NCBI GenBank assembly: GCA_947463885.1
Contig: CANHUQ010000004.1
Coordinates: 1 to 47,853 of the forward strand
Source of the DNA: Burkholderiales bacterium
GTDB lineage: Bacteria > Pseudomonadota > Gammaproteobacteria > Burkholderiales > Burkholderiaceae_E
Length of the DNA: 47,853 bases
Reading direction: 5' to 3'
The position numbers and the translations under genes are program-made. Below the pieces are notes generated by a model, which did no database searches, was not told the DNA's origin, and was given only the letters and a program-made list of their open reading frames with translations. Positions 1 to 47,853 of this stretch are shown piece after piece (the stretch's first letter is position 1; every line of letters starts with the position of its first letter).

Positions 1-1267
1 CGTCTCTTGGCCGACAGAACACATCAATTCCCAGTGCATCGAACTGGGCAAGGGTGGCCCCTCTCGCCTGCCCAGTACGAGATCTCAAGCGGTCAGCGAA
101 TTTTCGGTAGTGCCCATCCAGCAGCAGATGGTGCAGCACCATCTCACTGAACTGGGAACTGCTCACAGAGAGCCGCAATTTGATGCGGATCAAGGCATCA
201 ATCACCCGCTCATTAGCCATGACAAATCCCACACGAAAGCTGCCGGGTAAGGTCATCGAGAAGCTTCGTAAATAAATCACTCGGTCCAGCCCATCCAGGG
301 TGGCCAAGCGGGTTGAAGGCAATGATTCGAAGTCCGCGTTCCGATCATCTTCAACGATGACGAAATCCCATTCCCTGGCAATCGACAAAATGCGCATTAA
401 TGCTTGGGGAGCGGTTGTTGAACCCGTTGGGTTTTGCAGTACGGTCTGGGTAAAGTAGGCCTTGGGCTGATGTGCTTTGGCTGCGCCGGACAGCGCCTCC
501 AGGTCAGGGCCTTGGGCAGTGCGCGGAATGGGCACGAGCTTCAGGCCATACCAGCGCAAGTAGTTGCACACATGAAAGCAACAGGGGTCATCCACCAGCA
601 CCGCGTCACCCGGACGCAGAAAGTGGCGTGCGATCAGGTCGATCGCCTGGCTTGATCCGGTACACAACAACACGGATGCAGGCTCTACCGGGATATCCAG
701 ACCGCTAACCTTGCGTGCCAGCTGGATGCGCAACGGACCATACCCCAAGGGATGACCATGCTGAAGAAACAGAGAGCCCGGGCGTCGAGACACTGCACGC
801 ACAGCGGTTTGAACATAGTTGGCATCGATCCAATGCTCAGGCAACCATGGCGCACCCACCTTCAATGCACCCGTCGCGTCCTGCAAGAGTGCTCTCGTCA
901 ATTCAACCGGGTCATCTGCAGTGCGCAATGTTGAGTCGTGAAGCGTCCGTTCGAGTCGAGCGCCTACCGGGTAGGAATAGGCGGCGAAAAATCCTGAGCC
1001 TCGACGTGCCTCCAGATACCCCAGAGCCACTAACCGATCAAATGCCTCGACCACTGCATAGCGACTGATGCCATGCTCCCGAGCGAATTCACGGATGGAT
1101 GGAAAGCGACTGCCGAGGGGCCACATGCGCCGCTCGAAGCTGTCGACCAATGCAAAGACAATCGCGTCCACACTGGTTCCGGAGAGTGTGATCAGACCCG
1201 GTGCGGTCTGTGCAGCTTGCGCCGCCTCGTGCGCAGTGCCGTATTCCTCTGAGGATGGGCGATTCAT
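1..1267 (-). CDS. MocR/PdxR-type regulator: GntR-like N-terminal HTH fused to a class I aminotransferase-like domain (3' end outside window)
   Basis: Own translation of the minus strand from ATG at 1267 (MNRPSSEEYGTAHEAAQ...RFPSIREFAREHGISRYAVVEAFDRLVALGYLEARRGSGFF...GHPLGYGPLRIQLARKVSG...LLCTGSSQAIDLIARHFLRPGDAVLVDDPCC...QNPTGSTT). Absent from the ORF track because it runs off the window edge. Confidence 0.9.
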   Translation of the reverse strand, partial: MNRPSSEEYGTAHEAAQAAQTAPGLITLSGTSVDAIVFALVDSFERRMWPLGSRFPSIREFAREHGISRYAVVEAFDRLVALGYLEARRGSGFFAAYSYPVGARLERTLHDSTLRTADDPVELTRALLQDATGALKVGAPWLPEHWIDANYVQTAVRAVSRRPGSLFLQHGHPLGYGPLRIQLARKVSGLDIPVEPASVLLCTGSSQAIDLIARHFLRPGDAVLVDDPCCFHVCNYLRWYGLKLVPIPRTAQGPDLEALSGAAKAHQPKAYFTQTVLQNPTGSTTAPQALMRILSIAREWDFVIVEDDRNADFESLPSTRLATLDGLDRVIYLRSFSMTLPGSFRVGFVMANERVIDALIRIKLRLSVSSSQFSEMVLHHLLLDGHYRKFADRLRSRTGQARGATLAQFDALGIDVFCRPRD

Positions 1268-1965
1268 GACTGCGGCACAACGGCAAATGGCAGGGTGTAC
1301 ATCAGCAGCAAATCAGGCAGCCGCTTGACGCCTTGCCTGCGAAAGATCTGATGCAGGTGCGACTTGGCTGTATTGATAGAAACACCCAGCTCATTGGCGC
1401 AGTCTTGTAGACCAAGGCCCATGAGCAGACTCACCATAAGCCTTTTTTGAGTGGGTGTCAGTCCGCCCACGATGTCGACGAGCTGTTCGATTCCCTCGCG
1501 CCGCGATGTGACATCCACCACATCGGCTACGATGCATGCGCCAGGCATCTTCGAGTTGTTCGCATGCGGCGAAGTGGCTGCGCCAAAGCGCACTCTCAAC
1601 ATGGGCCCCATGCTCATCCATTCGGTACGCGCGGCTCGACCACACGCCACATCTGCCAGCAAGCGCGCGAAGCACTGTGCGTCAGAAGGACGCATTGGGC
1701 TCATCCGATTTAAATGGATCGTCAGCCCCGCCTCCCGATCGAGGATCTTCCTAGCCATGCGATTCAGATCCCATATCCGACCATGCGCATCCAACAGCAG
1801 ATGTCCAAAGGGCCAATCGGAATACGCCATACTGGGCGTCCCGGACACCCATTCCGGATGCGACACGTGTTGCGATCGCCACTCGATCGGATGCATGACG
1901 GTCGCATCATGACGCTCAGCAAGCCTCACCTGGGAACCATCGATCCATTCAGTTTTCGTCTGCAT
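1264..1965 (-). CDS. LuxR-family helix-turn-helix transcriptional regulator with probable PAS-like N-terminus
   Basis: C-terminal LTPTQKRLMVSLLMGLGLQDCANELGVSINTAKSHLHQIFRRQGV is a LuxR/GerE HTH. Its stop overlaps the next start by 4 nt (ATGA). Confidence 0.85.
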   Translation of the reverse strand: MQTKTEWIDGSQVRLAERHDATVMHPIEWRSQHVSHPEWVSGTPSMAYSDWPFGHLLLDAHGRIWDLNRMARKILDREAGLTIHLNRMSPMRPSDAQCFARLLADVACGRAARTEWMSMGPMLRVRFGAATSPHANNSKMPGACIVADVVDVTSRREGIEQLVDIVGGLTPTQKRLMVSLLMGLGLQDCANELGVSINTAKSHLHQIFRRQGVKRLPDLLLMYTLPFAVVPQS

Positions 1966-1981
1966 ACATGGACCGCTAGCG

Positions 1982-2614
1982 ATGACGACTCAATCTGATG
2001 CCTTCTTCACTGCGCTGCGCCCGCTCGGGGTCCTGCGCAGTGTTGCCGCCAAGCAGATTGTGATGCTGCAAGGTGACCCGGCAGACACGCTCTACTTGAT
2101 CGAAGCGGGGCGCGTGCGCGTCTTTCTCAACGACCCTCAGGGCCGCGAAGTCACTCTCAATACGCTGGGCGCGGGCGAGTGCTTCGGGGAAATGATGCTG
2201 GCCCACACCACGCGCACGGCGTCGGTACAGACCTTGTCGGCCTGTCGGTTCTGCGTAGTCGGTCGTGAACGGCTTGCGCAAGCGATTGCGCGTGACCCGC
2301 AACTGGCCTTGCACCTGATCGGCACCCTGATTGCGCGGGTCAGCCATCTGACGCGCGGCGTGTCGGATCTGGCCATGCAAAGCGTGCATGAACGCGTGGT
2401 GAGCTTCCTGTGCGACCATGCAGAGCCGGCAGCTGGCGCCGACCTGCTCGCGCCGGCGCTGAGTCTGAAGTTCATTGCGGAAGGCGTAGGCGCCTCGCGT
2501 AGCATGGTGCACAAGGTCGTCCATGACCTGACGCTGGCCGGCCACATGCGCCGTGAAGGGGATCATTTCAGGCTGCATCCTTCGATACGGTCAGAGGTTG
2601 GACGCGGCACGTGA
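1982..2614 (+). CDS. Crp/Fnr-family transcriptional regulator (non-Fe-S)
   Basis: cNMP-binding-like fold (GDPADTLYLIEAGRVRVFLNDPQGREVTLNTLGAGECFGEMML) plus C-terminal HTH. No N-terminal FNR cysteine cluster. Confidence 0.88.
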   Translation: MTTQSDAFFTALRPLGVLRSVAAKQIVMLQGDPADTLYLIEAGRVRVFLNDPQGREVTLNTLGAGECFGEMMLAHTTRTASVQTLSACRFCVVGRERLAQAIARDPQLALHLIGTLIARVSHLTRGVSDLAMQSVHERVVSFLCDHAEPAAGADLLAPALSLKFIAEGVGASRSMVHKVVHDLTLAGHMRREGDHFRLHPSIRSEVGRGT

Positions 2615-2662
2615 AGGCGCAGCGGCCAAGGCTGACTGGATCGTGACCTGCTAGTGCGGGGC

Positions 2663-2686
2663 GGGCTATTCAATATTGAACAGCCC
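2663..2686. promoter_or_regulatory. 24-bp near-perfect palindrome GGGCTaTTCAATATTGAAcAGCCC (operator or terminator)
   Basis: 11 of 12 symmetric pairs match; the core TTCAATATTGAA (2669-2680) is perfect. Confidence 0.5.
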
Positions 2687-2692
2687 CTCGGC

Positions 2693-2706
2693 TTGACCTG
2701 CGTCAA
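2693..2706. promoter_or_regulatory. FNR/ANR-type box TTGACCTGCGTCAA upstream of ccoI
   Basis: Fully symmetric TTGAC-N4-GTCAA, close to consensus TTGAT-N4-ATCAA. A TATGAT -10-like hexamer lies at 2747-2752. Confidence 0.75.
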
Positions 2707-2761
2707 ACAACCCTCCCGTGACGCCCCGCCCAACGCCCTGCGTGGCTATGATGGCCGCGCC

Positions 2762-5173
2762 ATGACCCCATCCTCATCGAGCGCCGCGGCGGCCCATACG
2801 CTGCTTGACGACCCTGCAGAGCTCGCCGATATCACGCGAACCCTGCCCGCCCGCGCCGACGGTGCGCGCAGGCTCGAGGCTGTCCTCACCGTGGACGGCG
2901 TCCACTGTGCAGCCTGCGTGGTGGGCATTGAAAATGCCCTGCGCGATGCGGTGGAGTCGGTGTCGGTCAATGCCGCCACGCGCCGTGCCCACCTGATCTT
3001 TCTGCCGCAGACCCAGCCGCTTTCGGGGCTCTTTGCGCGCATCGAGCGTCTGGGTTACCACCCCCGCCCGGTGTCTCGTGCGGCATTGGGGCTAGCCGAG
3101 GCCGCCGGCAGGCGTCGTTCGCTGTGGCGCATGCTGGTCGCCCTGCTGTGCATGATGCAAGTGATGATGTACGCGGTGCCACGCTATGTAGCGGGCCCGG
3201 GCGACATGTCGCCCGATATCGAACGCCTGCTGCTGTGGGCCGAATGGGTACTCACCCTGCCGGTCATGGGCTTTGCAGCCGGGCCGTTCTTTACCAATGC
3301 CTGGCGCGATCTGCGCGCACGGCGCATCGGCATGGATGTGCCGGTGGCGCTGGGCATCGCCGTCACGTTTGTAGCGAGCAGCGCTGCAGCACTTCAGGGC
3401 GCTGCCCACGGCAGCGATGGCATCTGGTTCGACTCGGTGACCATGTTCGTCGCCTTCCTGCTGATCGGCCGCTGGCTGGAAGCGGCCGCTCGTGAGCGAG
3501 CCTTGGCGGGCGTGGGCGACCTGATGGCGCGGCTGCCCCAAACCGTCGAACGGCTTGATGCGGGCGGCCATAGCGCCACGGTGGCGCCACGCGCGCTCTT
3601 GCCGGGGGATCGGGTGCGACTGGCTGTGGGTCAGGCCGTGCCGGCCGATGGCACCGTGCTGGACGGCCACTCGCATGCCGATGAATCGATGCTCACGGGC
3701 GAGAGCCGACCCGTGGTCAAGCACCCCGGCGATGCGCTGGCTGCAGGCAGCCTGAATCTGCACGCGCCGCTCACCATGGTCGTGCGCAAGGCCGTTCAGC
3801 ATTCCCGCCTGCAGGAAATCGTCGACCTGATGGATGCCGCCTCGGCGCGCAAACCGCGCCTGGCGCAACTGGCCGATCGCTTTGCCGGACCGTTCCTGAT
3901 CGCAGTCCTGGTGCTGGCAGGTGCAGCCTTCGTGGCCTGGCAGTTCATTGACGCCTCGCGTGCGGTGTGGGTCGCTGCCTCGGTGCTGGTCGTGGCCTGC
4001 CCCTGCGCCCTGTCGCTGGCCACACCGACCGCGCTGCTGGCGGCATCCGGGCAACTCGCGCGCAACGGGCTGCTTGCGCGGTCTCCCCAGGCGATCGAAG
4101 CGCTGGCCCGCGCCGATACCTTCGTGTTCGACAAGACCGGCACGCTCACCAGCGACCGGATGTCGGTCTCGCGCACGGTGCTCACGCCGCGCGCCGACGC
4201 CTTCGGGTTGGATGCTGCTCGCGCCTTGTCACTGGCGGCTGCACTGGAGGGCAGTTCCTTGCATCCTGTGGCAGGCGCAATTCGGCTCGCCGCGCAGACG
4301 CAGACTTCATCGGCATGGCATTCGGCCAGCGATGCGCGGCTGCCAGAGCCCTCAGACCCTACAGGGCCACCCTACGTAGCGTCCAATCCGGAGCTCGCCG
4401 CAGCCACCTGGACGCTGACCGACCTGCAAGAGCGTCCCGGCGCGGGGCTCTCTGCGCGCGTCTTGCTGCATGATCGTTGGCACGATGTCCGACTGGGCAG
4501 CGCCGCGTTTGCCGGCCGTCTGGATGAATCGGATGCCACGGTGGTCCTGGCCCTGGATGGTCAGCCGGTGGCGGGCTTTGAGATCAGCGAGGCGCTTCGA
4601 CCCGATGCATTGACGCTTGTGCAGGCCCTGCAAGCTGCGGGGGTCGGGACGGAAATCCTGTCGGGCGACACCCCAGCGCGCGTGCGGGCGGTGGCCGAGC
4701 GACTAGGTGTCACCTTGGCGCGCAGTGCGGCCTCCCCCCAGGACAAGCTCGCACGGATCGTTGCCCTGACGCAGTCGGGCCGTCGTGTGGCGATGGTGGG
4801 GGACGGCATCAATGATGCGCCCGTGCTGGCACAGGCCGAGGTCTCGGTGGCCTTTGCCACCGGTGCAGCACTTGCCCAGCACCATGCCGACCTGCTCATC
4901 CTAGGGGAAGGCCTGGGCGGGCTGGCGCAGGCGCGCACCCTGGCGCAGCGCACGCTGCGCGTGGTGGCGCAAAACCTGGCCTTTGCTGCGGCCTACAATG
5001 CCCTGTGCATTCCGCTGGCGCTGGCCGGCCTGCTGCCCCCCTGGCTTGCAGGCATCGGGATGGCGGGCAGCTCTCTGGTCGTGGTGCTCAACGCGCTCAG
5101 ACTGGCGCCCCGCGCATCGGTGACTGCCCAGCGCGCACCATCCGTCTCAGCCCCCTCGCCGGCCATGACCTGA
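2762..5173 (+). CDS. ccoI: CcoI/FixI copper-translocating P1B-type ATPase
   Basis: HMA CxxC (GVHCAACVVGIENAL), ACPCALSLATP, DKTGTLT and GDGINDAPVLAQA motifs; immediately precedes ccoS-ccoN. Confidence 0.93.
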   Translation: MTPSSSSAAAAHTLLDDPAELADITRTLPARADGARRLEAVLTVDGVHCAACVVGIENALRDAVESVSVNAATRRAHLIFLPQTQPLSGLFARIERLGYHPRPVSRAALGLAEAAGRRRSLWRMLVALLCMMQVMMYAVPRYVAGPGDMSPDIERLLLWAEWVLTLPVMGFAAGPFFTNAWRDLRARRIGMDVPVALGIAVTFVASSAAALQGAAHGSDGIWFDSVTMFVAFLLIGRWLEAAARERALAGVGDLMARLPQTVERLDAGGHSATVAPRALLPGDRVRLAVGQAVPADGTVLDGHSHADESMLTGESRPVVKHPGDALAAGSLNLHAPLTMVVRKAVQHSRLQEIVDLMDAASARKPRLAQLADRFAGPFLIAVLVLAGAAFVAWQFIDASRAVWVAASVLVVACPCALSLATPTALLAASGQLARNGLLARSPQAIEALARADTFVFDKTGTLTSDRMSVSRTVLTPRADAFGLDAARALSLAAALEGSSLHPVAGAIRLAAQTQTSSAWHSASDARLPEPSDPTGPPYVASNPELAAATWTLTDLQERPGAGLSARVLLHDRWHDVRLGSAAFAGRLDESDATVVLALDGQPVAGFEISEALRPDALTLVQALQAAGVGTEILSGDTPARVRAVAERLGVTLARSAASPQDKLARIVALTQSGRRVAMVGDGINDAPVLAQAEVSVAFATGAALAQHHADLLILGEGLGGLAQARTLAQRTLRVVAQNLAFAAAYNALCIPLALAGLLPPWLAGIGMAGSSLVVVLNALRLAPRASVTAQRAPSVSAPSPAMT

Positions 5174-5180
5174 ACGCTCC

Positions 5181-5354
5181 ATGGACATCCTGTATCTGCT
5201 CATTCCGTTGTCCGTGGTGCTGGTGCTGGGGATCATCGGCGTTTTGGGCTGGTCGGTCTTCAGCGGCCAGTTCGACGACCTGGAGCAGCAGGGTGAGCGC
5301 ATTCTGGAAGATAACGATCGTCCGGAGCGCCCGGGTCGCCCGCCTTCCAGCTGA
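5181..5354 (+). CDS. ccoS: CcoS, cbb3 oxidase maturation protein
   Basis: Own translation MDILYLLIPLSVVLVLGIIGVLGWSVFSGQFDDLEQQGERILEDNDRPERPGRPPSS; classic CcoS length, GQFDDLE motif and position. Confidence 0.92.
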   Translation: MDILYLLIPLSVVLVLGIIGVLGWSVFSGQFDDLEQQGERILEDNDRPERPGRPPSS

Positions 5355-5357
5355 GCC

Positions 5358-5371
5358 TTGACGCAGGTCAA
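5358..5371. promoter_or_regulatory. FNR/ANR-type box TTGACGCAGGTCAA upstream of ccoN
   Basis: TTGAC-N4-GTCAA symmetric motif between ccoS and ccoN. Confidence 0.75.
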
Positions 5372-5441
5372 GGCGACCGCTTCACCTTCTCGGCACACTT
5401 GAACCGTGCTGCCCTTGAGCAGCCGCACGGGAGGGTGCAAC

Positions 5442-6881
5442 GTGAATCAACAAAACGGGTCCCATCAGGCGACCTACAACTACACCGTGGTCCGGCAGTT
5501 CGCCATCATGACCGTGGTCTGGGGCGTGGTCGGCATGCTGGTGGGCGTGTGGATCGCCGCACAACTGGCCTTTCCGGCCCTGAACTTCGACATTCCCTGG
5601 CTGTCCTACGGGCGACTGCGCCCGCTGCACACCAATGCGGTGATCTTCGCGTTCGGCGGCTGTGCGCTCTTTGCCACCAGCTATTACGCGGTGCAGCGCA
5701 CGTGTCAGACGCGGCTGTTTGCCGGGCCTCTGGCGGCCTTCACGTTCTGGGGATGGCAGCTGGTGATTCTGTCGGCTGCAGTGTCCTTGCCGCTGGGCTA
5801 CACCTCGGGCAAGGAATATGCAGAGCTCGAATGGCCGATCGACATCCTGATCACGCTGGTGTGGGTGTCGTATGCCATCGTGTTCTTCGGGACCCTGGCC
5901 ACTCGCAAGGTGCGGCACATCTACGTGGCCAACTGGTTCTACGGTGCCTTCATCCTGACGGTGGCGCTGCTGCACGTCGTCAACAGTGCTGCCATTCCGG
6001 CTGGGTTCATGAAGTCGTACTCGGCTTATGCGGGCGTGCAGGACGCGATGATCCAGTGGTGGTACGGCCATAACGCGGTGGGGTTTTTCCTCACCGCGGG
6101 CTTCCTGGGCATGATGTATTACTACGTGCCCAAGCAGATCGGTCGCCCGGTGTATTCGTACCGGCTGTCGATCGTGCACTTCTGGGCGCTGATCTTCACC
6201 TACATGTGGGCGGGCCCGCACCACCTGCACTACACCGCACTGCCCGACTGGGCACAGTCGATCGGCATGGTGTTCTCGCTCATTCTGCTGGCGCCCTCGT
6301 GGGGCGGCATGATCAACGGGATCATGACCCTCTCAGGTGCCTGGCACAAACTGCGCGATGACCCGATCCTGCGCTTTCTGATCGTCTCGCTCTCGTTCTA
6401 CGGCATGTCGACCTTCGAAGGTCCGATGATGTCGATCAAGACGGTTAACGCCCTGTCGCACTACACCGACTGGACGATTGGCCATGTGCACTCGGGCGCA
6501 CTGGGCTGGGTGGGCCTGGTCTCGATGGGCAGCCTGTACTACCTGATCCCGCGCCTCTTTGGTCGCGAGAAGATGCACAGCATCCGGGCCATTGAAGTGC
6601 ACTTCTGGGTCGCCACGATCGGCATCGTGCTCTATGCGGTATCGATGTGGATCAGCGGTGTGACCCAGGGCCTGATGTGGCGTGCAGTGGAACCGGACGG
6701 CACCCTCACCTACTCCTTCGTCGAGTCGGTCAAAGCCAGCTATCCGTACTACTACGTGCGCCTGCTGGGCGGCGTGCTGTACCTGGGCGGCATGCTGATC
6801 ATGGCCTGGAATGTGGCCATGACCGTGCTCGGATCCAAACCCGTCGATGCGCCGGTGCTTGCTGCACCCGCTCACGCCTGA
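5442..6881 (+). CDS. ccoN: cbb3-type cytochrome c oxidase subunit I
   Basis: Haem-copper oxidase motifs ([46 protein letters not shown]); GTG start preceded by GGGAGGG. Confidence 0.96.
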
Positions 6882-6899
6882 CGCCACGCGGAGACGACC

Positions 6900-7505
6900 A
6901 TGGCCTTCAGTCACGAAAAGATCGAAACCAATGTCCTGCTGCTGATCGTGCTGACTCTGCTCACCGTGGCGGTGGGCGGGTTAGTGGAGATCGTGCCGCT
7001 GTACTTTCAAAAATCCACCACCGAGCCGGTCCAGGGCCTCAAGCCCTACAGCGCCCTGCAATTGGCCGGGCGCGACATCTACATCCGCGAAGGTTGCTAC
7101 AACTGCCACTCGCAGATGATCCGCCCCATGCGCGCCGAAACCTTGCGCTACGGCCCTTATTCGGTGGCAGGCGAGTTTGTGTGGGACCACCCCTTCCAGT
7201 GGGGCAGCAAGCGCACAGGCCCGGATCTTGCGCGGGTCGGTGGGCGTTACAACGACGAGTGGCACCGTGTGCACTTGATCAACCCGCGTGACCTGGTCCC
7301 TGAATCGAACATGCCGGGCTACCCCTGGCTGGCCAAGGCGCAGGTCAGCGGACCGACCATCCAGGCCAACATGCGTGCGCTGTCCAAGGTGGGCGTGCCG
7401 TACAGCGCCGAAGACATTGAACAGGCGGCGCAGGCCGTCAAGGGCAAGACCGAGATGGAGGCGCTGATCGCCTACCTGCAGGGTCTGGGCACCGTCATCA
7501 AATAA
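6900..7505 (+). CDS. ccoO: cbb3-type cytochrome c oxidase subunit II
   Basis: Single CYNCH haem c motif; [29 protein letters not shown] is characteristic of CcoO. Confidence 0.96.
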
Positions 7506-7517
7506 GGAGAGCGCACG

Positions 7518-7652
7518 ATGGATGTCAATCTGCTGCGCGGTCTGATCACCGCCATTTCGCTGGCCTGCTTCGTGGGCATTGCCCTGTGGGCCTATGCACC
7601 GCGCAACAAGGCGCGCTTTGAGCAGGATGCGCGCCTGCCGTTCGAGGACTGA
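7518..7652 (+). CDS. ccoQ: CcoQ, small cbb3 oxidase subunit
   Basis: Own translation MDVNLLRGLITAISLACFVGIALWAYAPRNKARFEQDARLPFED; one TM helix, lies between ccoO and ccoP. Confidence 0.92.
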   Translation: MDVNLLRGLITAISLACFVGIALWAYAPRNKARFEQDARLPFED

Positions 7653-7663
7653 GGAGCCCCGCC

Positions 7664-8578
7664 ATGTCCGATTTCATCAGCGGCTTCTGGTCGCCCTACA
7701 TCATGATCGCCACCCTGGCGGCGATCGCGTTCTGTCTGTTCCTGCTGATCGCCAACAGCCGCAAACCGCCCACCACGGCCGACAACACCACTGGCCATGT
7801 CTGGGACGGCGACCTGCGCGAAGCCAACAATCCGCTACCGCGCTGGTGGGTGGGGCTGTTTGTGATCACCATCGTCTTCGGGCTGATCTATCTGTGGATG
7901 TACCCAGGGCTGGGCGATCGCGCCGGCAGCCTGGGCTGGAGCACCGCCGGCCAGCATGAAGCCGAGGCCCGTGCCCTCACTGACCAGATCGCACCGGTTT
8001 ATGCAGCCTTTCAGGCCAAGCCCGTGGTCACGCTCGTGAGCGACCCGCAGGCGCGCGCGATTGGTGAACGGTTGTTCCTGAACAACTGCGCGCAATGTCA
8101 TGGTTCGGACGGGCGGGGTGCCAAGGGCTTTCCGAACCTGACCGACAACGACTCGCTCTATGGCAACGGCCCCGAGCAGATCGTGCAGTCGATCGCCAAG
8201 GGTCGCCACGGCATGATGCCGCCGATGGCCCAGGCAGTGGGCGGTGCGGCCGAGGTAGAGCAACTCGCCCAGTATGTGCTGTCGCTCTCGGGTGGTGCCA
8301 CGGACGCCGTGAAAGCGGCACTCGGCCAGTCGACATTCGGCGTCTGTGCGGCCTGTCATGGTCCGAGCGGTCAAGGCAATCAGGCGCTGGGCGCGCCCAA
8401 CCTGACCGATACGGTGTGGCTGCACGGCGGCGGGCTGCAATCGGTGGTGGCCATGATCAATCAAGGCAAGGACAACCAGATGCCGGCCTGGGAGCGCAAG
8501 CTCACCGAGGGTCAGATCCATGTGCTGGCGGCCTATGTCCTGGGACTGTCTGAACCTGCGAAGCGCGCGGCGCGCTGA
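7664..8578 (+). CDS. ccoP: cbb3-type cytochrome c oxidase subunit III
   Basis: Two c-type haem motifs (CAQCH, CAACH) and the DGDLREANNPLPRWW motif. Confidence 0.96.
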   Translation: MSDFISGFWSPYIMIATLAAIAFCLFLLIANSRKPPTTADNTTGHVWDGDLREANNPLPRWWVGLFVITIVFGLIYLWMYPGLGDRAGSLGWSTAGQHEAEARALTDQIAPVYAAFQAKPVVTLVSDPQARAIGERLFLNNCAQCHGSDGRGAKGFPNLTDNDSLYGNGPEQIVQSIAKGRHGMMPPMAQAVGGAAEVEQLAQYVLSLSGGATDAVKAALGQSTFGVCAACHGPSGQGNQALGAPNLTDTVWLHGGGLQSVVAMINQGKDNQMPAWERKLTEGQIHVLAAYVLGLSEPAKRAAR

Positions 8579-8588
8579 TGAAACCAGC

Positions 8589-10028
8589 ATGACCGAGTTC
8601 AAGCGCGTCATCCCGATTGAGCCCGAGCCTGCGGTCGCGGGCGACAGCGGCGGGCTGTTTTCGCTCTATGCCTCGCACGGCAAAATTTATCCGCGCACCG
8701 TCAGCGGGCGCTTCGCCCGCCTGCGCTGGCTGGCCGTCCTGTTCACGCAGCTGATCTTCTACGGGCTGCCGTGGCTCAGCTGGAACGGTCGGCCCGCCGT
8801 GCTCTTTGATCTGACCGCCCGCAAGTTCTATCTGTTCGGTTGGGTCCTGTGGCCACAGGACTTCATCTACCTGGCGGGCCTGCTGGTGATTGCAGCCCTG
8901 TCGCTATTTTTCTTCACTGCGGTAGCAGGCCGGTTGTGGTGCGGCTATGCCTGCCCGCAGACCGTGTACACCGAACTCTTCATGTGGGTCGAGCGGCGCA
9001 TCGAGGGCGATCGCGTGGCACAGATGAAGCTCGACGCAGCGCCCTGGAGTGCGCACAAGTTCGGCCTCAAGGCGCTCAAGCACGCGGCCTGGATCGCATT
9101 GGCGCTCTTCACCGGCTTCACCTTCATCGGCTACTTCGCGCCGATTCGCGAGCTCGCAGGACATATGGCTGCCTTCACCCTGGGCCCCTGGCAACTCTTC
9201 TGGTGGCTCTTCTACAGCTTTGCTACCTGGGGCAATGCGGGTTTCATGCGTGAACAGGTCTGCAAGTACATGTGCCCCTATGCACGCTTCCAGGGCGCCA
9301 TGTTCGACAAGGACACGCTGATCGTGACCTACGACGAACAGCGCGGTGAGCCGCGCGGTACGCGCGGGCGCAAGGCCGACGCCGCTGCGTTGGGGCTAGG
9401 CAGTTGCATCGACTGCGGCCTGTGTGTGCAGGTGTGCCCCACGGGCATTGATATTCGCCAGGGGCTGCAGTACGAATGCATCGGCTGCGCAGCCTGTGTC
9501 GATGTCTGCGACACCGTCATGGACAAGATGCAGTATCCACGCGGACTGGTGCGCTATGCCACGCAGCGGGCCATCACCGAAGGTCTGCAGGGCAGCGACA
9601 TCGTGCGCCATGTGCTGCGTCCGCGAGTATGGGTCTACGGACTGATGCTGGTCGCCCTGACCAGTGCCTTGCTGGGGTCGCTGGCCACCCGCAATCCGCT
9701 CAAGGTGGACGTGATGCGTGACCGCCATGCGCTCGCGCGCGTGGTCGAAGCCGGTGACATCGAAAACACCTACCGCGTGCACTTCATCAACACCGCTGAA
9801 CGCCCGGTGCGTGTGCAGCTCAGCGTGGAAGGCATGGACGGGCTGCGGGTGGCCGGTGCCACGGAGTTCGATCTGCCTGCCGTATCCAATCGGGTCGTTC
9901 CGGTCGGTGTACGCATCACACCTGGCGCGGCAACGTCCGGTTCGCATCCGATCCGCTTTGTGATTCGCCCTGAAGGCGATCCGGCCCATGCCCGCAGCGA
10001 AGCCTCCACCTTCATCCTGCCTCGCTGA
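8589..10028 (+). CDS. ccoG: CcoG/RdxA/FixG-type ferredoxin-like protein
   Basis: CIDCGLCVQVCP and CIGCAACVDVC 4Fe-4S motifs, TM region and Ig-like C-terminus; gene order. Confidence 0.94.
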   Translation: MTEFKRVIPIEPEPAVAGDSGGLFSLYASHGKIYPRTVSGRFARLRWLAVLFTQLIFYGLPWLSWNGRPAVLFDLTARKFYLFGWVLWPQDFIYLAGLLVIAALSLFFFTAVAGRLWCGYACPQTVYTELFMWVERRIEGDRVAQMKLDAAPWSAHKFGLKALKHAAWIALALFTGFTFIGYFAPIRELAGHMAAFTLGPWQLFWWLFYSFATWGNAGFMREQVCKYMCPYARFQGAMFDKDTLIVTYDEQRGEPRGTRGRKADAAALGLGSCIDCGLCVQVCPTGIDIRQGLQYECIGCAACVDVCDTVMDKMQYPRGLVRYATQRAITEGLQGSDIVRHVLRPRVWVYGLMLVALTSALLGSLATRNPLKVDVMRDRHALARVVEAGDIENTYRVHFINTAERPVRVQLSVEGMDGLRVAGATEFDLPAVSNRVVPVGVRITPGAATSGSHPIRFVIRPEGDPAHARSEASTFILPR

Positions 10029-10049
10029 TTCGTCTGATCCGGAGCCTGT

Positions 10050-10802
10050 ATGACTGTACTGACCCCCTCGACCTCGGGTTCCCCAATGTCACTGCAAACC
10101 GCGTCCAGTGCACCGCCATCCAGTACCGTCACGCGTCCCGCCTGGAAGGAGCCGCTGGTCTGGCTCGTCGTGGGTATTCCAGGACTCACGATTGTGGCCG
10201 GACTGGTGACCTGGTGGATTGCCGCGCAGCGTGCAGACAGCGATGTGGCCGACGATCACTATCGGCGTGGCCTGGCTATCAACCGTGTGCTGGAACGCGA
10301 AGAGGCCGCGCGGGCTGCTGGCATCCGTGCAATGATCCTTGCACCGCACGCCGATGCCGACCGCGCCCCGCAGGTGCGGCTGGAGGGACGCGGCCCCTTG
10401 CCCGAGGCAATCCTCGTGCAACTGACGCACCCGGTGCATGCGCAAGAGGACCGCCGGTTTGAACTGTTCATCCAGCCGGACGGCAGCTACCGCCTACCGA
10501 CCGCACCACAGGTTGACGACAAGGCTGTTCACGACCAGCGCTCGGGCACGCCGGCGGTAGCGGCACAGCCCTCTGGGTCGCGTGCGATACGACCCGCCCA
10601 CTGGCCTGCGTCGGGGCAGTGGAACCTCTCGGTCGAGACGCCGCAGTGGCGTCTGGCGGGTCAACACATGGGCCTCAAACCCGGCATGACCCTGACGTTG
10701 CCGCCCGTGCCCATGCACCAGCCCATGCCTGCACCACGGCCCGCTGCGTCACCGCCATCACCTCAGTCACCAGGAGCACGCGATGCCGCGATCGGTTCGT
10801 GA
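10050..10802 (+). CDS. ccoH: CcoH/FixH family protein
   Basis: N-terminal TM followed by ADDHYRRGLAINR, a FixH signature; position after ccoG. Confidence 0.85.
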   Translation: MTVLTPSTSGSPMSLQTASSAPPSSTVTRPAWKEPLVWLVVGIPGLTIVAGLVTWWIAAQRADSDVADDHYRRGLAINRVLEREEAARAAGIRAMILAPHADADRAPQVRLEGRGPLPEAILVQLTHPVHAQEDRRFELFIQPDGSYRLPTAPQVDDKAVHDQRSGTPAVAAQPSGSRAIRPAHWPASGQWNLSVETPQWRLAGQHMGLKPGMTLTLPPVPMHQPMPAPRPAASPPSPQSPGARDAAIGS

Positions 10803-11106
10803 ATGGATCATCGTGCTGTGGCCGGCCTTCATGGCGGCCTGTGTGCTCGAGATCCTAGTGTTTGCCGGGTTCGATCCGCATGACATTCATCTGTTCGGTC
10901 TGACCTTCGAGAGCGACCGAGAAACGATCTACTCGGTGGCCTTCCTGGCCTTTTGGGCGGTCACGACGGTTTCAGGTGTGATCACCTGGATCCTGGCGCA
11001 ACCAACACCGCCCATTGACCAGACGAGCGCTGCATCACAGCATACGCCCTCGGCCGTGGCGAATCCGACGGCTACAACGGCACCGGACGCCAATCGGCGT
11101 GGCTGA
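10783..11106 (+). CDS. Small membrane protein (two predicted TM helices), unknown function, in cbb3 cluster
   Basis: ORF MPRSVREWIIVLWPAFMAACVLEILVF...AFWAVTTVSGVITWILAQ; overlaps the ccoH 3' end by 20 nt. Confidence 0.75.
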   Translation: MPRSVREWIIVLWPAFMAACVLEILVFAGFDPHDIHLFGLTFESDRETIYSVAFLAFWAVTTVSGVITWILAQPTPPIDQTSAASQHTPSAVANPTATTAPDANRRG

Positions 11107-11127
11107 ACGGTCTGTACGGACAGAACG

Positions 11128-11949
11128 ATGAGTCTGCTTGCACTGCTGTCGACTGCCGCGGCCCTGGGAATGTTGGGCGGACTGCATTGCGTCATGATGT
11201 GCAGTGCCATGCAGCACTCGGCCATTCACGGCCTGAGTCAGACACGCGCCGATGCAGGCACCCGTCGGGTCTGGACCCTGTCGCCCGCGTCCGCTGCATC
11301 ACACGAAGCGCCACGCGCCCAACCCGGCGCGGTTCAGTGGGCACCACGCACGACCGCAGTCCCGTTCAGCACCACTGACTGGAGAACGCACTGGCAGTTT
11401 CATGCTGCCCGCCTGCTGGGGTATGCGGCACTGGGGGCGGCGGCTGGAAGCAGTTCGGCCGTTCTGCGTTGGGGCGCCGAGACCCTGCCGCTCATGCGCC
11501 CGGTATGGGTCTCGCTCAATGGCGCGCTGTTGATCCTGGGGGTCAGCCTGCTGATCACCGGGCGACAGCCCGCCTGGATCGATGCGCTGGGTCAACGGGT
11601 CTGGCAACACACCGGTTCGCGCCTGCCCACAGAGCGCAGCCTGCGCCCTGCGCTGACCGGACTGGGCTGGGCGCTGATGCCTTGCGGCCTGCTCTACTCG
11701 GCGCTTGCAATCGCGGTGCTGGCCAGCGATCCGCTGCGAGGGGCGCTCGTCATGCTGAGTTTTGGCGCTGGCACCGTCGTGCACTTGAGCGCGGCACGGG
11801 CCGTGCTGCAGGCGCTCATGCGACGTTCGGCAACGCTCGCCACACGCCTTGAGTTGCAAGGCCACCGGGTGGCCGGAGGCGCACTGGCAGCCATGGCCAT
11901 CGCTGCGCTGGTGGCACTGGCATTGCGCCAGCCCCATCCGTTTTGCTGA
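11128..11949 (+). CDS. Sulfite exporter TauE/SafE (UreH-like) family membrane protein
   Basis: GGLHCVMMCSAMQ N-terminal motif and LGWALMPCGLLYSALAIAVL; typical neighbour of ccoGH. Confidence 0.82.
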   Translation: MSLLALLSTAAALGMLGGLHCVMMCSAMQHSAIHGLSQTRADAGTRRVWTLSPASAASHEAPRAQPGAVQWAPRTTAVPFSTTDWRTHWQFHAARLLGYAALGAAAGSSSAVLRWGAETLPLMRPVWVSLNGALLILGVSLLITGRQPAWIDALGQRVWQHTGSRLPTERSLRPALTGLGWALMPCGLLYSALAIAVLASDPLRGALVMLSFGAGTVVHLSAARAVLQALMRRSATLATRLELQGHRVAGGALAAMAIAALVALALRQPHPFC

Positions 11950-12075
11950 GCGCAACATCTGCCCTGCCGCTATACATCTGGGATCGCACACACATCTAAG
12001 GCCAGACACGCGGTTGAGCCGACACACGCGACGGGGTTTGCACGAGCGACTGAGTGACTTAGCCGGCTCACCTTC

Positions 12076-12843
12076 TCACTCGATCGACAAGCCTAAGCCT
12101 GCGAGTTCGTGCAATCGGCGGTGTTGTTCAATGCGCAAGCGCTTGCCGTCCACTGACACCACCCCTTCTTCCTGAAGGCGTGACAAGGTGCGACTGACGG
12201 TCTCGAGCTTCAGGCCCAGGAAGTTGCCGATCTCTTCGCGGGTCATGCGCAGATTGAAATCGTTCGGTGAAAATCCGCGCTGCTCAAAACGTCTGGACAG
12301 GCTCAGCAAAAAAGTGGCCACGCGCTGCTCGGCACGCATGGTCCCCAACAGCATCATGACGCCCTGATCGCGCACGATCTCGCGCGAGAGCACGCGGTGC
12401 AACTGGCGCTGCAGGCTGTCGAATTCACGTGACAAGGCTTCGAGCTGACGAAACGGCACCACGCACACTTCGGCATCTTCCAGCGCAATCGCATCGCACT
12501 GGAATGCGCCCGCACTGATCGCGTCAAACCCCAGCACGTCGCCCGGCATGGGAAAGCCCGTAATCTGCTCGCGCCCGTCTTCCGAGGTGACCCGGGTCTT
12601 GAAGAATCCGAAATGCACCGGGTACACCGCATCGAACGGATCACCCGAACGAAACAATGGTTCGCCCCGTTTCACACGGCGCCGCAGACTCACCATCCCG
12701 GTGAGTCGATCCAGGTCGGCGGCGCTCAGTCCCTCGACCATGCAGACATCGCGCAGGCCGCAGGTGCCGCAACAGACCGGCTGAGCTGCGCCGCCGGAGG
12801 GACCGTGTTCGCCTGAAGAATGGTTTCCTGACTGCAACGACAT
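12076..12843 (-). CDS. fnr: FNR-type oxygen-sensing regulator
   Basis: CGTCGLRDVCMVEG cysteine cluster plus a distal Cys (GAFQCDAIALED); recognition helix LKLETVSRTLSRL (ExxSR). Confidence 0.92.
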   Translation of the reverse strand: MSLQSGNHSSGEHGPSGGAAQPVCCGTCGLRDVCMVEGLSAADLDRLTGMVSLRRRVKRGEPLFRSGDPFDAVYPVHFGFFKTRVTSEDGREQITGFPMPGDVLGFDAISAGAFQCDAIALEDAEVCVVPFRQLEALSREFDSLQRQLHRVLSREIVRDQGVMMLLGTMRAEQRVATFLLSLSRRFEQRGFSPNDFNLRMTREEIGNFLGLKLETVSRTLSRLQEEGVVSVDGKRLRIEQHRRLHELAGLGLSIE

Positions 12844-12888
12844 TGCAACACTCCTTTGCCGTCGCGATTCTAGTCCAGCTTGGCCGAC

Positions 12889-12902
12889 TTGATCCTGGTC
12901 AA
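12889..12902. promoter_or_regulatory. FNR box TTGATCCTGGTCAA between fnr and hemN
   Basis: 9/10 half-site match to TTGAT-N4-ATCAA in the divergent intergenic region. Confidence 0.8.
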
Positions 12903-12937
12903 GGACACGGCGCCTGATCGGACGCACAGTAGACCGC

Positions 12938-14383
12938 ATGCCCGTGTCGCCATCCGCCTCCTCCGCTCCCTCCTCCTCTTCGGGTGCGTCGGCACGGGCA
13001 CCCCACCACACAGCGCCTGATCCTGCGCTCATCGAGCGATTCGATGTGGCCGGTCCGCGCTACACCTCCTACCCCACGGCCGATCGCTTCGTGGAGGCTT
13101 TCGGTGCGCCCGAGTACGGCCAATGGCTGGATCATCGGGCACAGAGTCCGGTGCCCACGCCGCTGTCGCTGTACGTGCATATTCCGTTTTGCCAGTCGGT
13201 CTGCTGGTACTGCGCGTGCAACAAGATCGGCACGCGCGACCGCAGCCGCGGTGATGTCTATGTGGACGATCTGCTGCGCGAATTGGCGCTCTATACCGAT
13301 CGGATCGGGACCGGGCAGCCGGTCAGCCAGATGCATTGGGGTGGCGGCACACCCACCTTCCTGATGCCGCCAGCGCTGGAACGTCTGATGCAAGGGATTG
13401 AGCGCGCTGTGCGCTTCACCCCCCAGGCCGAGCGTTCGATCGAGGTGGATCCGCGCTCGGTCGACTCGGCCGATCTGCACCGGCTGCGCGCATTGGGCTT
13501 CAATCGGCTGAGCTTTGGTGTGCAGGACTTTGACCCGACCGTGCAGCAGGCCGTGCATCGGGTGCAGTCGACGCAGCAGGTCTTTGAGCTCACGCGCGCG
13601 GCGCACGCATTGGCCTTTGAGTCCGTGAATGTCGATCTAATTCACGGCCTGCCTCACCAGACACCAGCGCGCTTCGCGCAGACGCTGGACACGGTGGCCG
13701 AACTGCGCCCCGATCGCATTGCGGTCTATGGCTATGCCCATCTGCCCCAGCGCTTCAAGCCGCAGCGGCGCATTCATGAGGCCGATCTGCCCAGCGCGGG
13801 CGACAAGCTCGCCATGATGCGATCAGCCATCGAGCGCCTGGGTGCGCACGGGTATGTGCACATCGGCCTGGATCACTTTGCACTGCCTGACGATGCGCTG
13901 GCGATCGCCCAACGCATGGGCGTACTGCATCGCAATTTCATGGGCTACACCACGCAACCCGACTGCGACATGATCGGGCTGGGGGTGTCTGCCATTGGGC
14001 GCATCGGGCCGAGCTACGGGCAGAACGCCCGCATGCTCGAGACTTGGCAAGCATCAGTGCGGGCGGGTGTGCTGCCCATCGAGCGCGGTTGCGAACTGAG
14101 CCGCGACGACATGCTGCGCCGCTTCGTGATCATGTCGATGATGTGCAACGGCACCATCCCGTTTGCAGCCGTCGAACGCGATTACCTGGTGTCGGCGCAA
14201 CAGGTGTTTCGAGATGAACTGGAGCGGCTGCGCGAGTTTGAAGCGCTGGGGCTGGTGCGCATCGATGCCGACGGAGTGACCGCCACGACGCTGGGCCGCT
14301 TTTTCGTACGACCGATTGCCATGCTGTTTGACCGGGCGCTGCGCAGTGCCCTGCCCCGAGGCCAGTACTCGCGCGTGCTCTGA
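12938..14383 (+). CDS. hemN: Oxygen-independent coproporphyrinogen III oxidase (radical SAM)
   Basis: PFCQSVCWYCACNKI CxxxCxxC motif, GPRYTSYPTADRF, VDLIHGLPHQT. Confidence 0.95.
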   Translation: MPVSPSASSAPSSSSGASARAPHHTAPDPALIERFDVAGPRYTSYPTADRFVEAFGAPEYGQWLDHRAQSPVPTPLSLYVHIPFCQSVCWYCACNKIGTRDRSRGDVYVDDLLRELALYTDRIGTGQPVSQMHWGGGTPTFLMPPALERLMQGIERAVRFTPQAERSIEVDPRSVDSADLHRLRALGFNRLSFGVQDFDPTVQQAVHRVQSTQQVFELTRAAHALAFESVNVDLIHGLPHQTPARFAQTLDTVAELRPDRIAVYGYAHLPQRFKPQRRIHEADLPSAGDKLAMMRSAIERLGAHGYVHIGLDHFALPDDALAIAQRMGVLHRNFMGYTTQPDCDMIGLGVSAIGRIGPSYGQNARMLETWQASVRAGVLPIERGCELSRDDMLRRFVIMSMMCNGTIPFAAVERDYLVSAQQVFRDELERLREFEALGLVRIDADGVTATTLGRFFVRPIAMLFDRALRSALPRGQYSRVL

Positions 14384-14386
14384 GAG

Positions 14387-15568
14387 TCAGGCGCGGGCCT
14401 GCAGCGCGGCCACCGCGGGCAGTTCGTGACCTTCCAGAAACTCGAGGAACGCGCCGCCACCGGTGGAGATGTAATCAATCTGCTCGGTGATGCCGAACTT
14501 TGAGATGGCAGCGAGGGTGTCGCCTCCGCCCGCGATGGAATAACCCGGCGAGTCGGCAATCGCGCGCGCGAGGGTTTCAGTGCCGTGAGCAAACTGATCA
14601 AACTCGAACACGCCGACCGGCCCGTTCCAGACGATGGTGCCGGCCGCCTTGAGCAGCGCACCAAGGTGCGCCGCCGTGTTCGGGCCGATATCCAGAATCA
14701 GGTCGTCAGCCTCGACGGCCTGCGCTGCCTTGACTGTGGCTTCGGCCGCGGCTGAAAAGGCCTTGGCGACCACCACATCCGAGGGAATCGGCACCTCGGC
14801 CCCGCGCCCCTTCATCAGATCGATGATGGCCCGGGCTTCGGGCAGCAGATCGGTCTCGGCCAGCGATTTCCCGATGGGCAGACCACTGGCAGCCATGAAG
14901 GTGTTGGCAATGCCACCGCCCACGATCAGCAGATCGACCTTGCTCGCCAGTGACTTCAGAATGGTGAGTTTGGTGGAGACTTTGGAGCCCGCGACGATGG
15001 CCACCAGCGGGCGTTTAGGTGCGCTCAGCGCCCGGCCCAGGGCATCCAGCTCGGCGGCCAGCAGCGGGCCCGCGCACGACACCGGGGCAAATCGTGCGAT
15101 GCCGTGGGTAGTGGCTTCGGCGCGGTGCGCGGTCCCGAAAGCATCGTTCACATACACGTCGCACAGGCTGGCCATGGCGCGCGCAAGCGTCTCGTCGTCT
15201 TTCTTTTCGCCGCGGTTGAAGCGGCAATTTTCGAGCAGCACCACCTCACCCGCGGCCACGGGCACGGCGCTGCCTGCCCAGTCGCGCTGCAGGCGCACGG
15301 GTTTGCCGAGCAATTCAGCCAGACGCTTTCCGATCGGGGCGAGTGAGGCGGCCTCATCGAATACGCCCTCGGTCGGGCGCCCCAGGTGCGAGGTGACCAT
15401 GACGGCCGCGCCCGCCTTCAGGCAGTGCTCGATCGCCGGGACCGAGGCGCGAATGCGCGTGTCATCGGTGATCGCCCCCTGGTCGTCCTGCGGGACATTG
15501 AGGTCTGCGCGAATGAACACCCGCTTGCCGGCGAGGTCGAGGTCGGAGAGTCGCTTGAAGGGTTGCAT
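14387..15568 (-). CDS. pgk: Phosphoglycerate kinase
   Basis: [44 protein letters not shown]. Confidence 0.96.
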
Positions 15569-15656
15569 GAGATGCCTGCCTAGTGAAGTGTCGGATTTTA
15601 ACGGCTGAGCCCGTGGCGGGTTCCGGCGGGTACGCAGTTCGCGTACGATCTGTGCC

Positions 15657-16058
15657 ATGCCAGATACGATTCCTTCCGAATCCGGTCACCTGCCGGACCC
15701 GGGCGTGCCCTTCGACGGGCAAGTGCCCACCCCTGATCAGTCGCGATCGAACGCCATCGAAGCGATGGGCGGAGACGCCAGTCTGCTCGCAGCCATTGCG
15801 CCTCACTTCGGCGACGCGGCATCAGCCCAAGTGAGTTCACTGCGCGAAGCACTGGCCAAGCAGGATGCTGCTCAGGTGAGACATTGGTCCCACACCGTGA
15901 AGGGCACACTGCTGACCGTCGGGGCCAACCGCAGCGCAGCCATCGCCGCACGGATTGAAAAAACCGCGCGCGACGGCGAGGTGGCCGGACTGCAACCCTG
16001 GGTTGAGCGTCTGGCTGCTGAAACCGAGGTCGTGATCGGCCATCTGGGCACCGCCTGA
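15657..16058 (+). CDS. Orphan HPt (histidine phosphotransfer) domain protein
   Basis: [35 protein letters not shown] matches the HPt HxxKG...GA pattern; no kinase domain. Confidence 0.82.
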
Positions 16059-16080
16059 CCGACCTCGCGCAAGGTCGGTC
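16057..16080 (+). terminator. Hairpin GACCGACCT-cgcgca-AGGTCGGTC after the HPt gene
   Basis: Perfect 9-bp arms at the HPt stop codon; no strong U-tract. Confidence 0.55.
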
Positions 16081-16100
16081 GCGGCCAGTGCAGATGACAA

Positions 16101-16120
16101 CCGGCTAAGGACTTAGCCGG
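16101..16120 (-). terminator. Hairpin CCGGCTAAG-ga-CTTAGCCGG downstream of gap
   Basis: Perfect 9-bp arms at the gap 3' end; no clear U-tract. Confidence 0.5.
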
Positions 16121-16123
16121 GCC

Positions 16124-17131
16124 TTACTTCGCCGCCATGAGTGCAACCGTGGTGTCGAGCATACGGTTGGAGAAGCCCCACTCGTTGTCGTACCAGCTCG
16201 ACACTTTCACCAGACGCCCCGACACCTTGGTGAGCGTGGCATCGAAGGTGGACGAGTGCGCATCGTGGTTGAAGTCGCTCGAGACCAACGGGGCCTCGTT
16301 GTAGGCCAGCACGCCCTTCATGTTGCCGGCGGCCGCTTTCATGATCGCGTTGACTTCATCGACCGTGGTGTCGCGGGCGGCGATGAACGAGAGGTCGACG
16401 ATCGACACATTGATGGTGGGCACGCGGATGGCGTAACCATCGAGCTTGCCATCGAGCTCGGGCAGCACCAGACCCACGGCAGCGGCTGCACCGGTCTTGG
16501 TCGGGATCATGTTGTGGCCGGCTGCACGGGCTCGGCGCAGGTCCTCGTGATAGACGTCGGTGAGCACCTGATCGTTGGTGAAAGCATGCACTGTGGTCAT
16601 CAGACCCGACACCAGACCGATCTTGTCGTGCAGTGGCTTGACCAGCGGCGCCAGGCAGTTGGTGGTGCACGAGGCGTTGGAGATGACCGTGTGCGAAGCC
16701 TTGAGCACGCCATGGTTCACGCCGTAGACCACGGTGGCATCGACGTCCTTGCCGCCAGGCGCCGAAATGATGACCTTCTTGGCGCCGCCTTTCAGATGGG
16801 CCGAGGCTTTTTCCTTGCTGGTGAAAAACCCGGTGCACTCGAGCACCACGTCGACGCCGAGCTCGCCCCAGGGAAGCTGCGCCGGGTCGCGGTTGGCCAG
16901 CACCCTGATGCGATCGCCATTGACGACCATGGCATCGCCATCGACGCTGACCGTGCCGCTGAATTTGCCATGCGCCGTGTCGTACTGCGTGAGGTGCGCA
17001 TTGGTGTTCGGGTCGCCCAGATCGTTGATGGCCACGATCTGGATGTCGTGCTTTTTGCCGCCTTCGTAATGGGCACGCAGAATGTTGCGGCCGATTCGGC
17101 CGTATCCGTTGATGGCAACGCGCAAGGTCAT
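16124..17131 (-). CDS. gap: Type I glyceraldehyde-3-phosphate dehydrogenase
   Basis: [39 protein letters not shown]. Confidence 0.97.
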
Positions 17132-17140
17132 GTTGAGCTC

Positions 17141-19285
<2,145 letters not shown>

Positions 19286-19443
19286 GGTCTGGGACGCGCC
19301 TGGACATGAAGGCCGAGCCGGCCATTCTAACAAAGGCAGTGCGTCCGATCCGTGCGAAATGCCCTCTGGCAGCTGCGCCAGACGGGGCCGTGATCGGTCG
19401 CGACCACGGGGGCACTCATCGTAGGCGATTACACTGCTGCGCC

Positions 19444-20214
19444 ATGTCCGAACGCGCTCCGACACGCCTCTTTCATCCCGGCCCGCTGCACGCAGGCGCG
19501 AGCCTGCAACTCGATGAGCACGCCAGCCACCATGCCGTACGTGTATTGCGTCTGACCGCAGGTGCCGCGCTGGAACTGTTCAACGGCAGCGGACTGCGCT
19601 GGCCCGCCACGTTGCTTGAAGCACGCGCGAACGGCGCTGCGGTGCAACTCGGCGATCCGATCGATGCCCGCACCGAATCAACGCTGGATCTGCATTTGGC
19701 CCAGTGCCTGCCAGGCGGGGACAAAATGGACTGGGTGGTGGAAAAAGCGGTCGAACTGGGTGTCCGCAGCCTTCAGCCGCTGCAGGCACGCCGCTCGGTC
19801 TTGCGGCTGGACGCAGCCCGGGCCGCCAAGCGTCTGGCGCACTGGCAGCGCATTGCCATTGCCGCCTGCATGCAATGCGGGCGAGACTCGGTGCCCGAGA
19901 TCCATCCGGTCATCGATCTGGAACGCTGGTTGCAGGTCCCATCGCAGCCAGATGAGCCTGACCCGACAGCACGCAGGTGGCTGTTGTCACCTCACGCGAC
20001 GGGCGACATGCCCCCGGTGGGCACGCCGCCCGGGCGAGTGTGGCTGCTGGTGGGGCCGGAAGGCGGGCTGGCCGAGGAGGAGACCGCGCGCGCGCTGGCC
20101 GCAGGCTGGGAGCCGCTGCAACTCGGGCCTCGCGTGCTGCGCACCGAGACGGCCGGGCTGGCAGCACTGGCCGCCGTGCAGGCGCGTTTCGGGGATTTCA
20201 CCGGGCTGCGGTAG
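19444..20214 (+). CDS. rsmE: 16S rRNA (uracil1498-N3)-methyltransferase RsmE
   Basis: HHAVRVLRL, KMDWVVEKAVELGV, LLVGPEGGLAEEE, LGPRVLRTETAGLAALA. Confidence 0.95.
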   Translation: MSERAPTRLFHPGPLHAGASLQLDEHASHHAVRVLRLTAGAALELFNGSGLRWPATLLEARANGAAVQLGDPIDARTESTLDLHLAQCLPGGDKMDWVVEKAVELGVRSLQPLQARRSVLRLDAARAAKRLAHWQRIAIAACMQCGRDSVPEIHPVIDLERWLQVPSQPDEPDPTARRWLLSPHATGDMPPVGTPPGRVWLLVGPEGGLAEEETARALAAGWEPLQLGPRVLRTETAGLAALAAVQARFGDFTGLR

Positions 20215-20249
20215 GCTGAGCGTTTTCAACCTCTTCTGAAGCGACAAGC

Positions 20250-20840
20250 ATGGCACTGATCGACGTACTTCTGGGTTCCCTGAGCAGCGCGATGGGCGGT
20301 CAACAGAACGCCCGCGCCGCCAATCCTCTGCTGCAAATCCTCCTATCCATGCTGGCCAATCAGGGCGGCGCCGGCATGCGAGGCGGTGCCGGCCCCGGCG
20401 GCTTGGGCGACCTGCTCAATCGGATGGGCGGACAAGCCGGACCCGGTCCCGCAGCCGGGCCGGGCGGGCTGGGCGAGATCCTGAACCGGATGGGTCAGGC
20501 AGGCGCCCCCGGTGCGGGCCCTGCAGGCGGACACCCCATGGGCGGTCTGGGCGAGATCCTGGATGCGTTCCGGCGCAGCGGTCTGGGCGACCGGGCAGAT
20601 TCCTGGGTGGGCACCGGCCCGAACAAGCCGATCAGCGCCGAGGATATCGAGCGCACCCTGGGCATTGACCGAGTGAGCGAAGCGGCACGGCAAGCCGGCG
20701 TGCAACCACGCGAGGCCGCCAACGGGATGGCGGTGGGATTACCCGAGCTGATCGACAAGCTCACCCCGAAGGGTCAGGTCCCCCAAGGCGGTGTCGGCGA
20801 TCTGAACGCGATCATGGACGCGCTGGGGATTCGCCGCTGA
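20250..20840 (+). CDS. DUF937/YidB-like family protein
   Basis: MALIDVLLGSLSSAMGG start, Gly-rich repeats and DSWVGTGPNKPISAEDIERTLG. Confidence 0.85.
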   Translation: MALIDVLLGSLSSAMGGQQNARAANPLLQILLSMLANQGGAGMRGGAGPGGLGDLLNRMGGQAGPGPAAGPGGLGEILNRMGQAGAPGAGPAGGHPMGGLGEILDAFRRSGLGDRADSWVGTGPNKPISAEDIERTLGIDRVSEAARQAGVQPREAANGMAVGLPELIDKLTPKGQVPQGGVGDLNAIMDALGIRR

Positions 20841-21231
20841 GGGAATAGAACGCCTGGAATCCGATGCCGCGTTCCCGAAAGTGTTCGGCGGCATCGGAGA
20901 ACACTTCCAGCAGACTCTCGATCTGCGCGGCTCCAAAACCGCTGCCGGTGGGCAGGTGCTCCAGGACGCACAGGAAACCCGCCTGGGCATGACCCGGGAG
21001 CGGCTCCAGGTCAGTGAGGCAGTCGTACAGTGCATCGAGGTTGCCGCCGAAATGCGCGGGCAACCCGAACGCTTTGGCAAGCGTCGCCATCACGTCGCGC
21101 TTGCTGCGGGCAGCGGCGCAATCGGCATGCAACCAGCGTAGCCCTTCTTTGGCCGCACGCGCCTGCAGGGTCTTCACATTGCGCCGGCCCAGGGGTGACA
21201 CGGCCTGCGCAGACGGTTTGGCGGGGCTCAT
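20812..21231 (-). CDS. Barstar-family ribonuclease inhibitor
   Basis: FGLPAHFGGNLDALYDCLTDLEPLPGHAQAGFLCVLEHLP is the barstar signature; directly downstream of a barnase-type gene. Confidence 0.88.
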   Translation of the reverse strand: MSPAKPSAQAVSPLGRRNVKTLQARAAKEGLRWLHADCAAARSKRDVMATLAKAFGLPAHFGGNLDALYDCLTDLEPLPGHAQAGFLCVLEHLPTGSGFGAAQIESLLEVFSDAAEHFRERGIGFQAFYSLSGESPARP

Positions 21232-21235
21232 CGGC

Positions 21236-21643
21236 TCACTCCCGGATGCGACGAAACGATTGGTAATGGTCGTCGGTGTACCAGAACTCGCGCGTGGCGA
21301 GCGGATCGCCGCCAGCCACGATGCGTCGTGCCCCGCGGTTGCGTTGCCCAGGCGTGCGCACGGTGTATTCGGTGTAGTAGCCGCGCGGCTGACGCGGCAA
21401 GATGCGCTCGCGGTTGGCAAAGACTGTGCCGTCCTTGTCGTACCGAAACGGCCCGCCTGCGCGAATGAGCTCGAGCATGCGCCGGGCTTCAGCAGGCAGA
21501 TCGACAAGCGCGACGTCAGTCGCGGCGGCGGGCTCATCACGTGAAACGGGCGGGGCCGGCTCGCGCGCCTGCAGACCCTGAACCGACAGGCTCAGCATCA
21601 GCAGACAGACCAGGTGAATCAAGGATCGCAGCGCAGCGTGCAT
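21236..21643 (-). CDS. Secreted barnase/RNase N1-T1-type ribonuclease
   Basis: Signal peptide MHAALRSLIHLVCLLMLSLSVQGLQA, then GGPFRYDKDGTVFANRERILPRQPRGYYTEYTVRTPGQRNRGARRIVAGG...FWYTDDHYQSFRRI. Confidence 0.9.
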   Translation of the reverse strand: MHAALRSLIHLVCLLMLSLSVQGLQAREPAPPVSRDEPAAATDVALVDLPAEARRMLELIRAGGPFRYDKDGTVFANRERILPRQPRGYYTEYTVRTPGQRNRGARRIVAGGDPLATREFWYTDDHYQSFRRIRE

Positions 21644-21681
21644 GAGGCGATGCTAACCGATCCGCATCGGGGCAATCGTTC

Positions 21682-21720
21682 GTGTCGAACGGTGGTGTCG
21701 ATCGGTCGTGTCGATCGGTG
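21682..21720. repeat. Three tandem 13-bp repeats GTGTCGAwCGGTn upstream of the RNase gene
   Basis: GTGTCGAACGGTg GTGTCGATCGGTc GTGTCGATCGGTg; the 12-bp cores of copies 2 and 3 are identical. Confidence 0.85.
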
Positions 21721-21754
21721 AGGCACACACCTGATGCCGATGCCCGGTGGCGGA

Positions 21755-24082
21755 TCAGGCTGCCTGGAGCGCCGTGCGGGTGGGCTCGCCGGTGAGCGTA
21801 TCGAGCGTCTCATCGCTGGCCGCACGGCGGATGGCCCGCTCCACCGTGATCGGCTCAACCGACATGGACATCGTACCGGCCTGCAGCATCTCGGCCATGC
21901 GTGGCGCATCGAAGGTCAGCGTCTCATCCGGATGGCGGCTCAGGATAAACAGCTTGCGTGCCGGACTGATCCAGGCGAGCTTGAAGGTCCGACGCACAGT
22001 GCCTGCGTGCAGATCCAGACGCTGTCCGCGGACCAACGCCTGGACCGACGCGGGCCATGCAGCCGATGCGCTGGCCTGTGCAGGCGAGCGCACAGTCTGC
22101 GCAGCATCGGGGGCAAATCCGACCGTGCCATCGGCCTGCAGTCGCACGGCCGTCGCGCGCGGTACTGCGCCGGTGGCACTGCGCTTCTTGGCGGCCTCAA
22201 GCTCACGGGTATGGGTGCGCAGCAGCGCATCGAAAAAGCTGCTGCGCGCGTCGGCAGACAACTCCAGCAGATCGAGCCCTCGGTTCAGTCCGCGCATCAG
22301 TCCGGGCAGCACGGCGGCAAGCCGCGCAATCTCGTCGCTCTGCTTAGGCAACACGCTCCAGATCAGGTACTCCGCAGCCCGCAGGCCGACTGACCACGCC
22401 TGAGCGCCCGCCGTCGCGTCGGGTGCGCATCGCGCCCTTGCGAGCACATCGGCCCAGCTGTTGAACAGAAAATCCTTCACGAAGGCCGGCACTTCCTGAT
22501 CGAGGCGTCGCTCAAGCTCGACCCGCGCCTCGTCCTGTGCCAGGGACATCGCCTCGCGCAGTGCAGCCTCACGCTCGGCCCGCGCCAAGCGCTGGGCACG
22601 CAGCTCGGCCTGCTGCTGACCCAAGGCCGTGACGTCGGCGATGCCTTGTTCAAACACCGCGAGGTCGGTCACGAAGGTCGCCGTCACCTGATCGACGATC
22701 GCAGCGATGCCTCCCACCAGCGCACCGCTTGGCGCGAGATCCTGATCTGGATCTACACCCAATTCGGAAATGCAATCGATCAGGCGGCGCAAGGGATGTT
22801 GGCGACGCGCGAAAAATCCGCGATCCAGCAACGCAGCCTTGACCGCCACCACCTGCAGACGCAGCAGCTGTTGCTTGATCGGGTCGGGCAGCCTGCGATC
22901 GGAATAGATGTAGTCGAACACCAGCGAGACGATCTCGGCCGTCACCTGGTCAAGCGGGGTCCCCTGTGCGCGGACATGGCGGGCGATATCCGGGCCGGTA
23001 ATCGGCAACTGCCCGCTGTGATGATCGCGCTGCAGATCGGTGAGGACCGCCACCAGCGGCGGGCCCACCGGCGCGAGCGGTCCTTCATCGGTCTCGAACA
23101 TCGCGGGGTTCGAGAGCAACTGCGCCATCTGGCGACGCCCGGCAGCTCGACCAGCCTGAGCCTGGGCCATCGCCTCATGGAACTGCGCCACTGCTTGACC
23201 GCTCCAGCCTGTCTGGCCCGCGAAGGACTGAGTGGCGCTGCCCACCGCACTACTGGACGCACCACCGGACGCGCTGCTGGACGGGCCACCTGGCGCGCCT
23301 GCAGCGGCAGCCCTATGCGTCGCCTCTGCAGATCCGTGGCCACCGGGCGCGGGTTCGGCGTCGGGGCGTGCGGGCGTGTCCGACCCGCCAGCGCGTCGCA
23401 TTACGTCTGCAGCGGTCTGCACCTGCGGGCGCAGCCGCGGCAAGACATGGTGTGCGCGCAGTTGGTCATTGACGGCTTCATACACACCATTGAGGCTTCG
23501 GCTGACGTGCGGCTCGAAGGCGTCCAACAATGCCGATTTGACTTCGGCGCGCGGCGCCAGCTCGGCCAGCGCCATGCGCAGGGCCTCGAAGATCGCATCG
23601 GGCGATGCCGGATGACGGGCTTCATCGAACCAGTCGCGCTCGATGAGCGCCGCCAGACGTGCGCGAATGCCCAACACCTGCTCCGCGTCGAGTGCGCCGG
23701 CGGCGCGCTGAGCCAGTCGACCGACCTCAAGCGTGTCGGTGAGACTGTCGTCGGACACCAGTGACAATTCACGCGTTGGCTGCTGCGCCTCGTCAGTGGC
23801 CGAGGCCTGAGCCGGAAACATCCGGGCCTGAAACACCTCGTTGAAGCTGCGACGAAAACGCGCCTCGATGTCTGACCGGCTTTCCCGCACCAGCAAGACC
23901 GCATCGAGCAGCAGCTCGCGTCGCTCCTGACGGTCGGCGCGCAAAGCCTCGGCCGTCAAGTCGTCGCTGATGCGGGTCAGTGCCTCGGTCACCACTTGCG
24001 ACAGACGATCCAGGATCATCGCACTGCAGGCTTGCAGCAGTGCAGGATCAGTCGGTGACGAGAATGGATCGGAAGAAGACAT
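21755..24082 (-). CDS. DUF1631 domain-containing protein
   Basis: ca. 775-aa protein with VLTDLQRDHHSGQLPITG, YSDRRLPDPIKQQLLRLQVVAVKAALLDRGFFARRQHPLRRLID and a PilZ-like C-terminus, typical of DUF1631. Confidence 0.82.
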   Translation of the reverse strand: MSSSDPFSSPTDPALLQACSAMILDRLSQVVTEALTRISDDLTAEALRADRQERRELLLDAVLLVRESRSDIEARFRRSFNEVFQARMFPAQASATDEAQQPTRELSLVSDDSLTDTLEVGRLAQRAAGALDAEQVLGIRARLAALIERDWFDEARHPASPDAIFEALRMALAELAPRAEVKSALLDAFEPHVSRSLNGVYEAVNDQLRAHHVLPRLRPQVQTAADVMRRAGGSDTPARPDAEPAPGGHGSAEATHRAAAAGAPGGPSSSASGGASSSAVGSATQSFAGQTGWSGQAVAQFHEAMAQAQAGRAAGRRQMAQLLSNPAMFETDEGPLAPVGPPLVAVLTDLQRDHHSGQLPITGPDIARHVRAQGTPLDQVTAEIVSLVFDYIYSDRRLPDPIKQQLLRLQVVAVKAALLDRGFFARRQHPLRRLIDCISELGVDPDQDLAPSGALVGGIAAIVDQVTATFVTDLAVFEQGIADVTALGQQQAELRAQRLARAEREAALREAMSLAQDEARVELERRLDQEVPAFVKDFLFNSWADVLARARCAPDATAGAQAWSVGLRAAEYLIWSVLPKQSDEIARLAAVLPGLMRGLNRGLDLLELSADARSSFFDALLRTHTRELEAAKKRSATGAVPRATAVRLQADGTVGFAPDAAQTVRSPAQASASAAWPASVQALVRGQRLDLHAGTVRRTFKLAWISPARKLFILSRHPDETLTFDAPRMAEMLQAGTMSMSVEPITVERAIRRAASDETLDTLTGEPTRTALQAA

Positions 24083-24269
24083 GGCCGCCAGGTGTGCATC
24101 GCAGGTCGGATCGACCCAGAATGGACAAGCGTAGCGGGAACGTGACGGGCGTGATCTTGCCAAGAGGCAGGCGCACCGGGTGCGCCGACGAACGGCTGCC
24201 TAAGCGGCCCCAGACGGCGACTTTCCCGGGGCAGCCCGCACAGCCTTTCGCAGGGCAGCCCACACCGCT

Positions 24270-26561
24270 TCAGCGGGCGGCGTTGATCTCCACCACCGTC
24301 CAGGCCGACATGTTCACGATGCGTCGCACGGTGGCAGCCGACGTGAGGATATGGATCGGTGCGGCCACCCCCAGCAGCACCGGGCCGATGGCTATGCCAT
24401 TGCCGGCAGCGGTCTTGAGCAGGTTGTACGAGATGTTGGACGCATCGATGTTGGGCATGACCAGCAGATTGGCCTCGCCCTTCAACCGCCCTTCGGGCAA
24501 CAGGGTACGTCGATGCTCCGGGTCGAGGGCCGCATCACCGTGCATCTCGCCTTCGACTTCGAGCTCGGGCGCCAGGCGCGACAGGATGTCCAGGGTGTCA
24601 CGCATCTTGATCGCGGACGGCCAGTCGGACGAACCGAAATTCGAATGCGACAGCAGCGCCACCTTCGGCAGGATGCCAAAGGCCTGCAACCGGGCTGCGG
24701 CCATCATCGTGATTTCGGCGAGTTGCTCGGCGCTCGGGTCGTGGTTCACGTGGGTATCCACAACGGTCACCTGGCGCCCCGGCAGCATCAGCGTATTCAT
24801 GGCGGCATAGACGCTTGCGCCCGCGTGGCGGCCCACCACCTGATCCACGTAATGCAGATGCTGGCTATACACGCCAAAGGTGCCGCACAACATGCCGTCG
24901 GCATCGCCGCGCTTGATCATGAGCGCACCGATCAGCGTATTGCGCCGTCGGACTTCAATTTGCGCATATTGCGGCGAGACGCCCTTGCGCGCCGTGAGCT
25001 GGTGGTAATACCGCCAGTACTCACCGAAGCGCTCGTCCCACTCGGGGTTGACCACATCCACATCCTGACCGAGCCGGATGCGCAAACCGAAGCGCTCGAT
25101 GCGCCGCTCAAGCACCGCCGGGCGGCCCACCAGAGTCGGACGCGCCAGACGCTCATCAACCACCTGCTGCACGGCACGCAGCACACGCTCGTCCTCCCCC
25201 TCGGCGTACACCAGCCGATGCTTGGTCTGTGCGCGGCGGGCAGCCGAAAAGATCGGCTTCATGAAGTTGCCGGAGTGGTAGACGAACTGCTCGAGCTGCG
25301 CGTGATAGCCGTCGAAATCCGTAATCGGTCGAGTCGCTACGCCACAGGCAATGGCCGCCCTCGCCACCGCCGGGGCAATCTTCACGATGAGGCGCGGATC
25401 GAATGGACGCGGGATGAGGTAGTCGGGCCCGAAGGCGGCCGCAGCCGATCCATAGGCCGCCGCCACCACATCCGACTGTTCAGCACGGGCCAGTTCGGCG
25501 ACCGCATGCACCGCAGCGATTTCCATCTCGCGCGTGATGGTGGTGGCACCGACATCCAGTGCGCCACGAAACAGAAACGGAAAGACCAGGACGTTGTTGA
25601 CCTGATTAGGGTAGTCACTGCGCCCGGTGGCAATGACCGCATCGGTGCGCACCGCACGCACCGCTTCGGGCAGGATTTCCGGCGTGGGATTGGCCAGCGC
25701 CAGGATCAGCGGACGCGGGGCCATCTTGGCCACCATCTCGGGCTTGAGCACCCCTCCTGCCGATAAACCCAGAAAAATATCCGCGTCGCCGATCACGTCA
25801 TTGAGCGTGCGCGCCTGCGTAGGTTGCGCAAACCGGGCCTTTTCCTCGTCCATCAGCACCGTGCGGCCCTGCCACACCACGCCCTCGATATCGGTCACCC
25901 AGATCTGCTCGCGTGTAAATCCCAAGTCAAGCAGCAAATCCAGGCAGGCGAGCGCTGCGGCACCGGCACCGCTGACCACGAGCTTGCAGTCGGCCACACG
26001 CTTGCCCACCACCTCCAGGCCATTGAGCACGGCAGCCCCAACGATGATCGCCGTGCCGTGCTGGTCGTCGTGAAACACCGGGATGCGCATGCGACTGCGC
26101 AAGGCCCGCTCGATGTAGAAGCATTCAGGCGCCTTGATGTCTTCCAGGTTGATGCCGCCAAACGTCGGTTCGAGTGCCGCAATGATCTCGATCAGCTTGT
26201 CCGGGTCGGTCTGATCGATCTCGATGTCAAACACGTCGATTCCGGCAAACTTCTTGAACAGCACCCCCTTGCCTTCCATGACCGGCTTGGCAGCCAGCGG
26301 CCCGATGGCGCCCAGCCCCAACACCGCGGTGCCATTGGTGATGACCGCGACCAGGTTGCCGCGTGCGGTGTACCGAAACGCTGCCGCAGGATCCTCGACA
26401 ATGGCCTCACAGACTGCGGCCACGCCCGGTGAATACGCCAGCGCCAGGTCGCGCTGATTGGTCAGTTGCTTGGTGGGGGTGACCGCGATCTTTCCGGGAT
26501 GCCCCTGCTCGTGGTATTCGAGCGCCGCGCGGCGCAGATCGGGATTCAGCGGTTGGGCCAT
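24270..26561 (-). CDS. maeB: NADP-dependent malic enzyme (malic domain fused to phosphotransacetylase-like domain)
   Basis: [40 protein letters not shown]-like C-terminus; 763 aa. Confidence 0.94.
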
Positions 26562-26818
26562 GGCACGGTCTCTTTGGAGCGAACCGGTCTTGACGAGGCC
26601 GGCTCAGAGGGGAATGTCACCGCGCTTCACGTGGGCGCGAGCCAGCGCGTCGGTGGACACTCCGACGCGCGCGGGAGCGGGATTATCCCGCCCTTCAACT
26701 GCCAGGTGTGTATGACCCCTGAGTCTCGTGGCAGACTGACAGATGTGTGCGCTACATTCACCGGTTGAAACGAAGCCTCTTTCCAGACTGATCCTCCCTG
26801 CGTTGCCCTGATCCGCTT

Positions 26819-28105
26819 GTGAACCCACCCCCAGAATCCAGCCCCCTGAGCCCTCCCTTGCCTGCAGACACGGGGCTGGAAGCGCTGGCGCATCTGGCCC
26901 GACGCCTGGAAGCCGAACGTACGGCGCGTATGCGTGCAGAGGCCGCCCGAGAAGACGCCGAGGCAGCCACACGGGCCAAGAGCGAGTTCGTCTCGGCCAT
27001 GAGCCACGAGGTGCGCACGCCGTTGAACGGCGTGGTCGGCATGATCGAACTGCTGCGAGCCACCCGTCTTGACCGCGAGCAGCGCGGCTATGTCGAGACC
27101 CTGCACCAGTCCGCCGAAGCGCTGCTGGGCATTGTGAATGCGGTGCTGGATTTCTCGGACATCGAGGCGGGACGCATGCGTCTGGACCGTCGCGGCTTTT
27201 CGCCGTTGCGCCTGATCCAGGACACCGTGGCACTGATGCGCGCCCAGGCCGAGCGCAAAGGGCTCAGCCTGATGCTGTGGACCGGCCCGCTACCCGCCCG
27301 CCTGGTTGGAGACCCCACGCACCTACAGCAAGTCTGGATGAACCTGTTGGCCAATGCCATCCGCTTCACCGAGCAGGGCGACGTGCGCATCGAATTACAT
27401 GCCCAGACCGAGCCCGACGGTCGAGTGCAACTTCGCAGCATGGTGCGCGATACCGGGACTGGCATCTCGCGCGAGCGGCAAACTCGGCTGCGCGATGCCC
27501 TGCAACAGCCTTCCATCGCAGCAGCGCCCAGTGCTGATGGCCCAGGGTTGGGTCTGGCCATTACCGCTCGACTGGTGCGCCTGATGGGGGGCGTGCTTGA
27601 TTTCGAGAGTGAGCCAACCGTTGGCAGCCGATTCACGTTTTCGGTGCTGGCCGATGCACCCACCTCCGACGTGCAGACGGCGCCGATTGAACCAACGCAC
27701 GCGGCACCGCTTGAACAACTGCGCGTCCTGGTGGCGGAAGACAATCCGGTCAATCAGTCGTTGGCACTGACAGTCCTGCGTAAATTCGGCATTCAGGCGC
27801 AATTGGCCGGCAATGGAGACGAAGCGCTGCAGGCCGTACGCAGCACCACGTTTGATGTCGTGCTCATGGACGTCCAGATGCCGATCATGGACGGACTCGA
27901 AGCGACCCGCGCCATTCGGGCCTTGCCGGCCGATCGAGCGCAGCCCTGGATCATCGCGGTCACGGCCAATGCGTTCGAGCAGGACCGCAAACGCTGCCTT
28001 GAAGCGGGCATGGATGACTTCGTCTCCAAGCCCTTCCGCCAGGAAGCCCTGCGGGATGCCCTGCTCCACGCCGGGCAGCGTGCACCGCACCAGGGTTCAG
28101 GCTAA
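26819..28105 (+). CDS. Soluble hybrid histidine kinase (HisKA-HATPase-REC)
   Basis: H-box [19 protein letters not shown]-box, GLGLAIT G-box, REC domain [14 protein letters not shown]...[12 protein letters not shown]...KPF; no TM or sensor domain, only an N-terminal coiled coil. Confidence 0.9.
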
Positions 28106-31100
28106 GGCCCGCTCCAGCACCCGCGCCAGATGCAGCGCCTGGCGCTGTGTGCCGTCAGCAATCTGGTGCCGGCAACTGGTGCCATCGGCCACAATGAGCG
28201 TGTCGGGCGTGCTGGCACGCACCGCCGGCAGGAGGGACAACTCCGCCATGCGCATCGACACGTCCGCATGGCGCGCGTCATAGCCGAAGCTCCCCGCCAT
28301 GCCGCAGCAGCCTGATTCAATTGGCTCCACCTTCAAGCCGGGCACAAGACGCAGCACGGCCAGCGTGGGCGAAAACGCATCGAAGGCCTTCTGATGACAG
28401 TGGCCATGAACCAATGCACGTGATTCAGGCAAGGCCTTGAGGTTCAGGTTCAGACGACCTGCGGTCTGCTCATCAGCGAGGAACTCCTCCAGCAAACGCG
28501 CATGATCAGCCAGCAGTTGGGCAGCACCCGCAACGCCCACTTCAGCGTCGAGCCGCATGGCCAGGAATTCATCGCGCAGCGTGAGCAGACACGAGGGCTC
28601 CAGGCCCACGATGGGCACGCCGCGTTGAGCATAGGGCAGCAAGGCGCGCAGGGTGCGCAGCGCCTCGGCACGAGCCTGCTCCACTTGCCCCGCAGCCAGG
28701 TACGTGCGCCCGCAGCACAGCGCGCGCTCGCCGGGCGCGATCCCGCTGCCGGCAGCGCCTGCCACCCGCACGTGATAGCCGCCTGCTTCGAGCACACGCA
28801 ACGCAGCACGGGCGTTGTCGGGCTCGAGGTGATCGTCGAAGGTGTCCACCCACAGCACGACCTCACGCGCACCGACCGTACCGGCGCTTGAAGTCGATGC
28901 GCCGCGCAGACCGCGCAAGAAACCGTCCGAGCGAAACGCTGGCAGGCTGCGCGAGGGACTCAGACCCACCATGCGCGCCACAACCCGGCCCAGGGCCGGC
29001 CAGGTGGTCGGCAGATTAGCCAGTGGCGCCACACGCGCGGCCCAGGGGGCCCAGCGTGGCAAGTGAGCAATCAGGCGGTCCTTGAGCGACAGACCATGGC
29101 GTGCATGCCAGTGATGCAGGAACTCGGTCTTCATGCGCGCCATGTCCACGCCGGTGGGGCATTCGCGCTTGCAGCCCTTGCATTGCACGCACAGGTCCAT
29201 GGCCTCGCGCACCGCCTGACTGGTCAAGCCCTCGGGGCCCAGTTGCCCCGACACCGCAAGGCGCAGCGTATTGGCCCGTCCGCGCACCAGATGCTGCTCG
29301 TCGCGCGTGACCCGATAGGACGGGCACATGGTGCCTGCGTCGAATTTGCGGCAATGGCCATTGTTGTTGCACATCTCGATGGCCTTGGAGAACCCTTGCG
29401 CAGGATCGTCCCCGGTGCCGGCGGCGCTCAACGCCACACCGTTGCCCGCGAGCACAAAGCCTTCACGCTGCGCAGCGCCGGGGGAAGGATCGCTCAAGCG
29501 GTTCCAGTCAGACCAATCCAGTGCGGTGGCAAGCGGCTGCACCGCATACCCCGGTGCAAAGCGAAACAATGCGGCATCGTCCATTTTCGAGGGATGCACG
29601 ATCTTGCCCGGATTCAATCGGTTCTCAGGGTCGAACAAACCCTTGACCTCCTCGAAGGCACGCGTGAGTCGCTCGCCAAACTGCCAGGCCACCCATTCGC
29701 TGCGCACCAGCCCATCGCCGTGCTCACCGGAAAATGCGCCCTTGTACTCGCGCACCAATGCAGCCGCTTCTTCGGCAATGGCACGCATGCGGCTCGCCCC
29801 GCCTTCAGAACCGGCACGACGCATGTCCAGGATCGGTCGCACATGCAGCGTGCCCACGGATGCATGTGCATACCAGGTGCCCTGCGTGCCGTGGCGATGG
29901 AACACTTCAGTGAGCCGATCGGTGTAATCGGCCAGATGCTCCAGTGGCACTGCGCAGTCTTCAATGAACGACACCGGCTTGCCGTCGCCTTTCATCGACA
30001 TCATGATGTTCAGACCAGCCTTGCGTACTTCCCAAAGCGCCTTCTGGCGCGCTTCGTCGGTCAGGTCGATCACGCTGCCGGGCAGTCCCAGGTCGGCCAT
30101 CAGCTCATGCAGACGGGCGAGCTTTGCGCACTGCGCCTCGCGCGAATCACCGGCGAACTCCACCAGCAGCACGGCCTGCGGCTCGCCCACCAGGGCACTG
30201 TCAATTACTGGTCTGAAGGCTGGATTGGCGCGTGAGAGCTCGATCATCGTGCGATCGACCAGCTCGACCGCGACCGGGCCGAGCTCGACGATATGCCGCG
30301 TCAGCGCCATGGACTGGCGAAACGTAGGAAACGAGATCACGCCCAACACCTTGGCCCCAGGCAGGGGCGAGAGCTTCAGGGTGAGGCGTCGCGTCCAGGC
30401 CAGTGTGCCTTCGGAGCCCACCAGCAAATGCGCCAGATTCAGGCCACCGTCGGGGGTATACGGGCGTTGTGAACGCGGCTCGAAAATATCGAGGTTATAG
30501 CCGCCCACACGTCGCATCACGGTGGGCCAGAGCCTGCGGATTTCGTCGCGTTCGCGATCGGCGATGGCATGCAGACCGCTGACAATGTTGCGCACGCGAT
30601 TGTTGGAGAGCGACATGTCGCCCGCGGTTCCGTCGCCACGCGTGAAGGTGCCCCACCAGGCCTGCGTGCCATCGTCGTGAATGGCGTCGATCCCCAGCAC
30701 GTTGTGCACCATGTTGCCGTAGGCGATGGACCGCGATCCACAGGAGTTGTTGCCCGCCATGCCGCCGATCGTGGCCTGCGCTGAAGTGGACACATCGACC
30801 GGAAACCACAGCCCATGTGGCTTGAGGAACGCATTGAGTCGATCGAGCACCATGCCCGGCTGCACCGTCACGGTGGCGTTCGCCGGGTCTTTGCGCGCGG
30901 CTTCGGCATCAAACGCCACCACGTCGCCCAGCCATTTGGAGTGGTCGATGACCAGGGCCTCGCCGACTGTCTGGCCGCACTGCGAGGTACCGCCCCCACG
31001 CGCAAGCACCGGCACCTTCAGATCGCGGGCGACATCGAGCGCGATGCTCAGGTCAGCCTCGGACCGCGGCACCGCCACGCCGAGGGGCTGGATCTGATAG

Positions 31101-31255
31101 ATGGAGGCGTCGGTGGCATAGCGCCCGCGCGAGGCGGCATCAAACAGCACATCGCCCTGCATTTCGCGCTGCAGCCGAATGGCCAGATCGTTGCGCGCCA
31201 GTCGTGGCGACAGAAAGATGCGGCGTGAAGCGACGGTGTCGTGGGGGTGGGTCAT
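28097..31255 (-). CDS. YdiJ-like FAD-linked oxidase / Fe-S dehydrogenase (2-hydroxyacid type)
   Basis: FAD PCMH-type ([37 protein letters not shown]), [34 protein letters not shown]. Confidence 0.9.
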
Positions 31256-31971
31256 CGTGCGGTGTCCTGGTCGGGTTCAACCCATTGCGCCAGCACCGCA
31301 TCGCGTTTGGCGTCGAGGTGGGCACGCAGCAGTGCGCCCAGCTTGCGCGCATCGCGGCGGGTGAGTGCGTCCATCATGTCGTGGTGTTCGCGCAGTGCCG
31401 CGTCCCATTTGACGCGATTCAGATTGGAGCGAAACCGCAGCGCCTGTAGGCGGGAATTGAGGCGCAAGTACATGGATTCGAGTTCCGGGTTGCCGGCGCA
31501 GCGCACGATCGCTTCATGAATCTCGCGATTGAGCCGGTAGTACACCGGCAGGTTACGACGAGCGTGTGCACGCGCCATCTCGGCATGCAAGCGAGTGATT
31601 GCCGCGATGTCGGCTTCAGTAGCGCGGCGCGCAGCGAATTCGCCGGCGGTGGCTTCCAGTACGCGCATCAACTCGAAGGCATGCTCGATGCCAGCGCGCG
31701 ACATGGCCGCGACCACTGCGCCGCGGTTGGGCAACAACTCGATGACGCCCTCGCCTGCCAGGGTGCGCAGCGCTTCGCGAAGCGGCGTGCGCGACACCTG
31801 CAGTTGCTCACACAGCACGCGTTCATTCAGGTGTGCACCCGGCTCCAGCGTGCCGTCAGTGATGCGTTCACGCAGACGCTCGGCCACCGCCTCGTGGAGC
31901 ATGCGCCGGTCGAGTGCAGCGATCGGGTTGGGAGGCTCGGGGGGTGCAGGGGACGGGGCAGCAGATCGCAT
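31252..31971 (-). CDS. GntR-family (FadR/FCD subfamily) regulator
   Basis: LEPGAHLNERVLCEQLQVSRTPLREALRTLAGEGVIELLPNRGAVV plus a helical FCD C-terminus. Confidence 0.92.
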   Translation of the reverse strand: MRSAAPSPAPPEPPNPIAALDRRMLHEAVAERLRERITDGTLEPGAHLNERVLCEQLQVSRTPLREALRTLAGEGVIELLPNRGAVVAAMSRAGIEHAFELMRVLEATAGEFAARRATEADIAAITRLHAEMARAHARRNLPVYYRLNREIHEAIVRCAGNPELESMYLRLNSRLQALRFRSNLNRVKWDAALREHHDMMDALTRRDARKLGALLRAHLDAKRDAVLAQWVEPDQDTAR

Positions 31972-32021
31972 GACTCAGGACTCGACGCAGACCGCAACGG
32001 GTTGCCCAAGGATTGAATATC

Positions 32022-32034
32022 GCATATTGTATGC
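32022..32034. promoter_or_regulatory. Candidate GntR operator GCATA-ttg-TATGC in divergent intergenic region
   Basis: Perfect 5-bp arms in an AT-rich patch between the GntR gene and the aminotransferase gene. Confidence 0.5.
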
Positions 32035-32054
32035 AAAAAAGGAGTCCCCTTCTC

Positions 32055-33278
32055 ATGGTCTCGCTCAACTCTCATCCCGCCGGCCGCCACTTTTTGCAGA
32101 TCCCCGGGCCAACCAATGTGCCCGACACGGTGCTGCGCGCCATCGATTACCCCACCATCGACCATCGCGGGCCGGAGTTCGCGCAGCTGGGCCTGAAGGT
32201 GCTGGCCGATATCAAGCCTGTGTTCCAGACCCGCCAGCCGGTGATCATTTATCCGGCATCAGGCACTGGCGCATGGGAAGCCGCGCTGGTCAATACGCTG
32301 TCGGCCGGCGATGCCGTGCTGATGGTCGAGACCGGGCATTTCGCATCACTGTGGAAAAAGCTGGCCGAGCGTCTGGGGCTCAAGCCCGAATTCATTGCGG
32401 GCGACTGGCGCAGCGGCGTCAATGCCGAGAGTGTTCACGCCCGACTGGCCGCCGACACACAGCACCGCATCAAGGCCGTGGCCGTTGTGCACAACGAGAC
32501 GTCGACAGGGGTCACCTCCAATATCGCAGCCGTGCGCAAGGCCATCGATGCCGCCGGGCATCCTGCGCTGCTGCTGGTCGACACGATTTCATCGCTGGGT
32601 TCCATCGATTACCGGCACGATGAATGGGGCGTGGACGTGACCATCGCAGGCTCGCAAAAGGGATTGATGCTGCCGCCCGGACTGTCGTTCAACGCGGTGT
32701 CCGTCAAAGCACTCGAAGCCTCGAAGACCGCCGGATTGCCGCGCGCGTACTGGGCGTGGGATGAAATCATCGCGGCCAACGCGAGCGGCTACTGGCCCAC
32801 CACACCGTCCACTAACCTGCTCTACGGCCTGTCCGCAGCGCTCGATCAATTGCTGGCAGAGGGCATGCAGAACGTCTTTGCGCGCCACGACCGGCATGCC
32901 GAGGCCACGCGGCGGGCAGTGCGGGCCTGGGGCCTGGACATCCTGTGCACCAACCCAGCCGAGTACAGCAGCGCACTGACAGCCGTCCTGATGCCGCTCG
33001 ATGCTTCCGGGAAGAGCCACGATGCCGACGCGTTGCGCAAGCGCGTTCTTGAGCGCTTCAACATGTCCCTGGGCACCGGTCTGGGCAAACTGGCCGGGCG
33101 CGTGTTTCGCATCGGCCACCTGGGCGACTTCAACGATCTGTCCTTGCTCGGCACGCTTGGCGGTGTCGAGATGGGTCTGCAGGCTGCTGGCGTGCCGCAC
33201 CGCAAGGGTGGCGTTCAGGCGGCCATCGACTACCTGGCGCAGGCACCGGCCCCGCACGCTGCGCTCAAAGCGGCATGA
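32055..33278 (+). CDS. Serine--glyoxylate aminotransferase-like PLP enzyme
   Basis: HFLQIPGPTNVPDTVLRAIDYPTIDHRGPEFAQLG, VDTISSLGSIDYRHDEWGVDVTIAGSQKGLMLPPGL. Confidence 0.9.
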   Translation: MVSLNSHPAGRHFLQIPGPTNVPDTVLRAIDYPTIDHRGPEFAQLGLKVLADIKPVFQTRQPVIIYPASGTGAWEAALVNTLSAGDAVLMVETGHFASLWKKLAERLGLKPEFIAGDWRSGVNAESVHARLAADTQHRIKAVAVVHNETSTGVTSNIAAVRKAIDAAGHPALLLVDTISSLGSIDYRHDEWGVDVTIAGSQKGLMLPPGLSFNAVSVKALEASKTAGLPRAYWAWDEIIAANASGYWPTTPSTNLLYGLSAALDQLLAEGMQNVFARHDRHAEATRRAVRAWGLDILCTNPAEYSSALTAVLMPLDASGKSHDADALRKRVLERFNMSLGTGLGKLAGRVFRIGHLGDFNDLSLLGTLGGVEMGLQAAGVPHRKGGVQAAIDYLAQAPAPHAALKAA

Positions 33279-33329
33279 GTGTGGTGCATCATGGATGCGT
33301 ATGGCATCCGATTCAAGCGGTGGCCCCAT

Positions 33330-33354
33330 CCCCTTCGCGCCTCCGCGCAAGGGG
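33330..33354 (+). terminator. Hairpin CCCCTTcGCGC-ctcc-GCGCAAGGGG downstream of the aminotransferase gene
   Basis: 10-bp stem with one bulged C; no U-tract. Confidence 0.4.
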
Positions 33355-33382
33355 TGACGTGTGGGTCTGATAGCAAAGTCGC

Positions 33383-33405
33383 AAATTGGGGTCTGACCCC
33401 AATTT
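33383..33405. repeat. Perfect inverted repeat AAATTGGGGTC-t-GACCCCAATTT
   Basis: 11-bp arms with 1-nt centre in the intergenic region. Confidence 0.8.
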
Positions 33406-33424
33406 TCATATGGTGATTTGATCG

Positions 33425-34423
33425 ATGAAGGAAACCCGAATGGCCTCTCAAGCCCGACGCCTGAGCCTGTGTTCCCTCGCAGCCCTCGCCTGCACCTTGC
33501 CCCTCACCGCCATGGCGCAGTCCTGGCCCACAAAGCCGATCAAGCTGCTGGTGGGCTTTGCACCAGGCGGTGGCACCGACATCGTGTCACGTGTACTGGC
33601 CAGCAAGCTGTCCGATCTGCTCGGCCAGCAGGTGGTCGTGGAGAACCGCGCGGGCGCAGCCGGCACGATCGCTGCCGATGCGGTGGCCAAGTCGCCCGCC
33701 GACGGCTACACGCTGCTGGCAGGCCATGCGAACAGCAACGCCATCGCCCCGCACGTGATGGCCAAGGTGCCCTTCGACGCGCTCAACGACTTCACCCCGA
33801 TCACCTACATCGGCTATGTGCCGAACGTGCTGGTGGTCAATCCGGGCGTGCCCGCCAAGTCAGTCGAGGAACTCGTGGCGCTGGCCAAATCCAAGCCTGG
33901 CGTGATGACCTATGCCTCATCGGGCGTGGGCAGCACGCAGCATCTGGCCGGTGCCCTGTTCAATCAGATCAGCGGCACGCAGATGACCCATATCCCCTAC
34001 AAGGGCAGCGGGCAGGCCGTGGTGGATCTGGTGGCAGGTCAGGTCAATGCGAACTTCGACACCCTGCCGCCGGTGCTGGAGCACATCCGCTCGGGCAGAT
34101 TGCGTGCGCTGGCCATTTCGAGCCAGAAGCGTCTGCCTTCACTGCCGGATGTGCCCACCTTCGAAGAGAAAGGCATTCGCGGCTTTGATGTCACCAACTG
34201 GTACTCGGTGATGGGCCCCAAGGGCCTGCCCCGAGAGATCGTGGCCAAGATCGATGAAGCCATGAAGAAGGCCATGGCCGACCCCGAGGTGCGCAGCAAG
34301 CTCGAGCCGCAAGGCGTGCTCTTTGGGGGCCCGCAAACGCCTGAGGCCTTCCGCGACTTCGTGCGGGCTGAGAACAGCAAGTACACCAAGATGGTCAAGG
34401 AACTGAACGTCAAAGCGGATTGA
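33425..34423 (+). CDS. Tripartite tricarboxylate transporter (Bug/TctC family) substrate-binding protein
   Basis: Signal peptide, then WPTKPIKLLVGFAPGGGTDIVSRVLASKLSDLLGQQVVVENRAGAAGTIAADAVAKSPADGYT. Confidence 0.95.
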   Translation: MKETRMASQARRLSLCSLAALACTLPLTAMAQSWPTKPIKLLVGFAPGGGTDIVSRVLASKLSDLLGQQVVVENRAGAAGTIAADAVAKSPADGYTLLAGHANSNAIAPHVMAKVPFDALNDFTPITYIGYVPNVLVVNPGVPAKSVEELVALAKSKPGVMTYASSGVGSTQHLAGALFNQISGTQMTHIPYKGSGQAVVDLVAGQVNANFDTLPPVLEHIRSGRLRALAISSQKRLPSLPDVPTFEEKGIRGFDVTNWYSVMGPKGLPREIVAKIDEAMKKAMADPEVRSKLEPQGVLFGGPQTPEAFRDFVRAENSKYTKMVKELNVKAD

Positions 34424-34459
34424 GCAAGCTGACTGCGAACGCTCACTGAGTCGGGCACC

Positions 34460-35236
34460 ATGGATGAAATCCTGATCGAACGCGACGGTTTCGTCGCCAC
34501 TGTCATCATCAATCGGCCGCACAAGCTGAATGCGATGACGCGCCCGATGTGGCGCGCGCTAGGCGAAGCCTTCGAAGCGCTGTCGGCCGACGATGCGGTG
34601 CGGTGCGTCATCGTGCGCGGCGCAGGCGAGCGGGCTTTTTCGCCGGGCAACGACATCTCCGAGTTCGCAACCGAGCGCTCCAACAAGGCGCAGGCAATTG
34701 ACTACGGTCATGACATGCATCGCACGGCCGCCCAGATTGCGGCGTGTCGCCACCCGGTCGTGGCGCAGATCCACGGCATCTGCGTGGGCGGCGGTCTTGA
34801 AATTGCAGCGCTCGCCGATCTGCGCATCTGCGGCACCTCCAGCCGGTTTGGAGCGCCGATCAAGAACCTGGGCTTGGTGATGGCCTACGACGAAATGGCG
34901 CCGCTGGTGAAGCTCGTGGGCCCCAACGTGGCGCTCGAGATTCTGCTTGAGGGGCGCATCTTCGATGCCGCCGAGGCGAAGGACAAGGGCCTGGTCACGC
35001 GTGTGGTGCCCGATGACGCGGTGGGCGATGAAGCGCGTGCCACGGCGCATCGCATTGCCGAAGGCGCACCGCTCGTGGCGCGCTGGCACAAGCAATTCGC
35101 CCGCCGCTTGCAAGACCCCGCGCCCCTGTCTGCAGCTGAGCGCGACGTCTGCTTCGACTGTTTCGACACCGAGGATTTTCGCACCGGTTACGCCGCGTTT
35201 TTGGCCAAGGTGCCGCCGCACTTTCAAGGTCGGTAA
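34460..35236 (+). CDS. Enoyl-CoA hydratase/isomerase family protein
   Basis: INRPHKLNAMT, AFSPGNDISEF, HGICVGGGLEIAALADLRI. Confidence 0.93.
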   Translation: MDEILIERDGFVATVIINRPHKLNAMTRPMWRALGEAFEALSADDAVRCVIVRGAGERAFSPGNDISEFATERSNKAQAIDYGHDMHRTAAQIAACRHPVVAQIHGICVGGGLEIAALADLRICGTSSRFGAPIKNLGLVMAYDEMAPLVKLVGPNVALEILLEGRIFDAAEAKDKGLVTRVVPDDAVGDEARATAHRIAEGAPLVARWHKQFARRLQDPAPLSAAERDVCFDCFDTEDFRTGYAAFLAKVPPHFQGR

Positions 35237-35353
35237 GCAGCGAGACCGTGCGTCTGCAGCGCTTGAGTGGGTGTTCCGGCCTGTGATCTGACTGACGGCG
35301 CCTTGCGATCTCGGTAAACTCGCGGCTCTTTTGCATCCACGGCCTACAGACCG

Positions 35354-35824
35354 ATGAACACGGAATCTGCGCACCGCGATCCCGCTGACGCCATATTCGC
35401 CCGCGCCGCCGAGCGCGCCCGCTCCAAATCGCTGCCTTACTTCGGCGAAGTCACCCCCGCTGAAGCCTGGGCGCTGATGCGCGCCGGTGCCGCCCGCATC
35501 GTTGATGTCCGCACGCACGCGGAATGGACCTACGTCGGGCGCATCGATGGCACGCCACTGGTGGAATGGCGTGCACTGGGGGCCCAACAGACCAATCCCG
35601 ACTTCCTCGCGCAGCTGGCCGAGCAGGTCACGCCTGACGTGCCGGTCATGTTCCTGTGCCGCAGCGGCGTGCGTTCGCATGGCGCAGCGCAGCTGGCCAC
35701 ACAGGCCGGCTACACGCGCGCCATGAATATCCTCGAAGGCTTTGAAGGCGACCTGGACGCCAATGGCCATCGCGGCACGGTCGGCGGCTGGCGCAAAGCG
35801 AGCCTGCCCTGGGTGCAGTCCTGA
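35354..35824 (+). CDS. Rhodanese-like domain protein
   Basis: RIVDVRTHAEWTYVGRIDGTPLVEW, active-site loop FLCRSGVRS. Confidence 0.92.
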   Translation: MNTESAHRDPADAIFARAAERARSKSLPYFGEVTPAEAWALMRAGAARIVDVRTHAEWTYVGRIDGTPLVEWRALGAQQTNPDFLAQLAEQVTPDVPVMFLCRSGVRSHGAAQLATQAGYTRAMNILEGFEGDLDANGHRGTVGGWRKASLPWVQS

Positions 35825-35835
35825 GCGCTCCGCCC

Positions 35836-36999
35836 ATGCGGCTGGCTGACCGCACCCGGGCGATCGCACCGTTTCACGTCATGGAGTTGGCCAAGCGGGC
35901 CGTGGCGATGGAGCAGCGCGGCCATCCCGTCATTCATCTGTCCATCGGCGAGCCCGACTTCACCGCCCCGCCTGGGGTCATCGCGGCACTGGAGCAGGCT
36001 GCGCGCGACGGTCGCACGCAATACAGCCCGGCGGTCGGCACCAGCGCGCTGCGCGAGGCTATTGCTGCAGACTACCTGCGCCGCCACGGCCTGGTGGTCG
36101 ATCCTGCCCGCATCATCGTCACGGCTGGCGCCTCGGCGGCACTGACACTCGCCTGCTGCGCGCTGGTCAATCCGGGCGACGAGGTATTGCTGACCGACCC
36201 GAGCTATCCCTGCAACCGGCATTTCGTGGCGGCATTCGATGGTCGTCCAAACGCCATCCCGGTGTTCGAAGACACCCGCTTTCAGCTCACCCCAGAACTG
36301 GTCGATCAGCACTGGGGCCCGCAGACACGCGGCGTGCTGCTGGCATCGCCGGCCAATCCGACCGGCACATCCATCCCGTTTGATGCACTCAGCCAGATCG
36401 TGAGCACCGTCCGCGCGCGTGGCGGATTCACCCTGGTCGACGAAATCTACCTGGGGCTCACATACGAAGGACAGGCGCGCTGCGCCCTGGAACTGGGCGA
36501 CGACGTGATCGTCTGCAACAGCTTTTCAAAGTCGTTTGCCATGACCGGCTGGCGCCTGGGATGGCTGGTGGTGCCGCTGCAGAGCGTGCCCGTGTTTGAA
36601 AAACTCGCCCAGAACCTATTCATCTGCCCCTCGACGCTGGCGCAACATGCCGCACTGGCCTGTTTTGAGCCTGAAGCACTCGCCCTGTGCGAAACACGCC
36701 GCGTGCTGCTCAAAGACCGGCGCGATGTGCTGATTCCAGCGCTCGAACAAGCCGGTTTCAAGATTCCAGTACGACCGGACGGTGCGTTTTATGTCTGGAT
36801 GGACTGCAGTCGATTCGGCGACAGCGGGCTGCTCGCCGACCGGCTGCTGGATGAAGCCGCGGTCTCGTTGGTGCCGGGTCATGACTTCGGCGCCAATGAT
36901 CCCGGACGCTGGATGCGGTTGTCGTATGCCAGCCCGATCGAGCGGCTGCAGGAAGCCGTACGGCGCATGGCCGTTTGCCTGGGCACAGGCGGGGCCTAA
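35836..36999 (+). CDS. Class I/II PLP-dependent aminotransferase
   Basis: IGEPDFTAPPGVIAALEQAARDGRTQYSPAVGTSALREAIA, SPANPTGT, NSFSKSFAMTGWRLGW. Confidence 0.93.
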   Translation: MRLADRTRAIAPFHVMELAKRAVAMEQRGHPVIHLSIGEPDFTAPPGVIAALEQAARDGRTQYSPAVGTSALREAIAADYLRRHGLVVDPARIIVTAGASAALTLACCALVNPGDEVLLTDPSYPCNRHFVAAFDGRPNAIPVFEDTRFQLTPELVDQHWGPQTRGVLLASPANPTGTSIPFDALSQIVSTVRARGGFTLVDEIYLGLTYEGQARCALELGDDVIVCNSFSKSFAMTGWRLGWLVVPLQSVPVFEKLAQNLFICPSTLAQHAALACFEPEALALCETRRVLLKDRRDVLIPALEQAGFKIPVRPDGAFYVWMDCSRFGDSGLLADRLLDEAAVSLVPGHDFGANDPGRWMRLSYASPIERLQEAVRRMAVCLGTGGA

Positions 37000-37086
37000 T
37001 CTGCTCGGGCTCTGCCAAGCGCGAGGGTCAGGCAGCCCAGCCCAGACGGATCCCAGGTCGGATCCCGGGCCGGCACCCAGAACAGT

Positions 37087-38214
37087 CTAGATGTCGCCTT
37101 GTCCGGCCGACCCGGCAGGCTGAGCCGGCTGCACATTCAAGCTTTCGGGCACCGGTCCGACAGCAGCGGGCGGTGCGCTGCGGGCCGGCTCGTACGCCGG
37201 GCTCACGATTGCCGGCGCGACCGCTGGCTCTGAAGTGACCGGTGCATCGACCATGGCCGCAGTGCGCACCATCACCGCCCGCTCGGTGCGGGGCGCCACC
37301 ATGGCGAGTTCGGCAGGGATGGGCTTTCCGGCCGCTGCAGCGGCAATGCGATCGCGCGCATTGAGCACTTTGGCGCCATAGCCGCCATCGTTATCCATCA
37401 GCGCGGCCCCCACATACGACTTGAGAGCGCCCTCGACCGAGCCATCGCGCTGGATGTACTCGCGCAAGATGGCGCTGCCAACCCGGATATTGGCCACCGG
37501 ATCAAACGCTGCCCGAATGCCGCCGAAGGGCATGAACTTTTCGACGTGCACGCGGGTGAGCACCTGCATCAGACCCTGAGCGCCGGCGGAACTCTGCGCC
37601 CGCGGATCGAAGCTGGATTCAACCGACATCACGGCCAGGACCAGCATGGGGTCAATGCGCGCATCGCGGGCCGCCAGGTAGGCGTGATGAACGAATTCGG
37701 TGGTGGCATCCAGGGTGACGCGATAGCGCGCAGCGATGAAGCGCGCGATATTGGCCTGTTCACGCTCGAGCTGGCGGGGTTTGCGCGCCGAATCGTCTGC
37801 CTCAACCCGCATGTTCAGCCAGGGTTCGAACCGGGCGGACTCGCCCGTGAATGCAGACGACGCAGCCATCGACAGGGCCGCAGCAACAGGCACCGTGGGC
37901 AAGGGCTGATCGATGAGTTCGTCACCCATGGGGAGCATGGCCACGGTACTCGCGGTGGCCGCAGGTACATTGGACAAGGCCGCCGACATCGCAGCATGCA
38001 CACGTGTGCGTTGAGCCAGCGCATCCGCGCCGCCGAGAGTGCCATGCACAGCCACCACGGCCAACAGTGCCACCGGCGCCGCATACCGCACGATGCGCCC
38101 CAACGCAGTGGTCAGGCGCACCCGTTCCCGAGGCGCCGTACGCCCCACCGACTGTTCGGGCAGCGCCCGTGCTTGGGACGCGCTGCCTGCTGCGATTGGT
38201 GATCGATCGATCAT
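37087..38214 (-). CDS. Lytic transglycosylase (SLT domain)
   Basis: DPMLVLAVMSVESSFDPRAQSSAGAQGLMQVLTRVH. AGGAG lies just upstream of ATG at 38214, favouring this start over 38271. Confidence 0.87.
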   Translation of the reverse strand: MIDRSPIAAGSASQARALPEQSVGRTAPRERVRLTTALGRIVRYAAPVALLAVVAVHGTLGGADALAQRTRVHAAMSAALSNVPAATASTVAMLPMGDELIDQPLPTVPVAAALSMAASSAFTGESARFEPWLNMRVEADDSARKPRQLEREQANIARFIAARYRVTLDATTEFVHHAYLAARDARIDPMLVLAVMSVESSFDPRAQSSAGAQGLMQVLTRVHVEKFMPFGGIRAAFDPVANIRVGSAILREYIQRDGSVEGALKSYVGAALMDNDGGYGAKVLNARDRIAAAAAGKPIPAELAMVAPRTERAVMVRTAAMVDAPVTSEPAVAPAIVSPAYEPARSAPPAAVGPVPESLNVQPAQPAGSAGQGDI

Positions 38215-38247
38215 CCACGCTCCTGTGCGGCAGACGACACCGCTGCA

Positions 38248-38267
38248 TCCCGTTCGATCGAACGGGA
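38248..38267. promoter_or_regulatory. Perfect 20-bp palindrome TCCCGTTCGATCGAACGGGA upstream of the lytic transglycosylase gene
   Basis: Sequence equals its own reverse complement; lies 34-53 bp upstream of the preferred start. Confidence 0.6.
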
Positions 38268-38766
38268 ACATGACGCGACAGCGCTCAGGCTGTCAGGACT
38301 GCATCCGCCTTGCAGGCGCACGAACCGTGCGCAGGCCGGATACCCATGTGGCGACCAGGTCGCCGGGACGCTCAGACGGGCCCACTCAGGGAACCCGTTT
38401 GGGGTGGTCGCCCTCTGGATGGCGCAAGACTCAGCGCGCGAGGTGGGGCGATCCGTTGAGACGAGGCCCGATCTGCTGCCTTCGCCACCTGCCCAATACA
38501 ACCCTACATGACCGCTTGGGGGCAGGTTTCAACCGTTGATGGGGTGGAGTCTACCAGCCGGACCGGTCCGGTCAAATACCGGGGGCGGCCGGCGACCGGC
38601 GCAGCGTCCTGCAGGAGTTGGCCTCGTCGGCCGACCTGCAGAGCCCGAATGGGTGGTGCACATGACCTGATATCCAGGCGAGCACCATGGCCTGGCGGGT
38701 CAATTCTTGGCGAACCAGACCGTGTGAGAGGATGTCGTTCACCCACCTCTGAACTTGGCGACACCA

Positions 38767-40323
38767 ATGCGCTATGCCGATCTGCGCGACTTCATTGCGC
38801 AACTTGAATCCCAGGGCGAATTGCGCCGAATCGCCGCGCCGGTGTCACCACGCTTCGAGATGACCGAGATTGCCGACCGGGTCTTGCGCGCCCAGGGGCC
38901 CGCCCTGCTTTTTGAACAGCCGAGCGACGCCGGTCGCAGCTGGGCGCATCCCGTGCTCGCCAACCTGTTCGGCACACCACGCCGGGTGGCACTGGGGATG
39001 GGGGAGGACTCGGTCGATGCCCTGCGCGAAGTGGGGGCACTGCTCGCCTACCTGAAAGAGCCCGAACCGCCAAAAGGCCTGAAAGACGCCTGGGACAAGC
39101 TGCCTGTGTTGCGGCAGGTGCTGAACATGGCGCCCAGAGAAGTCTCGCGGGCGCCCTGCCAGCAGCAGGTGCGCGAAGGCAATGAAGTGGATCTGGGCAA
39201 GCTGCCGGTACAGACCTGCTGGCCAGGGGATGTGGCACCGCTCATCACCTGGGGCCTGGTCATTACGCGCGGCCCCAACCGCACCCGTCAGAACCTGGGC
39301 ATCTATCGGCAGCAGGTGATCGGCCCCAACCGCACCATCATGCGCTGGTTGGCCCATCGGGGCGGCGCATTGGATTTTCGGGATCATGCCGCTGCTCACC
39401 CCGGCACACCGTTTCCGATCTCGGTGGCGCTGGGCGCCGACCCGGCCACCATCCTGGGGGCGGTCACGCCGGTTCCGGACAGCCTGTCCGAGTATCAGTT
39501 CGCCGGGCTGTTGCGCGGCGCCAAGACCGAACTCGTGAAATGTCTGGGCAACGACCTGCGGGTGCCAGCCAGCGCCGAAATCGTCCTGGAAGGAGCCATT
39601 CGGCCCGATCCGGATGGCACCCTCACCCTTGAACATGCACGGCGCCTGGGTTGGCAGGGTGAGTTACCCGCAGCGGCGCGCACGGGCTGGGAAATGGCGC
39701 TGGAAGGGCCGTACGGGGATCACACCGGCTACTACAACGAGCAGGACTGGTTCCCGGTGTTCGCCATCGATCGCATGACCTTGCGCGACAACGCCATCTA
39801 CCACTCGACCTATACCGGCAAACCGCCCGACGAACCCGCCATCCTGGGCGTGGCGCTGAACGAAGTCTTCGTGCCGATCCTGCGCAAGCAGTTTTCCGAG
39901 ATCGTGGACTTCTACCTGCCCCCTGAAGGATGTTCCTACCGCATGGCGGTGGTGTCCATGAAGAAGCAGTACCCGGGCCACGCCAAGCGGGTGATGTTCG
40001 GCATCTGGAGTTTCCTGCGCCAGTTCATGTACACCAAGTTCATCATCGTGGTGGACGACGACGTCGATGTGCGCGACTGGAAGGAAGTGATCTGGGCGGT
40101 CACCACACGCGTGGATCCCTTGCGCGACACCACACTGGTCGACCGTACGCCGATCGATTACCTGGACTTCGCGTCGCCGGTGTCGGGCCTGGGCTCGAAG
40201 ATGGGCATTGATGCGACCAACAAATGGCCGGGCGAAAGCGATCGGGAGTGGGGGCGGACCATCAGCATGTCGCCCGAGGTGAAAAAGCGAGTCGACGACA
40301 TGTGGGCGGGCCTGGGGCTGTAG
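38767..40323 (+). CDS. ubiD: UbiD-family decarboxylase (3-octaprenyl-4-hydroxybenzoate carboxy-lyase)
   Basis: [52 protein letters not shown] and full-length UbiD features. Confidence 0.93.
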
Positions 40324-40344
40324 GCGCCGCGGGCGGTCGCCACA

Positions 40345-41925
40345 TCAGTTCGACGAATACACCCAGCGCAGCAGGGCGTCTTGTGCAGCACCGCTGCTTT
40401 GGGCGCGCGGCCCGTTGATCAGCATGACGACCGCATAGCGCCGCCCCGACGCCGCATCCACATAGCCTGCAATGCTGCGCACGTCGTTCAGACTGCCGGT
40501 CTTGATCCAGGCGTTGCCGGCCACCGGATCGGACTTCAGGCGGCTTTTCATCGTGCCGTCCACACCGACCACCGGCAGGGACTCTATATATATAGGGGCG
40601 TGCGGACTGCGCGAGGCATCGATCAGCAGGCGCGCCAGGCTCGCCGGCGAGATACGCTCACGCCGCGACAGCCCGGAGCCGTTGTCGATCACGATCTCAG
40701 GGGTACGCAGGCCACGCTTTTCAAGCCAGGCATTGAGTGTGGCGCGCGCACGCTCCAGGGTGGCGGGGCGGCGACGCTGCGGGTCAGCCGAGGTATGCAG
40801 CAGCACCTGACGCGCCATCACATTGTTGCTGTACTTGTTGATGTCCTTGACCACATCGGCCAGTGTGCGGGGCGAATCCCAGCGCAGCAGTACCGGCAGG
40901 TTTGGCTCGATGCGCCGCTCGACCACCGTGCGCCCCTCCCAGACGCCACCGGCTGCCCGCCAGGCTGAGGCGAAAAATCCATGGATGAACTGGCGGTGAT
41001 TGAGCACGGCCACCATGGTCGACTGCTCGCCGCAGGCAGGTGAATACTGACCCGCGACCCGAATGGTGGGTGCATCCTCAGGACCGATTTCGCGAATCGA
41101 CAATCCCGCAATGCCGAAGCGACATCCGCCGCGCGCGAGCTTCACCTCATCGACGATCGGCACCGCGAGCGGCGGATCCATGTCGACGGCCAGCCCGCCG
41201 GTTTGCGGGCGCACCGAGACACGGGTCGCCTTGAAGTTCATCAACGCCGCGCTGGGCCTCACGTTGTAGGGCTGCGAGCGGTCGCCATCGAAGGCCTCCA
41301 CGGCCGCGTCGCCCACGTCGTAGAGCGAATCGTCGACCACCAGATTGCCGCGGATCTCTCGCAGACCATTGGCCCGCAGCCGCATGATCAGCTCGGTCAG
41401 GTCTTCGATGACAAATTTCGGGTCGCCACCGCCCTGCAGCACCAGATCGCCCTGCAATACATCGCCGACCAGCTGCCCGCGCATCATGATCTGTGTACGC
41501 CAGCGGAAATTCGGCCCCATCAGCGACAGCGCCGCGTGGGTCGTGACCAGCTTCATAGTCGAGGCCGGATTGAACGCGACCTCGGCGTTGTGCCAGACCA
41601 GCGGCGCCCCGCCATCCAGCGGCACGACAGCCACCCCGTACTCATGCGGGGCGAGCGCGGCGGCGCGCATCGCTTCAGCCACCACTGCAGGCACTGCCAT
41701 CCCAGCCAGACCACTGGCCGGCGCGGGCGGCTGGCGGCCGGGCCCATCGGGCGACATGGCGGGCTGCGTGGGCTCGGCCGTCATGTTGGGCGCGGTGCCG
41801 TAGGCGGGCAGTGGTGTCTGCGCAGACGCAGCCAACACCCCGCAGAGCGCGACACATCCCATCAGCGCCCGAACGAGCAGGCAGGCAACACATCGAAGAG
41901 GCACCATAATCGACGATGATCTCAT
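40345..41925 (-). CDS. dacB: D-alanyl-D-alanine carboxypeptidase/endopeptidase (PBP4, DacB family)
   Basis: NPASTMKLVTTHAAL (SxxK), IDNGSGLSRRERISPASLARLL (SxN region), GNAWIKTGSLNDVRSIAGYV (KTG). Start chosen at the signal peptide, not at ORF position 44505. Confidence 0.9.
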   Translation of the reverse strand: MRSSSIMVPLRCVACLLVRALMGCVALCGVLAASAQTPLPAYGTAPNMTAEPTQPAMSPDGPGRQPPAPASGLAGMAVPAVVAEAMRAAALAPHEYGVAVVPLDGGAPLVWHNAEVAFNPASTMKLVTTHAALSLMGPNFRWRTQIMMRGQLVGDVLQGDLVLQGGGDPKFVIEDLTELIMRLRANGLREIRGNLVVDDSLYDVGDAAVEAFDGDRSQPYNVRPSAALMNFKATRVSVRPQTGGLAVDMDPPLAVPIVDEVKLARGGCRFGIAGLSIREIGPEDAPTIRVAGQYSPACGEQSTMVAVLNHRQFIHGFFASAWRAAGGVWEGRTVVERRIEPNLPVLLRWDSPRTLADVVKDINKYSNNVMARQVLLHTSADPQRRRPATLERARATLNAWLEKRGLRTPEIVIDNGSGLSRRERISPASLARLLIDASRSPHAPIYIESLPVVGVDGTMKSRLKSDPVAGNAWIKTGSLNDVRSIAGYVDAASGRRYAVVMLINGPRAQSSGAAQDALLRWVYSSN

Positions 41926-41970
41926 GCAGGGCGGAAACCGCCGTTCGGAACCGACGAGGAGCGTATTCAC

Positions 41971-42741
41971 ATGAAACTTCAAGCAAAGGTCGCGCTGGTC
42001 ACCGGTGGCGCGCAAGGCATCGGTCTGGCTTGCGCCACACGCTTTGCCGAGGACGGGGCACGCGTCGCGATCGTCGATCTGGACGCACGCCGCGGGGCTG
42101 AAGCTGTCCAGGCGATTGGCGCCGATCGCGCGCTCTTCATCGAAGGCGACGTCACCCAGACCGCAACCGCCCTGAAGGCGATCGACGCCACACAAGAACG
42201 ATTCGGGCCGATCGACATCCTGCTGAACAACGCCGGCATCACGCATGCGGCTGACTTCCTCGACCTGGAGGAAGCCGACTTCGACCGCGTGCTGGGCATC
42301 AATCTGCGCTCTTACTTCGTGTTCGGTCAGGCGGTCGCGCGGCGCATGGTGGCGCAGGAGCGCGGCGGCGTGATCATCAACATGTCGAGCGTCAATGCGA
42401 TCCTGGCCATTCCCAATCAGATCCCTTATGTGGTCTCCAAAGGGGGCGTCAACCAGCTGACGCGTGTGATGGCCATGGCGCTGGCACCGCACGGCATACG
42501 CGTCAACGCGATCGGGCCAGGCACCATCGCCACGGACCTGGCGCGCCAGGCGGTGCTCGGCTCGCCTCAGGCCGAACGCACGATCATGTCGCGCACGCCG
42601 CTGGGTCGTCTGGGGGAGCCCTCTGAAGTGGCCAGCGTTGCCGCGTTCCTGGCCAGCGACGAAGGGTCCTACTTCACTGGCCAGACGCTGTACCCGGACG
42701 GCGGCCGCCTGGCGCTCAATTACCTGATGGCGACCGAGTAA
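41971..42741 (+). CDS. SDR family oxidoreductase
   Basis: ALVTGGAQGIGLACA, LLNNAGIT, YVVSKGGVNQLTRVMA, YFTGQTLYPDGG. Confidence 0.93.
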   Translation: MKLQAKVALVTGGAQGIGLACATRFAEDGARVAIVDLDARRGAEAVQAIGADRALFIEGDVTQTATALKAIDATQERFGPIDILLNNAGITHAADFLDLEEADFDRVLGINLRSYFVFGQAVARRMVAQERGGVIINMSSVNAILAIPNQIPYVVSKGGVNQLTRVMAMALAPHGIRVNAIGPGTIATDLARQAVLGSPQAERTIMSRTPLGRLGEPSEVASVAAFLASDEGSYFTGQTLYPDGGRLALNYLMATE

Positions 42742-42792
42742 CCCGTCGGCGACCGCGTCAAGCGGCGCCCGTCCGTGACACTGTGAAGCGAC

Positions 42793-42811
42793 CGGCCGCG
42801 GCCTGCGGCCG
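42793..42811. terminator. Hairpin CGGCCGC-ggcct-GCGGCCG downstream of the SDR gene
   Basis: Perfect 7-bp arms; no U-tract. Confidence 0.4.
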
Positions 42812-43083
42812 TGCGACCACGCCTCAATGCGGTGCAAAACCGCCCACTTGGCGTGCACGATACGCACAGCTTGAGCGCACGTTCGTATCCAGAACGTATC
42901 GGGCGAATCCTCCCTGCCCGCGCTCATGGTCACTCGGCCTGAGCGTCCACCGCAGAAGAGCACTGAAAGTAAGGGGCTCGCACAAGAGGCGTGCATTTCC
43001 GATACGCGCACGCTCACTTCCGGAACGATTTGTGCTTTTTCGGTGCATCGCACTGAGCCCAGAGACGCTCCCGGAGAAAGCAG

Positions 43084-44286
43084 ATGGATGCAATGAAAAC
43101 TGGTACCGACACCTTGTTCATCCTGCTGGGAGCCATCATGGTGCTGGCCATGCATGCCGGCTTCGCCTTCCTGGAGCTCGGCACGGTGCGCTACAAAAAC
43201 CAGGTCAATGCGCTGGTCAAGATCCTGGTCGACTTCGCGGTCTCCACCCTGTCGTACTTCCTGCTGGGTTACCTGGTGGCGTATGGCACCTCGTTTCTGG
43301 TGGGCGCCGACACGCTGGTGCAGAAAAACGGCTACGAGCTCGTCAAGTTCTTTTTCCTGCTGACGTTCGCCGCCGCCATTCCTGCGATCGTTTCCGGGGG
43401 CATTGCGGAGCGTGCCCGCTTTGGCCCGCAGCTGATCGCCACCGCCCTCCTGGTCGGCCTGGTCTACCCGCTCTTCGAGGGCATGACATGGAGCGAGCGC
43501 TTCGGGTTCCAGGCCTGGATCAAGGGCACCTTTGGCGAAAACTTTCACGACTTCGCGGGCTCGGTCGTCGTGCATGCCGTGGGGGGCTGGGTCGGCCTGA
43601 TGGCAGTGCTGGCGCTGGGTGCGCGCAGTGGCCGCTACGGACGGGATGGTCGAATCGCGGCCCATCCGCCCTCCAGCATTCCCTTCCTGGCGCTGGGCAG
43701 TTGGGTGCTGGTCGTCGGCTGGTTCGGCTTCAACGTGATGAGCGCCCAGGAAGTCGGCAAGATCAGCGGGCTGGTGGCGGTCAACTCGCTCATGGCGATG
43801 GTCGGCGGCACATTGGCTGCGACCCTGCTTGGGCGCAACGACCCGGGCTTCGTGCACAACGGCCCGCTGGCCGGGCTGGTAGCGGTCTGCGCGGGCTCGG
43901 ACATCATGCATCCGCTGGGCGCGCTGGTGGTGGGCGGGGTCGCCGGGGCGCTCTTTGTCAGCATGTTCACCCTGACGCAGAACCGCCTCAAGATCGACGA
44001 TGTGCTGGGCGTCTGGCCGCTGCACGGATTGTGTGGTGCATGGGGTGGCGTGGCGGCAGGGGTGTTCGGACAGCAGGCGCTGGGCGGCCTGGGCGGAGTC
44101 AGTCTGGGTGCACAGGTGGTCGGCACGCTGGCGGGCATCACTGTGGCCGTCGTCGGCGGGGGCCTCATCTACTTCGGACTGAAGGCGGTCACCAGCCTGC
44201 GACTCGATCAGGAAGCTGAATTCGAAGGCGCCGATCTCTCCATCCATCGCATCTCGGCCACACCGGAACGCCAGACCTCGGTCTGA
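43084..44286 (+). CDS. amt: Ammonium transporter (Amt family)
   Basis: DTLFILLGAIMVLAMHAGFAFLELGTVRYKNQVNALVKILVDFAVS; VHAVGGWVGLMAVLALGARSGRY; multi-TM. Confidence 0.95.
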   Translation: MDAMKTGTDTLFILLGAIMVLAMHAGFAFLELGTVRYKNQVNALVKILVDFAVSTLSYFLLGYLVAYGTSFLVGADTLVQKNGYELVKFFFLLTFAAAIPAIVSGGIAERARFGPQLIATALLVGLVYPLFEGMTWSERFGFQAWIKGTFGENFHDFAGSVVVHAVGGWVGLMAVLALGARSGRYGRDGRIAAHPPSSIPFLALGSWVLVVGWFGFNVMSAQEVGKISGLVAVNSLMAMVGGTLAATLLGRNDPGFVHNGPLAGLVAVCAGSDIMHPLGALVVGGVAGALFVSMFTLTQNRLKIDDVLGVWPLHGLCGAWGGVAAGVFGQQALGGLGGVSLGAQVVGTLAGITVAVVGGGLIYFGLKAVTSLRLDQEAEFEGADLSIHRISATPERQTSV

Positions 44287-44339
44287 GCGCGCTCGCCGCC
44301 TGCGCCCCGGCCCCTGCGCCTGGGTTCGATGGCCTCGAT

Positions 44340-44364
44340 TCGGTCGCCAGCAGGATGCGACCGA
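44340..44364 (+). terminator. Hairpin TCGGTCGC-cagcaggat-GCGACCGA downstream of amt
   Basis: Perfect 8-bp arms. An alternative pairing GGTCGCC (44342-44348)/GGCGACC (44365-44371) also exists. Confidence 0.45.
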
Positions 44365-44409
44365 GGCGACCAGCGGCAGCCAAGAGGCCACACAATCACC
44401 GCCCGATAC

Positions 44410-44438
44410 TTGAAAAGGTAAAAATTTCCATTTAAACT
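44410..44438 (+). promoter_or_regulatory. sigma70-type promoter TTGAAA-N17-TAAACT for the DUF6502 gene
   Basis: -35 at 44410-44415, 17-nt spacer, -10 at 44433-44438; ATG at 44445. Confidence 0.65.
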
Positions 44439-44444
44439 CGCGGC

Positions 44445-45392
44445 ATGTCGTCCGCTGAGCTTCCCTCACCTGTCCCAGATGGCGCCCATACGGGCGCCGT
44501 CGCAAGCGGCGCTGTCACGCCCGTTGCACTTGAAGCGCTGCAGGCCATCCTCGCGCCCCTTGCAAAGGTGGCGGTCGACCAAGGCGTGCAATTCGGCCAG
44601 ATGGAAGAACTGCTCAAGCAGGCCATGGTTCAGGCGGCGGTGCAGGCCACTCGCCAGGGCCAGGGCGAACCGGCTCCGGTCAGCCGGCTCAGTGTCATCA
44701 CCGGCATTCACCGCAAGGAAGTCAAACGCCTGCTCGAGCCGACCGCACCCGCGCAATTGGCGGCCAGCGTCACGCCGGCGGCCGAACTGTTCACCCGCTG
44801 GCTCACCTCGCGAGACTGGCAGGGCCCGGACGGCCAACCGCTCGCACTGCCGCGCCGCCCCCCGCCAGACGATGCGCCCAGCTTCGAGCTGCTGGCGCGA
44901 AGCATCACGACGGATGTGCACCCGCGCACCTTGCTCGATGAGCTGATCAGGCTAGAGCTGGTGGCCCACGACATGGAGACCGATCGGGTAGTGCTGCGCG
45001 CCGACAGCTTTGTGCCTGCCGTGCAGCTGCAGACCATGCTGGGATTCCTGGGTGCCAACGTGGGCGACCATCTGGCCGCCGCTCGCGCCAATGTGGCCGC
45101 CAGCCTGCGTTCGGCCCAGCAGCCCGACGCCACACCGATCCGCCCGCCGTTCGTCGAGCAGGCGCTGTTCGCAGATGGATTGAGCGCACAATCGATCACA
45201 GTCGCCATCGAGCAGGCACGCCTGTTCTGGGGCACCTTGCTGCGCACCCTGGCCCCGGAGCTCGAGCGACTCGAAGCCCAGGATCAGGCCGATGCACGTC
45301 CCGCTGATCAGCGGATCCGGATCGGTCTGTATTGCTACGCTGAACCCACCCATCCTCTCTTCTCAGAGAAGCCTTCAGGCCAACATGACTAA
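44445..45392 (+). CDS. DUF6502 family protein (putative HTH-containing)
   Basis: LAPLAKVAVDQGVQFGQMEELLKQAMVQAAVQ...VSRLSVITGIHRKEVKRLL, a conserved N-terminal pattern I associate with DUF6502. Confidence 0.75.
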   Translation: MSSAELPSPVPDGAHTGAVASGAVTPVALEALQAILAPLAKVAVDQGVQFGQMEELLKQAMVQAAVQATRQGQGEPAPVSRLSVITGIHRKEVKRLLEPTAPAQLAASVTPAAELFTRWLTSRDWQGPDGQPLALPRRPPPDDAPSFELLARSITTDVHPRTLLDELIRLELVAHDMETDRVVLRADSFVPAVQLQTMLGFLGANVGDHLAAARANVAASLRSAQQPDATPIRPPFVEQALFADGLSAQSITVAIEQARLFWGTLLRTLAPELERLEAQDQADARPADQRIRIGLYCYAEPTHPLFSEKPSGQHD

Positions 45393-46758
45393 ACGCTTGG
45401 TGACACCGCCCTTTCCTATCGCGACTGCAGACGGCGCCACACGCCCGATGCGTCGACGTGCGCTGGCCTCACTCGGCGGATTGGCGGTCATGGCCAGCGG
45501 CTGCGGCGGCTCGGGCGGCACGGGCGATCTGGCCGGCGTGGGCAGTGGCGGCACCGGTGCGGCCTTCGGGTTCGGCATGATTTCAGGCTTCGGCTCAATC
45601 ATCGTCAACGGGATCAAGTACGACGACAGCCAAGCCAGCGTCACGGACGATCTGGGCAACCGACGCGAGCTCGGCGAACTCAGGCTCGGCATGATCGTCG
45701 AGATTCGCGGGTCGGCCGATGACTCCACCAGCCTGGGCACAGCCAATTCCGTGCGCATCCTGAGTGAACTGAAGGGTCCGGTCACGCGCGTCACACCCAG
45801 CCAGACCACACCTGGAACCGGCGAACTGGTGGTGCTGGGCACGACCGTTCGGGTCATGTCTACAACATTCTGGCAAGACGCCAGCGGTCTTGTTGGCGTA
45901 GTCGACGGTCAGATCGTTGAGGTTTGGGGCTTCGCCGATCGCACCAGCAACACCATCACCGCCACGCGCATCGAGATCAAGCAGGCCTCGGACAACACCG
46001 CGACACGGCTGCGCGGTATGGTCACCGAACTCGTGCCTGGCATCCGGATCCGGGTTGGCGGCCAACAAGAGGGGTCTGGCAGCCAGGACTTCACGCTTGC
46101 CAATGCAACGGTGGCGGCCGGGGTGAGAGTCGGTGACCTGGTCAAGGTTCAGTACACCCCCTCGGGTACCACCAAGATCGCCACGAAGGTTGAAGTCGAC
46201 ACCTCTGCCGTACTCTCCAATGAAACGCGCGTGCGCGCCGAGGGTCGCATCAGTCAATTCACGTCAAAGTCCAACTTCAAGCTCGAGGGCTTGAGTGTGG
46301 ACGCCAGTAGCGCGAGTTTCAGCGACGGACTGGAATCACAACTGGCCAACGGCGCGCGAGTCCGGGTGGAAGGCCAAATGTTGGGCAGCAGGCTCAAGGC
46401 GAGCGTTGTGCGCTTTCGCGACGATGCACAGAGCAACTCCGGCTCCGGGTCGTCTGGCTCAGGATCGTCGGGCTCTGGCTCCGGGTCATCCAATTCCGGT
46501 TCCTCCGGCGGCAGTAGTTCAAGCGGCTCTGACGATTACGGCGATGAGGTCAAGGGTGTCATTGTCAGGTTTGCCGGCAAAGAGAGTTTCACCGTCAAAG
46601 ACCGTGCCAATCGCGAGTTCAACTTCGACGGCAGCAGCGCGACCGGCAAAGACGGCGGCCCCCTGCCGTCGCTGGGCATCGGCTCGCCGGTCCAGGTCAA
46701 GTTCACGGTGCAGGCCTTCGGTCTGCTCAAGGCCAACCAGATCCGACTGGACACCTGA
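45385..46758 (+). CDS. DUF5666-type repeat protein, probable exported lipoprotein
   Basis: N-terminus PMRRRALASLGGLAVMASGCGG (Tat-like/lipobox), repeated small beta-type units and a Ser/Gly linker; overlaps the upstream gene by 8 nt. Confidence 0.75.
   Translation: MTKRLVTPPFPIATADGATRPMRRRALASLGGLAVMASGCGGSGGTGDLAGVGSGGTGAAFGFGMISGFGSIIVNGIKYDDSQASVTDDLGNRRELGELRLGMIVEIRGSADDSTSLGTANSVRILSELKGPVTRVTPSQTTPGTGELVVLGTTVRVMSTTFWQDASGLVGVVDGQIVEVWGFADRTSNTITATRIEIKQASDNTATRLRGMVTELVPGIRIRVGGQQEGSGSQDFTLANATVAAGVRVGDLVKVQYTPSGTTKIATKVEVDTSAVLSNETRVRAEGRISQFTSKSNFKLEGLSVDASSASFSDGLESQLANGARVRVEGQMLGSRLKASVVRFRDDAQSNSGSGSSGSGSSGSGSGSSNSGSSGGSSSSGSDDYGDEVKGVIVRFAGKESFTVKDRANREFNFDGSSATGKDGGPLPSLGIGSPVQVKFTVQAFGLLKANQIRLDT
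46438..46533 (+). repeat. Imperfect Ser/Gly-coding low-complexity repeat
   Basis: SGSGSSGSGSSGSGSGSSNSGSSGGSSSSGS encoded in the DUF5666-type gene. Confidence 0.8.
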
Positions 46759-46778
46759 GCACGCGCCGCAACGCGCAA

Positions 46779-46797
46779 CTCGGCGCCTCGCGCCGAG
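46779..46797 (+). terminator. Hairpin CTCGGCGC-ctc-GCGCCGAG downstream of the DUF5666-type gene
   Basis: Perfect 8-bp arms; a second weaker hairpin (TGAGC...GCTCA) lies at 46811-46835. Confidence 0.5.
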
Positions 46798-47005
46798 CGA
46801 TCGCGCCATCTGAGCACGAGCGCCTCGCGCGCTCAGCCCGCGTGCGGGCGCCCAGGTCTCCTTCGCCCAACCAGGCACGCGATGGGCGTCTGCGACGGGC
46901 CTTTCGGACGGACAGATTGGACAGACAAAGTGGTCTTGCGAAGCGACCCAGCGAGCCACGGGACACCGCGGCAAGCGCCTGACAGCCCTCGGTCTGTCGC
47001 CTGCC

Positions 47006-47034
47006 TTGAATCCGTCATCATCCTCGGGTAGAAT
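47006..47034 (+). promoter_or_regulatory. sigma70-type promoter TTGAAT-N17-TAGAAT for groES-groEL
   Basis: -35 at 47006-47011, 17-nt spacer, -10 at 47029-47034, immediately adjacent to CIRCE. Confidence 0.7.
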
Positions 47035-47060
47035 TAGCACTCGCAAACGGTGAGTGCTAG
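47034..47060. promoter_or_regulatory. CIRCE element (HrcA operator) TTAGCACTC-N9-GAGTGCTAG
   Basis: 17/18 arm match to the canonical CIRCE upstream of groES. Confidence 0.93.
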
Positions 47061-47175
47061 CAACACTAGCGCTTGCAGCCCCCTCAAGTGGGCGCCGTTT
47101 CGTGACGTTCGCCTTTGGCACATACGTCAATCCCCCATCACTCAGTGTCTTAACCCGTCATAGGAGCCCTGTTCC

Positions 47176-47853
<678 letters not shown>

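Follow-up and report, generated by a model that had tools for sequence, protein, structure and literature searches.

What do two overlapping genes do together when both belong to families that are names without function? The original prediction for this locus, made on the window (i.e. the whole analysed stretch of 47,853 nucleotides), had placed the genes at 44445-45392 and 45385-46758, assigned them to DUF6502 and DUF5666, and proposed that a regulator or adaptor is paired with an exported lipoprotein, possibly within an undescribed envelope system. Here, we find it quite probable that the DUF6502 protein is an autoregulator, which would repress its own operon via a palindrome in the promoter and have as its main target the DUF5666 protein, an exported lipoprotein made of OB-like barrels. 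All the evidence for this reading is computational.

The DUF6502-DUF5666 gene pair

Both open reading frames, and their overlap, were confirmed on the forward strand. The first gene (ATG at 44445, stop at 45392) encodes a protein of 315 aa, the predicted DNA-binding autoregulator, which matches PF20112 at 44.1 bits (residues 31-217 against positions 7-190 of the 268 in the profile). The second (ATG at 45385, stop at 46758) encodes a predicted lipoprotein of 457 aa that matches PF18914 at 88.1 bits in four stretches, i.e. as a repeated domain. The curated Pfam cut-off is 27 bits for each of the two families, so both names stand. The genes share eight nucleotides (ATGACTAA, 45385-45392, forward strand) and their translation is likely coupled by this overlap. 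Neither PADLOC, nor sequence searches of solved structures, nor the literature searched provided a function for either protein. In that literature DUF6502 is mentioned nowhere, and DUF5666 no more than in passing. A defence system is without support because PADLOC gave no match to either protein. A toxin-antitoxin pair was rejected along with it, the second protein having an export leader and being predicted not to be cytosolic.

The pairing is conserved well beyond close relatives. DUF6502 was found in 38 of 250 genomes sampled at the level of the order and in 15 of 299 sampled at the level of the phylum; the corresponding numbers for DUF5666 are 41 and 24. Among 61 DUF6502 loci of Pseudomonadota, 44 have a DUF5666 match on the same strand within 3 kb downstream. 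At least seven of the remaining loci have a diverged partner that kept the leader and the GGTG motif described below and that scores under the HMM threshold, and one locus lacking a match sits at the end of a contig. Spacing was analysed in 80 named relatives, 60 of which have a scorable partner. The start of the second gene lies between -20 and +25 nt from the DUF6502 stop in 56 of these 60, and the two genes overlap in 43, most commonly by 4 nt (29/60). This adjacency recurs across families and classes of Pseudomonadota, in surrounding neighbourhoods that are otherwise different.

We searched for a conserved third gene around the pair and found nothing general. Genes beyond the pair vary from genus to genus, and the pair is therefore the unit. 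With no third gene conserved beside the pair, the notion of an undescribed envelope system is supported only in part. The candidates were an outer-membrane-like protein, at about five loci, and a flavocytochrome c sulfide dehydrogenase, at Zoogloea-type loci. In Zoogloea and at a few other loci (L032, L033, L036, L040, L047, L048, L054, L059, L070, L092), the dehydrogenase gene stands downstream of the pair in the same orientation, at some of them together with a cytochrome c gene. Two contigs recorded as Chitinophaga pinensis and Geobacter sp. (L047 and L052) carry a betaproteobacterial-type DUF6502 and operator and fall inside that clade of the tree; they are probably mis-binned MAG contigs. 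In the window, groES (47176) and groEL (47505) have a promoter-like site of their own, TTGAAT-N17-TAGAAT at 47006-47034, and their operon thus seems independent of the pair.

A palindrome in the promoter of the unit

Alignment of the DNA upstream of DUF6502 within genera revealed a common palindrome. A de novo motif search in 102 non-redundant upstream regions returned a 21-bp palindrome, AAATGGGAAAATTTCCCATTT, in about 79% of them, with a logL of 696 against 78-90 in three shuffled sets. When symmetry was not imposed, the search led to the identical palindrome, with a self-complementarity of r = 0.97. With a threshold of 12 bits, 76 of the 102 regions contain at least one site, and 23 contain more than one. 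Such sites are concentrated where DUF6502 genes begin: we counted 78 in 23 kb of upstream DNA and 31 in 1.11 Mb elsewhere. About half of these 31 outside sites are informative, many of them being upstream of operons headed by a DUF5666 paralogue. Operons of this kind partly explain the roughly one quarter of upstream regions that are siteless at 12 bits. For instance, 13 Rubrivivax-type loci have a DUF5666 paralogue ahead of DUF6502, and the palindrome precedes the paralogue instead. Three gammaproteobacterial loci have a second palindrome before the lipoprotein gene that follows DUF6502. The palindrome is nearly unique within genomes, since relaxed copies number one in the host and zero to four in 23 others, mostly at the DUF6502 locus. 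A literature search for the palindrome found nothing.

The predicted operator of the window is an imperfect 21-bp palindrome, AAAAGGTAAAAATTTCCATTT, at 44413-44433 (no strand assigned). It is the sole match in the host genome in a pattern search allowing up to 3 mismatches. It scores 13.9 bits when itself left out of training, which places it among the weaker sites, and the next best site in the window scores 4.6. Shuffling the upstream region 2000 times never produced this score, whereas at least one of 40 shuffles of the whole window did (maximum 16.3); the score alone is therefore no proof, and the position adds the rest. The palindrome fills the 17-bp spacer of a sigma-70-type promoter on the forward strand (44410-44438), formed by TTGAAA at 44410-44415 and TAAACT at 44433-44438, with 9 of 12 matches in a consensus scan. 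The original prediction made no mention of this promoter and its palindrome. The same spacing recurs in C-type relatives, where a -10 element stands at +20 from the palindrome in 18 of 34 cases (1% in the background) and a -35 element at -3 in 7 of 34 (0.4% in the background). In the A-type clade the palindrome covers the -35 region, not the spacer, and there are tandem sites upstream.

The -10 hexamer is followed 7 nt further on by the ATG of DUF6502 (44445), which coincides with the expected +1, and the mRNA is thus probably leaderless. The DUF5666 partner, in contrast, relies on a start codon that lies within DUF6502.

DUF6502 as the candidate regulator

The presence of the palindrome depends on that of DUF6502. 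As a negative control, we analysed DUF5666 loci from genomes lacking DUF6502, and none of the 12 has the palindrome; it is present at 2 of 7 orphan DUF5666 loci from DUF6502-bearing genomes. Secondary sites precede an orphan DUF5666 gene (L138), a second DUF6502-DUF5666 unit (L140) and the gene of a 130-aa exported protein (L141, L050), and a few more precede genes that could not be assigned. In a genome of the same family (G102), a DUF5666 gene diverges from the DUF6502-DUF5666 pair, and the DNA between them holds one site.

Some of these neighbours deserve description. The 130-aa exported protein belongs to no Pfam family and carries the pattern CEKxSNRSxxSxDGxNL; it has the palindrome upstream at L141:3313-3850 and L050:5622-6152. 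Of 20 genomes searched, three have this protein and two of these the site, and Nitrosomonas oligotropha has three tandem copies. In Pseudomonas violetae (L104:7070-7835), a copy of the palindrome lies ahead of the gene for a secreted, Gly-rich protein that contains GEPGDDxGNHVG repeats, adjoining the DUF6502 unit. The host of the window has a second DUF5666 lipoprotein, which is short (L113:1892-2725, G000:C153) and has neither palindrome nor DUF6502 neighbour.

The AlphaFold2 model of DUF6502 has a mean pLDDT of 85.8, mostly above 90 in the helix-turn-helix (HTH) and winged-helix regions. The HTH-like stretch noticed originally is modelled as a pair of helices, at residues 79-86 and 90-97, in the SRLSVITGIHRKEVKRLLE region (residues 79-97, 44679-44735, forward strand). 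The model adds a second, winged HTH (residues 147-184, 44883-44996, forward strand), with helices at 147-154 and 160-169 and strands at 173-176 and 181-184. Further on, the model has a pair of long helices (195-225 and 248-282, 45027-45290, forward strand). In this region N205, D208, H209, N216 and E238 are invariant in the alignment of relatives, and it might be a dimerisation or signal domain. The protein aligns over its full length with 59 relatives. Its HTH went unrecognised by the HTH models of Pfam and NCBIfam, and sequence comparison with solved structures, by single protein or by profile, gave nothing credible. The fold search with Foldseek gave no significant match: the best were HetR-DNA complexes (E 0.063), and many other near-top matches were DNA-binding proteins. 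Judging from sequence and model, DUF6502 appears to belong to no known regulator family among those tested here.

The HTH and the palindrome vary together. Among 93 protein-operator pairs, operator position 8 covaries with HTH residues 89, 91 and 94, in the helix at 89-94. This position is mostly C when the helix reads x-RREV-T and mostly A when it reads HRKDVK. In a tree computed after removal of the HTH columns, the window is basal in a clade of 39 whose other members are C-type (37) or mixed (1), with support 100/99. Despite its membership in a C-type clade, the window retained an HRKEVK helix together with an A-type operator. One relative (L101) shows partial reversal in both helix and operator. 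The covariation rests on few independent events (one or two) and is thus supporting evidence only.

We propose that DUF6502, with its HTH, its winged helix and its long C-terminal helices, binds the palindrome at 44413-44433, most likely as a dimer. As the palindrome fills the spacer between -35 and -10, binding would exclude RNA polymerase and the DUF6502-DUF5666 transcript would be autorepressed. Some signal would release DUF6502, allowing the probably leaderless transcript to be made, and translation of the lipoprotein would be coupled via the 8-nt overlap. Its product would be a chain of five OB-like barrels anchored by a lipid in the envelope, presumably at the outer membrane. This arrangement resembles classical autorepressor operons, with the operator in the promoter spacer, the regulator first, the target second and coupled translation. 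It differs from them by a regulator that Pfam and NCBIfam HTH models do not recognise and by a target that is an exported string of OB barrels. Of the two roles originally suggested for the first gene, that of a regulator paired with a lipoprotein gains support from the predicted operator in the unit's own promoter, and that of an adaptor finds none. A Pfam family of unknown function would thereby be credited with a predicted function and linked to a target and a defined operator. A vague pairing becomes a directly testable regulatory module, present in several classes of Pseudomonadota and controlled by a short, well defined promoter.

DUF6502 is probably a repressor rather than another kind of autoregulator. 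It might instead bind the palindrome as an activator or a two-way switch, e.g. by remodelling the spacer. MerR-type activators use a palindrome between -35 and -10, as would be the case here, and the tandem upstream sites of the A-type clade would suit activation too. Yet, MerR-type activation needs a spacer of 19-20 bp, whereas that of the window, like that of C-type relatives, measures 17 bp, the optimum; the MerR type was rejected on this account. Moreover, the palindrome overlaps the core promoter in the A-type and C-type clades alike. Activation thus seems rather unlikely. Less credible still, and in our opinion improbable, is that the palindrome serves another regulator, e.g. of the CRP/FNR type, and that DUF6502 does something else. 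The CRP-type consensus is AAATGTGA-N6-TCACATTT, which AAATGTGC-N5-GCACATTT resembles. But the site has 21 bp with an N5 core, not 22 bp with N6, and CRP/FNR sites are numerous per genome whereas this palindrome is rare; a CRP/FNR site was rejected on these grounds. Furthermore, the palindrome is tied to the presence of DUF6502 and varies with its HTH, which argues against any other regulator. Autorepression by DUF6502 remains our preferred reading.

The exported partner

The DUF5666 protein begins with an export leader (45385-45504, forward strand), RRRALASLGGLAVMASGC, which has a twin-arginine before the hydrophobic stretch and ends in the lipobox ASGC. The lipobox-like leader of the original prediction is real: Cys40 is invariant in 36 aligned relatives. 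From its sequence, with a signal peptide and a lipobox Cys, the protein of the window is predicted to be a lipoprotein; a cytosolic location is at odds with the leader and the clade-invariant Cys. A lipobox-like sequence is found in 42 of 60 partners and is often missing in the GGIGGTG clade. The twin-arginine is confined to part of the close clade. The leader of the window reads RRRALAS, compared with S/T-R-R-x-F-L-K for the Tat motif, and good RR motifs are found in Polaromonas-type relatives and in none of the Aquabacterium type. The partners of other relatives have a plain Sec-type signal.

Behind the leader lies a GSGGTG motif (45541-45558, forward strand; GGTG at residues 55-58), which is invariant in 36 aligned partners and marks the DUF5666 proteins linked to DUF6502. 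GxGGTG is absent from all 12 DUF5666 ORFs of genomes lacking DUF6502, one of which has a doubtful frame. Several orphan DUF5666 proteins in DUF6502-bearing genomes have the GGTG motif, in up to seven copies. The partner sets were chosen partly by GxGGTG, and the contrast with DUF6502-less genomes is therefore the fair measure. That the two genes are neighbours by chance or mere convenience, with no functional link, is hardly tenable: DUF5666 genes are indeed common without DUF6502 and in a minority of cases DUF6502 has different genes beside it (L014, L017, L093), but the adjacency persists across classes amid differing neighbourhoods, the palindrome also precedes orphan DUF5666 genes located elsewhere in the same genome as DUF6502 (L138, L162, L165), and GGTG distinguishes the partners from the DUF5666 proteins of DUF6502-less genomes. 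Setting apart the GGTG-bearing, DUF6502-linked subset of DUF5666 provides a handle on the role of OB-barrel strings.

The repeated small beta-type units foreseen in the second protein are, in the AlphaFold2 model (m9457ab136861, pLDDT 78.7), five OB-like beta-barrels. Four follow each other at residues 60-127, 129-199, 207-271 and 282-344 (45562-46416, forward strand). A Ser/Gly-rich linker with pLDDT below 50 (residues 348-383, 46426-46533, forward strand) separates them from the fifth (residues 387-455, 46543-46749, forward strand). The fold matches are S1, cold-shock repeats and CusF. The chain resembles the bead string of ribosomal protein S1 (9gut, E 1.1e-9), and the units match CusF with a TM of 0.71 over the target. 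S1-like RNA binding is unlikely since the protein is predicted to be exported, and CusF-like copper binding was rejected, as the alignment has no conserved Met, His or Cys to serve as copper ligands. Among solved structures, most sequence matches involve the Ser/Gly linker and are compositional in origin.

HetR of cyanobacteria is an autoregulated dimeric regulator of a partly palindromic site, which has 17 bp in the hetP promoter and is a 21-bp palindrome in PDB 4hri, and it is released by the Gly-containing peptide RGSGR (HetR-PatS, PMC4649674). The likeness is that HetR is the best, non-significant, fold match of DUF6502 and that a Gly-rich motif comes behind the signal peptide of the DUF5666 partner. 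The partner differs by being a large OB-barrel lipoprotein lacking the RGSGR motif. Homology of DUF6502 to HetR was not supported, as the profile had no match in the PDB at E up to 10 and Foldseek gave E 0.063 with TM 0.28-0.30. By analogy, one might speculate that the GxGGTG stretch behind the signal peptide is itself the signal, i.e. that once released or left in the cytosol it acts on DUF6502 as PatS does on HetR. We regard this as a long shot. If it were true, the cell would sense the state of export or assembly of its own envelope protein.

Partners of one clade (L162, L081, L104, L111) carry the heptad GGIGGTG in a variable number of copies, up to seven, which recalls an expandable surface repeat.
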